From Rhodospirillaceae bacterium (GTDB lineage Bacteria; Pseudomonadota; Alphaproteobacteria; Bin65): DNA of 64,000 bases. Positions 1 through 64,000 of this stretch are shown here, in pieces. Both the position numbers and the translations under genes were made by a program. Position 1 is the stretch's first letter, and the number at the start of each line of letters is the position of its first letter. The notes below the pieces were generated by a model. The model was not told the DNA's origin. It searched no databases and saw only the letters and a program-made list of their open reading frames with translations. The stretch is from NCBI GenBank assembly GCA_026709535.1, contig JAPOST010000034.1:1-64000 (forward strand), in the 5' to 3' direction.

Positions 1-171
1 ACGTTTTCGGAGGCTTGCCGGTGGCGAGGACGGTACCGGTGGGAATCTCAAGGGCATCTAGAGAGTGGATCACGACATTTCGCGAAATATCCTGCCCTCC
101 CTCAGTCACTCTTGCGATTCGTCGAAGGACACGGCAATAACGGGCTGTCAAACTTGGAAGAAGACCTGCCG

Positions 172-1761
172 ATGTTGACCCTGTCTTCCGCACTTGATCG
201 CTGCCAGCGCTACTACGCCAACAATCTCGCTGTGGCGGACCCTGAAGGTCGCTGGACCTGGGAACAGCATCTCGACCGGGTCACGCGATTGGCGGGCGCC
301 TTGCAAGCTCTTGGCGTGAAGCAGGGCAGTACTTTCGGCATCCTGTCGCGCAATACCTTCCGGAATTTCGAATTGCTGCACGCCGGATACTGGATGGGAG
401 CCATTCCGGTACCGGTTAATATTCGTCTGGCAATACCCGAAATCAGCTACATTCTGGACAATGCCGGGGTGAACGTTGTAGCCGTCGATTCACCGTTTCT
501 GGCGCTGCTGGACCATGAACTCATGGCGCGCTGGCGGGACAGGTCCATCCGTATCGTGGGCGCAAACGACAGGACCGATCCGGAAACAAGAGACTGGCCG
601 CAGCATGACCACGAAACGCTGATCGCCCAAGCCGAACCGGCACCGTTGCATGAATCGAAAGAGGAAGATACGGCGACTCTGCTGTATACTGGCGGCACCA
701 CCGGCCGCGCCAAGGGCGTGCAACTGACCCATATGAACGCCGTCGCCAACGGCATGCAGGTCGGGCATACGGTGGGAGTTTATCCGGACGACATCTATCT
801 GCACGTGGCGCCAATGTTCCATTCAGCCGACCTGTTGGGCACCGGATTCACCCTGATGGGGGCCGGACACGCTTTCCTGCCTGCCTTCACGCCGGACGAT
901 CTGCTCGGCGCCATCCAGGAGATGAATGTCACCTGGACGATGCTGGCGCCGACCATGATAATCATGACCTTGCAACAGGCGAACATCTCGGCCTACGATT
1001 TGTCTAGCTTGCGCTGTTTTCTGTATGGCAGCGCGCCGATGGCGGCCGAGTGGGTAGAACGGACGCTGAAGGCTTTCACCGGCACGGAACTGGTCCAGGG
1101 ATACGGGCTTACGGAAACATCGCCGCTCTTGACCATCCTGTCCCACAAGGAGCATGTTGCGGCCATCGAAACCGGCAATCGCGAGCGGTTGAAGGCCGCT
1201 GGCCGCCCCCTCATCGGCGTCGACATGCGCATCGCCGATAGAGACGGCAAGGAGGTGCCGAATGGCGAGCCAGGCGAGGTGATTGTCAGGGCGCCGAATG
1301 TGACGAAGGGCTACCTTGAATTGCCGGAGGAAAACGCCAAGGCGTTCCGCGACGGCTGGTTTCATACCGGCGATGTCGGCCTCATGGACGATCAAGGGTT
1401 CATGTATCTGGTCGACCGCAAGAAAGACATGATCATCACAGGCGGCGAAAACGTTTACTCGCTGGAGGTGGAAGCCATACTGTATCAGCATCCTTCCGTT
1501 GGAGAGTGTGCTGTGGTCGGTCTCCCGGACAGCAAGTATGGTGAAGCGCTGCTTGCCGCCGTCGTGCTGCAGCCGGGTGAAACCGTCACGGCGGAAGCAC
1601 TGGTGGCCCACTGTCGCGACCGGATCGGCGGCTACAAGATCCCCCGCCAGTTCGCCTTTCTGCCGGAACTGCCGAAAAGTGCGATGGGCAAGATTCTCAA
1701 AACCAGCCTACGCGAGACCTACAGCGATCCGGCGGTGGGACGCGATGTCGTTGCCCGCTGA
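172..1761 (+). CDS. Class I adenylate-forming acyl-CoA synthetase
   Basis: This 529-residue enzyme should activate a carboxylic acid with ATP and ligate it to CoA in the cytoplasm. The family marks are clear: the phosphate-binding loop LLYTGGTTGRAKG near residue 170, YGLTETSP, GWFHTGDVG, the hinge DRKKDMIITGGENVYS, and the C-terminal catalytic lysine in PKSAMGKILK. I chose the ATG at 172 because the homologous part begins there; the open frame runs upstream to 112 with an unconvincing N-terminus. It heads a plus-strand catabolic block and is followed about 100 bases later by a gentisate-dioxygenase-like gene, so an aromatic acid such as a hydroxybenzoate is a plausible substrate. The family is broad and a medium-chain fatty acid is equally possible from sequence alone. 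Confidence 0.9.
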   Translation: MLTLSSALDRCQRYYANNLAVADPEGRWTWEQHLDRVTRLAGALQALGVKQGSTFGILSRNTFRNFELLHAGYWMGAIPVPVNIRLAIPEISYILDNAGVNVVAVDSPFLALLDHELMARWRDRSIRIVGANDRTDPETRDWPQHDHETLIAQAEPAPLHESKEEDTATLLYTGGTTGRAKGVQLTHMNAVANGMQVGHTVGVYPDDIYLHVAPMFHSADLLGTGFTLMGAGHAFLPAFTPDDLLGAIQEMNVTWTMLAPTMIIMTLQQANISAYDLSSLRCFLYGSAPMAAEWVERTLKAFTGTELVQGYGLTETSPLLTILSHKEHVAAIETGNRERLKAAGRPLIGVDMRIADRDGKEVPNGEPGEVIVRAPNVTKGYLELPEENAKAFRDGWFHTGDVGLMDDQGFMYLVDRKKDMIITGGENVYSLEVEAILYQHPSVGECAVVGLPDSKYGEALLAAVVLQPGETVTAEALVAHCRDRIGGYKIPRQFAFLPELPKSAMGKILKTSLRETYSDPAVGRDVVAR

Positions 1762-1866
1762 CAGAACGATGCCGCCACATGAAATGCGGACAATGCAATG
1801 GGCAAGATCGTTTGCAGACAAACCGCTCGAATTCAGGAACACGCAACTCCAACACAGAAACCAGTC

Positions 1867-2949
1867 ATGAACTCACCGCAGACCAGCCGCGCCGAACAGG
1901 AAGTCCGCCAGGACTTCTACAACACCATCGACCAGCAGAGCATGACCCCCCTGTGGGAAGTGCTGGCAGGCCTGGTCACCAGGGAACCTGTCAGCCAGGC
2001 CAGGCCGCACTTGTGGAAATTCGACGACGTGCGCCCACACGTAATGAAGGCTGGCGAACTGATCACTGCAAAGGAGGCGGAACGGCGGGTCCTGGTGCTG
2101 GAAAATCCCGGTCTGCGAGGCGACTCGCGGATAACGCCCTCGCTTTATGCCGGCTTGCAGTTGATTCTCCCGGGCGAAGTGGCGCGAGCCCACCGGCATA
2201 CAGCTTCAGCCTTGCGCTTCATCATCGAAGGCAATGGCGCCTACACTGCAGTGGATGGTGAGAAGACCATCATGGAAGAGGGTGATTTCGTCATTACGCC
2301 ACCTTGGTCGTGGCACGATCATGGCAACGACAGCGACCAGCCAATGATCTGGATGGACGGGCTGGACGTGCCGATGGTCAATATCTTCGAAACCAGCTTT
2401 GCCGAAAATCTGGCCGAGGATGAGCAACAGCTTTCCCGGCCCGCCAACTATTCGCCGGATCATTATTCCCACAACATGCTTCCTGTGGGCTACGAACACA
2501 CTAGGAAATGCTCCCCAATCTTCAACTATCCCTATGCCCGGACGCGCGAGACGCTGGAGAGGATGGCGAAGTACGAAGAATGGGACCCCTGCCATTGCGT
2601 GAAGGTGCAGTACACCAATCCCCTGGACGGCAGCTATGCAATGCCGACCATCGCCACCTTCATGCAGTTGCTGCCAAAGGGCATGACGACGACGCCCTAC
2701 CGGTCGACGGACGGGATGATCTATTCGCCCGTCGAAGGCGCCGGCCGCACGATCCTGCGAGCGCCGGAGGGCGACGTCACACTGACTTGGGGACCGAAAG
2801 ACGTGTTCGTGATCCCCAGCTGGATGGCCCATCATCATGAAAGCGATGGCGATGCCGTATTGTTCAGCTTCTCGGACCGCGCTGCCCAGCGAAAGCTGGG
2901 TATCTGGCGGGAGCAACGGGGCAACGGCCCCGTAGCCGGGCCACACTGA
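1867..2949 (+). CDS. Gentisate 1,2-dioxygenase-like double-cupin protein
   Basis: This 360-residue protein has two cupin barrels and resembles gentisate 1,2-dioxygenases, which use Fe(II) and O2 to open gentisate to maleylpyruvate. The first cupin shows the metal-binding pattern ARAHRHTASALRFIIEG followed by EGDFVITPPWSWHDH and a WMDGLDVPM strand typical of the family. The second ends with WGPKDVFVIPSWMAHHHES. The length matches the usual 340-370 residues. Start: the ATG at 1867 (MNSPQTSRAEQE) is preferred over an upstream extension to 1798 that lacks similarity. A 1-hydroxy-2-naphthoate or salicylate 1,2-dioxygenase of the same fold cannot be excluded. A gene for a gentisate-forming hydroxylase lies at 62373-63572. 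Confidence 0.87.
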   Translation: MNSPQTSRAEQEVRQDFYNTIDQQSMTPLWEVLAGLVTREPVSQARPHLWKFDDVRPHVMKAGELITAKEAERRVLVLENPGLRGDSRITPSLYAGLQLILPGEVARAHRHTASALRFIIEGNGAYTAVDGEKTIMEEGDFVITPPWSWHDHGNDSDQPMIWMDGLDVPMVNIFETSFAENLAEDEQQLSRPANYSPDHYSHNMLPVGYEHTRKCSPIFNYPYARTRETLERMAKYEEWDPCHCVKVQYTNPLDGSYAMPTIATFMQLLPKGMTTTPYRSTDGMIYSPVEGAGRTILRAPEGDVTLTWGPKDVFVIPSWMAHHHESDGDAVLFSFSDRAAQRKLGIWREQRGNGPVAGPH

Positions 2950-3474
2950 TCTGCGCGGGTCGAAAACACCGGATGAGGGGCAAGGCCAATCCAGCCTCGC
3001 AGACGTCAACTTCTCTCCATTCGACGAACAGGTAGCACGACCGGTTTGGGGTTCTCTCGCCCACTGTTCACTGGAAAAAGACAATCCTCGGCATTGCGCG
3101 AGCGTCAATGGCGCATGACGCGCTGATTGTTCATCATCACGGAACTGCCAGGGCGAGTCGTATCGCCCCCAACTCGATCTCGTATTTGGTAATTTCGACC
3201 CCGGGTTTGCTTCAAGGATCGCTTTGCTGGAACAGGCACACCGGCAACACAGCCCGATCTTGCAGTCAAGATGAATCAGAGACAGCCAGCCAGAACCGTT
3301 CCGTCACCTCTCTGCTGATGGCTGCGAAGTTTCGTCAGACATTGCCGGTGCATTGATTCGGTTATCGAAGCGTCCGCGCCGGACGCACACCGCGCATCGC
3401 CGTGGCGACTTTCCGTCCCTTGCCGCTTTCGTCGACGGACCGCAGGATTGAACTGAAGATGGAGTGAAAAGGCG
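2950..3474. other. Gap without a convincing gene
   Basis: This 525-base stretch separates the dioxygenase from the hydrolase. The short open frames in it (for example 3108-3356 plus) have no recognisable motifs. The last 30 bases carry an AAAAGG ribosome-binding site for the gene at 3475. A promoter for the next transcription unit could lie here, but no clear -35/-10 pair is visible. Confidence 0.5.
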
Positions 3475-4251
3475 ATGGCCTTTGTAAAAGCTGGCGGAAG
3501 CCGGCTTGAATATGAATGGGTGGGGGTCGGGCCGGCCGAAGGCCCGACCGTGGTCATGCTCCATGAGGGACTGGGCTCGGTTGCCATGTGGCGCGATTTC
3601 CCGTCCAGAGTGGCGAAGACGACGGGCCTGCGGGTCCTCGTCTACAGTCGACGCGGATACGGAAGGTCGGACCCCGTGACTGATCTGCCCTGTCCCGTCG
3701 ACTACATGCATCGCGAAGCGCAAGAGGTGCTCCCCGACCTGTTCCGAGCACTGGATGTCCGCCGGCCAATTCTGCTGGGCCACAGCGACGGCGCCTCCGT
3801 TGCACTGATCTATGCCGGCAGCGACCTTGATCCGCGACCTGAAAGCATCATCGTCATGGCCCCCCATGTGAATATCGAACCCAGCAACATTCTATCCATC
3901 GCCAAGGTCCGGGTGTTGTGGGAGGAGACGGATCTGCGCGGTCGTCTGGCGCGATATCATGACGATCCGGACAACGCCTTCTTCTCCTGGAACCTGGCCT
4001 GGCTGATGCCCGAATTTCGCAACTGGAACATCGAGGAATTCCTCCCGAAAATCCGGGGGCCGATCACTGTCATCCAGGGACTAGAAGATGAGTATGGCTC
4101 GCCGCAGCAGCCTGAAACGATCAAGCGGATGGCGTCCGGGCCAGTCAATACGATCCTGTTGTCAGGATGTGGCCACTCCGCCCATCGGGACAGCCCGGAA
4201 CAGACGCTTGCCGCGATTGCAGATCATGTCAAATTGGCGGCGACAGCATGA
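3475..4251 (+). CDS. Alpha/beta-fold hydrolase
   Basis: This 258-residue alpha/beta hydrolase carries the nucleophile elbow GHSDG (Ser near residue 103), an oxyanion-loop segment MLHEGLGS near the N-terminus, RGYGRSDP, and the catalytic histidine region GCGHSAHRDSPE near the C-terminus. The family hydrolyses esters, C-C bonds or thioesters, and no substrate can be read from the sequence. Its stop codon overlaps the start of the next gene (ATGA at 4248-4251), so the two are probably translationally coupled. Being downstream of a ring-opening dioxygenase, a role on a ring-cleavage product or an ester precursor is possible, but this is inference from position. The start has an AAAAGG site a few bases upstream. 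Confidence 0.9.
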   Translation: MAFVKAGGSRLEYEWVGVGPAEGPTVVMLHEGLGSVAMWRDFPSRVAKTTGLRVLVYSRRGYGRSDPVTDLPCPVDYMHREAQEVLPDLFRALDVRRPILLGHSDGASVALIYAGSDLDPRPESIIVMAPHVNIEPSNILSIAKVRVLWEETDLRGRLARYHDDPDNAFFSWNLAWLMPEFRNWNIEEFLPKIRGPITVIQGLEDEYGSPQQPETIKRMASGPVNTILLSGCGHSAHRDSPEQTLAAIADHVKLAATA

Positions 4252-5297
4252 AGGACGACCTGGAGTTTCCCTTGGGCGACGCCAGACCCGGCGCGGCCGA
4301 AACGATCGAAATCGCCCCCGGCATCCACTGGTTGCGCATGCCACTGCCGTTCCAGCTGAACCATATCAATCTCTGGCTGCTGGAAGATGGCGACGGCTTT
4401 GTCATTATCGACACCGGTCTGAAGTTGGAAGAAACCCGGGTGCACTGGCGAACACTGTTCGGTCGTTTTGGCATCGCCTATGGCGGCAAGGCTGGCAAGA
4501 CCGTGAACCGGCTGGTTGTCACCCATTTCCATCCGGACCATATCGGCTTGGCGGGCTGGCTGGCGCAGGAACTGGCGACGGATCTGTGGATCAGCCGGAC
4601 CGAATGGCTGATGGCGCGGATGCTGTATCTTGATAGCGAGGCGTCGAATCACTCCAGCATGACGCGCTTTTTTGCCCGGCACGGCATGAACCGGGCTCTC
4701 GCCGGACGGATGTTTGCCAATGGCAACACCTATCGCGATCGCGTGACGGAGGCCCCTTATCATCACCGACGGCTGCGCGAAGGCGATATGCTCGACATCG
4801 GCGGCCGGAGATGGGAAGTCATCGTCGGGACCGGTCACGCGCCGGAGCATGTCTGCCTGTGGACCGGGGATGGCGGCATCCTGATCTCCGGCGATCAGAT
4901 TTTGCCAGAGATCACGCCCAACATCAGCGTCTGGGCCAGCGAGCCGGATGCCAGCCCTCTGGAAGAATATCTGGGATCGTTTGCGAGCTTCAGGCATTTG
5001 CCGGACGACACTCTGGTCCTGCCCAGTCACAATCTGCCGTTCCGCGGCCTGCGGCAGCGCATTGCGCAGATTGTCGATCATCATCATGAGCGGCTGGACC
5101 GGCTCGGCAACGGGTTCAACGGCGCCCGATTGTCGGTCGCTGAAGCGGTGCCGCTGATGTTTCGGCGCGAACTGGACGACCATCAGATGGGTTTCGCAAT
5201 GGGCGAATGTCTCGCGCACCTCGCCTACCTGGAAAGCGCAGGAAGCATGGCAGGCCGTCTGGACCCGGACGGCATACATCGTTTCGAACGGGTTTGA
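4248..5297 (+). CDS. Metallo-beta-lactamase-fold hydrolase
   Basis: This 349-residue protein has the metallo-beta-lactamase fold. The Zn-binding signature is THFHPDHIGL (HxHxDH), followed by GTGHAPEHVC (third histidine), ISGDQILP (bridging Asp) and LPSHNLPF (last histidine). Hydrolases of this type with a long C-terminal helical part are often found in fatty-acid and aromatic-acid clusters and act on thioesters, lactones or similar bonds. The substrate here is unknown. The start at 4248 overlaps the hydrolase stop by four bases and gives an N-terminus that runs straight into the conserved strand HWLRMPLPFQLNHINLWLLE. Downstream there is a perfect 9-bp hairpin. Confidence 0.88.
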   Translation: MKDDLEFPLGDARPGAAETIEIAPGIHWLRMPLPFQLNHINLWLLEDGDGFVIIDTGLKLEETRVHWRTLFGRFGIAYGGKAGKTVNRLVVTHFHPDHIGLAGWLAQELATDLWISRTEWLMARMLYLDSEASNHSSMTRFFARHGMNRALAGRMFANGNTYRDRVTEAPYHHRRLREGDMLDIGGRRWEVIVGTGHAPEHVCLWTGDGGILISGDQILPEITPNISVWASEPDASPLEEYLGSFASFRHLPDDTLVLPSHNLPFRGLRQRIAQIVDHHHERLDRLGNGFNGARLSVAEAVPLMFRRELDDHQMGFAMGECLAHLAYLESAGSMAGRLDPDGIHRFERV

Positions 5298-5320
5298 GCC
5301 TCCTGACGGGACAGCCTGAA

Positions 5321-5350
5321 AACAGCCGGCGCTTTCCATGACCGGCTGTT
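5321..5350 (+). terminator. Perfect 9-bp hairpin after the MBL-fold gene
   Basis: AACAGCCGG at 5321-5329 is exactly complementary to CCGGCTGTT at 5342-5350 with a 12-base loop. It starts 24 bases after the stop codon of the MBL-fold gene. It lacks a strong T run, so it may stabilise a 3' end rather than act as a classic intrinsic terminator. The 5298-5600 gap otherwise holds nothing I can name. Confidence 0.4.
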
Positions 5351-5600
5351 GCCTTCGCGCCTTCATTGCATCTTGACCGTCTATGGTCTTTTGGCTAGCA
5401 AAACCGCGCGCAAGCAAAACTAACAAAATATCTGCGCAACGTTGGGGAGGTTTGCGTCGGTCAGGCTGGCTGTGATGGTGCGGCGTCGGACGCTTGCAAG
5501 TCTCTGGATCAGGATTGAGTGCGGCGCGTCGCGTGTCTTTATGGCACGCGCTACGACATGAGGCTGCGCGGTTGGTGAAATTGATCGGACGGTGAGGTCG

Positions 5601-7547
5601 ATGGCTGCAGACACATTTCCGAAATTTCTGGACAGCAACGCGCAATCGCGCGGCAACCGACCGGCAATCCGGGAAAAACAATTGGGGATATGGCAGACCT
5701 ATTCCTGGAAAGAGTCCCGTGATGAGGTTGTAACCATCGCCCACGGACTTGCCGCTTCTGGCGTGAGCCGGGGTCACCGAATAGCCATCGTTGGCGACAA
5801 CCGGCCTTATCTTTACTGGTCGATGATAGCTGCCCAGGCCCTAGGCGCGATCCCCGTGCCCGTCTATCAGGATAGCGGCGCCCAGGAACTGGCTTATGTG
5901 CTTGATCACGCCGGAGTCTCCTTTGCTGTGGTCGAGGACCAGGAGCAGGTGGACAAGCTGCTGGAAATCAAGGAAACCGCATCGTCACTGACGAGTATCG
6001 TCTACTGTGACCCGCGCGGCATGCGAGATTATGATCAGGATTTCCTGCAGTCGATCAGCGAAGTCAAAAGGGCCGGCGAGGCACACAAGGCCGCCAATCC
6101 CGGCTTCTACGGCGAAGAAGTTTCCACGGGGAGCGGCGAAGACACGGCCATCTTCCTTTATACCTCCGGCACAACGGGCAATCCGAAAGGTGTGGTTCTG
6201 ACCTTCGACAACCTGATCTCCATGTCGGAGATGTCGGTCAAGCTGGAAAACATTCGGCACGACGAGGATACGCTGGCCTACTTGCCGATGGCCTGGGTGG
6301 GCGACAACCTGTTTTCCATCGGCCAATCCTATGTCGCCGGTTTCACCGTGAATTGCCCGGAAAGCCAGGAAACGGTTCTGGCTGACCTGCAGGAAATTGG
6401 GCCAACCTACTTCTTTGCACCGCCACGGATTTTCGAAAACATCCTGACGTCGGTGACTGTGCGCATGCAGGACGCCAGCCGTCCAAAGCGCTGGCTGTTT
6501 GACTACTTCATGGAGCACGCCAGGAATGTCGGCGTCAGAATCCTGCAGAAGGAAAGCGTTGGTCTTGGCGCCCGATTCAAGTACTGGCTGGGAGAAATCC
6601 TTGTCTATGGTCCGCTCAAGAACACGCTGGGGCTGACTCGCGTCCGGCGCGTTTATACAGCGGGAGAGGCCATCGGGCCGGATATTTTCGATTTTTACCG
6701 GTCGATCGGCCTGAATATGAAACAGCTGTACGGGCAGACCGAGGCCTCGGTGTTCGTGACGATGCAGCCAGACAACGAAGTCTATGCCGATACCGTCGGC
6801 AAGGCATGCCCGGGTGTCGAACTCAGGGTCGATCCGAATACCCGTGAAGTGCTCTATCGGAGCGACGGCGTATTCAAGGAATATCACAAGAACGCGGAGG
6901 CCACCCGAGAGACCAAGACGGACGATGGCTGGGTGCACACTGGCGATGCCGGATTCATTGACAGCAACGGTCATCTGAAAATCATTGATCGTGCGAAGGA
7001 CGTCGGCGTTCTGAACAACAACTCGATGTTTGCGCCCAAATATCTCGAGAACAAGCTGAAGTTCTTCCCATTCATCCAGGAAGCCGTAACCTTCGGAGCA
7101 GGGCGCGATTTCACGACCGCAATGATCTCGATCGACATTGAGGCAGTGGGTGGTTGGGCCGAGCGCCATAACGCCTCTTACGCCAGCTATCGCGAACTGG
7201 CGGCGAAACCTGCAGTTTATGAGGAAATTCGCAAGAATATCGAACAGGTCAACGCGGACTTGGCCGATGACCCGGAACTGGCAGGGGCCCAGATCGCCCG
7301 CTTTGTTCTGCTGCATAAGGAACTGGATGCGGACGACGGCGAACTCACCCGAACGCGGAAGGTCCGACGGCGCTTCATCAACGACCGCTACGAGAGCGTG
7401 ATCAATGGCCTTTATGACGGCAGCGACAAGGTCCACATAGAGGTGGAAACGATTTTCGAGGATGGCCGGAAGGGCGTCAGTGCCGCAGATATCGCCATCA
7501 TGGATGTCACGGCGACCAGCGCCGCCCAACTGAAAAAAGCGAGCTAG
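5601..7547 (+). CDS. Long-chain (FadD15-type) AMP-forming acyl-CoA ligase
   Basis: This 648-residue AMP-forming ligase is of the large type usually called long-chain fatty-acid-CoA ligase. It has FLYTSGTTGNPKGVVLTFDN, the YLPMAWVGDN region, LYGQTEASVF, DGWVHTGDAG and the hinge IDRAKDVGVLNNN. The C-terminal lysine region is replaced by LTRTRKVRRRF, as usual for this subgroup. The ATG at 5601 follows GGTGAGG at good spacing; a GTG three codons upstream is a weaker alternative. It sits 6 bases before the LivG-type ATPase gene and is surely co-transcribed with the transporter. Such ligases are regularly found beside Liv-type transporters, where they trap an imported acid as its CoA ester. The exact acid is not predictable. 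Confidence 0.9.
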   Translation: MAADTFPKFLDSNAQSRGNRPAIREKQLGIWQTYSWKESRDEVVTIAHGLAASGVSRGHRIAIVGDNRPYLYWSMIAAQALGAIPVPVYQDSGAQELAYVLDHAGVSFAVVEDQEQVDKLLEIKETASSLTSIVYCDPRGMRDYDQDFLQSISEVKRAGEAHKAANPGFYGEEVSTGSGEDTAIFLYTSGTTGNPKGVVLTFDNLISMSEMSVKLENIRHDEDTLAYLPMAWVGDNLFSIGQSYVAGFTVNCPESQETVLADLQEIGPTYFFAPPRIFENILTSVTVRMQDASRPKRWLFDYFMEHARNVGVRILQKESVGLGARFKYWLGEILVYGPLKNTLGLTRVRRVYTAGEAIGPDIFDFYRSIGLNMKQLYGQTEASVFVTMQPDNEVYADTVGKACPGVELRVDPNTREVLYRSDGVFKEYHKNAEATRETKTDDGWVHTGDAGFIDSNGHLKIIDRAKDVGVLNNNSMFAPKYLENKLKFFPFIQEAVTFGAGRDFTTAMISIDIEAVGGWAERHNASYASYRELAAKPAVYEEIRKNIEQVNADLADDPELAGAQIARFVLLHKELDADDGELTRTRKVRRRFINDRYESVINGLYDGSDKVHIEVETIFEDGRKGVSAADIAIMDVTATSAAQLKKAS

Positions 7548-7553
7548 ACGTTC

Positions 7554-8447
7554 ATGAGCGCAACGGAACGCCAGTTTGGCGATGTCCTCCTCAAAGTCGA
7601 CAACATCACGCTGCGATTCGGCGGGGTGAAGGCCATCACCGACGTCAGCTTCGAAATCCGCGAGAAGCAGATTTTCGCGATCATCGGTCCGAATGGCGCC
7701 GGCAAGACATCGATGCTCAACGTGATCAACGGCTTCTATCATCCGCAAGAAGGAACGATTACCTACAAGGGCAATCCCCGCCAGCAGATGAAACCGCACG
7801 AAGCGGCCGAAACAGGCATCGCGCGCACCTTCCAGAACGTGGCGTTGTTCCGCGGGATGAGCACGCTGGACAACGTGATGACCGGTCGCCTGCTGAAGAT
7901 GAGCGGCCCGGCGCTGCGCTACTATCACCAAAAGCTCGCCAACCTGCCGGTCATCAACTACCTGACGTACCCGGCCATGTGGTTTGGCGACCTCATCCTC
8001 GATTCGCTATACTGGGGTCCCTACCAACGTGAGGAAGTGAAACACCGCAAGGCCGCGGAAGAAGTCATCGACTTCCTTGAGATACAGTCGATTCGCCGAA
8101 CACCGGTCGGACGCCTGCCATATGGTTTGCAAAAACGCGTGGAACTGGGCCGGGCGCTGGCCATGGAGCCGGATCTGCTTCTGCTGGACGAACCGATGGC
8201 CGGCATGAACCTCGAAGAAAAAGAAGACATGTGCCGCTTCATCATTGATCTGAATCACGAATTTGGTACGACCATGGCCCTGATCGAACACGACATGGGT
8301 GTCGTCATGGATATCTCGGATCAGGTTGTCGTGCTGAATTACGGTCGAAAGATTGCGGACGGTACGCCGAACGAAGTGCAGGCCGATCAGGACGTGATCG
8401 ACGCTTATCTGGGCGTGGCGCACGAAGCCGATCTGGAAGAGAAGTAG
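7554..8447 (+). CDS. livG: Liv-type ABC transporter ATPase (LivG family)
   Basis: This 297-residue ATP-binding subunit powers a branched-chain-amino-acid-type importer at the inner membrane. Walker A is GPNGAGKTS. The LivG-specific stretch FYHPQEGTITYKG and TFQNVALF follow, then the signature LPYGLQKRVELGRALA and Walker B LLLLDEPMAGM. The signature reads LPYGLQ where LSGGQ is usual; this is a common LivG variant. There is an insertion of about 40 residues between the Q-loop and the signature (YYHQKLANLPVINYLTYPAMW and on) that lengthens it beyond the usual 255 residues. It is the first transporter gene, followed by two permeases, the binding protein and LivF. The symbol names the family; the substrate may be an aromatic or aliphatic acid. 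Confidence 0.92.
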   Translation: MSATERQFGDVLLKVDNITLRFGGVKAITDVSFEIREKQIFAIIGPNGAGKTSMLNVINGFYHPQEGTITYKGNPRQQMKPHEAAETGIARTFQNVALFRGMSTLDNVMTGRLLKMSGPALRYYHQKLANLPVINYLTYPAMWFGDLILDSLYWGPYQREEVKHRKAAEEVIDFLEIQSIRRTPVGRLPYGLQKRVELGRALAMEPDLLLLDEPMAGMNLEEKEDMCRFIIDLNHEFGTTMALIEHDMGVVMDISDQVVVLNYGRKIADGTPNEVQADQDVIDAYLGVAHEADLEEK

Positions 8448-8510
8448 CGACCGGAGAGATATTGAAGCGCCAATCCGCTCAAGCGGCGCAGCGCGCAACA
8501 GGGGGAAGAA

Positions 8511-9443
8511 ATGGGAGAGATCCTGGAATTCATCTTCGCGCCGATCCTCATATTCGAGAGTTGGCGCTTTGGCATGGAGGTCGTGATCAGCGGCTTGCTT
8601 GCCGGGGTGATGTATTCGCTGGTCGCGCTGGGCTTTGTCCTGATCTACAAGGCCTCGGGCATGTTCAACTTCGCTCAGGGCGTTCTCGTCCTGTTTGCCG
8701 CATTGAACCTCGCTGGTTTTATCGGATTGGGCGTGCCGATCCCCTTGGCGATCATCCTCACGATCGGGATCATGATCCTGTTCGCGATCGTGGTGGAGTA
8801 CCTCATTCTCCGGCATCTCGTGAACCAGGAGCAGATCATCCTGTTCATGGCGACGATCGGCTTGGCGTTCTTCCTGTCGGCCTTCGGCGAAACCATCTGG
8901 GGCTCCGAAGTGAAGAAGCTTGATGTGGGCATCCCGCAGGGCCGGTTCGAACCCTTCGGAATTCAGATCCAGTATCTCGAACTGACCGCGGGCGCAGTGG
9001 CGGCCGCACTGGTGATCTGCCTTGCGATCTTCTTCAACAAGACCAAGATCGGCCGCGCCCTGCGCGCAGTGGCGGACGATCACCAGGCGGCGCTGTCCGT
9101 CGGGATCAACCTGCGCACCATCTGGATCATTGTCTGGGCCGTCTCCGGGATCGTCGCGCTGGTTGCCGGTACCATGTGGGGCGCAAAATCGGGCGTCCAG
9201 TTCAGCCTGTCCGAAATTGCGCTGAAAGCGCTGCCGGTGCTGATTCTCGGCGGTTTCGAATCAATCCCCGGCGCCATTATCGGCGGCCTGATCATCGGAT
9301 TGGGCGAGAAGCTGGCAGAGGTTGGCTGGGGGCCCTATGTTGGCGGCGCGATCGAAGACTGGTTCGCCTACATCTTGGCGATGGTCTTTCTGGTATTCCG
9401 CCCGCAAGGTCTGTTCGGCGAAAAGATTATCGAGCGAGTGTGA
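8511..9443 (+). CDS. livH: Liv-type ABC transporter permease (LivH family)
   Basis: This 310-residue inner-membrane permease has about eight hydrophobic segments. It shows the LivH hallmark GVMYSLVALGFVLIYKASG with FNFAQG near the N-terminus, and GRALRAVADDHQAALSVGI, the coupling segment to the ATPase, in the middle. The C-terminus is VFRPQGLFGEKIIERV, typical of the family. A GGGGAAG ribosome-binding site precedes the ATG at 8511. It pairs with the LivM-type permease four bases downstream to form the channel. Confidence 0.93.
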   Translation: MGEILEFIFAPILIFESWRFGMEVVISGLLAGVMYSLVALGFVLIYKASGMFNFAQGVLVLFAALNLAGFIGLGVPIPLAIILTIGIMILFAIVVEYLILRHLVNQEQIILFMATIGLAFFLSAFGETIWGSEVKKLDVGIPQGRFEPFGIQIQYLELTAGAVAAALVICLAIFFNKTKIGRALRAVADDHQAALSVGINLRTIWIIVWAVSGIVALVAGTMWGAKSGVQFSLSEIALKALPVLILGGFESIPGAIIGGLIIGLGEKLAEVGWGPYVGGAIEDWFAYILAMVFLVFRPQGLFGEKIIERV

Positions 9444-9447
9444 CCTG

Positions 9448-10833
9448 ATGTTTTACCGCGAAGCCGGACAGTTCTACACGACCTATGCCAAAGATCAGGG
9501 TATTTTCCAGCTCAAGCAGGACAAATATGGCCTGTGGGGGCTCCTGTTCTTTGCTTTCCTGGTCGTGCCGATCGGCCTGTATCTGCTGGTACAGGGCGGT
9601 GTTATGGCCGGCACTACCAAAGACTATCTGTATAACTCGATCCTGTTACTGTTGCTGGTCAACTGCATGGCCGCGATGGGATTGAACATCCTTACCGGTT
9701 ATTGCGGGCAGATATCCCTGGGCACGGCCGCATTCATGGGCGTTGGCGCCTTTACGGCCTACAAGTTCTCGACCGGCATGAATTATCGCGTCCAGAAAGA
9801 GGACAATGCTGGAGAACTGGTATCGACGCTGGTGCCGATTCTGCCGCAGATCGACAATCCCATTGCCCTGATCCTGTTGGCGGGCGCCGTGACGGCGATT
9901 GTCGGCGTGCTGTTCGGTCTGCCCAGTTTGCGAATCAAGGGATTCTACTTGGCGGTCGCGACGCTTGCCGCACAATTCTTCCTTGTCTGGTGCTTTTCGC
10001 GGGTCGAATGGCTGTACGACTACACGTCGTCCTCTACCATTCAGATTCCGTTACTCAAGGTCTTGAGCTTTATCGAGACCGGCACGATCACCTTCGGCAT
10101 GCCGGACGGGTCAACGAAAGCAGTTTCGGTTTCCGGCTTCCTTGTGGCTGGATCGGAAACACTGAAAGTCCCGGACGGTGCCAAGACCATTGTCAGCGCA
10201 TCCGGGTTCATCCTGACGGATTTCAGCAAGGCGCTGTCCAGTCCCGACGCCTCAAGGGCCGTCACCGGAGAAACGTTCCGCATCTATCCGGTTCCGGAAA
10301 CGAAATATATCTTCAGCCTGGCAATCGTGGTGGTGTTCGCCTTCATCATGAAAAACCTGGTGCGCGGACGAATCGGTCGCGCCTGGATGGCCATCCGCGA
10401 CATGGATATCGCCGCGCAGTTGATCGGCATCCGACCGCTGGCGACAAAACTCCTGGCCTTTGCCGTCAGTTCGTTCTTCTGCGGCGTCGCCGGGGCGATG
10501 TTGCTGATCTTTTACCTCGGCGCGCTGGAAGGGGCAGAAGCGTTCAATATCAACGAGTCCTTTTCCATCCTGTTCATGGTGATCATCGGAGGCTTGGGCA
10601 GCATCACCGGCTCGTTCCTGGGCGCAGCCTTCATCACGCTCACCCCCATCATTCTTATCAACGTGCAGCCGGCGATCAGCGACGTCTTCCAGGACAAGGC
10701 GCTGGTAGAGCATATCCAGTTCATGGTGTTCGGCGCCCTGATCATCCTCTTCCTCATCATGGAGCCGCTGGGCTTGAGCAGATTGTGGCAGATCGCCAAG
10801 GAGAAACTGAGACAATGGCCGTTTCCCTACTAG
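9448..10833 (+). CDS. livM: Liv-type ABC transporter permease (LivM family) with repeat-bearing loop
   Basis: This 461-residue permease starts at the ATG at 9448, four bases after the LivH stop. Family marks are GLNILTGYCGQISLGTAAFM, FGLPSLRIKGFYLAVATLAA, the coupling segment GRIGRAWMAIRDMDIAAQLI and GGLGSITGSFLGAAFI. Usual LivM proteins are about 320-430 residues; this one is longer mainly because of an insertion at about residues 205-285, between the LRIKGFYLAV helix region and the helix starting near TKYIFSLAIV. The insertion is probably extracytoplasmic and consists of three related units of about 23-24 residues. It forms the membrane channel with LivH and receives substrate from the binding protein encoded at 11006. 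Confidence 0.92.
   Translation: MFYREAGQFYTTYAKDQGIFQLKQDKYGLWGLLFFAFLVVPIGLYLLVQGGVMAGTTKDYLYNSILLLLLVNCMAAMGLNILTGYCGQISLGTAAFMGVGAFTAYKFSTGMNYRVQKEDNAGELVSTLVPILPQIDNPIALILLAGAVTAIVGVLFGLPSLRIKGFYLAVATLAAQFFLVWCFSRVEWLYDYTSSSTIQIPLLKVLSFIETGTITFGMPDGSTKAVSVSGFLVAGSETLKVPDGAKTIVSASGFILTDFSKALSSPDASRAVTGETFRIYPVPETKYIFSLAIVVVFAFIMKNLVRGRIGRAWMAIRDMDIAAQLIGIRPLATKLLAFAVSSFFCGVAGAMLLIFYLGALEGAEAFNINESFSILFMVIIGGLGSITGSFLGAAFITLTPIILINVQPAISDVFQDKALVEHIQFMVFGALIILFLIMEPLGLSRLWQIAKEKLRQWPFPY
10099..10290 (+). repeat. Three-fold degenerate repeat inside livM
   Basis: Within the LivM insertion the units begin MPDGSTKAVSVSGFLV (residue 218), VPDGAKTIVSASGFIL (residue 241) and SPDASRAVTGETFRIY (residue 265), spaced 23 and 24 residues apart. 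The first two units are clearly related; the third is weaker. Each has a x-P-D-(G/A) turn followed by an alternating small/hydrophobic strand, like a beta-repeat. The relationship was seen by eye. Confidence 0.6.
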
Positions 10834-11005
10834 CCGTCGCGAAGAGGCGGCGGAAAGGACGGCTGTCGTGGGCCGCAGGCTGCGGTCTTTGCCTGGGCTG
10901 AAAGCACATGCTAAGGTTCCGGCAACCTGCAGGTCATGGAGGCCTGTACGGATACCACCCACTCACCCCTGCCAGGGGTAAACCAGATCCAGGGAGGATA
11001 ATGGC

Positions 11006-12316
11006 ATGAGGCTGAAAGGGCTCACTTTGGGATTGGCTGCTGCCGTTGCCGCGACCGGCATCACGGCCCCAGCCGTCCAGGCGGAGGAGACGCAGTTCTT
11101 CCCGTTCTTCACCTATCGCACCGGTCCATACGCGCCGAACGGCATCCCGTCAGCCAACGGCATGGTCGACTACATGAATTACGTCAACCTGAAATGGGCG
11201 GGCGTCGGGGGTGTCAAGCTGGTTTGGGAAGAATGCGAAACCGGCTACAACACCAAGAAAGGCGTTGAGTGCTACGAACGTACCAAAGGCAAGGGCACGA
11301 CGGTCGTGTTCCCCTATTCAACGGGAATTACCTACAAGCTGATCCCTAACGCAGCGAGAGACAAGATTTCCATCCTGACGGTAGGGTATGGCCGTACGGA
11401 CGCCTCCGATGGCCGCGTGTTTCCGTGGACCTTCACCACGCCGACAACGTACTGGTCGCAGGCTTCGGCCTTCATCAAGTATATCGGCGCACAAGAAGGC
11501 GGCATGGACAAGCTGAAGGGCAAGAAGATTGCCCTGATCTACCACAATAGCGCCTATGGCAAGGAGCCGATCCGGACTCTGAACCTGCTGGAACGCAAGT
11601 TCGGCTACAAGCTGACAACGCTGGCGGTAAACCATCCCGGCCAGGAGCAAAAGGCTACATGGCTGCAGATCCGCCGTGATCGCCCGGATTGGATACTGCT
11701 GTGGGGTTGGGGAGTCATGAATCAGGTCTCCATCAAGGAGGCAACCAATATCGGCTTCAAGATGGATCGCATGATCGGTGTCTGGTGGTCCGGCGCCGAG
11801 CAGGACGTGGTGCCGACCGGTGATGCCGCGAAGGGCTACAAGGCTGGCACCTTCCATGCAGCTGGCCGTGATTTCCCGTTGTTCAAGGACATCAAGAAGG
11901 TGGTCTACGATGCTGGCAAGGGTCTGCCGGGCGGCGAGAAGTTCATCGGTCAGGTGTTATGGAACCGAGGCGTCGTGAACTCGATCTTCGCAACGGAAGC
12001 CATGGCTACCGCGCAGAAGCAGTATGGCGTCAAGCGCGTAAACGGTGACCAGATGCGCTGGGGTCTCGAGAACCTCCACATCACTGCCGAACGTTGGGCA
12101 GAGTTGGGCTTGAAAGGCTTCATGCAACCGATCAAGAACACCTGCGCCGACCACGAAGGAAATGGCCCGGTGTTGATCCAACAGTGGGACGGCAAGAAGT
12201 GGAACATCGTCAGCGACTTCATTACGCCGATGCGTGAAGTGGTTCGTCCGTTGATCGAGAAGTCCGCGGCGGCCTACGCCAAGAAACAAGGTATCACGCC
12301 GCGCACCTGCTCGTAG
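11006..12316 (+). CDS. Liv-type periplasmic substrate-binding protein
   Basis: This 436-residue protein has a classical signal peptide (MRLKGLTLGLAAAVAATG, cut likely after AVQA near residue 26) and the two-lobed type I binding-protein fold of the LivJ/LivK superfamily. It captures the substrate in the periplasm for the LivHM-GF transporter. Segments such as KGKKIALIYHNSAYGKEPIR and LLWGWGVMNQVSIKEA are typical of the subgroup found in aromatic and fatty-acid clusters rather than of true leucine-binding proteins. A strong AGGGAGG site precedes the ATG. The 170-base gap before it contains a 7-bp inverted repeat (10832-10838 with 858-864) that may modulate expression of the abundant binding protein relative to the membrane genes. 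Confidence 0.92.
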   Translation: MRLKGLTLGLAAAVAATGITAPAVQAEETQFFPFFTYRTGPYAPNGIPSANGMVDYMNYVNLKWAGVGGVKLVWEECETGYNTKKGVECYERTKGKGTTVVFPYSTGITYKLIPNAARDKISILTVGYGRTDASDGRVFPWTFTTPTTYWSQASAFIKYIGAQEGGMDKLKGKKIALIYHNSAYGKEPIRTLNLLERKFGYKLTTLAVNHPGQEQKATWLQIRRDRPDWILLWGWGVMNQVSIKEATNIGFKMDRMIGVWWSGAEQDVVPTGDAAKGYKAGTFHAAGRDFPLFKDIKKVVYDAGKGLPGGEKFIGQVLWNRGVVNSIFATEAMATAQKQYGVKRVNGDQMRWGLENLHITAERWAELGLKGFMQPIKNTCADHEGNGPVLIQQWDGKKWNIVSDFITPMREVVRPLIEKSAAAYAKKQGITPRTCS

Positions 12317-12365
12317 ACGAGACAGGTACGCACGCTGAAAGGCGTGTAACCCAAGGAGACCCGCC

Positions 12366-13202
12366 GTGAGTGAAGCTACCAATGGCGCCAACGGCCCGGC
12401 AGAAGCGCTGCTGAGCGTCAACAACATCGAGGTGATCTACGACCACGTGATCCTCGTGTTGAAGGGAGTTTCTCTCGAGGTTCCCAAGGGGGGCATCGTG
12501 GCCCTCCTTGGGGCCAACGGCGCGGGCAAGACCACTACCCTGAAGTCGATTTCCAACCTCCTTGGCGCCGAGCGGGGCGACGTGACCAAGGGGTCCATCA
12601 CCTATGACGGGATCGAGGTTCAGAGTCTGGACCCGAACGAGCTTGTGAAACGGGGCGTCATCCAGGTCATGGAAGGTCGGCACTGTTTCCCCCACCTGAC
12701 GGTGGAAGAAAATCTGCAGACCGGCGCGTATACCCGCCGTGATGGGAATGCCGCTATCCGCCAGTCACTGGCGATGGTCTATCAATACTTCCCGCGCCTC
12801 AAAGAACGCCGTACGTCGTTGGCGGGGTACATTTCCGGTGGCGAACAACAGATGTGCGCCATCGGCCGGGCGTTGATGTCGAATCCCTCGACCATGCTGC
12901 TGGATGAACCATCCATGGGGCTGGCCCCGCAACTCGTCGAAGAAATTTTCGAGATCGTCAAAGAGCTCAATGTCCGGGAAGGGGTGAGCATTCTGCTCGC
13001 CGAGCAAAATACAAATATCGCCCTGCGCTACGCCAATTACGGCTACATTCTGGAAAGTGGCCGCGTGGTGATGGACGGAGACGCCAAGGACCTTGCGGAA
13101 AACGAGGACGTGAAGGAATTCTACCTTGGCGTATCCGGTGAAGGTCGGAAGTCGTTCCGGGACGTGAAACACTACAAACGCCGAAAACGTTGGCTGGCCT
13201 AG
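12366..13202 (+). CDS. livF: Liv-type ABC transporter ATPase (LivF family)
   Basis: This 278-residue second ATPase subunit of the importer starts at a GTG at 12366, placed seven bases after AAGGAGA. Walker A is GANGAGKTT, the Q-loop region reads VIQVMEGRHCFPHLTVEENL (the LivF-type E-G-R), the signature is YISGGEQQMCAIGRAL and Walker B is TMLLDEPSMGLAP. The C-terminus carries about 30 extra residues rich in Arg and Lys (from about EGRKSFRDVKHYKRRKRW) compared with canonical LivF of about 235 residues; such tails are seen in this transporter subgroup. A strong terminator follows 41 bases after the stop. Confidence 0.93.
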   Translation: MSEATNGANGPAEALLSVNNIEVIYDHVILVLKGVSLEVPKGGIVALLGANGAGKTTTLKSISNLLGAERGDVTKGSITYDGIEVQSLDPNELVKRGVIQVMEGRHCFPHLTVEENLQTGAYTRRDGNAAIRQSLAMVYQYFPRLKERRTSLAGYISGGEQQMCAIGRALMSNPSTMLLDEPSMGLAPQLVEEIFEIVKELNVREGVSILLAEQNTNIALRYANYGYILESGRVVMDGDAKDLAENEDVKEFYLGVSGEGRKSFRDVKHYKRRKRWLA

Positions 13203-13243
13203 CGGCCGGAGCAGATTGCCGACGTGCCAAAGGGAATTCGGGG

Positions 13244-13272
13244 CCGTCACCCTCTATCGGGTGGCGGTTTTT
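13244..13272 (+). terminator. Rho-independent terminator between livF and the downstream ligase
   Basis: CCGTCACCC at 13244-13252 pairs with GGGTGGCGG at 13259-13267 (nine pairs, one of them G-T) around a six-base loop, followed by five T. It ends only 17 bases before the ATG of the next gene and overlaps almost to its ribosome-binding site. It can therefore end the transporter transcript or act as an attenuator that lets part of transcription into the ligase gene. Confidence 0.8.
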
Positions 13273-13289
13273 CAGTCAGGGGGAGGATA

Positions 13290-14531
13290 ATGGCAGAAGA
13301 TCACTATGATGACTTGGAAATTCGGTCCCCTGATGCGCGCGAGGCCGATCTCATGGCGGCGCTCGTCAAACAGATAGCGCACGCAAAGACGCATTCAGAC
13401 TGGTATGCCAGGACCCTGGCAGACATCGATCCAAGGGAAATTACCAACCGGCAAGCCTTGGCCGCCTTGCCGGTAACCCGCAAATCCAGCCTCATCGAGG
13501 CCCAACGCTCGGCACCGCCTCTGGCCGGCTTGAATGCGACAGATGTTGGTGATTTGGCGTTGGTCTTTACGTCGCCGGGGCCGATCTTTGAAGCCATGGG
13601 CGACCGTAAAGACTACTACAGCGGCGCCCGATCGGTGTACGCCGCCGGCTTGCGCAAGAGTGATATCGTTCATAATTCCTTCTCCTACCACCTCACGCCC
13701 GGCGCCTGGATTTTCCACTCTGCGGCGCGGACGGTAGGCTGCCCCGTGATCCCTGCTGGTATCGGCAACTCTGAGCAACAGGCTCAAGTGATGGCCCATT
13801 TCAAGCCGAAGGGCCATGCCGGAACTCCTGATTACCTGAAGACCCTGCTGGAAAAGGGTGACGAACTTGGGCTTGACCTGACCTCGGTGAAGAGCGCCGT
13901 CGTAGGCGCCGGCCCCCTGTTTCCGCCATTGCGGGACTGGTATGCTGCACGTGGCATTCAGGTCTTCAATACCTTCGGGACGGCCGAATTGGGCATTGTC
14001 GCTTACGAGACGACTGCGCAGAATGGAATGGTGATCGTCGAAGACAAAATCGTCGAGATTCTGGTACCCGGCACATCGGAACCGGTGAAGAATATCGGCG
14101 ACGTTGGCGAATTGGTTGTCACGTTGCTGTCGCCGGAGGTTCCTCTGATCCGGTTTGCGACCGGAGACCTGACAGCGTTGACGGACAAGGCCAGCCCCTG
14201 CGGGCGTACCAATTACCGAATGCTCGGCTGGATGGGTCGTGCCGACCAAACGACCAAGATTCGCGGCATGTTCGTGCATCCGCAGCAGATAGCCGATGTC
14301 ATCAAGCGCCATCCGGCGATCTTGAAAGCACGGCTGGTGGTCGATGCCGTGGACGGCAAGGATGTGCCAACCCTGCGTGTCGAAAGCACAACCTCCGATC
14401 ACTCGTTCGAAAACGCGATTGCCGAAACATTCCAGACCGTCTGCAAGGTGCGCAGCGCTATTGAGTTCGTCGATGCGGGATCCCTGCCAAACGACGGCAA
14501 GATAATCGATGACATCCGTGTCCACGAATAA
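13290..14531 (+). CDS. Phenylacetate-CoA-ligase-like AMP-binding enzyme
   Basis: This 413-residue member of the adenylate-forming superfamily resembles phenylacetate-CoA ligase (PaaK). It has SDWYARTL near the N-terminus, ALVFTSPGPIFEA in place of the canonical Ser/Thr/Gly-rich phosphate loop, NTFGTAELGIVAYE, EVPLIRFATGDLTAL and a short C-terminal domain with RMLGWMGRADQTTKIRGMFVHP. The TSSGTTG-type loop is replaced by FTSPGPIF, a variant seen in PaaK-like proteins next to Liv transporters. Whether it still binds ATP in the normal way is not clear. The ATG at 13290 has AGGGGGAGG eight bases before it. Likely role: CoA activation of an aromatic acid taken up by the transporter. Confidence 0.85.
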   Translation: MAEDHYDDLEIRSPDAREADLMAALVKQIAHAKTHSDWYARTLADIDPREITNRQALAALPVTRKSSLIEAQRSAPPLAGLNATDVGDLALVFTSPGPIFEAMGDRKDYYSGARSVYAAGLRKSDIVHNSFSYHLTPGAWIFHSAARTVGCPVIPAGIGNSEQQAQVMAHFKPKGHAGTPDYLKTLLEKGDELGLDLTSVKSAVVGAGPLFPPLRDWYAARGIQVFNTFGTAELGIVAYETTAQNGMVIVEDKIVEILVPGTSEPVKNIGDVGELVVTLLSPEVPLIRFATGDLTALTDKASPCGRTNYRMLGWMGRADQTTKIRGMFVHPQQIADVIKRHPAILKARLVVDAVDGKDVPTLRVESTTSDHSFENAIAETFQTVCKVRSAIEFVDAGSLPNDGKIIDDIRVHE

Positions 14532-14549
14532 CGGCGAGCCCATTCGTGG
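14522..14549 (+). terminator. 8-bp hairpin at the end of the ligase gene
   Basis: CCACGAAT at 14522-14529 is complementary to ATTCGTGG at 14542-14549 with a 12-base loop, overlapping the stop codon of the ligase gene. No T run follows, so its role as a terminator is uncertain. Confidence 0.35.
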
Positions 14550-14740
14550 TGCAACAGACCGTTATCGGAGTACAGGTGACGAATTTATCATGATCGAAGC
14601 GCGGCCAAAACAACAAGACGATCATCGACTTGGCGAACTCTGACGGAACGCTCGACGCCCGCAGTCCGCCCACCACAGAAATCGGCACATATGCATCACT
14701 CGAATCCTTCTTGGATAACGCGTCCGAAACAACCTCCGAT

Positions 14741-14905
14741 TCAGAACTCAATAATATCCTCGACGGCGATGGTCCGGAGCACACGCCGGGCGATGAAAAT
14801 CCCTATGGTGGACATACTAGGGTATCGGGTCTCGATCATGGTCTGAGCCGCATTGAAACGAGCACCGGCCGTGATCAGGTCGTCGAATGACGCCACTGCT
14901 TTCGG
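14741..14905 (-). pseudogene. Remnant of a phosphoribosyltransferase-type gene (3' end)
   Basis: Read on the minus strand, an open frame ends at 14741 with stop TGA. It contains ASFDDLITAGARF followed by NAAQTMIETRYPSM and IGIFIARRV. This matches the pattern of a phosphoribosyltransferase PRPP-binding loop (two acidic residues, then a T-[TS/A]-G-A turn, then a helix and a hydrophobic strand). Only about 55 codons are recognisable and no start or N-terminal domain is found. The first 50 bases upstream stay open but do not align by eye to anything. I infer a decayed gene end rather than a functional small protein. Confidence 0.4.
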
Positions 14906-15008
14906 CGTCGCCGCGCGGCATTGAAGCCGTGCGCGAGGAAGTTGCCAGGCACATCGCGGAAGGCGCTGTCGCCATGTCAGGGACCGGAGGCGGCTCGTGC
15001 AGGTGAAC

Positions 15009-15233
15009 TCAAACCTGGAGAAGAGGTCCCCTGAGCGGCGCAGTGCAGTTTTGGCCCGCTGGTTCCATCAAGCGACTGAGTGTGGCGTCCTGAACCTCAC
15101 GGTCGAGATCGAGGTATTCGTTCAAATCGTTGCAAAGTCTCTCGGCACCGCCAAGGGCGCCCTGGGATTTCCATATGCTTTCGTCATCACAGACCTCACT
15201 CGGCCATTCTGCGGATCTTGGCGGACAGAATTG
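15009..15233 (-). other. Open frame with helical character, no start; probable gene remnant
   Basis: On the minus strand about 75 codons are open and end at 15009. They contain GGAERLCNDLNEYLDLDREV and QDATLSRLMEPAGQN, which reads like a real helical protein rather than antisense noise. There is no plausible start codon with a ribosome-binding site. It lies between the phosphoribosyltransferase remnant and gmk, so the whole 14532-15270 interval looks like decayed coding DNA. I do not recognise the family. Confidence 0.25.
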
Positions 15234-15270
15234 TCAATCGTCTCTGTCATACAGCCGAGAGCCACGCGCT

Positions 15271-15939
15271 TCACGGGCCGACGCGTAATCCTTCCACAAA
15301 GCCGCGCAATCCCACATGCCGCGCCAGCTTCAGTCGCTCAGCCGTCAGGATGGCGCGCGCCTCGGCAACGCTTTGCCGGATATCACGATTGACAATGATG
15401 TAGTCGTATTCCCGGAAATGGCTCATTTCGTCAGCGGCCTTTGCCATCCGCCCGCGTACGGTCTTGTCGCTATCCTGGGCTCGGGCGCGCAGACGCCGCT
15501 CCAGTTCCTCTGTCGAGGGTGGCAAGATAAATATCGAGGCCAGGTCGTCGCCCGCCGACTCGGCAAGTTGCTGGGTGCCCTGCCAGTCGATATCGAACAG
15601 AACGTCGCGTCCGGCAGATAACGCCATATTTACTCCTTCACGCGGCGTGCCGTAGCCGTTGCCAAAGACCTCCGCATGTTCAAGCAGTTCGCCCGCTGTC
15701 ACCATCTCGTTGAATCGCGCCCGGTCGACAAAAAAATAATCGATGCCATCGCGCTCCCCGGCCCTCGGCGGGCGCGTCGTCACCGATACCGAGATGGTGA
15801 GATTGGGGTCGCCCTTCAGCAACGCGCGCGAGATGGTGGTCTTTCCCGCGCCGCTGGGTGACGATAACACCAGCATAAGGCCGCGCCGCGCGATATTCTT
15901 GCCGATGTGCGCGCCCAATGCCGCCCGACTACTCGACAT
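15271..15939 (-). CDS. gmk: Guanylate kinase
   Basis: This 222-residue enzyme phosphorylates GMP to GDP with ATP in the cytoplasm, an essential step in GTP and dGTP supply. The P-loop is LSSPSGAGKTT, the GMP-binding residues are in SVTTRPPRAGERDGIDYFFV, and VLFDIDWQGTQQL and RLRARAQDSDKTVRGRM are conserved. It has a 15-20 residue N-terminal extension before the P-loop, usual in Alphaproteobacteria. The start overlaps the end of yicC by 11 bases; the yicC-gmk order is common in bacteria. Confidence 0.96.
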   Translation of the reverse strand: MSSSRAALGAHIGKNIARRGLMLVLSSPSGAGKTTISRALLKGDPNLTISVSVTTRPPRAGERDGIDYFFVDRARFNEMVTAGELLEHAEVFGNGYGTPREGVNMALSAGRDVLFDIDWQGTQQLAESAGDDLASIFILPPSTEELERRLRARAQDSDKTVRGRMAKAADEMSHFREYDYIIVNRDIRQSVAEARAILTAERLKLARHVGLRGFVEGLRVGP

Positions 15940-16816
15940 TCTGGACCTGCTCCCGAAATTGTTCGATCGTTGCCTTCAAATCGAGTCCGATCCTGGTTAG
16001 CGCAATGTTGCTGGCTTTGGAGCAGATCGTATTGACTTCCCGGTTGAACTCCTGGCACAGGAAATCCAGCTTTCGCCCCACGACGCCGCCTGTATCGAGC
16101 AAAGCCGTCGCCGCTACCACGTGGCTTCGCAACCGCTCGATCTCCTCGCGTACATCGGCCTTCAAGGCCAGAAGGGCAGCCTCTTGCGTCAGGCGATCTT
16201 CGCTGACTCCGATCCGCGCTTCCATTAATTCGGCCACCTGTTTCGCCAGACGCTCACGCAAGTGGGCGGGTTGAGTTTCTGCCGTCTCGGCCGCCGCTTC
16301 AGTCAGACGGCCTATCTTGCGCAACTGGTCATATAGAATATTGAGCAGGCGGGCACCCTCTTCTCGTCGGTTGCCCGCCAGTTGCTCCAAGGCTTTCGAC
16401 AGATCAAGCAGGATGGCTTGCTGGCGGGCATCTGCAGTTGCCGGATCCTCTTTCTTTTCAATGGCTTCCGCGATTCCGCGCAGGTTCAGCAAGGCATCAA
16501 GGCGTAACGGCGCCGAATCGATCCTCTCGCCCAAATCGCGTTGCAGGGCCAGCAATTGCTCCAATGCTGTTTCATTGATTTTCAAATCAACCTGCTGGCT
16601 GCCGCGTTCGATCTGCAGGTTGAGCGAGACGGCTCCCCGGGTGAACGCCTTGCTGATGGCGTCGCGGGCGGCCGCATCAAAAGCGTCGTGGCCAGACGGC
16701 ACTCGGCACCGGATATCCAATCCTCTGCTGTTCACGCTGCGGACTTCCCAAAACCAGCAGATGCCATCCTGTGCCCCTTCGGCCCGAGCGTAGCCTGTCA
16801 TACTGGAAATAGTCAT
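15929..16816 (-). CDS. yicC: YicC family endoribonuclease-like stress protein
   Basis: This 295-residue protein starts MTISSMTGYARAEG at 16816, the standard YicC opening, so the longer open frame to 16984 is not used. The C-terminus is the conserved DUF1732 region (LDTGGVVGRKLDFLCQEFN, then ICSKASNIALTRIGLDLKATI). Family members are metal-dependent endoribonucleases involved in RNA turnover and stationary-phase survival. It forms an operon with gmk, overlapping it by 11 bases. Confidence 0.95.
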   Translation of the reverse strand: MTISSMTGYARAEGAQDGICWFWEVRSVNSRGLDIRCRVPSGHDAFDAAARDAISKAFTRGAVSLNLQIERGSQQVDLKINETALEQLLALQRDLGERIDSAPLRLDALLNLRGIAEAIEKKEDPATADARQQAILLDLSKALEQLAGNRREEGARLLNILYDQLRKIGRLTEAAAETAETQPAHLRERLAKQVAELMEARIGVSEDRLTQEAALLALKADVREEIERLRSHVVAATALLDTGGVVGRKLDFLCQEFNREVNTICSKASNIALTRIGLDLKATIEQFREQVQNVE

Positions 16817-17081
16817 CCCGGCGTGCTTTCTCGTATCGTCGGCAGCGTTGAGCAGACTACAATGGTCTCGATTCAAACCAACAAGAAATCGGCAGCCGGC
16901 AGGCTGACCGACCTTGATGTCGATTTGGCGATATACCAATCCGCCTCCTGCCGGGAGACGAGCGCAACAGCTGCCTCCGATCAACCGCTTTTCACGGTCA
17001 CGGACGCTGGAACATGCCTCTTGAGTCCAGCAAGCATTCCCGCTTCGGGATTGTCAGGCGAGACAGGGCAGGTTTCCTGCA

Positions 17082-18884
17082 TCAGCGGGCGAGCAACGCG
17101 CCGTCATCGATCAGAAACTGCACATCCTCCCGCCCCTGCCAGTCATCTGCCCGAAGCTTCCCGGCGAGATGCAGTCCGCCACCACGGGATTGAAGCAACG
17201 CCTGACCAAGCGGTTCTGCAGCGCATCCGAAGGCGATGGCTTTCAGGCGGCAGCCCTGCGAATCGGCGAGCTGGCAGCGAACGTGCGCGTCGCCGACTAT
17301 ATCGGCCTTGGCGATTCGAACTCCAGCCAAGGCAAACCTTGGCTCAGCATTTCCGGCCCCAAATGGCCCCACCTTCTCGATTTCCTGCTGTAGCGATCGC
17401 GTGGCTGCTGCGGGGGTAAGCGTAGCATCGATGGTCAACGCCCGGACAGCGCCCACGACAACGGAAGCCCAATCGAGCCGTTCCCGGAGGAACGCATGCA
17501 CGGCGTCGATCCCGTCCGCCGCCGCGGTAAATCCGCCTGCCATCTTGTGCCCGCCGCCGCTCATCAGGAGGCCAGCCTGACGCGCCGCGACGATGGCTGC
17601 GCCCAGATCAATGCCTGCAACGCTGCGGCAAGAGGCCTTGGCGATGCTGCCGTCGATTCCTGCAACGCAGGCCGGGCGATTGAAGCGGTCGACGATTCGC
17701 GAGGCAACGATACCGATGACTCCCGGGTGCCAACCCCTGTCTGCCACGAGTATGAAGGATACGCCGTCAGCTACCTGCTGTTCCGCCAACGCCATCGCCT
17801 CATTGAGCACCGCCTGTTCGATGGCCTTACGTTCGGTGTTGTAGTGATCGAGCTTTTCGGCAAGAGACAACGCGACAATCGGATCATCCGTCGCGAGTAG
17901 TCGAGCGCCCAGATCGGCTTGACCAACCCGCCCGCCCGCATTAATTCGCGGCCCAAGAAGAAAACCGGCATGGTATGTCCCGGGCGGACTCGTGATACTT
18001 GCAACATCGGCCAGCACCTTCAGGCCCGTGTTTTGCCGCCGTGCCATAATCCGCAATCCCTGTGCCACGAGCACTCGATTGAGGCCAATAAGCGGAACGA
18101 CATCGCATACGGTTCCGAGTGCGACCAGATCCAGCAACGCAATCAGATCTGGCTCAGCACCGGACGAAAATTTTCCACGTGCTCGCAACGCACGGTTTAA
18201 TGCAACCAGGAACAGGAAGGCCACGCCGACCGCCGCCAGCGTCTTGTGCGGACTGTTGTCGTCAAGGCGATTCGGATTCACGACAGCTGCAGCGGGCGGC
18301 AAGGCTGACTCGGCAACATGGTGATCCAGCACGATCACGTCTAGTCCAGCTTTCTGCGCTGCGGTCAGCGAATCGTGGGCAGTGATCCCGCAATCGACTG
18401 TAAAGACGACTCGCATACCGTCGCGATGCAGCTTCAAAAGGGCTTCGGCATTGGGGCCGTAACCCTCTTTTATCCGGTCTGGCACATAAATGCGCAAGTC
18501 GGCGCCAATGGATGCGAAGTAGCGATGCAGGATGGCGGCTGAAGTGGCGCCATCGACATCATAGTCGCCGAAGACAGCCAACGGTTCGCAGTTCTCTAGC
18601 GCATCCACAATGCGCGCCACGGCGGCATCCATGTCCTTGAGGTGCGACGGGTCTGGCAATGCCGATTTTAGACTGGGCTGAAGAAAACTCTCGGCATCGT
18701 CCAGACCAATACCGCGGAGCGCCAGCAGCCGACCGATAATCTCCGGCAGATCAAACCGCTGCGACATAGCGAGACCCAGGCGTTCGTCGACTGAAACGCT
18801 ATTGCCGACTCGCGGTTGCCAGCGCCGACCAGCAAGCGAGCATTCGACATTCAAAACTGGCGGCAACACTCCACCGTCCGGCAT
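17082..18884 (-). CDS. recJ: Single-stranded-DNA-specific 5'-3' exonuclease RecJ
   Basis: This 600-residue DHH-family exonuclease acts in recombination and mismatch repair. The metal-binding motifs are FGDYDVDG (residues 105-112) and VLDHHVAE, with GPRINAGGRVGQADLG in the core, followed by the DHHA1 domain containing SGGGHKMAGGFT and a C-terminal OB-type domain. The length fits the 560-600 of the family. I placed the start at 18884, where AGGAG lies six bases upstream, rather than at 18908. The gene follows glpX by about 50 bases and is probably part of the hom-glpX-recJ unit. Confidence 0.95.
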   Translation of the reverse strand: MPDGGVLPPVLNVECSLAGRRWQPRVGNSVSVDERLGLAMSQRFDLPEIIGRLLALRGIGLDDAESFLQPSLKSALPDPSHLKDMDAAVARIVDALENCEPLAVFGDYDVDGATSAAILHRYFASIGADLRIYVPDRIKEGYGPNAEALLKLHRDGMRVVFTVDCGITAHDSLTAAQKAGLDVIVLDHHVAESALPPAAAVVNPNRLDDNSPHKTLAAVGVAFLFLVALNRALRARGKFSSGAEPDLIALLDLVALGTVCDVVPLIGLNRVLVAQGLRIMARRQNTGLKVLADVASITSPPGTYHAGFLLGPRINAGGRVGQADLGARLLATDDPIVALSLAEKLDHYNTERKAIEQAVLNEAMALAEQQVADGVSFILVADRGWHPGVIGIVASRIVDRFNRPACVAGIDGSIAKASCRSVAGIDLGAAIVAARQAGLLMSGGGHKMAGGFTAAADGIDAVHAFLRERLDWASVVVGAVRALTIDATLTPAAATRSLQQEIEKVGPFGAGNAEPRFALAGVRIAKADIVGDAHVRCQLADSQGCRLKAIAFGCAAEPLGQALLQSRGGGLHLAGKLRADDWQGREDVQFLIDDGALLAR

Positions 18885-18935
18885 GATGGTCTCCTGCGGA
18901 AGCAGCACGCGTCCGCTGCCCTTCCGCGCTTTGGA

Positions 18936-19913
18936 TTAGAGGTCAGGGGCCTGCTTGCGCTGGAAGTTGTGGGTGGCCTTGACGGTCCGGACCGTACCTG
19001 ACCTGGACCGCATGACAATCGAATAGGTTGCAGCTCCAGCACCCCAACGCCGAACGCCGCGCACCATCGACCCGTCGGTTACGCCAGTCGCCGCGAACAT
19101 GACGTCGCCTCGAGCCATGGACTCCAAGTCATAGACCCGGTTCAAATCCTCGATTCCAACATCGCGGGCGCGCGTCCGCTCGTCGGTGTTGCGAAACAAC
19201 AGGCGACCCTGCATCTGTCCACCGATGCACCGCAGGGCCGCTGCCGCCAGAATGCCTTCCGGGGCACCGCCACTGCCTAGGTAGATGTCCGTTCCGCTGT
19301 CGGGCTTTGACGTAGCCATAACCCCGCTCACATCACCGTCTGAAATCAGCTTGATTCGCGCGCCGGACTCCCGGACCCTGGCGATCAGTTCGGCATGACG
19401 TGGCCGATCAAGGATACAGGCTACCAGATCTTCGACATCGACGCCCTTGGCGTTCGCCAGTTCCTTCAGATTGGCAGCTGGCGGGGCGTCAATGTCGATA
19501 ACACCCGCGGGCAGACCGCCACCGACGGCAATCTTGTCCATATAAACATCTGGCGCGTGCAGAAAGCCGCCTGCCTCAGCTATGGCAATCACGGCCAGCG
19601 CATTCTCCGTACCTTTGGCAGTAATCGTCGTCCCTTCCAGCGGGTCCAGGGCAATATCAACCTTGGGTCCGCCAGCACCAACCTTCTCTCCGATGAAAAG
19701 CATGGGCGCTTCGTCACGCTCTCCCTCACCGATCACGACGGTGCCATCGATGTGCAAGAGGTTTAGCGCCTTGCGCATGGCGTCCACCGCCGCCTGATCG
19801 GCGGATTTCTCGTCACCCCGACCCATCAGACGAGAGGCGGCCAGCGCCGTAGCTTCGGTAACCCGTACCGCTTCTAGCGCCAGATTGCGTCCCAATATAT
19901 CCCCTGCAGGCAT
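18936..19913 (-). CDS. glpX: Class II fructose-1,6-bisphosphatase
   Basis: This 325-residue enzyme hydrolyses fructose-1,6-bisphosphate to fructose-6-phosphate in gluconeogenesis. Typical motifs are NLALEAVRVTEATALAASRL, IGEGERDEAPMLFIGEKVG, IALDPLEGTTI and YLGSGGAPEGILAAAALRC. The start at 19913 (MPAGDILGRN) corresponds to the conserved beginning. The ATG at 19967 would add 18 residues and overlap hom by 28 bases, and is possible but less likely. The gene lies between hom and recJ, an arrangement common in Alphaproteobacteria. Confidence 0.94.
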   Translation of the reverse strand: MPAGDILGRNLALEAVRVTEATALAASRLMGRGDEKSADQAAVDAMRKALNLLHIDGTVVIGEGERDEAPMLFIGEKVGAGGPKVDIALDPLEGTTITAKGTENALAVIAIAEAGGFLHAPDVYMDKIAVGGGLPAGVIDIDAPPAANLKELANAKGVDVEDLVACILDRPRHAELIARVRESGARIKLISDGDVSGVMATSKPDSGTDIYLGSGGAPEGILAAAALRCIGGQMQGRLLFRNTDERTRARDVGIEDLNRVYDLESMARGDVMFAATGVTDGSMVRGVRRWGAGAATYSIVMRSRSGTVRTVKATHNFQRKQAPDL

Positions 19914-19939
19914 GCTCCCCACGTCCTTGTTGTCGTTAC

Positions 19940-21232
19940 TCAGGATTCTTCGATGCGGATGAGACACGGCTCTTCCAGGACCGCATCCAGATTAGCGACA
20001 CGATCCAAGGACCGCCGCAGAGCGGCAGCGCTGGCTTTGTGCGTGGTCAGGACTACTGGCACGGCGTCATTAGGCGACCGGCCTCGTTGTACGACGGTCT
20101 CCAGAGAGACCTGCTCGTCGCGTAGCGCTGCCGAAATGTCGGCAATCACGCCCGGGACATCGCGCACGTTCAGTCGAACGTAAAAGGCGCCGCCTCGTTC
20201 TTCGGAATCAACGCGTACCGGTTGTTCCAGTCGGGCAGCCGGAATCCCGAAGACCGGCATAGTTCGCCCGCGCGTGACATCAATAAGGTCGGCAATCACA
20301 GCAGAGGCCGTCGGCATAGCGCCAGCCCCCCGCCCTTCGTAAGTCGTATCGTCGGCAGCGTCGGATTGCACCATCACCGCGTTATACACTCCGTCCACCG
20401 ATCCGAGTGGCGTTTCGCAGCGAACCATGCAGGGCTCGACGCGCTGCTCGACTCCGGCGTTGGTCAACGCGCCAATGCCCAGTAACTTTATCCGGTAGCC
20501 CAATTCTTCGGCAAACTGGATATCAAGCGGTGTCACATTGCGGATGCCTGATACGGAGACCCCACCGAAATCAATAACAATCCCAAAGGCAAGACTCGTG
20601 AGAATTGCCAGTTTGTGGGCCGTGTCAATCCCGTCAACGTCGAAGCTTGGATCGGCTTCGGCATATCCCAAGGCCTGGGCTTCGGCCAAGACTTCGTCGA
20701 ATGAACGACCGCTCCGGCGCATGGCGGTAAGGATATAGTTGCAGGTGCCGTTGAGGATGCCGACCACGCGGTTGATTCGGTCGGCTGCAAGACCTTCGCG
20801 CATGGCCTTGAGGATCGGAATGCCGCCAGCCACGCTCGCCTCGAAGGCCAATGCGCCTCCGGCGGCTTCCGCCGCTTCAGCCAGAGCGGTACCATGCTCT
20901 GCGATCAGCGCCTTGTTCGCCGTTACGACATGCTTTCCGGCTCGGAGCGCGGTTTCGCAGGCAACCTTCGCCGGCCCGTCGGTGCCGCCAATGAGTTCGA
21001 CATAAATATCATAATCCGCGTCCCGAGCCATGACGACAGGATCGTCATACCAGGTCAGGGGCGACAGATCTATGCCGCGATCCTTCTTGCGGTTCCGAGC
21101 TGACACGCCGGTCACAATCGGTCGACGCCCGGCGCGAGCTGCAATGAGGTCGCCGTTCCGCTTCAAAAGATCAATCACGCCGGCGCCGACTGTACCAACA
21201 CCAGCCAGGACAATCTTGATATCGTCGCTCAA
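19940..21232 (-). CDS. hom: Homoserine dehydrogenase
   Basis: This NAD(P)-dependent enzyme reduces aspartate semialdehyde to homoserine for threonine and methionine synthesis. The dinucleotide fold is VLAGVGTVGAGV. The substrate region has ASVAGGIPILKAMREGL, GILNGTCNYILTAM, EADPSFDVDGIDTAHK and LAILTSLAFG. A C-terminal ACT domain (RLNVRDVPGVIADISAAL, EQVSLETVVQRG) gives feedback control, as known for the family. The TTG at 21232 gives 430 residues, the normal length; the open frame continues to 21367 but that extension has no family character. The TTG start is an inference and has only a weak GGTG upstream. Confidence 0.94.
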   Translation of the reverse strand: MSDDIKIVLAGVGTVGAGVIDLLKRNGDLIAARAGRRPIVTGVSARNRKKDRGIDLSPLTWYDDPVVMARDADYDIYVELIGGTDGPAKVACETALRAGKHVVTANKALIAEHGTALAEAAEAAGGALAFEASVAGGIPILKAMREGLAADRINRVVGILNGTCNYILTAMRRSGRSFDEVLAEAQALGYAEADPSFDVDGIDTAHKLAILTSLAFGIVIDFGGVSVSGIRNVTPLDIQFAEELGYRIKLLGIGALTNAGVEQRVEPCMVRCETPLGSVDGVYNAVMVQSDAADDTTYEGRGAGAMPTASAVIADLIDVTRGRTMPVFGIPAARLEQPVRVDSEERGGAFYVRLNVRDVPGVIADISAALRDEQVSLETVVQRGRSPNDAVPVVLTTHKASAAALRRSLDRVANLDAVLEEPCLIRIEES

Positions 21233-21777
21233 ATTACACCGTCTGGAGGGCGCAGCCAGTTGAGAATCCGCTGTTTCGCCGAAAAGAAAAGACCTTGATG
21301 TTGAGGATGTCCTAGCGAATACGCTGCGCATTCTGGTCCGGGGATGCCCGCTGTCAAGCGTCGCCACCTTCGTCGAAATCGATGCTCGACGCTGCGATCA
21401 ATTTTGCCTCGCCCTGCAGGGGTTCGACAAGTTTTATCGAACTGATATTGACAAGACGTGTCGAAAAGAGCACTCCTGCAACCATCTTCGCTGGCGAGCC
21501 ATGCACCGTTTGGCCAACTGCCGCCAATCTCCTGACAAGGACGCCGCACAGCTTCCGACACAGCGGGCAAACTCTGTCACCTAATCTTGCGCGGCGCCGA
21601 AAGCCGCGGCCGCCGCGATCCTGATCGGCGCAAACGCGCTGTCGTCGATCACAGGATTTGACATGAGGCATGGCCTGCGCAAGCCTCATGCACCAACTGG
21701 ATACCGAAAGAACATCGCTGACGGATTGAAACCCGCTGCGATTATTCTGTGCTTGAAGCATCAACTTTCGCTGCATG
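21233..21777. other. 545-base gap with possible decayed coding sequence
   Basis: No intact gene is visible. On the minus strand, pieces in different frames read ARCVGSCAASLSGDWRQLAK, CMARQRRWLQECSF and KLVEPLQGEAKLIAASSIDF, broken by a stop and a frame change. Their helical, charged character and position near phaC would fit a lost phasin-like protein, but this is weak. An ATG at 21664 opens only 27 codons. Confidence 0.25.
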
Positions 21778-22482
21778 CTAGCGCTTTGGCGCCTTACCGC
21801 CAGAAGTAAAGATGTCCACACGGGCGGTTGCTCTTTTGCCGGCTCGAACACGCACTTTTTCGTCCGGAACACCCAGCGTCAAAAGACCATTGGCAACAGT
21901 GCGGGCGCGGGCAAGGGCGGCTGCGCTTTCCTCGCCTGCTGCCGCGCGGCCAACGACGGTAATGGTGCTTTGGAGCACGCGCTGCAACTGGGCAATCCGG
22001 ACGATGGTGCGGCCACTCCCGGTCGGCAAAGAAGTGTTCCCCCTGGCAAATCGCACCGCCGCCACAAAACCGCTGCGCACGATACGTACGCCATCCACGG
22101 TCCGTGTCGCGGCCGCGTCCGGGCGCCGTGGATTGATGATCTGGGCTCGCACGTCTGCGGTCGTCACCCTGTCGGACACATTGCGGTAGCCTGCCCTGGG
22201 ACCGCCACCTTCAAGATATCGGGCATTCCTACGGTCGGCAAACAGACCTTCCTGAATGGTCATCCGCTGCCGCTCTGTGGCAGCATCCGGCGGCTTGTCC
22301 GGTACGCTCGCCAGTTTAGGAAACGGATTTTGTGCGCCCGGAACATCTTGTCCCTTTTCTTTCAGCGACTGCGTCGAACAGGCGCTCAGCGTCGCGGCGC
22401 CGGTCAAAATCAGGGCCAAGCACACTCCCTGTTTCGCAGCTTGAGGTTTTACACACCGAATCAGTTCGATTGCACTCATCAT
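21778..22482 (-). CDS. OmpA-like lipoprotein of unknown function
   Basis: This 234-residue protein has an N-terminal signal with a lipobox (ATLSAC, Cys near residue 35), so it is probably a lipoprotein of the outer membrane or periplasm. After a proline-rich and charged linker the C-terminal half reads VAAVRFARGNTSLPTGSGRT, ITVVGRAAAGEESAAALARA and VANGLLTLGVPDEKVRV. This is the layout of the OmpA/MotB peptidoglycan-binding domain: strand, long helix, GHA-like turn, then ARA-x2-V-A-x-L. The usual D and R that hold diaminopimelate are not all present, so binding may be lost. It is divergent from phaC. Confidence 0.75.
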   Translation of the reverse strand: MMSAIELIRCVKPQAAKQGVCLALILTGAATLSACSTQSLKEKGQDVPGAQNPFPKLASVPDKPPDAATERQRMTIQEGLFADRRNARYLEGGGPRAGYRNVSDRVTTADVRAQIINPRRPDAAATRTVDGVRIVRSGFVAAVRFARGNTSLPTGSGRTIVRIAQLQRVLQSTITVVGRAAAGEESAAALARARTVANGLLTLGVPDEKVRVRAGKRATARVDIFTSGGKAPKR

Positions 22483-22806
22483 CCGGACTCTCGTTCTTCA
22501 CCGCCGTTTCCGCACCGGCCGGATACTGTCATGGGGACGGCCAGCCGGATTATGGTGGCAGCCTGCGCCTTCCGTGTCACGTCAACAAGCAGGCAAATCA
22601 CGTCTGGCTCCGCCGATGCGGCATCCCGTCGCCGACAAATGGACAATGCAGCGCCTCGTTGAATTCAATGCAGGGACTATTTTCGGAGAATTGTCGAACC
22701 AGGTCCATGCCGGAGGGCCAAATCCACTTCGACCCTGCGCATGGCCTCTGATCGTGCGTCGGCGCTTTTGGAACCGCGCCCAACTGGTGCAAGGGTATTT
22801 GCCGCC
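22483..22806. other. Divergent intergenic region between the lipoprotein gene and phaC
   Basis: This 324-base spacer must hold the promoters of both divergent genes. It is open in several frames without family character, and I could not pick out a convincing -35/-10 pair. The end contains AAGGG 14 bases before the phaC ATG. Confidence 0.4.
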
Positions 22807-24606
22807 ATGACAGCCTCTCCGATTGACGAAACCTCCGCCGAGTTCGCGGCCACGGCTCGGCAATTCTCGGACATCGCCGCCCGCAGCCAGAAGATCGTCC
22901 AAGACTTTCTGAAATCCCAGCAGGAAAGCGGTCTTGAGGACCTGGACCCTCTCAATATAGGCGGCGCGTTTCTCGAACTCACCCAGAAGATGATGGCTGA
23001 CCCCAAGCGCCTGTGGGAACTTCAAACCCAGTACTGGTCGGACTATGTTGATCTTTGGACCAATACAACGCGCCGCATGCTGGGTGACGAGTCGGCAGAG
23101 CCCAAGGTGGCGACAGACCCTGACGACCGGCGTTTCAAGGATGCCGCCTGGACCGACAACGCGGCTTTCGAATATGTGAAGCAATCCTACCTGCTGGCCG
23201 CGCAATATATTCAGCGGTCCGTAGCAGAAACAGAGGAGTTGGACGACCAGACTTCGCACAAGGTGGCGTTTTTCACCAAGCAATGGATCGATGCAATGGC
23301 GCCGACCAACTTTGCGGTGACCAACCCGGAAGTGTTGCGGGCCACGGTCGACAGCAAGGGCGAAAATCTGGTCAACGGCATCAATAATCTATTGACCGAC
23401 CTGGAGCGCGGCAAGGGCAAATTGTCTATCCGCATGACAGACGAAACCAAATTCAAGGTTGGCGAGAATGTAGCTGCCTCGCCGGGGTCCGTGGTGTTCC
23501 AGAATGATCTGATCCAGTTGATCCAGTACACACCAACCACCGAGAAGGCCTTCAGGCGTCCGCTGCTGATCATCCCGCCATGGATCAACAAGTTCTACAT
23601 TTTGGATCTTCGAAATTCGAATTCCTTCATTCGCTGGGCAGTTGCCAAGGGACATGCTGTTTTCGTGGTGTCATGGGTAAATCCGGACACCCGGCTCGCG
23701 GCCAAGACCTTCGAAGATTACATGATCGAAGGACCTCTGGCCGCGATGGAGGCAATCGAGCAGGCGACTGGCGAAAAGCAGGTCAATATGATCGGTTATT
23801 GTCTGGGCGGCACGCTGACCGCCTGCACGATGGCTCATCTGGCGAACAGCGGCCAGTCCGATCGTGTCAAGAGCGTGACTTACTTCGCAACCCTGGTCGA
23901 TTTCGAGAACGCTGGCGACCTATGCGTTTTCATTGATGACGAACAGCTGAAGAATTTAGAAAAACGGATGGAGAAAAAAGGCTACCTGGAAGGTCGGGAC
24001 ATGTCGACAACCTTCAATATGCTTCGGGCCAACGATCTGATCTGGTCATTCGTCATCAATAACTACCTACTGGGCAAGGACCCCTTTCCGCTCGATTTGC
24101 TGTACTGGAACTCGGATTCGACGCGCATGCCGGCGGCCATGCACACATTCTATCTGCGCAATATGTATCAGAAAAACCTGCTAACAAAGCCCGATGGGAT
24201 GAAGCTCTTGGGGACGCCGATCAACTTGAACTCCGTGAAAGCGCCGACATTTATCCTCTCCACCAAGGAAGACCATATCGCGCCGTGGAAGGCAACCTAC
24301 TCCAGTACGCAGCTATATGGCGGTTCTGTCACGTTCTGTCTGTCGGGTTCCGGTCATATTGCTGGCGTTGTCAATCCTGAAGGTTCCGACAAATACGGGT
24401 ACTGGGTCAACGCCAGAACCCCTCAGGCCCCTGACGAGTGGTACGCAAGCGCCACCAAGCATGAAGGTTCATGGTGGCCAGTATGGCAAAAATGGATCAG
24501 CCGCCAAGGTGGTGGCAAGGTCGCAGCGCGAAGTCCGGGCGACGGCAAGTTGAAAGTGATTGAGGCGGCACCAGGCAGTTATGTGAAGGTTCGGTCGTCA
24601 GACTGA
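22807..24606 (+). CDS. phaC: Class I poly(3-hydroxyalkanoate) synthase
   Basis: This 599-residue synthase polymerises hydroxyacyl-CoA to storage polyester at the granule surface. The lipase-like box is IGYCLGGT with catalytic Cys332; Asp489 lies in STKEDHIAPW and His517 in GSGHIAGVVNP. The N-terminal helical part and the YLLAAQYIQRSVAET stretch are class I features, as is the length near 600. An ATG at 22741 would add 22 residues but has no ribosome-binding site; I prefer 22807 (MTASPIDETS). No phaA, phaB or phaE is next to it; a ketoreductase-like SDR gene is encoded convergently 350 bases downstream. A CTGACG/CGTCAG inverted repeat with a T-rich loop spans the stop codon (24603-24635). Confidence 0.95.
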   Translation: MTASPIDETSAEFAATARQFSDIAARSQKIVQDFLKSQQESGLEDLDPLNIGGAFLELTQKMMADPKRLWELQTQYWSDYVDLWTNTTRRMLGDESAEPKVATDPDDRRFKDAAWTDNAAFEYVKQSYLLAAQYIQRSVAETEELDDQTSHKVAFFTKQWIDAMAPTNFAVTNPEVLRATVDSKGENLVNGINNLLTDLERGKGKLSIRMTDETKFKVGENVAASPGSVVFQNDLIQLIQYTPTTEKAFRRPLLIIPPWINKFYILDLRNSNSFIRWAVAKGHAVFVVSWVNPDTRLAAKTFEDYMIEGPLAAMEAIEQATGEKQVNMIGYCLGGTLTACTMAHLANSGQSDRVKSVTYFATLVDFENAGDLCVFIDDEQLKNLEKRMEKKGYLEGRDMSTTFNMLRANDLIWSFVINNYLLGKDPFPLDLLYWNSDSTRMPAAMHTFYLRNMYQKNLLTKPDGMKLLGTPINLNSVKAPTFILSTKEDHIAPWKATYSSTQLYGGSVTFCLSGSGHIAGVVNPEGSDKYGYWVNARTPQAPDEWYASATKHEGSWWPVWQKWISRQGGGKVAARSPGDGKLKVIEAAPGSYVKVRSSD

Positions 24607-24953
24607 CGCCAGCTTTTTTCCTGAAAATACGTCAGGCCGAAAAGTGACGAGCCTGTGTGATTAGCTGCTCTACAGTCAGCAGCCAGCATCTTTGGAGAAG
24701 GACCCTGCGCGACCGCTTCTCACCCGACGAATGCGCAAACCACTTCCAGAACGCACGCTTCCCATAAAATTATCACGCTCTAGCTTCGGATTTCTGCCCG
24801 TAGGCGACAACCATGCGAGTGGCTTGGTTGTGCTCTCTGAACGAGAATCTCATTTCCACGCCTCTGTCAAAATCTGCCTTTTTGAGGGAAGGCAGCGCAA
24901 ATATTCTAGGATTCGTTCAGTCGCTCCCGTTGTGGCTTTGATACATCTATGCA
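24607..24953. other. Gap between phaC and the SDR gene
   Basis: This 347-base spacer lies between two convergent genes. Open frames here (for example 24692-24979 plus) lack any coding character. It probably contains only the two transcription ends. Confidence 0.5.
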
Positions 24954-25775
24954 TCACACCATCAGCCGTCCGCCGTTGATATAGAGAGTTTGACCGGTCA
25001 TGAAGCGGGATTTATCCGATAGCAGGAAAAGGATGGGCCCGACTACATCGTCCGGTACGGCAATACGGCCGAGAGGGATGGTCGAGAGCATGGCGCTGTT
25101 GTTCATGCCGGCCATATCCGCATGGTCCACGGGATTGACGTCGCCGCCGCGTCCCGTTCCGCCGCGCAGGAAAGCCGTGTCCACTGCGCCCGGCGCAATA
25201 CAGTTAGCGCGGACGCTGGGCGCGTTTTCTTTTGCCAGACCCTTCGTCAGTGCGATGATTCCCGCCTTGGCGGCGGAATAGGTTCCTGTCGTTTTTTCAA
25301 CTAAAGTTGCGAGGCCGGATGCCGCAAAGACCATAGCTGACGCGCTCTCGAATTCTGTCGCGCCCTGACGCAATAGCGGAAGCGCAGCCTGAACCGCCAG
25401 AAAAGCCGAACGCAGATTGATCGACAGCGCTTCATCTATCTCATGCGCAGTCAACTCCTCAATCATCTTGGGAGGAGACATGTAGCCCGGCAGGTGAACA
25501 AAGCCATGTAGCGAACCATCCCACATTTCGGTGATCTTTTCAAAGGCATGCAAGGCACCGTCATCATCCCGAGCGTCATAGGGAATGGTAGCCACGCCCG
25601 CCGGCAAGACGTGGCGCTCCAGTGATTCGGGCAGGTCAATAACGGCTACTTCCAATCCCTGGTCGACCGCTATATCAACCAGACGTCTGCCGATTCCGCC
25701 ACAGCCGCCAGCAATGGCTAGCCGGGCACCGGGAGACGGACCAAGGCGGGAAAAGTCAGGGGCAGGCAGGGTCAT
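24954..25775 (-). CDS. Short-chain dehydrogenase/reductase family oxidoreductase
   Basis: This 273-residue SDR protein has the cofactor glycine motif as AIAGGCGGIGRRL (the family TGxxxGxG slightly changed), a VIDLPES strand end whose acidic residue favours NAD over NADP, the active-site Ser in MVFAASGLAT and the Tyr-Lys pair in TYSAAKAG. The usual NNAG is replaced by HLPGYMS. The C-terminus LSDKSRFMTGQTLYINGGRLMV is typical. The start at 25775 (MTLPAPDF) has AGGAAA upstream; the frame extends to 25808. Substrate unknown; nearness to phaC makes a hydroxyacyl substrate conceivable but not shown. Confidence 0.9.
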   Translation of the reverse strand: MTLPAPDFSRLGPSPGARLAIAGGCGGIGRRLVDIAVDQGLEVAVIDLPESLERHVLPAGVATIPYDARDDDGALHAFEKITEMWDGSLHGFVHLPGYMSPPKMIEELTAHEIDEALSINLRSAFLAVQAALPLLRQGATEFESASAMVFAASGLATLVEKTTGTYSAAKAGIIALTKGLAKENAPSVRANCIAPGAVDTAFLRGGTGRGGDVNPVDHADMAGMNNSAMLSTIPLGRIAVPDDVVGPILFLLSDKSRFMTGQTLYINGGRLMV

Positions 25776-25954
25776 GAGATGTTTCCTGTGCCGACTGCAG
25801 AACTTCATGCTCTTGCGTCAGTCCGACTCGATGCAGCGCCAAGGTGCCTTACGCAAGATGGCAAGGCCTTCCCTTCGGCTTGCCCAGTCATTTCATGCTC
25901 AATCGCCGACAGTGGTGTCTGCAGAGTTGTCGCGAAACCATCGTCCAGATGAAA

Positions 25955-26776
25955 TTACCGAACACGTTTAAGCGCAGTCCGGGAGAAATCGCTCAGTTCA
26001 AGGTCCGTGTTAAACTTGTAGTTGCTCCAGCGCAACACAGTACTCTTTCCCGTAAGGTGGTTGGTCATCGAAACTTTGCTGGCACGCCAGAAGCGGCCGA
26101 GATATTTCTTGTAATCTTCCGCGTTCATCGTCTTGAGATGCTTGTTCCGGCGATCGAAATACTGGGTCCGGATATATCGGAGTTCCTCCTGATCAAGCCA
26201 GATGAGCATCCGGGAATAGCCCGAATCCCGGCTTTTCGGGATGCGTTCCAGAACGAGGCATTGAAGCTTACCGCAAGCCTCTTCGCGCACGAACCGGTGA
26301 GTATATTTTTCAACCTCGACGGTTCCCATGTCCTCATAAGAAAATTCGCTGCCCATGAAGGAACCCGATTGTCTTGACGAACTGATTCGCTTGACCCGTT
26401 TGAGCGCCGGAAGATAAAGCCACTGGTCGTCTGGCCCGCTCCTGCGAGCGTGGACAAGAAACCCTGTTCCCTTGACGTTCCGCGGACGATCGAAAACAAA
26501 GATGGTCCGATCGCCGTCCCCTTCCACCTCCATGACCTTTAGGCGGAGTTCTCGCTTGCTTTCCTGCCCCCGCTTGTTGCGCAACGTCATGGTCAGGTCT
26601 GCAGTGAAGTTACCAAAACCCTTGACACGCTGGCGGGCGTCAGTCGCGATCATGCGCCCGCGCTCCTCGGCACTTTCAGCAGCGCGGGCGGCAGGCGGCT
26701 CGACGCTCCAGCCAAGCATGGCAAGGAAGACGCATGAAAACGTCAGCGTTTTGTATGGTAGAGAGCTGCAACCCAA
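25955..26776 (-). CDS. LolA-like outer-membrane lipoprotein-sorting protein
   Basis: This 273-residue secreted protein has a signal peptide (TLTFSCVFLAMLGWS, likely cleavage after ARAAE near residue 33). It matches the COG2834/LolA-like family that resembles the lipoprotein carrier LolA: FGNFTADLTMTLRNKRGQES, then IFVFDRPRNVKGTGFLVHAR, DDQWLYLPALKRVKRISS and GSFMGSEFSYEDM are its hallmarks. Members usually neighbour RND-type lipid exporters, but none is visible here; on one side is an SDR gene and on the other a decayed mobile region. The function is presumably lipid or lipoprotein handling in the periplasm. Confidence 0.85.
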   Translation of the reverse strand: MGCSSLPYKTLTFSCVFLAMLGWSVEPPAARAAESAEERGRMIATDARQRVKGFGNFTADLTMTLRNKRGQESKRELRLKVMEVEGDGDRTIFVFDRPRNVKGTGFLVHARRSGPDDQWLYLPALKRVKRISSSRQSGSFMGSEFSYEDMGTVEVEKYTHRFVREEACGKLQCLVLERIPKSRDSGYSRMLIWLDQEELRYIRTQYFDRRNKHLKTMNAEDYKKYLGRFWRASKVSMTNHLTGKSTVLRWSNYKFNTDLELSDFSRTALKRVR

Positions 26777-26843
26777 CGTTTTCTCCTATCTTGCACTTGC
26801 CGATTTATTGAGATGTCACATACCTTAGTGCCGAGCCTTTTCC

Positions 26844-27023
26844 TCAAGGCCAATCCTTCCACCTGATATTGACATCGCACAAAACAGCTTCCGCCAGACC
26901 CTTCGCTTGCGGCATCGTTCCATCTTCCTCGCGAACCTCAATCACTTTGTCCAGTTTCGCGGTGCTCGGTTGATGTGACGAACGGACAGGGATGATATCA
27001 GTCTTCTCGATTTTGTCGATCAC
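26844..27023 (-). CDS. Small hypothetical protein, 59 residues
   Basis: A minus-strand frame begins with GTG at 27023 after AAAAGG (seven bases upstream) and runs 59 codons to a TGA at 26844-26846. The product starts MIDKIEKTDIIPVRSS and contains KLDKVIEVREEDGTM and a WKDWP end. It is acidic-basic balanced and reads like a real protein. It begins 27 bases after the stop of the HNH-type frame and could have been part of the same mobile unit. I do not recognise a family. Confidence 0.4.
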   Translation of the reverse strand: MIDKIEKTDIIPVRSSHQPSTAKLDKVIEVREEDGTMPQAKGLAEAVLCDVNIRWKDWP

Positions 27024-27049
27024 CGCGCAACCTTTTACTCAGCCTTGGT

Positions 27050-27424
27050 TCACAGTCCCTTGCTGAGGTTATGGCCGGAGCAAAGCAGTTGCAAATTATT
27101 GGGATGACTTATCCCCTCTTCTGATTTGGTTAATATATGATCAACGTTTATGATGCGGAATGCAAAATGTGTGTCACAGTCGACGCAGAAACCGTCTTGT
27201 TCTCTGTAGAGACGATATTGGTGCGTTTGATAGTCTGAAAGGTCGCTTAAAGTTTGTTCCTGTGGTCTCGTGAGGCCTCGCGCTGTGGTTTTCTGCCGGA
27301 CGTTTGGACACTGACCGCGGTGGCGGAGGAGAAGTTCCTGTTCTTCAGCAACGAAACGCTTGAAGACACCCGTTGACGTTTCCAGCCATGGCGCGGCGCC
27401 GTGTTCGGTGCAGCCATGCGTGAA
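27050..27424 (-). pseudogene. 5'-truncated HNH endonuclease-type gene
   Basis: A minus-strand frame of 124 codons without a usable start ends at 27050. Its C-terminal part is a clear HNH nuclease domain: EQDGFCVDCDTHF (zinc CxxC), INVDHILTKSEEG (catalytic D-H), NNLQLLCSGHNLSKG (Asn, Cys and the last His). Before it come PWLETSTGVFKRFVAEEQE and TARGLTRPQEQTLSDLSDYQ, helical segments that are probably the linker of a larger protein. Domains of this kind are often fused behind DNA-methyltransferase domains, but that part is missing here. The frame stops right after the KG of the domain, where relatives usually continue. It lies downstream of the integrase remnant on the same strand, and its upstream limit is a TAA at the 27425 border. 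Confidence 0.65.
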
Positions 27425-27467
27425 TTAACCGGGAGCCTTTAACGTGATCCCAACTCCTCGGACGGCA

Positions 27468-28099
27468 TCATGGCCTGGCGATGCGCTCGGAAGCGGCCTG
27501 CAGGAGATCCTCGGCGAGATGGGCGTACCGTGCGGTCGTCTGGGTATGGGTATGGCCGAAGTTTTTCCCAGCATGGACAGGCTCTCGCCCCCGGAGGCGA
27601 ATGTATGGCGCAAGTCGTGGATGCGCATCTCGTCGAGCCCGGCAGCCTTGCCCACCCGCTGCCAGGGTTTTTGCAGGGCCACTAAGTCGTCGCGCGCCAG
27701 CGGAGTAACCGTGATCGTGCCCAGCGCCAGCAGAATGTGCCAGTTGACCGTATACCTGAGCACGCGGCCTGCAGTGTTGAGGGACGTCTTCGTCCAGGAA
27801 CCGCTCGGCCAGTTGCGCTACCGTGGGCGACAGCCGCTCGTCTTCCTTTTTCCTGTTCAGGTTCCTGCCGTCGGCGATCACCTCGCGGCTCGGGCATTGG
27901 CCTTCTCGAAGGGCAATGCCTCGCAACATCCGATCTGGACGCGGATGGTCCAGCCGCGCCGGAAGATCTGGGCAACCTGGTGCTTGTCGCCGTTCGGGCA
28001 GAACCGGATACCCAAGCCCTAGAGTCGGCTGTTCCGGACGAAACACGCGTTCTGGCGGGCTGGCAGCGCGTCGATCATGCGCTTGGTCAGGTCGGGCAT
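27468..28099 (-). pseudogene. Decayed tyrosine-recombinase integrase
   Basis: The gene starts at the ATG at 28099 with AAGGA eight bases upstream and MPDLTKRMIDALPARQ, the typical first helix of a phage/island integrase with an arm-type DNA-binding domain. After a stop, another frame gives LGIRFCPNGDKHQVAQIFRR. A third (about 27763-27590) gives the catalytic part AAGLDEMRIHDLRHTFASG. A last frame gives HTHTQTTARYAHLAEDLLQA with the nucleophile tyrosine, ending at 27468. So the arm and catalytic motifs survive in several frames with stops, and about 600 bases are left instead of about 1.2 kb. It is not functional. It lies 250 bases from the 3' end of tRNA-Lys, the usual attachment site for such integrases. 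Confidence 0.8.
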
Positions 28100-28345
28100 C
28101 AGCGGTCCTTGGAATGTAATCGGAATTCTTCTCCCTGTATCTGGAGGGCAAGTCAGTTGCCGTTTGAGGACAAAAGCAGAAGAAAGTAATATAACCCGTT
28201 ATTTTATCATGGTTTTACGGCTTTGCGAGTACATGCGTCCCCGTTGGATAAGGAAACTATCAACCACCAATAGCAGAGATGCCGATGCCACCCGGTTCCG
28301 CGCGAATGAGGTTGCCTTATCCAGGACCGGATATTGCATGAAAGA
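28100..28345. other. Spacer between integrase remnant and tRNA-Lys
   Basis: These 246 bases are rather AT-rich in the middle (28180-28250) and hold no gene. If the element used the tRNA 3' end as attachment site, the junction should be at its right end, but I found no second copy of the tRNA 3' end by eye at the other side of the element. Confidence 0.4.
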
Positions 28346-28421
<76 letters not shown>

Positions 28422-28608
28422 GTTCCTGTGCTGTTAGACAGCCGTTGCGGCGGACCAAGTGCCACTGCAATCTTGGCCGGTTGATCCAGCCTCATGGAGG
28501 CTAGCCAATCTGCCGCAATGGCGGCGTTTAGTACCAGATCGGCGAGTTTCTGTCGAGCCGTTCAAGGCTGGTACGATCCCGCTACCATCGTTTTTCAATT
28601 GGTGGCCT

Positions 28609-29745
28609 TCACTTATCGCCTAAATGCTCGTCGCTCGCACGTACGACACTCATGACCAGACCAAAACTGAACATCAGAGTCAGCATAGATGTTCCGCCGT
28701 AAGAGACCAGCGGCAGAGGGATTCCCACCACCGGCAGCAAGCCCATGACCATACCCAGATTGATAAAGAGGTAGAGAAAAAAGGTAAAGCCGATGCCTGC
28801 GGCAACTAGCCGGCCGAACTGGGACTTGGCCCGGATCGACGACACCAAGAGGTGAAACAGGATCAGGAGATAGATCGCCAGTAGCAAGAAACCCCCGATA
28901 ATGCCGAATTCCTCTGCCAGAACTGTAAAGATGAAGTCAGTATGCATCTCAGGCACGAAGTTCAGATGGACCTGGGTGCCTTGCAAGAATCCCTTTCCCA
29001 AAATCCCGCCGGAGCCCAAGGCAATCTTGGACTGGGCAATGTGAAAACCGGCAGCCAGCGGGTCGGAAGATGGATCCAGGAAAGTCAGCAGGCGCGCCTT
29101 TTGATACGCCTTCAGCCCATAATTCCAGATCAGCGGGACTGCTGCTGCCGTCGCTGCACCGAGCACAAAGAACTTCCACTTGCGCACGCCCGACAGAAAA
29201 AAGATCGCTCCGGCGATAGCAAACAGGACCACCGCCATCCCTAGATCGGGTTGCTTCAGAACGAGCGCTGTCGGGACAAGCAACAGCATGACTGGCAATA
29301 CCAGGGCTGATATCTGACGGACCCGGTCGAATTGGACGGCATGGAAATATCGCGCCAATACAACAATCAGGGTGATCTTCATGATTTCCGACGGCTGCAG
29401 CCGAAGGATTCCCAGATCAATCCAACGCTCCGCGCCGCCGCCTATGGCACCCATGAACTCCACAATGACCAGCAGAAAAACCGAGAATGCCCATAACCAA
29501 TACGCAAGATCATACCAAATCCGTGGCGAGATCATCGCTGTCATGATCATCACCAGGAAAGCCATGCCGAAACGGATCATTTGGACATCGGCCCAAGGCG
29601 AGAAGTTGCCGCCAGCCGCGGAATACAGCAGGATGAAGCCAGTTCCAGCCGCTAGACAGGCAAACAATGCCAGCCACCAGTTGACGAAGCCCAGGTAGTT
29701 TGAAACCGCAAGTTGCTCAGGAGGCGAGCTGATCCCCTGTATCAC
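28609..29745 (-). CDS. rodA: Rod-shape-determining glycosyltransferase RodA
   Basis: This 378-residue SEDS-family integral membrane protein polymerises glycan strands of peptidoglycan for cell elongation together with PBP2. It has about ten membrane helices; conserved parts are GGAERWIDLGILRLQPSEIMKI (the SEDS signature with its Pro-Ser-Glu) and GTQVHLNFVPEMHTDFIFTVLAEEFG, with the catalytic-region Asp, plus GIPLPLVSYGGTSMLTLM near the C-terminus. The start overlaps the end of mrdA by four bases, so translation is coupled. It is the last gene of mreB-mreC-mreD-mrdA-rodA. Confidence 0.96.
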   Translation of the reverse strand: MIQGISSPPEQLAVSNYLGFVNWWLALFACLAAGTGFILLYSAAGGNFSPWADVQMIRFGMAFLVMIMTAMISPRIWYDLAYWLWAFSVFLLVIVEFMGAIGGGAERWIDLGILRLQPSEIMKITLIVVLARYFHAVQFDRVRQISALVLPVMLLLVPTALVLKQPDLGMAVVLFAIAGAIFFLSGVRKWKFFVLGAATAAAVPLIWNYGLKAYQKARLLTFLDPSSDPLAAGFHIAQSKIALGSGGILGKGFLQGTQVHLNFVPEMHTDFIFTVLAEEFGIIGGFLLLAIYLLILFHLLVSSIRAKSQFGRLVAAGIGFTFFLYLFINLGMVMGLLPVVGIPLPLVSYGGTSMLTLMFSFGLVMSVVRASDEHLGDK

Positions 29746-31664
29746 GGCCGATGTCCAAGCAAGGATGCGTGGGGCGGGATGTCGTCCAGACTGACCCGAT
29801 CAGAACGGATACCGTAGCGCTTTTGGGCCTCAAGCAGAATTTCTTTGGCCAACGGCGCGGCCACTTTCGAACCGCTGCCGCCATGTTCAACAATTACCGC
29901 ACAGGCAAACCGCGGATCGTCCTTTGGCGCGTAAGCCACGAACAAGGCATGGTCGCGCCGGTGCCAGGGCAACCGATCGTTGCTTATGACGCCGCGAGCG
30001 CGCTCTGCCGCCGTGATGCGCCGTACCTGTGAGGTACCGGTTTTTCCCGCCATCTCGAAGCCTTTGTCGGTGATTCGCGTCCAGAAGGCAGTTCCCGCTC
30101 TTTCGTTGGTTGCAGCGGACATCGCATCCTTTATCGTATCCAGATGGGCGATTTGGAAGCCCAGCGAGCGAAACTCGCTCGACGCAAGCTGATGGGCGGT
30201 CTGATAACCGGATGGCTGGTTCGTGATGAGACGTGGAGTGACAGCATAGCCTCCGTTGGCAAGACGTGCCGTCATCACCGCCAGTTGCAAGGGCGTGGCC
30301 AAAACGAAACCTTGGCCAATCCCCGCAATTGCAGTTTCGCCACGCTGCCATATCTGGTCCGGTTTATCTCGGAAACTGGCGTGTTTCCAAGCTTTGGTGG
30401 GCATCAAGCCGCGTTTTTCTGCCGGCAGGCCAATACCCGTTGAAACGCCGATCCCGAGCCTGTTGGCGGTCTCGGCGATCTGATCGATCCCGATTTCAAG
30501 GGCCAACTTGTAGAAGTAGACGTCACAGGAAGATCTCAACGCTTCGCGCATCGCAACAGGCCCGTGGCCGCGCCGGTTCCAGCAGTGGAAATTCGCCTTG
30601 CCCATCTGGAAAACGCCGTTGCATGTGAACTTGGTTGTACTTTTGACGGACTTGGTGTCCAAGCCGGCAAGTGCCACAACCATCTTGAACGTTGATCCGG
30701 GTGCGTATTGGCCGGCGATTGCCCTGTTGTGGAATGGCCCCAGTTTGCTGCTCCGCAAGGCACGCCAAGTTTTGCCCGACAGGCGGCGAATCAACAGGTT
30801 GGGGTCGTAGCCGGGCGTTGAAGCCATCACTAGAACGTCACCCGTATGGATATCCATCACGACGATGGATGCCGCCAGGTGAGGCTGGAGAAGCGATAGA
30901 GCCTTGCGCTGCAAGGTCGTATCAATGGTCGTGTAAAGGTCCTCACCCGGTTTGCCCTCGTTTCGGCCAATTTCTCGCTGGACGCGACCCGACGCGTTGA
31001 TCTCCACCCGCTGCACGCCGCGGCGTCCGCGCAACTTCATGTCATATTTGCTTTCGATGCCCGATTTGCCGATTCGGAACTCTGGAAGGCGCAGCAACGG
31101 GTCTGGATCGCGCGCCTGTTGGTGTTTATCAGCCGGGCCAACATAGCCAACCAGGTGCGAGACCAGTTCACCGAACGGATATCTTCGGACCAAGATCTTT
31201 TCGGTCTGGATACCTGGCAAGTCCGGCGCGTTGACTTCGATTTGGGCAACTTCATCCCAAGTCAGACCAGAAGCGATCGTGATAGGCAGAAAGCGCCGTT
31301 TTTGTTTTGCGTCACGAAGAACCTGCTCCCATGCTTCCGGATCCAGTTCGATGATCCCGGCCAGCCTGCCAAGGACCCGCTCGACGTCGCCAAGCTTTTC
31401 CGCCACCATGAAGACTCTGTAATATTCCTCATTCACCGCGAGCGGTCGGCCATGCCGGTCGAATACCTCGCCGCGAGGCGGCACAAGCAACCGTGTGTTG
31501 ATACGGTTTTCTTCGGCAAGGGTGGAGTACTTCGTCGAATCGCTGACTTGGAGCTGATATATGCGTGCCACCAGACCGCTGAGCGCCAGGCCCTGCACGC
31601 CCATCAGCAGCATTAGTCGGCGCGTGAATGTGCGGCTTTGCTCAAGATGTTCCGGCATCGGCAT
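29742..31664 (-). CDS. mrdA: Penicillin-binding protein 2 (peptidoglycan transpeptidase)
   Basis: This 640-residue class B penicillin-binding protein cross-links peptidoglycan during elongation. It has one N-terminal membrane anchor (LMLLMGVQGLALSGLVARIY), a dimerisation domain with PPRGEVFDRHGRPLAVN, and the transpeptidase domain. Motif 1 is YAPGSTFKM (nucleophile Ser), motif 2 is SSCD (the S-x-D form usual for PBP2), motif 3 is GKTGTSQV. The length is typical. It starts three bases after the mreD stop and ends overlapping rodA. Confidence 0.96.
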   Translation of the reverse strand: MPMPEHLEQSRTFTRRLMLLMGVQGLALSGLVARIYQLQVSDSTKYSTLAEENRINTRLLVPPRGEVFDRHGRPLAVNEEYYRVFMVAEKLGDVERVLGRLAGIIELDPEAWEQVLRDAKQKRRFLPITIASGLTWDEVAQIEVNAPDLPGIQTEKILVRRYPFGELVSHLVGYVGPADKHQQARDPDPLLRLPEFRIGKSGIESKYDMKLRGRRGVQRVEINASGRVQREIGRNEGKPGEDLYTTIDTTLQRKALSLLQPHLAASIVVMDIHTGDVLVMASTPGYDPNLLIRRLSGKTWRALRSSKLGPFHNRAIAGQYAPGSTFKMVVALAGLDTKSVKSTTKFTCNGVFQMGKANFHCWNRRGHGPVAMREALRSSCDVYFYKLALEIGIDQIAETANRLGIGVSTGIGLPAEKRGLMPTKAWKHASFRDKPDQIWQRGETAIAGIGQGFVLATPLQLAVMTARLANGGYAVTPRLITNQPSGYQTAHQLASSEFRSLGFQIAHLDTIKDAMSAATNERAGTAFWTRITDKGFEMAGKTGTSQVRRITAAERARGVISNDRLPWHRRDHALFVAYAPKDDPRFACAVIVEHGGSGSKVAAPLAKEILLEAQKRYGIRSDRVSLDDIPPHASLLGHRP

Positions 31665-31667
31665 GGC

Positions 31668-32183
31668 TCAGATATCCCGGATGCCGACGCGTCGGATGGT
31701 CAGCAGGATGGCTGTTCCGACCGGGAGCAGCAGCATCGTTAGAAGGTAGCGAAGGAGCGCCGCGGTCGGATCAAGCAGGTCTCCTATCAAGATCGACATC
31801 GCCAGCCATTCGATCGCCATGCACAGCAGAACGACTCGGCAAAAGGTCGACAAGAACCGCTTCCAAGACCTTTCCAACACCAGCCCCCGCCAGTTTTGGG
31901 CAAAGATGGCAGCGGTCAGAAGCACCAAGGCCGTGACGCCCAGCGGCAAGCCTCGGATCATATCTTCGAAAACCCCGATCAGAAAGACAGCCAGCAGCGG
32001 CATCAAATCGGGTCGCCAAATCGACCAGCAATATACGGCAATCAGCGTGAAGGCTGGTGCGATGTGACTGTAATCCGGTGCTGGCACCGCAATCAAGCCT
32101 ACCAGGGATGCCACCATCGCCGTCATCAATGGGAATATGCGCGACGCGGCGCTAAGGACTGTGCGCCGGACAAGCTCGTTCAT
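31668..32183 (-). CDS. mreD: Rod-shape-determining membrane protein MreD
   Basis: This 171-residue protein has five predicted membrane helices, the standard MreD size and layout. Recognisable parts are YCWSIWRPDLMPLLAVFLIG, then FEDMIRGLPLGVTAL, which is the conserved core (D-x2-x-G-x-PLG). MreD works with MreC and the PBP2-RodA pair in the elongation machine. It overlaps mreC by four bases. Confidence 0.93.
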   Translation of the reverse strand: MNELVRRTVLSAASRIFPLMTAMVASLVGLIAVPAPDYSHIAPAFTLIAVYCWSIWRPDLMPLLAVFLIGVFEDMIRGLPLGVTALVLLTAAIFAQNWRGLVLERSWKRFLSTFCRVVLLCMAIEWLAMSILIGDLLDPTAALLRYLLTMLLLPVGTAILLTIRRVGIRDI

Positions 32184-33136
32184 TGCCGTTCCGCTTGATT
32201 ACGGCCTTCGCGAGTGCGAACCTCGACCGGATTGTTCTCGACCAGCCCCGGCGCAGGAAAGTCGATGATCCGCACGAAGTTGAGGCGATTCCAGTCAACC
32301 AGTGGCCGGACCAAGATACTGTCACGGCTTGAACTGTCGACGCGGCCGACGGGAATCCCTGGCGGCAGCAGTCCGCCATGCCCCGAGGTGATGATCAGTG
32401 AGCCGACGGATACGTTGATGTCCGATGATACATAGCCCAGCCGCATCTGGCGGCGATTGGTGCCGGACAGCAGTGCGCGATGACCTGACGCCGCAAATTG
32501 GACGGGGATACGGGAATTAAGGTCGGTCACCAAGAGGACCCGTGACGCATGATGGCCAGTTTCGACAATTCGACCGACGAGACCATCGATATTGATCACG
32601 GCCATCCCCCGCCGCAATCCGTTTGCAGTACCGGCACGTACGATGAGCGAGCGTATGTAAGGACCGCCGGTATCAGCAACGACTGCCGCGGTGAAATGCC
32701 GGCCTTCCAGCCGATTACCAGCATTTGCAATGGTGCGCAGGCGTTTGTTTTCTTCTTCCAGAATCAGCAACTCTTGCAGAGCAATGCGCAGTTGCTCGAC
32801 TTCCTTGATCAATTCCACATTGCGGTTTCGGATCGCGGCGTTTGACTTGAAAATACTAAACCACTCGGCGGCAGCCTGAAACGGTGTTGAAAGTGCAGCA
32901 ATCACTGGCGTAAACACATCGGCGACGCCGGAACGGATTTCGCGGGTCATTCGGGATTCGATCCGGTCAACGACAATCAGCGAACCAGCGAAAAGCACCA
33001 TCAGGGTGAGAGCGATGCGCGGCCACCATACCCGGATTTTACTGACGATGCTGCCTTGACGTACTTGCCGGCCGCGTCCCCGAGGCTGTCGTTTTCTCCT
33101 GCGTATCACGTCTTCCTGCCTACCCGCCGACGGCAA
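32180..33136 (-). CDS. mreC: Rod-shape-determining protein MreC
   Basis: This 318-residue periplasmic scaffold of the elongasome has one membrane helix (IALTLMVLFAGSLIVVDRIE) after a basic cytoplasmic N-terminus, a coiled-coil segment (NAAIRNRNVELIKEVEQLRI and on), then the beta-rich MreC domain: VVADTGGPYIRSLIVRAGTA, NGLRRGMAVINIDGLVGRIV and LIITSGHGGLLPPGIPVGRV. The start is directly next to the mreB stop. The first 30 residues are rich in Arg and may be longer than the true protein. Confidence 0.95.
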   Translation of the reverse strand: MPSAGRQEDVIRRRKRQPRGRGRQVRQGSIVSKIRVWWPRIALTLMVLFAGSLIVVDRIESRMTREIRSGVADVFTPVIAALSTPFQAAAEWFSIFKSNAAIRNRNVELIKEVEQLRIALQELLILEEENKRLRTIANAGNRLEGRHFTAAVVADTGGPYIRSLIVRAGTANGLRRGMAVINIDGLVGRIVETGHHASRVLLVTDLNSRIPVQFAASGHRALLSGTNRRQMRLGYVSSDINVSVGSLIITSGHGGLLPPGIPVGRVDSSSRDSILVRPLVDWNRLNFVRIIDFPAPGLVENNPVEVRTREGRNQAERQ

Positions 33137-34210
<1,074 letters not shown>

Positions 34211-34404
34211 TTAGGTAGTCCGTCCTCAATGCTGCAACTATTTCCGTAATGGACGGCGTCGGAGTATGTTTATCGTACCCTGCGCACAGGTTTCAACGTA
34301 CACCAGACAGACCATCGCGCCTTGACTGGGGCGCCATTATGGCATGTTCGTGGCGAGGGATCGAAGAAATTGCGATGATCTGTAAGTCTTCAAAAGATTT
34401 TTCG

Positions 34405-36459
<2,055 letters not shown>

Positions 36460-37314
36460 CTAGCGTTTATTCGACAAGGTGTCCATCGCCGCTATGTTTG
36501 CAAACAGCGATGTCAATATCGGCCCGAAGATCGGTAAGTCGATCAGGTTGTCGACGAGACGTCGAAGCCGCGCTGATCCTTCATAGATATCAAGGTCCGT
36601 TCCACCGCGCAGCCGTTCAAGCGTAAGATCCCGGGTAGGGCCGATGAACTGTCGAACCTTCCGTCGATGAACCCACGGCCATCGCAGAAAGATCGCCTCT
36701 TTCGGAAAGGTCGGATCCCGTCCTGCGGCGCGAAGCGCGAGCAGCCAAAGCGGGCGCGGAAGATAATGAAGGAACCATGTGCGGGTGTGACTATCAAACG
36801 GGCACAACCTGTGAGGCACGCGATGGAACGCCGCGCCGCCAATCCTCAGGAGCCGCACTTCCTCTGCATAGTAGGCGTCGAGGCAGTCGGGCCTTACATG
36901 CTCTAGGACTTCCTGGCTGAAGATCATGTCAAAACTTGCTTCCGAAAACGGCGTGCGCACGCCGTCGCAAACGACGAACCGCTGGCCACCGCAGTCACCC
37001 CCTTGTCCCACGATGGCATTCCAGCGCTCACAGCGTCCGCCGATATCGACGCCATAGATGTTTGTATATCCTAACGTGTGCAGATAAAGCAGCGTCAGAC
37101 CACTGCCGCATCCGTGGCCGAGGATCTTGACTGATTCCGGTTTGTGGCTGCCCTGTTGGCCGCGCAGGGCGGTAAGGATTGGCAGCAGATGTACCGGTGT
37201 CGGGCTTTTGCGAACGCATTCTTGGAAATCCCGCCAAGCTATCGCCATCGGTCGGCCACGGTCATGCGCATCGACCAGATCTCGAAAGGCCGCCTTTATA
37301 ATTGACCAACTCAT
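36460..37314 (-). CDS. Class I SAM-dependent methyltransferase
   Basis: This 284-residue methyltransferase has motif I KILGHGCGSGLTLLYL, the acidic strand YGVDIGGRCERWN, motif IV FSEASFDMIFSQEVLEH and RLLRIGGAAFHRVPHRLCP. The HRVPHRLCPFDSH segment with a tryptophan- and leucine-rich C-terminus resembles methyltransferases acting on lipids or glycans. The substrate is unknown. The ATG at 37314 overlaps the ilvH stop (ATGA), so it is translated by coupling from the ilv message. It is an unusual passenger in an ilvBH operon. Confidence 0.8.
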   Translation of the reverse strand: MSWSIIKAAFRDLVDAHDRGRPMAIAWRDFQECVRKSPTPVHLLPILTALRGQQGSHKPESVKILGHGCGSGLTLLYLHTLGYTNIYGVDIGGRCERWNAIVGQGGDCGGQRFVVCDGVRTPFSEASFDMIFSQEVLEHVRPDCLDAYYAEEVRLLRIGGAAFHRVPHRLCPFDSHTRTWFLHYLPRPLWLLALRAAGRDPTFPKEAIFLRWPWVHRRKVRQFIGPTRDLTLERLRGGTDLDIYEGSARLRRLVDNLIDLPIFGPILTSLFANIAAMDTLSNKR

Positions 37315-37856
37315 TCGGAAACACTCCATGTGCTGGCTAGCGGCTTAATCCCTTCGCTGCCCCGGCTGATGGCCACCCCACCGGTGCGGGCAACCTCCAC
37401 AAGGCCTAGCGGTCGCATCAGTTCGATGAAACGGTCGATCTTTTCGGTCTGACCGTCCAGACGGAAGATGAAGGATTCCAGGGTCGTATCGTCGACCTTG
37501 GCGCCGAAGATATCGGCGATGCGCAGGGCTTCGACCCGTTTGTCGCCGACACCGACGACTTTCACTAGGACCAGTTCGGCTTCGACATGTGGCCCTTCTT
37601 CCGTCAGGTCGTGGACCGTGTGGACCGGGACCAGACGGTCGAGCTGGTTCTTGATCTGCTCGATGACCATCGGCGTGCCGATGGTCACAAGGTTGATACG
37701 CGACAGACCAACGTCCGCATCGACCTCGGATACCGTCAGGCTTTCGATGTTGTAGCCGCGTCCGGAAAACAGTCCGATCACGCGGGCAAGGACGCCCGGC
37801 TCGTTGTCCACCAGCACAGCGATCATATGGCGTTTGATGGTCGGAGCGGCCTTCAC
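37311..37856 (-). CDS. ilvH: Acetolactate synthase small (regulatory) subunit
   Basis: This 181-residue subunit stabilises the catalytic IlvB subunit and provides valine feedback control. The N-terminal ACT domain reads IAVLVDNEPGVLARVIGLFS, then GRGYNIESLTVSEVD. The C-terminal part has RVEALRIADIFGAKVDD. The family size is 160-185. The start is a GTG at 37856; the internal ATG at 37826 (MIAVLVDNEP) matches the usual start of IlvH proteins and is an alternative. It is about 80 bases after the ilvB stop and overlaps the methyltransferase start. Confidence 0.96.
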   Translation of the reverse strand: MKAAPTIKRHMIAVLVDNEPGVLARVIGLFSGRGYNIESLTVSEVDADVGLSRINLVTIGTPMVIEQIKNQLDRLVPVHTVHDLTEEGPHVEAELVLVKVVGVGDKRVEALRIADIFGAKVDDTTLESFIFRLDGQTEKIDRFIELMRPLGLVEVARTGGVAISRGSEGIKPLASTWSVSE

Positions 37857-37933
37857 CAGGTCATGCTTTCGCTGGGGTCAGCACCGCTTCAGATCCGCGG
37901 TCAGATTGAAATCGACAGGACAACCAATTCAAG

Positions 37934-39694
37934 CTAAACAAGGATCATCCCTTCTTCTGAGACAGGATTGGCGGCCTGGTCGTTGCGGCCGAGTAGCATT
38001 TCGTTGTGCGCGGCACCGGACGGAATCATCGGGAAGCAGTTTTCCGTCTTGTCGACCAGGATGTCGGCGATTACCGGACGATCCACGGCAATCATCTCTT
38101 CAATTATCCCGTCCAGCTCGGACGGCTTCTCCGCGCGCAGGCCTACGGCATTGAAGCTTTCAGCCAGTTTCACGAAGTCTGGCAATGACTCCATATAGCT
38201 TTCGCTGTACCGACCACCGTGAAGCAGTTCCTGCCACTGTCGCACCATGCCCATATACTCGTTATTCAGAATGAAGATTTTCACGGGCAGCCGGTATTGT
38301 GACAGTGTACTCATTTCCTGGATATTCATCAAAATGGAGGCCTCGCCGGCGACATCGATGACCAATGCATCAGGATGGGCAACCTGTACGCCCATGGCGG
38401 CGGGGAGGCCATAACCCATGGTGCCCAAGCCGCCAGAAGTCATCCAGCGATTCGGCTTCTCAAACGGGAGAAACTGGGCGGCCCACATCTGATGCTGGCC
38501 AACTTCAGTCGTGACAAATACGTCATCCCGGTCCTTCGTCAGGTCGCGAAGCCGCTCCAGCGCATATTGCGGCTTGATCAGTTTATCCGATGCCTCGTAG
38601 CGCAGGCAGTCGCGTTGCCGCCATTTGTCGATCTGCTTCCACCATGCGTCCAACTTCCGCCTGTCCGGGCTGCACTGGCGGGCTTTCCAGACCTTGATCA
38701 TATCTTCCAGAACATGGCCGACGTCACCAATAATCGGTATGTCAACCCGGACATTCTTGTTGATCGACGAAGGGTCGATATCGACATGAATTTTGGCTGA
38801 ATCAGGCGAGAACCCGGCGAGATTTCCGGTAACCCGATCGTCGAATCGCGCGCCAATGTTGATCATGACATCACAGTTGTACATGGCGAGGTTGGATTCG
38901 TAAGTGCCATGCATTCCGACCATGCCCAGAAACTGGGGGTTGGATGCCGGGATGGCCCCCAATCCCATCAGCGTCAAGGTGCACGGGTATCCCGACAGTC
39001 TCACCAACTCGGTCAGCAACTGCGAAGCCTTTGGTCCGGCGTTGATCACACCGCCGCCGCAATAGAAGAGCGGCCGCTCGGCCTTTGCCATCAACTCGAC
39101 CGCTTTCCCAATCTGGCCAAGGTCCCCCTTGAGCCGGGGCTTGTAGGTGCGGTGTCCGTTACCGGATGGCGGCGCATACGAACCTGGCGCCTGCAAGATG
39201 TCTTTTGGCAGATCAATGACAACTGGACCAGGCCGTCCGCTCCGCGCAACGTAAAAGGCCTCGTGTACGATCCGCGCAAGGTCCTCGATGTTTTTGACCA
39301 AATAGTTATGCTTGGTGCACGTACGGGTGATGCCGGTGGTGTCCGCCTCCTGGAACGCGTCGTTTCCGATCAGGTGAGTGGGCACCTGTCCGGTCAGGCA
39401 CACGACCGGAACCGAGTCCATCATGGCATCGGTCAAGCCAGTGACAGCGTTCGTTGCGCCGGGCCCGGAGGTCACCAGAACCACGCCCACCTTGCCGGTG
39501 GAGCGCGCATATCCCTCTGCGGCGTGGACCGCGCCGCCTTCCTGACGCACCAGGATATGCCGGATTGAATTCTGTTGGTGCAGCGTGTCATAGATTGGCA
39601 GGATCGCGCCACCGGGGTATCCGAAGACGATGTCGACGTTCTGATCCACTAGGGCGCGCAGCACGATTTCGGAACCGGTCATTTTATCGGACAT
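37934..39694 (-). CDS. ilvB: Acetolactate synthase large (catalytic) subunit
   Basis: This 586-residue thiamine-diphosphate enzyme condenses pyruvate with pyruvate or 2-oxobutyrate, the first step of branched-chain amino-acid synthesis. Conserved features are FGYPGGAILPIYDTL, the catalytic Glu in ILVRQEGGAVHAAEGYARS, GPGATNAVTGLTDAMMDSVP and a thiamine-binding GDxxxxN-like region VAGEASILMNIQEM. The start at 39694 is set by AGGAGG; the longer frame to 39739 runs into the upstream terminator hairpin. Confidence 0.97.
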   Translation of the reverse strand: MSDKMTGSEIVLRALVDQNVDIVFGYPGGAILPIYDTLHQQNSIRHILVRQEGGAVHAAEGYARSTGKVGVVLVTSGPGATNAVTGLTDAMMDSVPVVCLTGQVPTHLIGNDAFQEADTTGITRTCTKHNYLVKNIEDLARIVHEAFYVARSGRPGPVVIDLPKDILQAPGSYAPPSGNGHRTYKPRLKGDLGQIGKAVELMAKAERPLFYCGGGVINAGPKASQLLTELVRLSGYPCTLTLMGLGAIPASNPQFLGMVGMHGTYESNLAMYNCDVMINIGARFDDRVTGNLAGFSPDSAKIHVDIDPSSINKNVRVDIPIIGDVGHVLEDMIKVWKARQCSPDRRKLDAWWKQIDKWRQRDCLRYEASDKLIKPQYALERLRDLTKDRDDVFVTTEVGQHQMWAAQFLPFEKPNRWMTSGGLGTMGYGLPAAMGVQVAHPDALVIDVAGEASILMNIQEMSTLSQYRLPVKIFILNNEYMGMVRQWQELLHGGRYSESYMESLPDFVKLAESFNAVGLRAEKPSELDGIIEEMIAVDRPVIADILVDKTENCFPMIPSGAAHNEMLLGRNDQAANPVSEEGMILV

Positions 39695-39737
39695 TTCGTT
39701 GCCTCCTGACCGGATATTTGCCCGGCCCGTCCAATAC

Positions 39738-39761
39738 AAAAACGCCGCGTCGATGGCGGCG
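39738..39761 (-). terminator. Terminator hairpin in the ilvB leader
   Basis: On the minus strand CGCCGC (39761-39756) pairs with GCGGCG (39748-39743) around a seven-base loop and is followed by five T. It lies 43-67 bases before the ilvB start and about 80 bases after the miaA stop, so it may simply end miaA or act as an attenuator for ilvBH. I found no leader peptide rich in Ile, Leu or Val codons in front of it. Confidence 0.65.
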
Positions 39762-39838
39762 GTTGCCGTTTCAGGCTTACAATAACATTTTCAAGTGGAC
39801 AACGCGTTCAAATCAAGCTGGGAGATACGCTCGGAGGA

Positions 39839-40795
39839 TCATCCCGTCAACCAGAATTGGCAAATTTTCGTAAATATCTTGTTGTAATTTCTTTCCGAAA
39901 ATTGCGCAAAATCTATTTTAGGCGCATGAAATTGACGTCGGAACCAGGTAAACTGGCGCTTTGAATACTGGCGCGTCGCGGCTTGACCCCGAGTGATCGC
40001 CGTCGGCAAATCGATACTGCCCTTGAGATAAGAGCTCAGTTGTGGCACACCGACTGCCTTCATCGCGGGTAACGACGGCGACAACTCCAAGGCCATGAGT
40101 TGCCGGACTTCGTCGACAGCGCCGTTTTCGACCATCCGGACGAAGCGCTTGTCGATGCGTGAATGAAGGAGATTCCGTGGCGGCAGAATCGCAATCTTCA
40201 GCGCCTTGATCGACTGGCCTGTTGCTGTCGGCGGCTGTGCGACCCACCAGGACAGAGGCTTGCCCGTGTGGGCGGCGACAGACAGGGCCCGCACCAGCCG
40301 CTGACGGTCGAGCACGGTCAGCCGTCGGGCCATCCCCGGGTCGACCTCTTCCAGCTTGTGGCGCCCGGCATCCAGTCCTTCCACCGAAAGCCAAGCCTCG
40401 GTCTTGCTGACGACCGCCTCGGGGATATTGGGAATTTCGACAATCCCTTCCAGCAGGGCTTTCAGATACAGGCCCGTGCCGCCCACCAGTACGGGCAGTT
40501 GGCCGGCCGCAAGCGCTTGTCGCGCTGCGGCCAGCGCCATATTCCGCCATCGGCCAGCCGAACAACGCTCGCGCGCCGAGAGCACGCCATACAGAAAATG
40601 AGGGACCGCGGCCAGCGCCGCGGCATCGGGCCGCGCGGTGACGATTTGGAGTTCCTGATACACTTGCATACTGTCCGCATTGATCACCACGCCGCCGAAT
40701 TCCCGTGCGATCTGCCGGGCAACTTCGGACTTGCCGCTGGCGGTCGGCCCACCCACGACAACCGCCTTCAGCGGGCTTTCCTCCACATCATTCAT
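39839..40795 (-). CDS. miaA: tRNA dimethylallyltransferase
   Basis: This 318-residue enzyme adds a dimethylallyl group to A37 of tRNAs that read codons starting with U. The P-loop VVVGGPTASGKSEVARQIA near the N-terminus is followed by INADSMQVYQ (with the catalytic Asp), then GGTGLYLKALLEG and RQYSKRQFTWFRRQ near the end. Start at 40795 (MNDVEESPLK). It is divergent from serB, 68 bases apart, which leaves room for two promoters. Confidence 0.95.
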   Translation of the reverse strand: MNDVEESPLKAVVVGGPTASGKSEVARQIAREFGGVVINADSMQVYQELQIVTARPDAAALAAVPHFLYGVLSARERCSAGRWRNMALAAARQALAAGQLPVLVGGTGLYLKALLEGIVEIPNIPEAVVSKTEAWLSVEGLDAGRHKLEEVDPGMARRLTVLDRQRLVRALSVAAHTGKPLSWWVAQPPTATGQSIKALKIAILPPRNLLHSRIDKRFVRMVENGAVDEVRQLMALELSPSLPAMKAVGVPQLSSYLKGSIDLPTAITRGQAATRQYSKRQFTWFRRQFHAPKIDFAQFSERNYNKIFTKICQFWLTG

Positions 40796-40863
40796 CGCGC
40801 CGCGCCACATCTGGAGCCGCCCGAACAACGCGCTGGAGATTGGCGCTACGGCATTCGCCCACG

Positions 40864-41784
40864 ATGACCCATTTCGTGACGCTTATTTCCGATCCGGCAG
40901 TGCCTCGTGTTACCGATGGAACGGTCGTATCGGCGCGCTGGGCTCTGGAGGATGTCGGCGCTGAAGCCGCCGCACCCGAGTGGCTTGCCCGACAAGTGGC
41001 GTGTGATATCCCGTTCACCGGCAGCGATCCGAAGACTGTACAGCAAGCGATCAAGGCCTCTGTAGGGCGGGCACCGGTGGACGTTGTTGTAACCGCTGCC
41101 CGCAACCGTCGCAAGCGGCTTCTGGTTTCCGACATGGAGTCCACCATCATTCGCAACGAGATGGTGGATGATCTTGCGGATTTGCTCGGTGTTGGTGCAA
41201 TCGTCAAGGAAATTACCCAGCGGGCGATGAACGGCGACATTCCATTCAGGGCGGCCCTGGCGAAGCGAGTTGAACTTCTGGGAGGGCTGGAGCAGGACTT
41301 CCTTCTGGCTCTGCGCTATCGGATCGTCTTCATGCCAGGGGCCCAAACGCTTGTCCGTACAATGCATGCTAATGGCGCGCTCACAATGCTGATTTCCGGG
41401 GGATTCCGTATTTACGCCGAGTATGTTCAGGAAAAATGCGGCTTCGACACCTACGTCGCCAATGACATTGTCCTGAAAGATGGCGTGCTAACCGGCCGGC
41501 TGGTCGAACCAGTTTTGGGAGTGAAAGGCAAGCAGGAGGCCATGGACGCCTTTCTGGGCGACCGTAATCTGACACGCGACGACACGCTGGCCGTTGGAGA
41601 TGGAGCAAACGATGTGCTGATGCTGCAGGCAGCTGGTGCTGGCGTGGCGTTTCGGGCCAAGCCTGCGGCAGCTGCAGCTGCACAGCACCGGATCAAATTT
41701 GGGGATCTGACCGCCTTGTTATACCTTCAAGGTTATCGCCGCGACGAATTCAAGACCGCGAAGGCCGGTGCCCGAGTTACATGA
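40864..41784 (+). CDS. serB: Phosphoserine phosphatase
   Basis: This 306-residue HAD-superfamily enzyme is the last step of serine synthesis. The nucleophile Asp90 lies in LLVSDMESTII, followed by EMVDDLADLLG; motif II is LISGGFRIYAEYVQ and motif III GDGANDVLMLQAAGAGVAF. In motif I the second acidic residue is Glu (DMEST) where the textbook form is Asp (DxDST). The N-terminal 80 residues form the small regulatory-like domain usual in alphaproteobacterial SerB. The upstream frame to 40705 is antisense to miaA and not used. Confidence 0.95.
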   Translation: MTHFVTLISDPAVPRVTDGTVVSARWALEDVGAEAAAPEWLARQVACDIPFTGSDPKTVQQAIKASVGRAPVDVVVTAARNRRKRLLVSDMESTIIRNEMVDDLADLLGVGAIVKEITQRAMNGDIPFRAALAKRVELLGGLEQDFLLALRYRIVFMPGAQTLVRTMHANGALTMLISGGFRIYAEYVQEKCGFDTYVANDIVLKDGVLTGRLVEPVLGVKGKQEAMDAFLGDRNLTRDDTLAVGDGANDVLMLQAAGAGVAFRAKPAAAAAAQHRIKFGDLTALLYLQGYRRDEFKTAKAGARVT

Positions 41785-42060
41785 CCCCATTTGTGCGTCC
41801 CTTGGACGGCAGGGCTCGGCGCCTGATGTCTTTGGGCAAACGTATCCAGGCGTGGGGGGACTGCGGTCCGGTTACGGTCAGGGTGAGAGCGTGTCGACGG
41901 ACACGGCGACGCGTCTGATGCGGTCGGGTGCGCGTCGCTCCTCGCCATGGACCGGCCCGACCGGGCGTCCCGCCTCCAGAAAATGGAATGAACCGAAAAT
42001 ACCTGATTACGCGAAGCGTGAAGCGAAGTCGGGCCCATCTGTGCGAGATAACGTCTATAG

Positions 42061-43563
42061 CTATTGCAATTTGAATCGGATGACGATGAATCGCCGGGAC
42101 TCGTCCCGCTGGATCAGAAACAGGGCAGAGGTTTTGCGAGATTCCTTGGATTTTTCAAGCAGTGAGCGCAATTCCTTTGGTTCTTTCACTGGGGTTTGGT
42201 CCATTTCCACAATTACGTCACCCGGCTTGATATCCTTCTCCGCCGAATAGCTCTGAGGGTCGACGCCCAGGACAATCACACCCTGTCTGACTATCGTCTT
42301 GTAGCGCTTCGCCAGTTCTGGTGTGATCGTACCGAGACGCAGGCCGAGTTCGGGAAACAGGTCGGGCTTGACCGAATCCTTTGGAAAGTTCTGCGTAGCA
42401 CCAGTCTTGGCAGCTTTTTCCAGTTCGCCCAGCACAATCGTGAAGGTGACAATCTTGTTTTTCCGAAGAACCTCCACCTTGACCGATTTGCCAACCGGGG
42501 TTGCCGCAACGATCTGCGGCAGCCGCGTCGCACTTGGCACCTTCTTGCCGTCGAACATGACGATCACGTCACCCGAAACGACGCCTCCTTTTGCAGCGGG
42601 GCCGCCAGCGACGACATTTGCTACCAGCGCGCCGGTCGGGCTGTCCATTCCAAGGGACTTGGCCAAATCGTCATCGACCCACTGAATTTGTACACCCAGC
42701 CAGCCCCGGCGCGTTCGGCCATAGCGCTTCAGTTGCCTGACGATCGGCACGGCCAGATTCGACGGTACAGCAAAAGCAATTCCGGCGTTGGTCCCGGCTT
42801 GAGAGTAGATCGCCGTGTTGATGCCGATGACTTTGCCATCGAGGCTAAACAGCGGACCACCGCTATTACCTTTGTTGATGGCGGCGTCGGTCTGCAAGAA
42901 ATCGACAAAGGAACTTCCCGGAAAACCCCCGAAGTTTCTTAGATGGCGACCGCGCGCCGAGATGATGCCAGTAGTTACGGTCTGGCTCAGGCCGAACGGA
43001 TTACCGATCGCAATCACATCGTGCCCGATCCTGACCACATCGGAATCGCCCCATTTGACGAATGGTAGCGGCTTCTCGGGTTCGACTTTCAGGACGGCAA
43101 GATCAGCGCGCGGGTCACGGCCAACAATCCTGGCGTTCAACGGCTTCTCATTGTTCAGGATCACGCGCACCGAAGTTGCCCGGGCTATCACATGATTGTT
43201 CGTCACCACATAGCCATCGGGCGTGATGATAAAGCCGCTGCCCAGCGCAGATCCGCGTTCGTTATTGCGGCGCTTGTCGAAATATTCCCTGAAATACTCT
43301 TCGAACGGCGAACTTTTCGGCGCCGAATGATTTGTGACCGGCCCCGTGGCTTGCGTCGTGGTGATGCTCACCACTGCCGGTAACAGACGAGCAACCAAAT
43401 TCGGCAGCGATGCCGGATCGTTCCCGGCGACGGGTTGGTCGGCTACCGAAACGATTCGTGCGTCAGCGTGAGCGATGCTGATGCCAACAGCAATGCTGAT
43501 AACGCCGCCGACAATGGCCTGGATCAAGAGGGCGGCAAAACGGGATGGGGTCCGTCGGCTCAT
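42061..43563 (-). CDS. DegP/DegQ (Do)-family periplasmic serine protease
   Basis: This 500-residue protease-chaperone of the periplasm has an N-terminal signal/anchor (LLIQAIVGGVISIAVGISI), the trypsin-like domain with triad His124 (VTNNHVI), Asp154 (DPRADLAVLKV) and Ser234 (NKGNSGGPLFS), and two PDZ domains (GWLGVQIQWVDDDLAKSL, then LELGRLG-type AELGLRLGTITPELAKRY). The loop preceding the catalytic domain contains FEEYFREYF, a DegP-type LA loop. MucD or DegQ are also possible names. It is transcribed convergently with serB. Confidence 0.95.
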   Translation of the reverse strand: MSRRTPSRFAALLIQAIVGGVISIAVGISIAHADARIVSVADQPVAGNDPASLPNLVARLLPAVVSITTTQATGPVTNHSAPKSSPFEEYFREYFDKRRNNERGSALGSGFIITPDGYVVTNNHVIARATSVRVILNNEKPLNARIVGRDPRADLAVLKVEPEKPLPFVKWGDSDVVRIGHDVIAIGNPFGLSQTVTTGIISARGRHLRNFGGFPGSSFVDFLQTDAAINKGNSGGPLFSLDGKVIGINTAIYSQAGTNAGIAFAVPSNLAVPIVRQLKRYGRTRRGWLGVQIQWVDDDLAKSLGMDSPTGALVANVVAGGPAAKGGVVSGDVIVMFDGKKVPSATRLPQIVAATPVGKSVKVEVLRKNKIVTFTIVLGELEKAAKTGATQNFPKDSVKPDLFPELGLRLGTITPELAKRYKTIVRQGVIVLGVDPQSYSAEKDIKPGDVIVEMDQTPVKEPKELRSLLEKSKESRKTSALFLIQRDESRRFIVIRFKLQ

Positions 43564-43732
43564 TGTGGAGGTTTGTCCTTGGTGTCTGTACCTGACTGCT
43601 TGGCCAAGGACATTGGCCGTCCTGTCGTCGCGTCAAGGAATCTCAATATGGACAACAAATTCGGCAAAATTCTGGCAACCCGATTCCCGGAGTTGACCGC
43701 CAACTCGAGACGGCGTCAAGATCGACCGCTAG

Positions 43733-44638
43733 TTACCACCGAAAGGCGGCCGCTGCCCAGTTCGGCGTCTGGCCGTACTTCTGATACAGCAAAGCCAAGG
43801 CGTCGGCGCGGAGATCGCCACAAGCAGCACTTCTCAACTCTTGGGCTAGAATGCCGCCGACAATAAACAAGGAATCGATGCCGACAGCGTTAGCGCCAGC
43901 CACATCGGTGCACAAGGAATCACCGACCGCCAAGATGCGTGACGGATCAATGCCCGATAACCGTTTGAAACTGAGATCGTAAATCGGCCGGTACGGTTTT
44001 CCATGATAGTGAACATCGCCGCCAAAATCTTCGTAGGCCGTCGCGATGGCGCCAGCGCAGATCTCACGGTTGGGGCCGCGCAACACTTCCTGATCCGGAT
44101 TTACGCACATCATGGGTAATTGAAGCCGGTACGCATCGGCGAGGAGAAGCTCATAATCAGCGACTGTATCGCTACGCCGGAAAGCGCCGACACATAGCAA
44201 AAACGATGCCTCGTCCAGAGTCGTGACCTCCTGGATCTGCTGATCCTGCAAGATGGATTCGTCGCCAGCCTCACCGATCAGAAAAGCTCGTTCGCCAAGG
44301 CGTCGATGCCAAGAGTCATTCCGATCGCGTAAGGCCAACCAGCCGGCCTCTCCCGATGAGAGGACTGGCCCATACACTGTTCGCGGTATGCCCACCGCAT
44401 CCATTCGGTCAACAACTGCGCCGATACGCCGGGGGGCGTTTGACAGGATCAGCACGTCCTTGCCCGCCGCTTTCAGTGCTTTCAGACATTCGACGGCGCC
44501 TGGCAGCGGCTCAATGCCGTTATGAATGGTTCCCCACAAATCAAGGATATAACCATCGTATCGGTCTGCGATCTCATTCAGGCCGGACAGCAATTTGCCT
44601 GGAGTGTTAAGTGCGGAATTTGGTTTGGAATTTGTCAT
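43733..44638 (-). CDS. HAD-superfamily class IIA hydrolase (TIGR01459 type)
   Basis: This 301-residue HAD hydrolase has motif I YILDLWGTIHNGIEPLPGA, a C2-type cap, VLILSNAPRRIG and motif III/IV HGKPYRPIYDLSFKRL plus LAVGDSLCTDVAGANAVGID. In motif I the second Asp is replaced by Trp, characteristic of this alphaproteobacterial subgroup of NagD-like hydrolases. The substrate is unknown, probably a small phosphorylated metabolite. The start at 44638 (MTNSKPNSAL) is preferred over the frame reaching 44743. Confidence 0.88.
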   Translation of the reverse strand: MTNSKPNSALNTPGKLLSGLNEIADRYDGYILDLWGTIHNGIEPLPGAVECLKALKAAGKDVLILSNAPRRIGAVVDRMDAVGIPRTVYGPVLSSGEAGWLALRDRNDSWHRRLGERAFLIGEAGDESILQDQQIQEVTTLDEASFLLCVGAFRRSDTVADYELLLADAYRLQLPMMCVNPDQEVLRGPNREICAGAIATAYEDFGGDVHYHGKPYRPIYDLSFKRLSGIDPSRILAVGDSLCTDVAGANAVGIDSLFIVGGILAQELRSAACGDLRADALALLYQKYGQTPNWAAAAFRW

Positions 44639-45069
44639 GTTTGTGGTGTTGGAAGGCTTGATAAGTTCGACGGGTATTCTGGAACCGACCGCAATGGAGT
44701 GGTCCTTGCAAGGCCGCAGATGCCGGTTTCTGCCGCGGCCCAACCACGCAGGACGCCGTCATTGGGCCTGTCTGCAATGCTCGTAAAGTTGGCTGGCAGA
44801 GCGCGGGGTGTATCATCGACCTGTCAAAACTGCTAGAAAAGGAGCCTGAGAGGCTGGTCTTGTTCTATCGACCGAGGATGGAGCGGATCTAGTTCTGGAA
44901 TGGGAACCTCGCGAAAGCCGGTGCAGATGATGACGGCTGGAAACCCCTTGCCTATTGTACAGCGCAGGGTATATCGCCAAACCGTTGAAGGGCGTCTGTA
45001 TTCGAAAGCCCAAGCCAATACTACAATTCACGAACCGTCATTCGGCGTGGAATATTCACCACCTTCCGG
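44639..45069. other. Gap before the sucCD fragment
   Basis: This stretch of 431 bases has short frames on both strands but nothing recognisable. The minus-strand frame 44833-45018 contains AVIICTGFREVPIPELDPLH, suggestive but unassignable. It is part of a 1.07-kb non-coding interval between two intact minus-strand genes. Confidence 0.35.
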
Positions 45070-45294
45070 ATCAACATTTTCGGGGGTATCATGCGCTGCG
45101 ACGTCATCGCCGAAGGCGTTGTTGCGGCGGCGCGGGAAGTCAGCCTGCACGTGCCGCTGGTCGTGCGTCTGGCCGGCACCAATGTCGATCTGGGCAAGAC
45201 CATTCTCGCAGAATCCGGCTTGCCAATCACTTCGGCCGACGATCTGGCAGACGCTGCACAAAAGGTCGTCCAGGCCGTGAAGGAGGCCGCATAA
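45070..45294 (+). pseudogene. sucC: Orphan 3' end of succinyl-CoA ligase beta subunit gene
   Basis: From 45070 the reading frame gives [20 protein letters not shown], then [31 protein letters not shown] and a KEAA end: the last 75 or so residues of SucC, with the conserved GGI-M-RCD loop. The normal upstream three quarters of the gene are missing; the sequence diverges just before INIFGG. The end keeps AAGGAGG, the ribosome-binding site for sucD, exactly as in an intact sucCD operon. It cannot make an active enzyme; a 67-residue product starting at the ATG at 45091 is possible but has no expected role. Confidence 0.88.
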
Positions 45295-45296
45295 TC

Positions 45297-45356
45297 ATGG
45301 CGGTTCTGGTCAACAGCAATACCAAGGTCATCTGCCAGACGCCGACATCTTGGTAA
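45297..45356 (+). pseudogene. sucD: First 14 codons of sucD, then truncated
   Basis: The ATG at 45297 opens MAVLVNSNTKVICQ, the exact kind of N-terminus of succinyl-CoA ligase alpha subunit. After codon 14 (45338) the similarity ends and TPTSW plus a stop follow, instead of the usual G-F/I-T-G-x-Q-G loop. So the fragment holds only the sucC-sucD junction. The following 90 bases (45343-45430) contain pieces such as ILAEEGLVIAASIAS in shifting frames from an unknown source. Confidence 0.85.
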
Positions 45357-45706
45357 AGAAGGCGGTGTATAGAATCGCGGTATTCTGGCAGAGGAAGGCC
45401 TCGTGATTGCGGCAAGCATCGCGAGCTGAAGCTGCGAAAGAGGAGGTTTCCTCAAGCGGTTAAGTCAGCCGCTGCCACTTCCGGTGCCATTCGAATGAGA
45501 ACGCCGCTTTATCTGCCCCTTCAAGTGCGCATCCTCGCCGAGATGCTTGAACACTCAAAACCGACGCGCTCCATTCATCCGGTATATGAACCGGATAGTT
45601 CAAGGTTGTCATCGACAGAGAAAATGCTGAGCAACCATAGCAGTTTGTCAACGGATGGCGCATCAAGTCAGTGCCGCTGGCAAAAGCTGGGGGGGTGCAA
45701 GGAAGT

Positions 45707-46864
45707 CTAGACCACTCCCGCAGCACGCCAATTCTCTATCTGTTGCATTGTGAATCCGCAATTACGCAGGAGATCTTCGGTATGTTCCCCGAGGCTTGGC
45801 GCCGGTTGCGCGATGGTTGCCGTCGGACTGACGACAAAAGGTGATCCAACGACAGTCACTGCTTCGCCATCCAAACCGGTTGGCCGCTGGACAGCACTCA
45901 GAATTGTACGCATTTCAAGTTGAGGATCAGCAAGTGCTTCTGGCAAGTCTCGCACAATACCGCTGGGTACGCCGACGGAAGAAAGTCGCGCATGCCAATC
46001 TCTTGAGGTCGCCGTCCGGAAGACTGCGGCCATATCTGCGGCGGTCGGTATGCCGGTCAAGCTCAGAACTTGATGTAACGCCTTGATCTGAGGCTGCGTC
46101 AGGGCAACGATGGAAATCGCACCGTCCGCAGTGGCGTAGCAGTTGTCGCTGAGCGTCCGAGCGGCCGACATGTTGCCCAACCGTTTCGGAACCGTGTCAT
46201 GCTGAAAATATTCGTTTATCTGCATGGCCATTAGCGACAAGGCAGTATCGGTCATCGCGACGTCCAGATAACAGCCCTTGCCGGTCGTCTGGGCTTTCAA
46301 CAGAGCACCAGCAATGGCAAAGGCGGCTGCGTAGCCGGTCGGGATATCGACAGCAAAATAGCCAGCGCGCAGCGGATCGCCTCCAGCGTAGCCCGTTACC
46401 GACATCATGCCCGATTCCGCCTGAATTGCTCCGTCATAAGCGCGCTTGCCGGATGATGGCCCGGTCTGTCCGAAGCCGCTAATGGAGCAATAAACCAGAT
46501 CTGGCCGGTCGCGCCGGAGCGTTTCAGCGTCAAGACCAAGACCAGCCATGACGCCTGGCCGGAAGTTCTCCACGACAACATCTGCAGCAGTAACCAGAGG
46601 CGCGAGAATGTCTCGCGCGGGCTCGGCTTTCAGGTCGAGCGTCAGACTTTTCTTGGACAGATTGAAGGCTATAAAACCCGCGGATGTGTTTTGATCCCGA
46701 AACGGCGGCTCAGCCATAATCGAGCGCATCATGTCGCCTTCTCTCGGACGCTCGACCTTGATGACTTCGGCGCCCTGAAGCGCCAATTGCATAGTAGCGA
46801 AAGGGCCGGCCACTATCTGTGTGAAGTCGAGAATTTTGACATTGTCAAATAATCCTTTATTCAT
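45707..46864 (-). CDS. CaiB/BaiF-type (class III) CoA-transferase
   Basis: This 385-residue enzyme moves CoA between carboxylic acids. N-terminal FDNVKILDFTQIVAGPFATM and LALQGAEVIKVERPREGD, LSKKSLTLDLKAEPAR, VVVENFRPGVMAGLGLD and FGQTGPSSGKRAYDGAIQAE (with the catalytic Asp in YDxxxQA) are all family marks. The formyl-CoA, carnitine, benzylsuccinate and 2-methylcitramalyl type enzymes share them, so the substrate is open. The start at 46864 (MNKGLFDN) is the ATG; a TTG at 46876 is possible. It sits alone between the sucCD fragment and an AT-richer island. Confidence 0.9.
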   Translation of the reverse strand: MNKGLFDNVKILDFTQIVAGPFATMQLALQGAEVIKVERPREGDMMRSIMAEPPFRDQNTSAGFIAFNLSKKSLTLDLKAEPARDILAPLVTAADVVVENFRPGVMAGLGLDAETLRRDRPDLVYCSISGFGQTGPSSGKRAYDGAIQAESGMMSVTGYAGGDPLRAGYFAVDIPTGYAAAFAIAGALLKAQTTGKGCYLDVAMTDTALSLMAMQINEYFQHDTVPKRLGNMSAARTLSDNCYATADGAISIVALTQPQIKALHQVLSLTGIPTAADMAAVFRTATSRDWHARLSSVGVPSGIVRDLPEALADPQLEMRTILSAVQRPTGLDGEAVTVVGSPFVVSPTATIAQPAPSLGEHTEDLLRNCGFTMQQIENWRAAGVV

Positions 46865-47123
46865 CGGTCTACACAATCTCTGGAAGACATTTTGGAAAGA
46901 GTTCTGTTTCTACGAGATTCTTCGGGATTGCAGAAATACAGGATACGCTTGATCCTACCGCAGGTCGATCAAAAAACCATGCAATCTCTCTGGTGTCCTG
47001 ATCGGAAAGTTCGAGTGTCCCTTTTCATCACCCGGGCTTGTTCCAGGCGTCCTACGCGGCTCAGCACCCGTTAGGCTAATTCCCGCGCGCGCCGCGCTGG
47101 TTGGCGCGGGAGATGCCAAGCTG

Positions 47124-47444
47124 GTGGAACAGCGGATTCACTCGCATATGCAAATGCGGCTTGTCTCACTTCGGGATGCTGAAACAAAAAAGTTCACGAA
47201 ATCAAAACTGGATTTGGTTGATGCGCTGATTGATGAAATGTGGGGGCAATCGGCATTTGATATTAGCCAAAACTTGTACGGCAAAGCATGGCAGGGGAAG
47301 GCCTTGAAAGAATCTATCCCGTATGAGGAGATTCTTCTGTCTGATGACCCTTTGTCGCTAGCCGATATCCACCGAACTTATGAATTGGCTGAAAAGCACG
47401 ACCGGGAACGCGATGCAAGCCACACAGATGACGTTCCCACCTAA
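47124..47444 (+). CDS. Hypothetical protein of an overlapping small-gene pair (antitoxin-like position)
   Basis: This 106-residue, strongly charged protein starts at a GTG (47124) about 11 bases after GGGAG; the ATG at 47148 (MQMRLVSL) is an alternative. It contains KFTKSKLDLVDALIDEMWGQ and SIPYEEILLSDDPLSLADIH. Codon use is poorer in G and C than in the neighbours, which suggests transfer. It overlaps the next gene by 31 bases in another frame. I do not recognise the family; the short, acidic, upstream, overlapping layout is what toxin-antitoxin pairs show, but that is inference. Confidence 0.5.
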   Translation: MEQRIHSHMQMRLVSLRDAETKKFTKSKLDLVDALIDEMWGQSAFDISQNLYGKAWQGKALKESIPYEEILLSDDPLSLADIHRTYELAEKHDRERDASHTDDVPT

Positions 47445-47739
47445 GCTGTATTATGGCCTGCGAGAGGCCAAAGGATTCAAGGAATGCGCTGCTGCGCTTG
47501 GAAGTTATAAGCGATTGGATGACGCCATAGTCGGCCTGTATGAGATTCTGCGCAGCAATCCGAAAATCTATTCAATCGTGAAAAGCATGAAGGACGTTAG
47601 ACTTTGCAAAACTGACCCCATTGGGGATATACTGGGGTTACGATAGTGGTTTAGGATTAAAATGGGAGAGAAACGAATCGAACTTCTTTGGGCCGAAGAG
47701 ATGGAGAAGGGTAATGACCCATGCGAAGTCCCAATGTGA
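47413..47739 (+). pseudogene. RelE-like small protein gene with an in-frame amber stop
   Basis: From the ATG at 47413 the frame reads MQATQMTFPPKLYYGLREAK, LGSYKRLDDAIVGLYEILRS and VRLCKTDPIGDILGLR, then a TAG at codon 78 (47644-47646). It continues in the same frame as WFRIKMGEKRIELLWAEEME to a TGA at 47737. The two halves fit together as one 108-codon gene: the basic strand, x-x-LRxWFRI and ELLWAEE strand pattern resembles the C-terminal beta-sheet of RelE/ParE-type toxins. One point mutation (TGG or CAG to TAG) would explain the break. The nature of the toxin is inferred from shape, not from a clear motif. Confidence 0.55.
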
Positions 47740-47800
47740 CCGTTTTATTTAGGGTGCAGCGCGCCAGGTGGGAAAGTTTAAAGAGAACGTGGTAAACTGA

Positions 47801-47863
47801 ATGCCTGCAATTCCCCTTTTTATCATTGCGGCGGCATGCATTCTTGTCTTCGCCGGGGCGTAA
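47801..47863 (+). CDS. 20-residue hydrophobic peptide (putative)
   Basis: ATG at 47801 to TAA at 47861 encodes MPAIPLFIIAAACILVFAGA, a single potential membrane span. The region before it (AAAGAGAACG, 20 bases upstream) is a poor ribosome-binding site. It could be a tiny membrane peptide or the start of a gene broken by the TAA, since the frame stays open afterwards. Confidence 0.25.
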   Translation: MPAIPLFIIAAACILVFAGA

Positions 47864-47963
47864 CGTGCTGGGCTGAAATTCCGCTGTTGGCCCGGGGCGT
47901 TTGTTTCCTGCCAGGAACAGTATTGGGGGATTTCTGGGTTGGCTATTCCGATACGAGTTTTTC

Positions 47964-48154
47964 ATGACCGAAGACACCCCCAATCGTCCGCAAGGAATGG
48001 CTAAAAAGAAAGTTCCGAAGCTGAACATCATCCCAGCAACCCGCGTTACAAGGGTGCTACACCGGAAATGGTCGGGAAGGCGCTGATGAAAGCAAAACCC
48101 AAGAAGACAGACACCGCGCGACGACCTGTCAAGCGAGTTCCGTCAAGTATATAG
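47964..48154 (+). pseudogene. Frameshifted small basic gene
   Basis: The ATG at 47964 opens MTEDTPNRPQGMAKKKVPKL. At about 48005-48038 the coding signal moves to another frame, giving NPRYKGATPEMVGKALMKAK and a Lys/Arg-rich end that stops at 48152. A (N/F)xGATPExVxxAL motif occurs in small alphaproteobacterial proteins of unknown function. Read together the two frames form a 60-65 residue protein, so a frameshift has probably inactivated it. Confidence 0.45.
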
Positions 48155-48178
48155 TTCCTAATGGAAGCATGTATCCGT

Positions 48179-49144
48179 TCAACTGGAACAACTGCCCCCG
48201 CCCAAGACGCAGAATCGTGTACAGTGTGGATGGTTGAGCGGAACGGCCCCGGTCGAGTCTGCGAGAGAGCGTCCCATCGTGAACCGTTCATCATAGGGCA
48301 ATAGGGTACACGGCACGACAGTCGCGCGATCATCGCCCTTGCGCTTCACCACCATCCGTGCGGTTGCGCACATCATGGCGTCGGGGTTTATCTTGAGGAT
48401 ATCCCAGCACGCTTTGGTGATTTCCGGTACCTCAATGGTATCGTCAAGCTCTGGGAACAAGACCATCATCGCAGGGTCTTGCGCATCAATCGCAATATCT
48501 TCTGCCGCAAACAGGTCTGCATAGCCGGCGCGCAGGTCGGCTTCCGATTCCATCCACGCCGTGCGACCGGCCGCATGCAGCGCGAAGCCGTTATCCGAGA
48601 GGAACTTCAGGCCCTTGATCATGGGTGCCCAAGACCCCGGTCCCCTCTTCATTTCGTGCAGCATTTCGGTATAATGGTCGATGGATACACGCACGATGAG
48701 ACGATCACCAAAGTGCGCGCGCAGTTTCATCAGCGCTTTTTCATGCCGCATCATCGGACGCATTCCGTTGGTCAGCACCAAAGCCTTCAGATCGTCCATC
48801 AGGATACGTTCCAAAATCGGCACAATATCCGGATTCATGAACGGCTCGCCACCGGTCAGGCCGATTGTCTGAACCGGAAGGTCGCTTTCGCTGCTCTCAT
48901 CCAGAAATACCCCCACTTCTGTCGCGTTCAGGTAGCTCAAGCGGTCGTTGGTCGGACTTGATTCGATATAGCAGTTGTCACAGTGCAGATTGCACAGCGT
49001 GCCAGTATTGAACCACAAGGTCTCCAGACGCGTCAGGGATACCGACGCACGCGCTTGCCCGTCAGCTGTAAGCTTTGGGTCGATAAATTTTTGGGAATCG
49101 AGGTTGGGCGTCTGCTTGCACAACGCTTGAACTGTCAAGTTCAT
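48179..49144 (-). CDS. Radical SAM enzyme with C-terminal cysteine cluster
   Basis: This 321-residue protein carries the radical SAM cluster motif CNLHCDNC (Cys51, 55, 58) after TLWFNTGTL, the GGE motif TGGEPFMNPDIV, and VRVSIDHYTEMLHE. Five further cysteines lie in the last 65 residues: Cys259, Cys279, Cys308, Cys312 and Cys319 (HCTRFCVLGGGSC). This is the layout of an auxiliary iron-sulfur cluster domain of SPASM/twitch type. Such enzymes modify peptides, proteins or small molecules. No obvious substrate gene is adjacent; the small genes at 47801 and 47964 are convergent. The only neighbour on its own strand side is a 590-base gap up to tRNA-Gly. Confidence 0.85.
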   Translation of the reverse strand: MNLTVQALCKQTPNLDSQKFIDPKLTADGQARASVSLTRLETLWFNTGTLCNLHCDNCYIESSPTNDRLSYLNATEVGVFLDESSESDLPVQTIGLTGGEPFMNPDIVPILERILMDDLKALVLTNGMRPMMRHEKALMKLRAHFGDRLIVRVSIDHYTEMLHEMKRGPGSWAPMIKGLKFLSDNGFALHAAGRTAWMESEADLRAGYADLFAAEDIAIDAQDPAMMVLFPELDDTIEVPEITKACWDILKINPDAMMCATARMVVKRKGDDRATVVPCTLLPYDERFTMGRSLADSTGAVPLNHPHCTRFCVLGGGSCSS

Positions 49145-49739
49145 GCCAAGACCTAGCTAATCGATGCTGCTTCACAAATAAGCCGAGAGCACCGGTAGCG
49201 CCTAGCCAAAAAGACATCAGATCCTTGCCGTGCGGCTGTATTGTGCAGTTGAGCAAGTCTCGATTTTCTGATAGGCACCGAGCATCCAAGGAATTCGGCT
49301 GTGGATGCGGGTTTCGGGACGCAGTGATGCCGAACTTGGTGCGAAAATATCCGGCTGAGGGTCATGTTGACCGGATTCTCTGGTCGGAAAGGCAGATTCG
49401 CCGAGTATGTGGTCGCGCTGGCTGCGGACCACCACGGCAATCTTTTCCTCCCAGCCACTCGCGCTACTTGACCGACATCTGCAGCAATCTGAATCGCTCC
49501 GCCATTTGGCATGACGCCGACTAGTTGCGCGGCGGTGGAGTCCATCTCGACTTTCGGCGGCCGGGGAGGCACCGTATTCATCCAACCCTGCCAGGGAGGG
49601 GGAGTACATGATCACCAGCAATCTTACCCACAACGCAGACGCTTCCTCCAATTCGGCCCTGTCCAGGTAACAGGGGAGCTTGCCGCAACCCGGCACAGCG
49701 TTTAAATTCGCTTGAAGATAGATCACTTCGGTGATTCAT
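49145..49739. other. Gap between radical SAM gene and tRNA-Gly
   Basis: No gene can be supported in these 595 bases. A minus-strand frame (49153-49581) has an N-terminal part that looks protein-like (AAQLVGVMPNGGAIQIAADV) but no recognised domain and no plausible start. The promoter of the radical SAM gene is probably in the left part. Confidence 0.35.
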
Positions 49740-49812
49740 GCGGGTGTAGCTCAGTTGGTAGAGCACGAGCTTCCCAAGCTTGAGGTCGCGGGTTCGAACC
49801 CCGTCGCCCGCT
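49740..49812 (+). tRNA. tRNA-Gly (anticodon CCC)
   Basis: The cloverleaf is complete: acceptor GCGGGTG/CGCCCGC, D-arm GCTC-AGTTGGTA-GAGC, anticodon stem CGAGC/GCTTG (one G-T pair) with loop TTCCCAA (anticodon CCC), T-arm GCGGG-TTCGAAC-CCCGT. Discriminator T at 49812; CCA is not encoded (CCG follows). It is flanked by the IS1380 remnant. Confidence 0.96.
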
Positions 49813-49923
49813 CCGGTTGTCTCGCTCGCTAATGGTTTAGACTCAATCTGGGTTCTTACGGACCGGCGTTGACTTGAGGCATGGTAAAGTCGTTCGGATA
49901 CCGGAACCGTCTCTGTCATCAGC

Positions 49924-50300
49924 GTGTTGAAGCCCTCGGGGCGCCTGGTCAAGGCGGGTTTCGATGGTGGGTTTGTGATCAGCGACATTGGCGCGCTCTT
50001 GTTACGCCAGCAGGTATTCGAGGTTGCGCCAGGCCATGAGGACCTGAACGACCACACCGATCAGCGCCACGACCCTGCACTGCAGACCGCTTCCGGTCGC
50101 GACCGAGCCTTGGCGAGTGCGCCGACGTTGTGCCGCTTCGAGAACCGGCTGAGCGCGGGCGATCCGCGCGGTTCCGGTCGAGAGCTTTATTGCCACCTTC
50201 GAGGAAGCCGCCGGAAGAGATCGTGCTGGACGTCGATGCGACGGACGATGCGGTGCACGGCGATCAGGATAGGCGCTTCTTCCAAGGGCTACGACAACAG
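49924..50300 (+). pseudogene. Degenerate IS1380-family transposase
   Basis: One frame gives FDGGFVISDIGALLLRQ, then VFEVAPGHEDLNDHTDQRHD, PALQTASGRDRALASAPTLC and RFENRL. This is the N-terminal block of an IS1380-type DDE transposase (usual order: A-DGG-x-SD-GG-LLL, then G-x-EDxNDHxxLRxDP). A second frame continues with PPEEIVLDVDATDDAVHGDQ and DRRFFQGL (the catalytic Asp block EIVLDxDATDDxxHG). About 30 residues are lost between LLLRQ and VFEVAPGHED, there is a frameshift near 50165, and the C-terminal third is missing. No terminal inverted repeats were found by eye. Confidence 0.8.
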
Positions 50301-50524
50301 CATCGCCACCGACAACGCCAGCGAGCGCCCGGAACACGCGAAATCCGCCTCAATCCACGAACCCCGCCCGTTCATAAGATAGCCGGGATAGATAGGTCGC
50401 GCCGAAATGCAAGATACTTTTCCATCCAGCATTCGGTAGCCTCTCTTTACGAGCTTAAGGCCGTATCGTCTATTGCGATTGGCGTTTTCAAATGCGAGAC
50501 GACCTCTTTGTGGAGCAGATTCTT

Positions 50525-52126
50525 TCAGGATTTCAGTGCATCTTTCCATACGCCGATCAGGACGCCCATGTTGCGTGATCGGCCAAGGGCTGATTCGATC
50601 TCCTCATCTGATTTCGTTGTTCGTGTTCGGCGGGTGCGCAGCCAAGTAAAAATCCGCTCATGAAGTTCGGCCCGAATGGCAGCATGCTCTTCGCTCTCGC
50701 CGAGGTCGACGAGTTCGTCCGCGTCGCTTGCCAGATCAAACAGCTGCGGCCTGAAGCCTTCCCAAATAATGTATTTCCATTCTTCGGTGCGTACACAATA
50801 GGCCTTGCACTCATGCGCCCGCAGGCCGAGCCATTCGCGGGCGTGCCGATAGGAGTAGTCACATTCCGAGAAGGTGGCATCGCGCCATTCCTCCAACGCG
50901 CCGCCGCGCAGCAGAGATAGAATCGAGTGGCCTTCCATCCAGTGATCCTGTTCCACCGGATCGCCGCCCAATGCTTCGTAGAAAGTCGGCACCATATCAA
51001 TGCATTCGACGAAACGGCTGTCTTCGGAACCGCGTGTCCCATCGGCGGCCGAATCCGGATCATAGATGATCATCGGCAGCCGCAGGACGCAATCGTGGAA
51101 CAACTCCTTCTCACCCAACCAGTGATCACCGAGATAGTCACCATGATCTGCCGTCAGGACGATCATGGTGTCGTCCATCCGGCCAGTCATTTCCATGTAG
51201 GCAAAGAGCTGCCCCAATTGATCATCGATCTGCTTGATCAGACCCATATAAACCGGGATTACATGCCTGCGGATGTGATCCTGGCTGAAGCTCTGGCTGT
51301 CTTCGTGCTGTTGGAAGGCTGCGTACACGGGATGATTGCTCTGCCGTTCCCGGTCGCTTTTGACCGCCGGCACAACATCCTCGGCGCTGTAAATCTTGTG
51401 GTAGGGCGCAGGCGCGATATAGGGCCAATGCGGCTTAATATAAGACAGGTGCAGGCACCAAGGTTGAGCGTCGCCACATTCCTCCATGAATTCGCGAGCC
51501 CGCATCGTCATATATGGCGTTTCAGAATGCTGTTCGGATACCCGCGCCGGAAGGTGAGCGTATCGCATTTCCCATCCGCTAACGAGATCACCATTCTCGT
51601 CGATCGCTGAAGCGCACCAAGCCTGCCAAGGATTCTCGCCTTTGTAGCCTTGCTTGTTGAGCCAGCGGTTGTAAGCAAAATCCTTTTGACCATAACCATC
51701 GGGATGCAGACCATCATCGCGTTCGTAGGGCTCAAAACCAGCCTGTGTCGCCAAGACGCCGTAAGGCGAAAGCTTGTCAACCCCCAACCTGTCCAGCCCA
51801 GGCCCATCGACCTGCATGTGGGTCTTGCCGGCCAATGCCGTACGTACGCCAAGCGTCCGAAGGTGATCGCCCATCGTGCGGATGTTCAGCGGCAGCGGCA
51901 CCCGGTTCCAGTTTGCGCCATGACTGCACATATATCGACCGGTATAGAACGACATCCGGGATGGGCCGCAGACTGCCGACTGAGTGAAGGCCCGGGTAAA
52001 TCGCACACCCTTTGCCGCCAGAGCATCAATGTTCGGCGTCTGGATTGTCGGATGCCCCATACAGGACAGGTAATCCGCCCGCAACTGGTCACACATGATG
52101 AACAGGACGTTTCGTATTTTACTCAT
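50525..52126 (-). CDS. Sulfatase-family hydrolase
   Basis: This 533-residue member of the alkaline-phosphatase/sulfatase superfamily hydrolyses sulfate or phosphonate esters. The metal site residues are in FIMCDQLRADYLSCMGH, and the catalytic Cys53 is in SAVCGPSRMSFYTGRYM, the C-x-P-S-R pattern that is oxidised to formylglycine. The C-terminal metal ligands are in LTADHGDYLGDHWLGEKELF. The C-x-P-S-R motif plus length near 530 fit arylsulfatase or choline-sulfatase-like enzymes. No signal peptide is visible, so it is probably cytoplasmic. A matching maturase is not next to it. Confidence 0.92.
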   Translation of the reverse strand: MSKIRNVLFIMCDQLRADYLSCMGHPTIQTPNIDALAAKGVRFTRAFTQSAVCGPSRMSFYTGRYMCSHGANWNRVPLPLNIRTMGDHLRTLGVRTALAGKTHMQVDGPGLDRLGVDKLSPYGVLATQAGFEPYERDDGLHPDGYGQKDFAYNRWLNKQGYKGENPWQAWCASAIDENGDLVSGWEMRYAHLPARVSEQHSETPYMTMRAREFMEECGDAQPWCLHLSYIKPHWPYIAPAPYHKIYSAEDVVPAVKSDRERQSNHPVYAAFQQHEDSQSFSQDHIRRHVIPVYMGLIKQIDDQLGQLFAYMEMTGRMDDTMIVLTADHGDYLGDHWLGEKELFHDCVLRLPMIIYDPDSAADGTRGSEDSRFVECIDMVPTFYEALGGDPVEQDHWMEGHSILSLLRGGALEEWRDATFSECDYSYRHAREWLGLRAHECKAYCVRTEEWKYIIWEGFRPQLFDLASDADELVDLGESEEHAAIRAELHERIFTWLRTRRTRTTKSDEEIESALGRSRNMGVLIGVWKDALKS

Positions 52127-52262
52127 GAAGAAGGTGCCGGCGATATTGCGTAGAGTGGAGTTTTCGGAAACCTCGGAAAAACGTTTTGTCCCGATACGTG
52201 AGGGTTGGCGCAGCCGCCGCGCAGGCCCTCTAAACCTATCCGCCTGACGTTGGAAAGCCTCG

Positions 52263-53027
52263 TCAGCGCCGGTCGAGTTGTACTATCTTCTCTTGTATTG
52301 CCTGAAGGAGACCGGCCATGTTACCGCCGCGACGTCGATAGACGGACGCGAACTGGCGACGCTGATTAAGCGACATTGAAATATTTTCGATCACGACGTC
52401 CCGGACCTTGAGTTGATCAATGGAGGGACGCAGCCGCCATTTGATGTGGAGCGGCCGCGTGCCTCGTGGATTGATGATCCGGCTGACGACCACAACACCG
52501 TTGCGTTCCCGTTGGGCCGAGACAATCTCGAACACTTCACCAGAATATTGCCGAAGTTGCGCCGCATAGACTTTGGAAACGTAGCGCCGGAACAAGTCCA
52601 GGAAACGGCCGCGCTCGTCGGCCGACGCTTTTGACCAGGCAGACCGACCGACTACAAAGCGGGCAATCCGCGGAATATCGAAATACCGGCTGAAAATGGT
52701 TTCGAAGGAAGCTTCCTGTACAGGTCTGCTGGTGCGCTGTCTGAGGATGAGGATTACCGAAGAAGACATGGCTTGCACGATCAACTTGCCGTCTTCAACG
52801 ATGTCGGCACGGGCTGGTGTCACCTTGCCAGACACCAACGTTATGCCATAGGCAACCATGAAGACGACTATCCCTGCGCGCAGGCAGGTTGTGATGCTGC
52901 AGGAGGTCGTGGATCGACCCGCCAAAAGATTGACGCTCGTGATGATAGCCTTCGACAGGGTTTGCAAAACGAGAAGTGCGAATTTCGGATTGTCAACGCT
53001 GTTGGGGATAGGATTGCCGCCAATCAT
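52263..53027 (-). CDS. mlaC: MlaC-type periplasmic phospholipid-binding protein
   Basis: This 254-residue protein is of the MlaC/Ttg2D family, which carries phospholipids across the periplasm between MlaA and the inner-membrane complex. A signal peptide (LRAGIVVFMVAYGITLVSG, cut near ARAD) is preceded by an extra hydrophilic N-terminus that suggests a later start. The core contains FDIPRIARFVVGRSAWSKAS, ERGRFLDLFRRYVSKVYAAQ and VVVVSRIINPRGTRPLHIKW. It lies 12 bases from the mlaA stop on the same strand, so the pair forms a lipid-transport unit; mlaBDEF are not in the window. Confidence 0.9.
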   Translation of the reverse strand: MIGGNPIPNSVDNPKFALLVLQTLSKAIITSVNLLAGRSTTSCSITTCLRAGIVVFMVAYGITLVSGKVTPARADIVEDGKLIVQAMSSSVILILRQRTSRPVQEASFETIFSRYFDIPRIARFVVGRSAWSKASADERGRFLDLFRRYVSKVYAAQLRQYSGEVFEIVSAQRERNGVVVVSRIINPRGTRPLHIKWRLRPSIDQLKVRDVVIENISMSLNQRRQFASVYRRRGGNMAGLLQAIQEKIVQLDRR

Positions 53028-53038
53028 CGCGTATCGCC

Positions 53039-53944
53039 CTAGTGGACAGCCGTCGCGACCGGGCGAGAAGCCTTACTAATGGCAGGATCTTTTCTCCTGC
53101 TCGTCGGCGGAGCAACCATCTCCGGTTTCCTGCCTTTTACGCGAATTCTTTGAGCCGGCGGATTTTTCTTTCCGGCACCTACAGATCCATTATCGTCCAG
53201 TGTTTCATCTTCGTCATCGCCCGGAACTTCAGTCGATATCTTGCCGTTCCGGATAGCAGCAATTCGGCTTTGCCAGTAACCACTGCGTGCCGCGGTATAG
53301 AAGTCAAGTGAAGTCTTTTTCATCTCGTCAACAACCTCAACGAGACGTTCCCGCCTGTCCACGACATCAATGGTTATTCCGATAATGCTAACCCAACCGA
53401 CCCCACCTGCTTCAAGCAGATAGCCGAAGGGATCAATGCGTGAATCGACAACCCGGCCAGTCAAATGTCGCGTGGTGTGTGGCCCCAAGAGCGGCACAAC
53501 CAGGAATGGACCAGGGCCAACGCCCCAGACTGCAAGCGTCTGGCCGAAATCTTCTTTGTGCCCGCGCAATCCAGTGTCACCCGCAACATCATACAAGCCG
53601 GCAACGCCGATCGTCGAATTGACGAAGAACCGGACAAACGTCACTTGGGCGCGTTTTACCTCGCCCTGCAACAAGTCGTTGATGAATGTGACAGGAGAAG
53701 TGATGTTGTCTAGGAAGTTGCGGATCCGGTCACGCATTTTTTTTGGTAGCGTCTTGCGATAGGCCAAGGCAACCGGCCGTGCGACTGCCTCGTCCACCTT
53801 GTTATTGAAAGCGAAAGTGACCCGATTGATCCTTTCGAGTGGGTCATTCAGGTTTCTACCGACTTCGGTGGCGCCATTCGTCGAACAGGCGGCCAAAGCG
53901 ATGAATGCAATCGCAAGAAAACTCTGCCGTATCGCAGTTCGCAT
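53039..53944 (-). CDS. mlaA: MlaA (VacJ) outer-membrane lipoprotein
   Basis: This 301-residue lipoprotein of the outer membrane extracts phospholipids from the outer leaflet. The signal peptide ends in a lipobox ALAAC. Family hallmarks: DPLERINRVTFAFNNKVDEA, NITSPVTFINDLLQGEVKRA, RFFVNSTIGVAGLYDVA, DFGQTLAVWGVGPGPFLVVP, and LLGPHTTRHLTGRVVD. The C-terminal 70 residues are a basic, disordered tail not typical for short MlaA. Start at 53944 (MRTAIRQS), where the signal begins. Confidence 0.93.
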   Translation of the reverse strand: MRTAIRQSFLAIAFIALAACSTNGATEVGRNLNDPLERINRVTFAFNNKVDEAVARPVALAYRKTLPKKMRDRIRNFLDNITSPVTFINDLLQGEVKRAQVTFVRFFVNSTIGVAGLYDVAGDTGLRGHKEDFGQTLAVWGVGPGPFLVVPLLGPHTTRHLTGRVVDSRIDPFGYLLEAGGVGWVSIIGITIDVVDRRERLVEVVDEMKKTSLDFYTAARSGYWQSRIAAIRNGKISTEVPGDDEDETLDDNGSVGAGKKNPPAQRIRVKGRKPEMVAPPTSRRKDPAISKASRPVATAVH

Positions 53945-54698
53945 ACAGCCTTCCCATTTTGCACCGTGCCATTTTGCCAATCTCACGGGCCGTGCCTGAT
54001 GATTCGGATATCATACCGCCATTCAGTTTGCTATGTGGTTATAGTCGAGGGTGACGTTTTTGACGTTGGGGCTTTTTTCAGGCTGCTTCGGTGGCGCTGT
54101 TTTTTTCCGGGAGACGGGCTTTTTGACGGCGGGCTGGATATGGGCCGTTCCTCCGGTATGAACGGGGTGCTGGGTCCACAACATCCAGGCAGACGGCCCC
54201 CTGTCCGTGGGAGCGTTCGTATCGGCAGCCCGGCACCGCTTTCAAGGGGATGTCGGCCCGCCGGGCGAGACGCACCACAGGTTCGTCGCCGTGCACTGCG
54301 CAGGCTGCAGGGCCGATGCCGGGTCTCGAAGGTTCCCGGGCGGTCGTGGGACGGGAGATGCCCGCGCCGGGGCACGCGGCTGGAGCGGCAGCCTGGGGGC
54401 GACAGGTCCAGGGAGGCGCCGGCAGCGCGCCAGTGGGGAGCAGAAGAACCTCAAGGTGCCGTGCCACCTGATTCTTTGGCGTGGCGGCCCACCAGATGAT
54501 GCCGCTCACCGTCTGACATCCCGCCAGCAGCAGCGCCGACGATGACGGGGCCGGAGCGGGCACCCTGACACGCCCGCCGGAAGCACGATAATTGTGCAAG
54601 AAGCTTGTTGGACAAAGCGTTTCAGTTCGCCACATGGGCTGGCACAGCGCAGTCATCCATATCAAGCTAAGAAATGTTACCTGTCCGGTTTTTGGGCC
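53945..54698. other. 754-base gap, GC-rich, probably decayed
   Basis: The part 54100-54560 is unusually rich in G and C. On the minus strand it is open in three overlapping frames with stretches such as SSSALLLAGCQTVSGI (lipobox-like) and VHGDEPVVRLARRADIPLKA. These do not join into one protein, so I read it as a frameshifted gene, perhaps a lipoprotein, or as non-coding DNA. Nothing else is recognisable. Confidence 0.3.
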
Positions 54699-54962
54699 AT
54701 GGGAACGCCGACTTTGAAACCTATCCTGATCGCCGCACTGATGATGCTCCTACTGTTGTCCATCGGCGTTGCTTGGCATGTCTGGTCTGCACTGGACGAC
54801 ATATCGATGCCAATCCATGGTTACCTTGCGCTGACTGCTGGTGTGGTATTTTCCCTTATCGTGGGCGGAGGCTTGATGGCGCTGGTCTTCTATAGCGCAC
54901 GAAGGGGCTATGATGATCTTGAGGACCGGACTCCTCGGGACTGCACAAGGGCACGCGAATGA
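54699..54962 (+). CDS. Small inner-membrane protein of unknown function
   Basis: This 87-residue protein has two hydrophobic segments (KPILIAALMMLLLLSIGVAW and TAGVVFSLIVGGGLMALVF) and a charged C-terminus (RRGYDDLEDRTPRD). It overlaps the thioesterase start by four bases (ATGA), so the two are co-translated. The size and layout fit a family of conserved small membrane proteins in Alphaproteobacteria, function unknown. The upstream frame from 54594 is ignored because the ATG at 54699 begins the membrane segment. Confidence 0.7.
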   Translation: MGTPTLKPILIAALMMLLLLSIGVAWHVWSALDDISMPIHGYLALTAGVVFSLIVGGGLMALVFYSARRGYDDLEDRTPRDCTRARE

Positions 54963-55483
54963 CCTGTGTCGACGCTTGCAGGAGACCAGTCTTCGACCCG
55001 CGCAAAGGCGAGCGGTTACTAGTCCACCAGTCGGTCGTATTGCCGGAGTGGATCGACTATAACGGTCATGTCAATGTCGCTTTCTACGTACTGGCCTTTG
55101 ACCAAGCGCTAGATGCATTTTTTGACATGATCGAATTCACTCCCGAGTACAGGAAAAAATACAACGTTTCCACCTTCGCCTTGGAAACCCACGTGTGCTA
55201 CTTGCAGGAAGTTCATCTGGGCGGTCCGCTGCGCTTTGAAGTCCAACTGCTGGACCTCGACGCCAAAAGATTTCATTATTTGAACTATATGTTCCACAAT
55301 GAGACTGGAGTCCTTTGCGCTACGGCCGAATGGATCAGTGCCCACATTGACATGTCGACCCGGCGCATGACTCCGTTTCGGCCTGATATCATGGGCCGGT
55401 TTGAGGCGTTGTGGACCGCGCACAAGGATATGCCGCGGCCAGTTCATGCCGGTCGGACAATCGGGATTCGGCGCAAGATATAG
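54959..55483 (+). CDS. Hotdog-fold thioesterase
   Basis: This 174-residue acyl-CoA thioesterase is of the 4-hydroxybenzoyl-CoA thioesterase group. WIDYNGHVNVAFYVLAFDQA is the conserved active-site helix (the D-x-x-G-H-V-N pattern with catalytic Asp), ETHVCYLQEVHLGGPLRFEV the central strands. A common relative hydrolyses betainyl-CoA in carnitine breakdown, but no carnitine genes are in the window. Translation is coupled to the small membrane protein upstream. Confidence 0.88.
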   Translation: MTCVDACRRPVFDPRKGERLLVHQSVVLPEWIDYNGHVNVAFYVLAFDQALDAFFDMIEFTPEYRKKYNVSTFALETHVCYLQEVHLGGPLRFEVQLLDLDAKRFHYLNYMFHNETGVLCATAEWISAHIDMSTRRMTPFRPDIMGRFEALWTAHKDMPRPVHAGRTIGIRRKI

Positions 55484-56026
55484 TATTCCGGTTCTGTCGG
55501 CCGCTGGCTGGTTGTGAAGGTAGCGTATATCATCCGGCCTGCTCGACCGACCGAAGCGCACAGCCTGAAGTCCCTTGAAGCCGTGACAAGAGATATGGCG
55601 GCCGGTTGCCCCTGTCGATTGCGGTTCCAGAAGGTTGCGCCTCCTCTCGCTCAGCGTCATCCAGAAATTTCCCGAACTCACGAAGGCTAAATTCCTTGAT
55701 GGCCAGCGAGCCGCGCTGCAACCATGATCATCGGATGGCAGCGCAAGCCATAGCTGTGGTCCTGCGGCCTACGGAAATCCCCCATCTTATCGAAAAAGGC
55801 ATGGAGGACCCTACGCGGCGCCGAAGCCTGGGCGTTCTCTGATCGCCCACTCTTCGCCATGCTCTTGCGCAAGCCCGCTCCTCCGCATGATCATTCCCAC
55901 AGACCTCATTTAGCGGCCCATTTGATCTCCAGCGTGGCGTATCGCCCGGGAGCCAGATATCCGTCCTGCATGGATCGCGCAGCGGCGGCATTGGCGTGAG
56001 GGCCGCAGCCGTGCGATATTGCAAGG
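55484..56026. other. Gap before the ClC gene
   Basis: These 543 bases show short frames on the minus strand (for example 55687-55872, with FFDKMGDFRRPQDHSYG) that shift frame repeatedly and are not assignable. It looks like decayed coding or spacer DNA. The ClC promoter must lie near its right end. Confidence 0.35.
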
Positions 56027-57874
56027 ATGGCTGGCAAGCGCACATCTTTACACCGCCCTGAGCCGGCACGGACATTCGAAAGGCCGCGCAATGTGGAAAC
56101 CCGTCACCGTTTTCGCGCAGCACTTGTAAAGGAAATCGGTCTCCGCATTGGCCGGCTGGTGCGGGCCCTGCGTAGCGAAGAACTTCAGATCGCCTTTCTC
56201 GCCCTCATCGTCGGCGCCCTCGCCGGATATGCGGCGACAGGTTTCCGGCTCCTGATTGGCTGGATCCAGTATCTGTTTTATGGGGAAACGGGCGAGAAGC
56301 TCTACTCCACTGCCTTGGCGTTGCCCTGGTGGCAAATCTTGCTGGCACCGACAGTCTGCGGACTGATAGTCGGTCTCTTCATTCGCTACGCCTTGTCCGA
56401 CAGGAGGCCACAAGGCGTCGCCGATGTCATTGAGGCGGCTGCCCTGCGCGATGGGCGCATGTCGTTTCGTCATGCTGCTCTGGCGTCGCTGGCGAATGCC
56501 GCCTCAATCGGCGGCGGCGCCTCTGTTGGGCGCGAGGGCCCTGTAGTGCTGCTCGGCGCGAGTCTTGCGTCGACAATCGCCAAGCGTCTAGGCTACAGCC
56601 GCAGCGCGATGCTGACGATGATGGGCTGTGGCGCGGCTTCTGCCGTTGCCGCCTCATTTAATGCGCCCCTTGCAGGCGCCCTGTTCGCGCTGGAGGTCGT
56701 CGTCGGCAACTACCGGCTCAAGGCATTCGCACCGGTAGTCATGGCTTCAGTGACCGGGACAATTGTCTCGCGGCTTCATTTCGGCGATTTTCCGGCCTTT
56801 ATAAAACCAGAATACGAGATCGCTTCCTTCTTTGAGTTCCCGGCATTCGCCTTGCTGGGTGTCAGCGCCGCCGTGGCTACCGTAGCCATGATGAGCGCGA
56901 TCATCCTCATCAGCATGAGTGCCCGTCGCATGCCTTGGCCAACTTGGGCCAACACGGCATTCGCCGGACTGCTGGTCGGAGCGATCGCTCTCGTCTTTCC
57001 GCAAGTGCTTGGCGTCGGCTATGAAGTAACGGACCGAGCGCTTCGTGGCGATTTCGGCTTCTGGTTGCTGATCGGCATCATCGTTGCCAAGATTGTTGCT
57101 ACTGGTCTGTCGATCGGCGGCGGTTTCGGCGGAGGTGTGTTCAGCCCATCGCTGATGCTGGGGGCGATGGTCGGCGCTGCATTCGGCGCGCTGGCGGGAT
57201 CCGTCTTTCCGGATATTGCTTCCGACCGAGGCGCCTACACGCTGGTAGGCATGGGCGCGGTGGCTGGCGCTGTCCTCGGCGCGCCGATTTCGACCATTTT
57301 GATTATTTTCGAACTAACTGGTGACTACAAGGTCACTCTTGGGGTCATGGTCGCCGTTGTGATCGCCTCGGCAATTACCCAGGTGGTATTCGGCCGTTCT
57401 TTCTTCCACTGGCAGCTATCGAGCCGAGGAATTATGGCGCATCTAGATTACGCAGAGCGCCAGATTCAGCGCACGACAATGGCATCACTTGCCTTGCCGA
57501 CAGCACCGGTCATGCACCATTCCTGCACGATTGCCGACGCGCAGACGATGCTGTTGGCTGCGCCAAGCCGGATAATTTATGTCGTCGACGACAAGGGCGA
57601 GTTGCGTGGCGCAGTCGGTCTTGGAGACCTTTTTGCCTTCGGCTCTGATGCCGTTCGGGAAGCGCATGAGGCCGTAGAACATGTGATGCGCAAACCTCCC
57701 TTCCTGCTCGCGGAAGACAACATCGAAGATGCAATCCAACTCTTTTCGCGATCTTCGGAAGTCATTCTACCAGTAGTCAAGGACCGATCCCAACGCATTC
57801 TGGTCGGGGAAGTTCGACAGCGAGACGTGATGGTGGCCTATCATGATGCCCACGAGGCGGCGCGAGAGGCATGA
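56027..57874 (+). CDS. ClC-type chloride channel/antiporter with CBS domains
   Basis: This 615-residue membrane protein has the ClC core of many re-entrant helices. Ion-selectivity motifs are visible: GGGASVGREGPVVLLGASLA with the gating Glu (G-R-E-G-P), GGGFGGGVFSPSLMLGA (G-x-F-x-P) and GMGAVAGAVLGAPIST. After the membrane part come two CBS-type segments (CTIADAQTMLLAAPSRIIYV and the ADNIEDAIQLFSRSSEVILP stretch). They suggest control by nucleotides. A Glu gate argues for H+/Cl- exchange or gating rather than simple conductance. The start at 56027 may be too early; the first 40 residues are not conserved-looking. Confidence 0.93.
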   Translation: MAGKRTSLHRPEPARTFERPRNVETRHRFRAALVKEIGLRIGRLVRALRSEELQIAFLALIVGALAGYAATGFRLLIGWIQYLFYGETGEKLYSTALALPWWQILLAPTVCGLIVGLFIRYALSDRRPQGVADVIEAAALRDGRMSFRHAALASLANAASIGGGASVGREGPVVLLGASLASTIAKRLGYSRSAMLTMMGCGAASAVAASFNAPLAGALFALEVVVGNYRLKAFAPVVMASVTGTIVSRLHFGDFPAFIKPEYEIASFFEFPAFALLGVSAAVATVAMMSAIILISMSARRMPWPTWANTAFAGLLVGAIALVFPQVLGVGYEVTDRALRGDFGFWLLIGIIVAKIVATGLSIGGGFGGGVFSPSLMLGAMVGAAFGALAGSVFPDIASDRGAYTLVGMGAVAGAVLGAPISTILIIFELTGDYKVTLGVMVAVVIASAITQVVFGRSFFHWQLSSRGIMAHLDYAERQIQRTTMASLALPTAPVMHHSCTIADAQTMLLAAPSRIIYVVDDKGELRGAVGLGDLFAFGSDAVREAHEAVEHVMRKPPFLLAEDNIEDAIQLFSRSSEVILPVVKDRSQRILVGEVRQRDVMVAYHDAHEAAREA

Positions 57875-58088
57875 ACAATTTCCGGACAAGGATCTCGACC
57901 AACAACTTCGACCGCTTGAGATGCCCATATCCGGGGCGATCACGGCATTTTTCTCTTCGAAACGAAGCGGCGTGAACGCCAGAAAACATCCACAGCTTTT
58001 TCCACAGACTCAAAATGTTGAATTTGAGTTCTTTCTGGACCGATTCTCTATCGGAGAGGTTGCCTGATCTTGCAGTGTCAATAATCGG

Positions 58089-58610
58089 TTACTTTTGGTC
58101 TGCAGTGAAGCTAACCCTGTGGGTCGATTCTGATTGTGGAAAATACGCCTCCTCAAGATTATTCCCCGGACCGTCGCGATCGACCACCAGAAAATCCTGA
58201 ATACCGATGACCAGGAGAGGGTGATGCCATACGTTTGCCCGAAGATTGATCCCTTGCTGGCCGGAGGCGCGAAAACACCGAAGCGTCGACAAGGCAGGTA
58301 CCCTGTCTCCGTCGCAAACCACAACCAGCCAGTCAAGATCGGACAGCGGATAGAAGGCTTGGGATCCGAGGGGATGACGCTCCATCATATGGAGGGTCAC
58401 AGGCATCTCTCGGGGCGTTGCACGAAAGATCGAGACGATCGGCCTGCCCTCGTTGCGAGCTACGTCGATGCGGGCCAGATCGTGCAGTCGTTCGGTCGTC
58501 CCTTCGTTGATCATCAGCCGCCTTGCCCCCGCCGTTTCAATCACCTCGCCGAACGGCTCGAACGCCGATTTGGTCAATGGTTCGATGACGAGATCACGCA
58601 TCACTATCAC
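58089..58610 (-). CDS. allA: Ureidoglycolate lyase
   Basis: This 173-residue cupin-like enzyme splits ureidoglycolate to glyoxylate and urea, the last step of allantoin use. Typical parts are LTKSAFEPFGEVIET, INEGTTERLHDLARIDV, MMERHPLGSQAFYPLSDLDW, VVVCDGDRVP and GQQGINLRANVWHHPLLVIG with the metal-binding histidines. It overlaps the allantoicase gene by four bases and is the last gene of puuD-puuE-alc-allA. Confidence 0.95.
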   Translation of the reverse strand: MIVMRDLVIEPLTKSAFEPFGEVIETAGARRLMINEGTTERLHDLARIDVARNEGRPIVSIFRATPREMPVTLHMMERHPLGSQAFYPLSDLDWLVVVCDGDRVPALSTLRCFRASGQQGINLRANVWHHPLLVIGIQDFLVVDRDGPGNNLEEAYFPQSESTHRVSFTADQK

Positions 58611-59605
58611 TCGCGCGCCAGATTGCCGAAAACGCGGAACCGCGAGATTCCGCCATCCGGATAGATATTCAGGCGCACCGCGTTGACCGGTCCTGCGCTG
58701 GTCAGTTCAGCACTGTCGAAAACATGAACCATATCCGCGTTCAATTTCTTCTGCCTCAATAGAAAAGACCAGGCGCCGGCAATGGTGACAAGATATTCGT
58801 CGTCTTCCGATCCGACGACGGCGCCCTGCACTGAACAACGATCGGGGTAGTTGCCCTTGAAATGGGCGGTATCAACCTCGATCCGACTCACAAGACCAGC
58901 ATGACCGAGCCGGAAAACGATCCAGTCGTTGCCGGGCTCGCGACGCCGACGCGTTTCCCACCCGTCACCCATGAAAGCACCGCGCCCTTCGGATAGAATG
59001 GCCGAGACATCGCCATAATGAGCATCGTTGTAGCCGACGATTCGGCCACCATTCTTCAAGGCTGACAATTCGACTGTCGCATCATCACCAATGGCATTCC
59101 AGTTGACCACAGGCTGACCGTACACCCTCAGGCGAGCGATGCCGCCATCCGGGTAGATATTCAGCCGCAGCCAATTCACTGGCGCGCGGCTTTTGGAGGG
59201 ACGAAAATTATGCGCCGACCCCGTAAGATCGCAATGCGGCACCAGTTCCGTCCAAGGCGCATCGTCGTCCGGTTCCAGATCACTCAGGCACCCTTCAAGG
59301 GATGCTTCCGATGGATAGTTGCCGGTGAAGAAGGTTGTGTCGATATCCACGCCATGCACCACGCCCGGCGTGCCCAACCTTATCAGGCACCAGTCATTCC
59401 CTGGCGTACGCTTTCGTCGGCTCTCCCAGCCGTCCATCCACTTGCCGTTGTCATCATATTCGCCTTCTTTCCAGACGGCAGCGTGGTCCTGCAACATTCG
59501 ATGCATGGGCGCAAAAAAGTCGTCGGAACAAGCAACTGCTTCGGTCCCCATTTTAGGCGACGCCATATTGACATAGCGCCGAGCGAATTCGGGCGTATCG
59601 GTCAT
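58607..59605 (-). CDS. alc: Allantoicase
   Basis: This 332-residue enzyme hydrolyses allantoate to ureidoglycolate and urea. It is an internal duplication: NWLRLNIYPDGGIARLRVYG in the first half and NAVRLNIYPDGGISRFRVFG in the second half, plus paired GDGWETRRRREPGNDW-like and GWESRRKRTPGNDW segments, the two allantoicase domains. The length is normal. Four-base overlaps with puuE and allA indicate tight translational coupling. Confidence 0.96.
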   Translation of the reverse strand: MTDTPEFARRYVNMASPKMGTEAVACSDDFFAPMHRMLQDHAAVWKEGEYDDNGKWMDGWESRRKRTPGNDWCLIRLGTPGVVHGVDIDTTFFTGNYPSEASLEGCLSDLEPDDDAPWTELVPHCDLTGSAHNFRPSKSRAPVNWLRLNIYPDGGIARLRVYGQPVVNWNAIGDDATVELSALKNGGRIVGYNDAHYGDVSAILSEGRGAFMGDGWETRRRREPGNDWIVFRLGHAGLVSRIEVDTAHFKGNYPDRCSVQGAVVGSEDDEYLVTIAGAWSFLLRQKKLNADMVHVFDSAELTSAGPVNAVRLNIYPDGGISRFRVFGNLARE

Positions 59606-60519
59606 GCCGACGCCTCGTAAGGAAACTGGTCAATCCATAGCCGGGCGATGTCGATACGCTTGGCAACCCAGACCCTGTCGTGCGAGAGGACGTAATCAAC
59701 GAACCGTTTCAGCGCCGCGAAACGTCCCGGGCGCCCGACGAGGCGGCAGTGTAGCCCGACCGACATCATCTTCGGCGTCATCTCGCCTTCCGTGTAGAGC
59801 GTATCGAAAGCATCTTTCAGATAGGTGTAGAACTGATCACCGCTGTTGAAGCCCTGCGCCGCCGCGAAGCGCATGTCGTTGGCGTCCAGCGTGTACGGCA
59901 CGACGAGGTGCGGCTGGTCAACGAGGCGGCTCCAGAACGGCAAATCGTCGGAATAATCGTCCGCGTCGTAGATGAAGCCGCCCTCTTCGGCAACCAAGCG
60001 GCGAGTGCGGGCGCTGGTGCGGCCGGTATACCAGCCTAACGGCCGCTCGCCTGTCAGGCGTGTCTGAATCTCGATGGCGCGTGTCATATGCTGTCGTTCC
60101 ACAGCCTCCGAAACACCGTGATAGTTGATCCAGCGATAGCCATGCGAGCAGATTTCATGCCCGTCCCTGAGGATTTCGTCTGCAACATCGAGATGCCTTT
60201 CCAGTGCCATGGCAACGGCAAAGACCGTTATAGGAAGCCCACGATCCCGAAACAGGTTAAGGATTCGCCAGACTCCGGCTCGAGCTCCATACTCGTAAAT
60301 CGATTCCATCGACATGTGTCGGGCGTTTTCAAAAGGTTGCGCCCCAATAATCTCCGACAAAAAAGTTTCCGATGCCGAGTCGCCATGTAACAGGCAGCGT
60401 TCACCTCCTTCCTCGTAGTTCAGAACAAACTGAACTGCGACCCTCGCGCCACCAGGCCACCGCACCACAGGCGGTGTCCTTCCATATCCGATCAGATCGC
60501 GATCATAGTCCTCGGTCAC
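59602..60519 (-). CDS. puuE: PuuE-type allantoinase (polysaccharide-deacetylase fold)
   Basis: This 305-residue, non-dihydroorotase-type allantoinase opens allantoin to allantoate. It uses the NodB-like fold: RVAVQFVLNYEEGGERCLLH, SMESIYEYGARAGVWRILN, EICSHGYRWINYHGVSEA with a metal-site His, and SVGLHCRLVGRPGRFAALK near the end. The start is GTG at 60519 (MTEDYDRDLIGYGRTPP), with AAGGAAA eight bases upstream; a start at 60561 would run into puuD. The alc start overlaps its stop by four bases. Confidence 0.94.
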   Translation of the reverse strand: MTEDYDRDLIGYGRTPPVVRWPGGARVAVQFVLNYEEGGERCLLHGDSASETFLSEIIGAQPFENARHMSMESIYEYGARAGVWRILNLFRDRGLPITVFAVAMALERHLDVADEILRDGHEICSHGYRWINYHGVSEAVERQHMTRAIEIQTRLTGERPLGWYTGRTSARTRRLVAEEGGFIYDADDYSDDLPFWSRLVDQPHLVVPYTLDANDMRFAAAQGFNSGDQFYTYLKDAFDTLYTEGEMTPKMMSVGLHCRLVGRPGRFAALKRFVDYVLSHDRVWVAKRIDIARLWIDQFPYEASA

Positions 60520-60529
60520 ATCTCTTTCC

Positions 60530-61756
60530 TTACCTGGTCCTTCCCTCGATCCAAGAGGCAATCTGACGACGCTCCGACAAGGTCATGCCGCTGACGTTGT
60601 TGGGTGGCATGGCCGTGGACAGCACAGAGTTTACGTAGATCGATCGGGCGTGGCGCGCCACGTCAGCTGCTGTATCCAGCACGATACCTTTCGGCGCAAT
60701 GACTATGCCGCGATAGCTCGGCTGCCGGGCGTGGCACATGGAACAACGTCCGGCGACGATATCTGTGATCATATCTGGCGCGATGGAGACTTTCATCGGT
60801 ACGCCGCCATCAATCTTCTGTGTGATCGCAATCGCCTTTCGGCCGAGTGGCGTGGAGGTCAGGCTGATCGCCACGGCACCAGCTAAACACAGCAGCGCCA
60901 CTCCCCAGGTCCACCACTGATCGCCTTGTCCTGCGTTCCGCATGTTGAAAAAAACCCGGATCACGGCGCCTCCGATGAGGACAAGTGCCACGATCACGAA
61001 CGCATAGGGCGTAGAAAAGGTCAGCGGATAGTGACCGACCAGCATCAGGAACAAAACAGGCAACGTCAGATAGTTGTTATGGGCGCTTCGCTGCTTGGCC
61101 TGCTTTCCCAGCGCAGGATCGGGATTTCGTCCAGCCTTCAGGTCCGCCACCACAACGCGCTGGTTCGGAATAATGATGAAGAAGACGTTGGCAGTCATGA
61201 TCGTCGCCATGAACGCACCGGCGTGGATAAGCGCACCGCGACCACTGAAGACCGACTGGAAGCCAAATGCTGCCACGACGACCAGAACGAAACAGGCGAC
61301 CGACAGATATAAATCGTTCTTGCTCAGATCGGACTTGCAGAGCTGGTCATAGACCAGCCAGCCAGCCGCCAGACCGACGATCCCGAACCCCGCCGCAACC
61401 CAGGGTGAGATGACCAAGACATCAGGATCGATCAGGTAAAGATCCGCTCCCAGGTAATAGATCCAGACAAGCAGGAAAAAACCGGTGATCCAGGTCGTGT
61501 AAGCCTGCCACTTATGCCATATCAGATGTTGCGGCAGGAAGTCCGGCGCGATCAGATACTTGCGAACCTGATAGAAACCGCCACCATGAACTTCCCATAC
61601 TTCGCCGCCTTTTTCGGATGGCAGGTCTGGTGTCCCGCGAATCGCGGCATCCATGTGCATGAAATAGAAGGACGCGCCGACCCACGCAATTCCGGTGATG
61701 ATGTGAGCCCAGCGAAGCAGCAGGCTACCCCATTCATGAATGAAGGCCTCAATCAT
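60530..61756 (-). CDS. puuD: PuuD-type urate hydroxylase (membrane urate oxidase)
   Basis: This 408-residue membrane urate oxidase turns urate into 5-hydroxyisourate and passes electrons to a cytochrome. It has eight or so hydrophobic helices and the DUF989 start WGSLLLRWAHIITGIAWVGA; characteristic GGGFYQVRKYLIAPDFLPQH and HWHKWQAYTTW-like stretches follow. The C-terminal 100 residues form a cytochrome c domain with the haem motif CSMCH (in GRCSMCHARQPSYRG) and a distal Met in STAMPPNN. It starts the purine-degradation operon, 10 bases before puuE. The other enzymes needed for 5-hydroxyisourate and OHCU are not in the window. Confidence 0.95.
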   Translation of the reverse strand: MIEAFIHEWGSLLLRWAHIITGIAWVGASFYFMHMDAAIRGTPDLPSEKGGEVWEVHGGGFYQVRKYLIAPDFLPQHLIWHKWQAYTTWITGFFLLVWIYYLGADLYLIDPDVLVISPWVAAGFGIVGLAAGWLVYDQLCKSDLSKNDLYLSVACFVLVVVAAFGFQSVFSGRGALIHAGAFMATIMTANVFFIIIPNQRVVVADLKAGRNPDPALGKQAKQRSAHNNYLTLPVLFLMLVGHYPLTFSTPYAFVIVALVLIGGAVIRVFFNMRNAGQGDQWWTWGVALLCLAGAVAISLTSTPLGRKAIAITQKIDGGVPMKVSIAPDMITDIVAGRCSMCHARQPSYRGIVIAPKGIVLDTAADVARHARSIYVNSVLSTAMPPNNVSGMTLSERRQIASWIEGRTR

Positions 61757-62372
61757 GCAACGTGATGGTACAGCCGCTTCTGTACCCCTTGACACATCAC
61801 CTCGCGATCACGGTTTTCTCGGCCGCAGATCGTCCGTACAAGAAGCTCCCGATCAGGCGTCGTCTGGTCCGGTTCGAACCACTCCTGGTCCCGTCGTTCG
61901 CGAAAGCCGATGCAAGCATGATGCTGCGCGCCATCTCGACAGCGACCCGGCGTTTCGGGATTGAGGCCAACATGATGGGCGCAGCCGGTCATCTTGAAAG
62001 GGCGCCGTGCAGCTGACGATCCAAGCGCGTTCTTCGCAAACGAATGACTCGATTTCGGCGGCCGGGAGCAACTGAGCAACCAGAGAACACTCCGTCGGCG
62101 CCAGCGACAAATTTCGCTTCCCGGCGCATCGGGAAGGTGTATCTTGGCAATTCCGTCGTTCAGCTGAATGCAACGAGCCATCGTCTATTCTTCAATTGTC
62201 GCAACAGGTCCTACTGCACCTGTCCTGCAAACAGAGGAGTCAAGGAGTCGCGCCGGACAATTCACGGTGGTCTGGGTTGCTTTTGCAACGTGACGGTCCT
62301 GCGTTGAGGCATCTTCATCGGCGCCTCAGTGTAGACGGCGTCAAGACGCTGTCCTCCACCGAGAGATAAAAC
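61757..62372. other. Divergent gap between puuD and the monooxygenase gene
   Basis: These 616 bases carry the promoters for two divergent units. Several overlapping frames without recognisable domains occur (61762-62016 plus, 61753-62181 minus). No regulator gene is present. I saw nothing else. Confidence 0.4.
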
Positions 62373-63572
62373 ATGGCGAATGATCATCCCATCCTGATTG
62401 TCGGTGGTGGCATCGGTGGCCTGGCGGCGGCGCTGGGTCTGGCCCGGAAAGGTTTCCGTTCCATCGTTCTGGAACGCGCGCACGAACTCGGAGAGATCGG
62501 CGCGGGCATTCAAATCGGTCCTAACGCCTTCCACGCTTTCGACTATCTCGGCGTAGGCAACGAAGCCCGTGCTCAGGCCGTCTACATAGATAATCTGCGC
62601 CTCATGGACGCCATGGACGGGCAAGAAATTACCCGTATCCCGCTGGGCGACGCCTTTCGCAAGCGCTTCGGCAATCCCTATGCTGTTGTTCATCGGGCGG
62701 ATTTACACGGTGTTCTGCTGCGCGGATGCAAGACCAGCAATTCGATCGAGTTGCGAACCTCATCCGAGGTCACGAGCTATGATCAGGACGAAACAACTGC
62801 CACGGCGATCCTCGCATCTGGCGAACGGGTCACGGGAGCAGCTCTCATCGGCGCGGACGGTCTGTGGTCCAGTGTGCGCAAGAAGATGATCGATGACGAC
62901 CCGCCTCGCGTGTCTGGCCACACAACCTATCGTTCAGTCATCCCGACAGATCAGATGCCGGAAGATCTGCGCTGGAACGCAGCGACACTGTGGGCCGGGC
63001 CGAAATGCCATCTGGTCCACTATCCGCTATCTGGCTGGAAAGTGTTCAACCTGGTCATCACCGCGCATAACGATGCTGCGGCTCCCGTCGCCGGGAAGTC
63101 CGTCAGCCGCGACGAGGTGCGAGAGGGATTCAAGCACATTCATCCGGTCGCGCGTCAAATCATCGACTACGGAACGGACTGGAAGCTCTGGGTGTTGTGC
63201 GATCGCGAGCCGGTCGGCAACTGGGTGAAGGGTCGGGTTGCTCTGCTCGGGGATGCAGCCCATCCAACCCTTCAATATATGGCGCAAGGTGCCTGCATGG
63301 CGCTTGAAGACGGAGTTTGTCTAGCAGCTGCGATGATGGAACTGGACGGTGATGCCCAGGCTGCTCTGCCGCTTTACAATCAGCGCCGCAGCTTGCGCAC
63401 GGCACGAATACAGATCCAGTCTCGCATGATCGGTGAGCACATCTACCACCCGACGGGGCCCCACGCCGCACTGCGTAATGCCCATATGCGCTCTCGCACC
63501 CCGGAACAATGGTACGATGCAATTGCCTGGCTCTACGGCTCTACGGGGCTTGATGGGACAGTCTTTACCTGA
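62373..63572 (+). CDS. FAD-dependent monooxygenase, 3-hydroxybenzoate 6-hydroxylase type
   Basis: This 399-residue class A flavoprotein monooxygenase has the FAD motif LIVGGGIGGLAAALGLARKG, the DG motif IGADGLWSSVRKKM, and the GD motif VALLGDAAHPTLQYMAQGAC with MALEDG. The continuous MAQGACMALEDG sequence is typical of 3-hydroxybenzoate 6-hydroxylase and salicylate-type enzymes, which use NADH and O2. If it makes gentisate, it feeds the dioxygenase at 1867-2949. It is preceded by a weak GAGAG ribosome-binding site. Other substrates of this family (6-hydroxynicotinate, salicylate) remain possible. Confidence 0.88.
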   Translation: MANDHPILIVGGGIGGLAAALGLARKGFRSIVLERAHELGEIGAGIQIGPNAFHAFDYLGVGNEARAQAVYIDNLRLMDAMDGQEITRIPLGDAFRKRFGNPYAVVHRADLHGVLLRGCKTSNSIELRTSSEVTSYDQDETTATAILASGERVTGAALIGADGLWSSVRKKMIDDDPPRVSGHTTYRSVIPTDQMPEDLRWNAATLWAGPKCHLVHYPLSGWKVFNLVITAHNDAAAPVAGKSVSRDEVREGFKHIHPVARQIIDYGTDWKLWVLCDREPVGNWVKGRVALLGDAAHPTLQYMAQGACMALEDGVCLAAAMMELDGDAQAALPLYNQRRSLRTARIQIQSRMIGEHIYHPTGPHAALRNAHMRSRTPEQWYDAIAWLYGSTGLDGTVFT

Positions 63573-63575
63573 TCA

Positions 63576-63779
63576 GACCCATCCCGCCGCGAAGCTGGCG
63601 ATGATCCTGACACTCAACTCATTGTTCAGGTGCAGACGACAGGCATCAACGTACCATCTGGCACACCCGAGCACGGAGTCGCGGCGCGGGCGATTGAAGA
63701 TGGCAACATCTGGACAGGGGAAATCGAAGATAACAGGTTCACGCAAGCATCACACCCTGCGATGGCGGCAAGAATACCG
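63576..63779 (+). other. Open frame without start; possible 3' remnant of a gene
   Basis: After the monooxygenase stop a different frame stays open for about 65 codons and ends with TAA at 63780. It contains TTGINVPSGTPEHGVAARAI and EDGNIWTGEIEDNRF, which has real protein character but no start codon with a ribosome-binding site. I do not recognise the family. It could be the tail of a gene truncated by a deletion. Confidence 0.3.
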
Positions 63780-63823
63780 TAAAGTTGATTGCCCCAGACT
63801 TGGCAATCACTGCTCATGACTGT

Positions 63824-64000
63824 TCAGAACAGACGGCCGCCATCGGGGACGTCCCCGTCGACACCGACAAGGACAACGGCCCCGTCGGCGTCGGGAAATC
63901 CGAGCACCAGGACTTCCGACATGATATTGGCGATTTGCTTGGGCTGGAAGTTCACAACCGCGGCCACCTTCCGGCCTCTCAAGTCGTCCGGGGTGTAGTG
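63824..64000 (-). CDS. csaA: CsaA-type tRNA-binding protein, C-terminal part
   Basis: The minus-strand frame entering from the window end gives HYTPDDLRGRKVAAVVNFQP, KQIANIMSEVLVLGF and ends VPDGGRLF. This is the C-terminal half of CsaA, an OB-fold tRNA-binding protein of about 110 residues with chaperone-like activity. Only the last 58 codons are inside the window; the start is outside. Confidence 0.9.
   Translation of the reverse strand, partial: HYTPDDLRGRKVAAVVNFQPKQIANIMSEVLVLGFPDADGAVVLVGVDGDVPDGGRLF

Follow-up and report, generated by a model that had tools for sequence, protein, structure and literature searches.

An unnamed radical SAM subfamily with a second conserved cysteine cluster, a candidate for the ArsS place in an arsenosugar-type pathway

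What might a radical SAM enzyme do when, besides its SAM-binding site, it carries a second group of cysteines and scores below the cut-off of every curated family? This question is raised by a gene in a stretch of 64,000 nucleotides of Rhodospirillaceae bacterium DNA (hereafter, the window; Table 1). An earlier note on the sequence had described a CxxxCxxC radical SAM enzyme with five cysteines in its last 65 residues, and had placed it in accessory DNA, near small genes and without a known partner, with a peptide or protein as the possible substrate. We therefore followed the protein, its relatives and their gene neighbourhoods.

Radical SAM core and C-terminal cysteines

The 321-aa protein matches Pfam Radical_SAM (PF04055) over residues 46-187 with 49.4 bits (cut-off 29.5), and its last 65 residues do hold five cysteines (259, 279, 308, 312 and 319), with a sixth, 246, just N-terminal of them. 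We aligned 42 members, namely the window protein, L001 and 40 loci with wide flanks; identity to the window protein across the others is 35-70%. Nine cysteines (51, 55, 58 and the six C-terminal ones) are identical in all 42, an invariance that puts the cysteine pattern beyond chance and bears out what the earlier note had read in both regions. The tenth cysteine, C9, is not conserved among the aligned members. The C-terminal spacing C-x12-C-x19-C-x28/29-C-x3-C-x6-C is held in nearly all alphaproteobacterial rows (the third C-terminal cysteine gap is 37 in L114), while the group of the gammaproteobacteria and L080 has its own spacing, slightly different but fixed, the gammaproteobacterial rows ending in C-x2-C-x6-C. 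Its sequence thus marks the protein as a genuine radical SAM enzyme, without a curated family, in which a second group of conserved cysteines is arranged much as in twitch/SPASM domains. An AlphaFold model made from three sequences had a mean pLDDT of 43, too poor for use.

Table 1. Features of the window around the radical SAM gene
Feature	Position	Strand	Remarks
Two overlapping small ORFs	47124-47646	+	106 and 88 aa, without family match
Radical SAM protein, ArsS-like, below all curated cut-offs	48179-49144	-	321 aa ORF, ATG start
C-terminal auxiliary cysteine region (C246, C259, C279, C308, C312, C319)	48188-48409	-	invariant 42/42
CxxxCxxC of the SAM-binding [4Fe-4S] cluster (residues 51-58; C51/C55/C58)	48971-48994	-	counted from ORF
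tRNA-Gly(CCC), divergent neighbour upstream of the radical SAM gene	49740-49814	+	marks conserved chromosomal site
Decayed transposase fragment (DDE_Tnp_1_4) over two frames	49924-50382 and 50130-50663	+	
Sulfatase/phosphodiester-hydrolase family protein, PehA-like	50525-52126	-	316 of 900 bits

The suggested likeness to SPASM/twitch domains stands as far as the layout goes, since twitch/SPASM enzymes also carry a C-terminal cysteine cluster after the core, but not at the level of the twitch model NF033640, which gives 42.9 bits against a cut-off of 170. The cysteine spacing of the SPASM motif, moreover, differs from that of the window protein. The profile search that had been proposed for finding the subgroup led to no well-characterised group, as no curated NCBIfam model reached its cut-off. 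The best score was that of the Rv1681 family (NF049973; core only, 97.2 bits against 380), followed by WgkB, ArsS and AlbA. Unlike the window protein, the Mycolicibacterium member of the Rv1681 family that we examined (536 bits) lacks an auxiliary cluster of cysteines. On a Mycolicibacterium plasmid (L105, 5803-12804), genes for an Rv1681-family radical SAM protein, a PhnD-like protein, a TrsS-like radical SAM protein and a DVU_1556-like methyltransferase adjoin.

ArsS was compared in greater depth. TIGR04167 (ArsS) gives the window protein 57.3 bits against a curated cut-off of 300, and DUF3641 (PF12345), on which a true ArsS scores 184.8 bits, is absent among its Pfam matches; with both failing, the protein lies outside ArsS as curated. 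A profile comparison with five ArsS sequences gave a probability of 98.6 (E 4.9e-16) over residues 39-221. In a forced full-length alignment, C259, C279, C308, C312 and C319 meet, one to one, the five C-terminal cysteines that are invariant in the five ArsS aligned; the C-terminal part alone matched ArsS weakly (probability 40). The two proteins have the CxxxCxxC core and a similar length in common, and their five C-terminal cysteines follow in matching order with similar, not identical, spacing, ArsS ending in C-x2-C-x7-C, to which the gammaproteobacterial ending is closer. They differ in that the window protein has the sixth auxiliary cysteine, and FCVLGG near the end where ArsS has GCTAG. 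The subfamily also forms a separate clade, mostly without ArsM in the genome.

Distribution and chromosomal site

Of 289 genomes sampled across Alphaproteobacteria, 83 have close members (E <= 1e-30), and a phylum-wide profile search (E <= 1e-40) found members in 37 of 398 genomes, 7 of these outside that class. In a tree of 62 rows, made by a quick method, with many weak forks and with L106 and L108 left out by a pattern filter, the gammaproteobacterial members and L080 are separated from a large alphaproteobacterial group, to which the window protein and its congeners belong. Searches of the literature by family, neighbour-gene and arsenosugar terms, judged by title, returned no publication on this subfamily.

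This spread within the class already speaks against accessory DNA, as does the site itself. A divergent tRNA-Gly(CCC) lies upstream of the gene at 23 of 63 loci, the window counted, the one further tRNA among the loci being a tRNA-Gln. Downstream, within 8 kb, we found metZ at 21, apaG at 24, folE at 18 and trkH at 25 of the 63 loci. The recurrent tRNA upstream and this shared gene order downstream indicate that the gene has long occupied this place in the chromosome. At the window locus the metZ side is missing, and a transposase fragment separates the tRNA-Gly from the sulfatase gene.

The small genes nearby did not prove to be partners. The two overlapping ORFs of Table 1 have no match in the loci of 62 relatives, and no conserved small gene occurs within 2 kb of the radical SAM gene in 63 loci, where such small ORFs as do recur resemble shadows of metZ or the tRNA. 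The short conserved peptide gene that had been proposed as a test was therefore missing, and modification of a peptide or protein found no precursor gene in its favour. A reading as phage cargo was dropped, given that a phage collection held no match to the protein and that PHROGs showed similarity to the radical SAM core only. A role in defence was also dropped, since PADLOC shows only weak similarity to the viperin core.

An arsenosugar-type gene set around relatives

When the conserved neighbours of the homologues were listed, as had also been advised, they comprised metZ-apaG-folE-trkH, the tRNA-Gly(CCC) and an arsenosugar-type gene set; the statement that no partner is known could thus not be upheld for the relatives. 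The set consists of ArsM, purine nucleoside phosphorylase (PNP), TIGR04282/TIGR04283 transferases and VTT/FAD reductases, and the same set surrounds true ArsS. Three gammaproteobacterial loci show genes of it in the orders TIGR04282 - ArsM - subfamily gene - PNP - TIGR04283 (L106), DUF547 - TIGR04282 - ArsM - subfamily gene - PNP (L108) and TIGR04282 - TIGR04283 - ArsM - subfamily gene - VTT/FAD fusion (L107). ArsM lies directly upstream in all three, and PNP directly downstream in L106 and L108; in the alphaproteobacterial L059, PNP lies 1 kb from the subfamily gene. The neighbouring methyltransferase is a good ArsM, matching 5evj (E 1.5e-101) and 4fr0 (E 1.6e-86) over nearly its full length, and ArsM occurs near the subfamily gene in both subclades. 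An annotated Roseomonas plasmid carries TIGR04282, DUF547, another radical SAM gene, the subfamily gene, PhnD/PhnE/ATPase, metallophosphoesterase, FAD reductase and VTT genes; its arrangement of DUF547, second radical SAM gene and PhnD beside the subfamily gene was seen on this one plasmid only.

True ArsS is flanked by a VTT/FAD fusion on one side and a PNP gene on the other in G024 and G156 (L144 and L145), with TIGR04282, TIGR04283, metallophosphoesterase and PhnD/PhnE nearby, and annotated ArsS loci, those of Acinetobacter portensis, Thiodictyon and Pseudanabaena among them, have overlapping gene sets. Since the neighbours of the relatives match those of true ArsS loci (ArsM, PNP, TIGR04282/TIGR04283, VTT/FAD, DUF547, metallophosphoesterase and PhnD/PhnE-like genes), the subfamily appears to fill, within this set, the position that ArsS has at its own loci. 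ArsS over its cut-off was found in 2 of 289 class genomes, both non-members, and in none of the 15 member genomes tested.

At least one gene of the set lies within 8 kb in 29 of 63 member loci and at least two in 14 of 63, with seeds from both cluster kinds, against 2 and 0 of 42 control stretches (Fisher p 2e-6 and 7e-4); the member counts are inflated, because some seeds were taken from member loci. The controls, 17 kb each, comprised 40 from 20 member genomes at round-number positions and 2 from the window. Seeds from ArsS clusters alone had a match within 9 kb in 24 of 65 loci, a count without control. For single genes the numbers are small (ArsM near 6 of 63, p 0.08; PNP near 3 of 63, p 0.27).

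Genome-wide, TIGR04283 exceeds its cut-off in 72 of 83 member genomes against 20 of 206 others, and in 45 of 50 against 10 of 106 when counted per family code (156 codes), which does not fully remove shared ancestry. The TIGR04283/TIGR04282 pair often lies beside moaB (named by eye from the sequence), a housekeeping-like place, so its co-occurrence with the subfamily may partly follow phylogeny. Among the 289 class genomes, five have ArsM of the A2 type, and each of these five also has the subfamily gene (chance about 0.002 by arithmetic), which in three of them (L054, L075 and L080) lies near ArsM; 4 of 7 gammaproteobacterial members have this ArsM too. It was not found in 78 of 83 alphaproteobacterial member genomes. 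This lack is not decisive, since two ArsS-bearing alphaproteobacteria also have no ArsM by A2 or NF038099.

Many alphaproteobacterial loci adjoin metZ-apaG-folE-trkH instead of the arsenosugar-type set. The window locus has no gene of the set within 8 kb, and its genome no ArsM over cut-off by A2 and two further models. The genome does have the TIGR04283/TIGR04282 pair, as well as a copy 81% identical to the FAD reductase that lies 3-6 kb from the subfamily gene in three congeners; no VTT was found in the stretch around this copy.

Proposed role and alternatives

We propose, at about even odds (roughly 0.5), that this mainly alphaproteobacterial subfamily occupies the ArsS place in an arsenosugar-type pathway, where it would probably attach a deoxyadenosyl group to a methylated arsenical. 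Because relatives often lie among arsenosugar-building genes, the enzyme may represent a second type of carbon-arsenic bond-forming enzyme that has so far been overlooked. The CxxxCxxC cluster would cleave SAM to a 5'-deoxyadenosyl radical, which, as has been reported for ArsS, would combine with a trivalent methylated arsenical, while an auxiliary cluster on the C-terminal cysteines would pass an electron or orient the substrate. The purine nucleoside phosphorylase would then remove adenine, and the TIGR04282/TIGR04283 transferases would finish the sugar; a phosphorylase gene beside the subfamily gene would fit a 5'-deoxyadenosyl product. The window's own protein would share this role, substrate and chemistry, despite a genome without recognisable ArsM.

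Adenosylation of arsenic is the reported activity of ArsS (PMC12159101), and PMC8552651 treats Synechocystis ArsS together with ArsM. The latter paper also describes ArsL of arsinothricin synthesis, a 428-aa radical SAM enzyme that forms a carbon-arsenic bond beside ArsM; its CX3CX2C lies at 194-201, and its SAM cleavage is non-canonical. The likeness of ArsL to the window protein is one of description only. The portion of PMC12608789 that was available contains nothing on the ArsS pathway.

Other explanations were weighed against this role. The pathway could be of the same type and yet end in a glycosylated or phosphonate-like metabolite without arsenic; the transferases would then owe their 'arsenosugar' names to association. 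ArsM is indeed missing from most member genomes, TIGR04282 is a hypoth_equivalog model, and both kinds of cluster contain a metallophosphoesterase as well as PhnD/PhnE-type transporter genes; against these stands the ArsM near the gene in both subclades, well similar to solved arsenite methyltransferases, and we regard such a product as improbable, though it is the strongest of the rivals. We would give slightly less credit to a core role in a different process (sulfur/methionine, RNA or cofactor metabolism) tied to metZ-apaG-folE-trkH or to the tRNA-Gly site. The recurrence of these neighbours would suit it, but they are mutually unrelated and look like an inherited order, and the gene was not found in 206 of 289 class genomes.

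Maturation of a ribosomal peptide or protein by a SPASM/twitch enzyme, which the earlier note had suggested, would explain the layout of the auxiliary cysteines and the weak core similarity to the peptide maturases WgkB, AlbA and YydG; with every maturase model far below its cut-off and the 63 loci lacking a conserved small gene, we consider it very unlikely. Hardly credible is an anaerobic sulfatase-maturating enzyme (anSME) serving the neighbouring Cys-type sulfatase, even if that gene lies 1.4 kb away and its product contains CGPSR, which resembles a formylglycine modification site. The best anSME match in a PDB profile search reached only E 0.015, no sulfatase occurs among the neighbour families of relatives as listed, and the seven-cysteine pattern of anSMEs differs from that of the window protein.

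Few radical SAM enzymes are, to our knowledge, known to form carbon-arsenic bonds (ArsS and ArsL), and, as far as we know, the organisms that produce environmental arsenosugars and arsenolipids are still unclear. If the subfamily does hold the ArsS slot, this widespread family would enlarge the set of possible arsenosugar and arsenolipid producers. More tentatively, a second, ArsS-displacing radical SAM family could form carbon-arsenic bonds in many Alphaproteobacteria and some Gammaproteobacteria, including ArsM-less bacteria that would take up environmental dimethylarsenic; arsenosugars or a new organoarsenical would then have a source that has gone unrecognised. If the product is not an arsenical, the name 'arsenosugar' would have to be reconsidered for the entire gene set.

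Some further radical SAM genes were noted. G634 and G104 each carry two copies of the subfamily in different contexts (L113/L114 and L115/L116), and a Marinobacter plasmid (L104, about 8001-8874) holds an unannotated two-piece relative of 32% identity. The window's own genome has a second radical SAM gene, apparently split over frames, beside the TIGR04283 pair (L134 on contig C3, about 7580-8490, minus strand). Finally, a contig called viral (L159, 1740-3936) ends in a close member beside an integrase-like ORF, recognised by eye, and a tRNA-like shadow, an arrangement that may mark a prophage at the same tRNA site.
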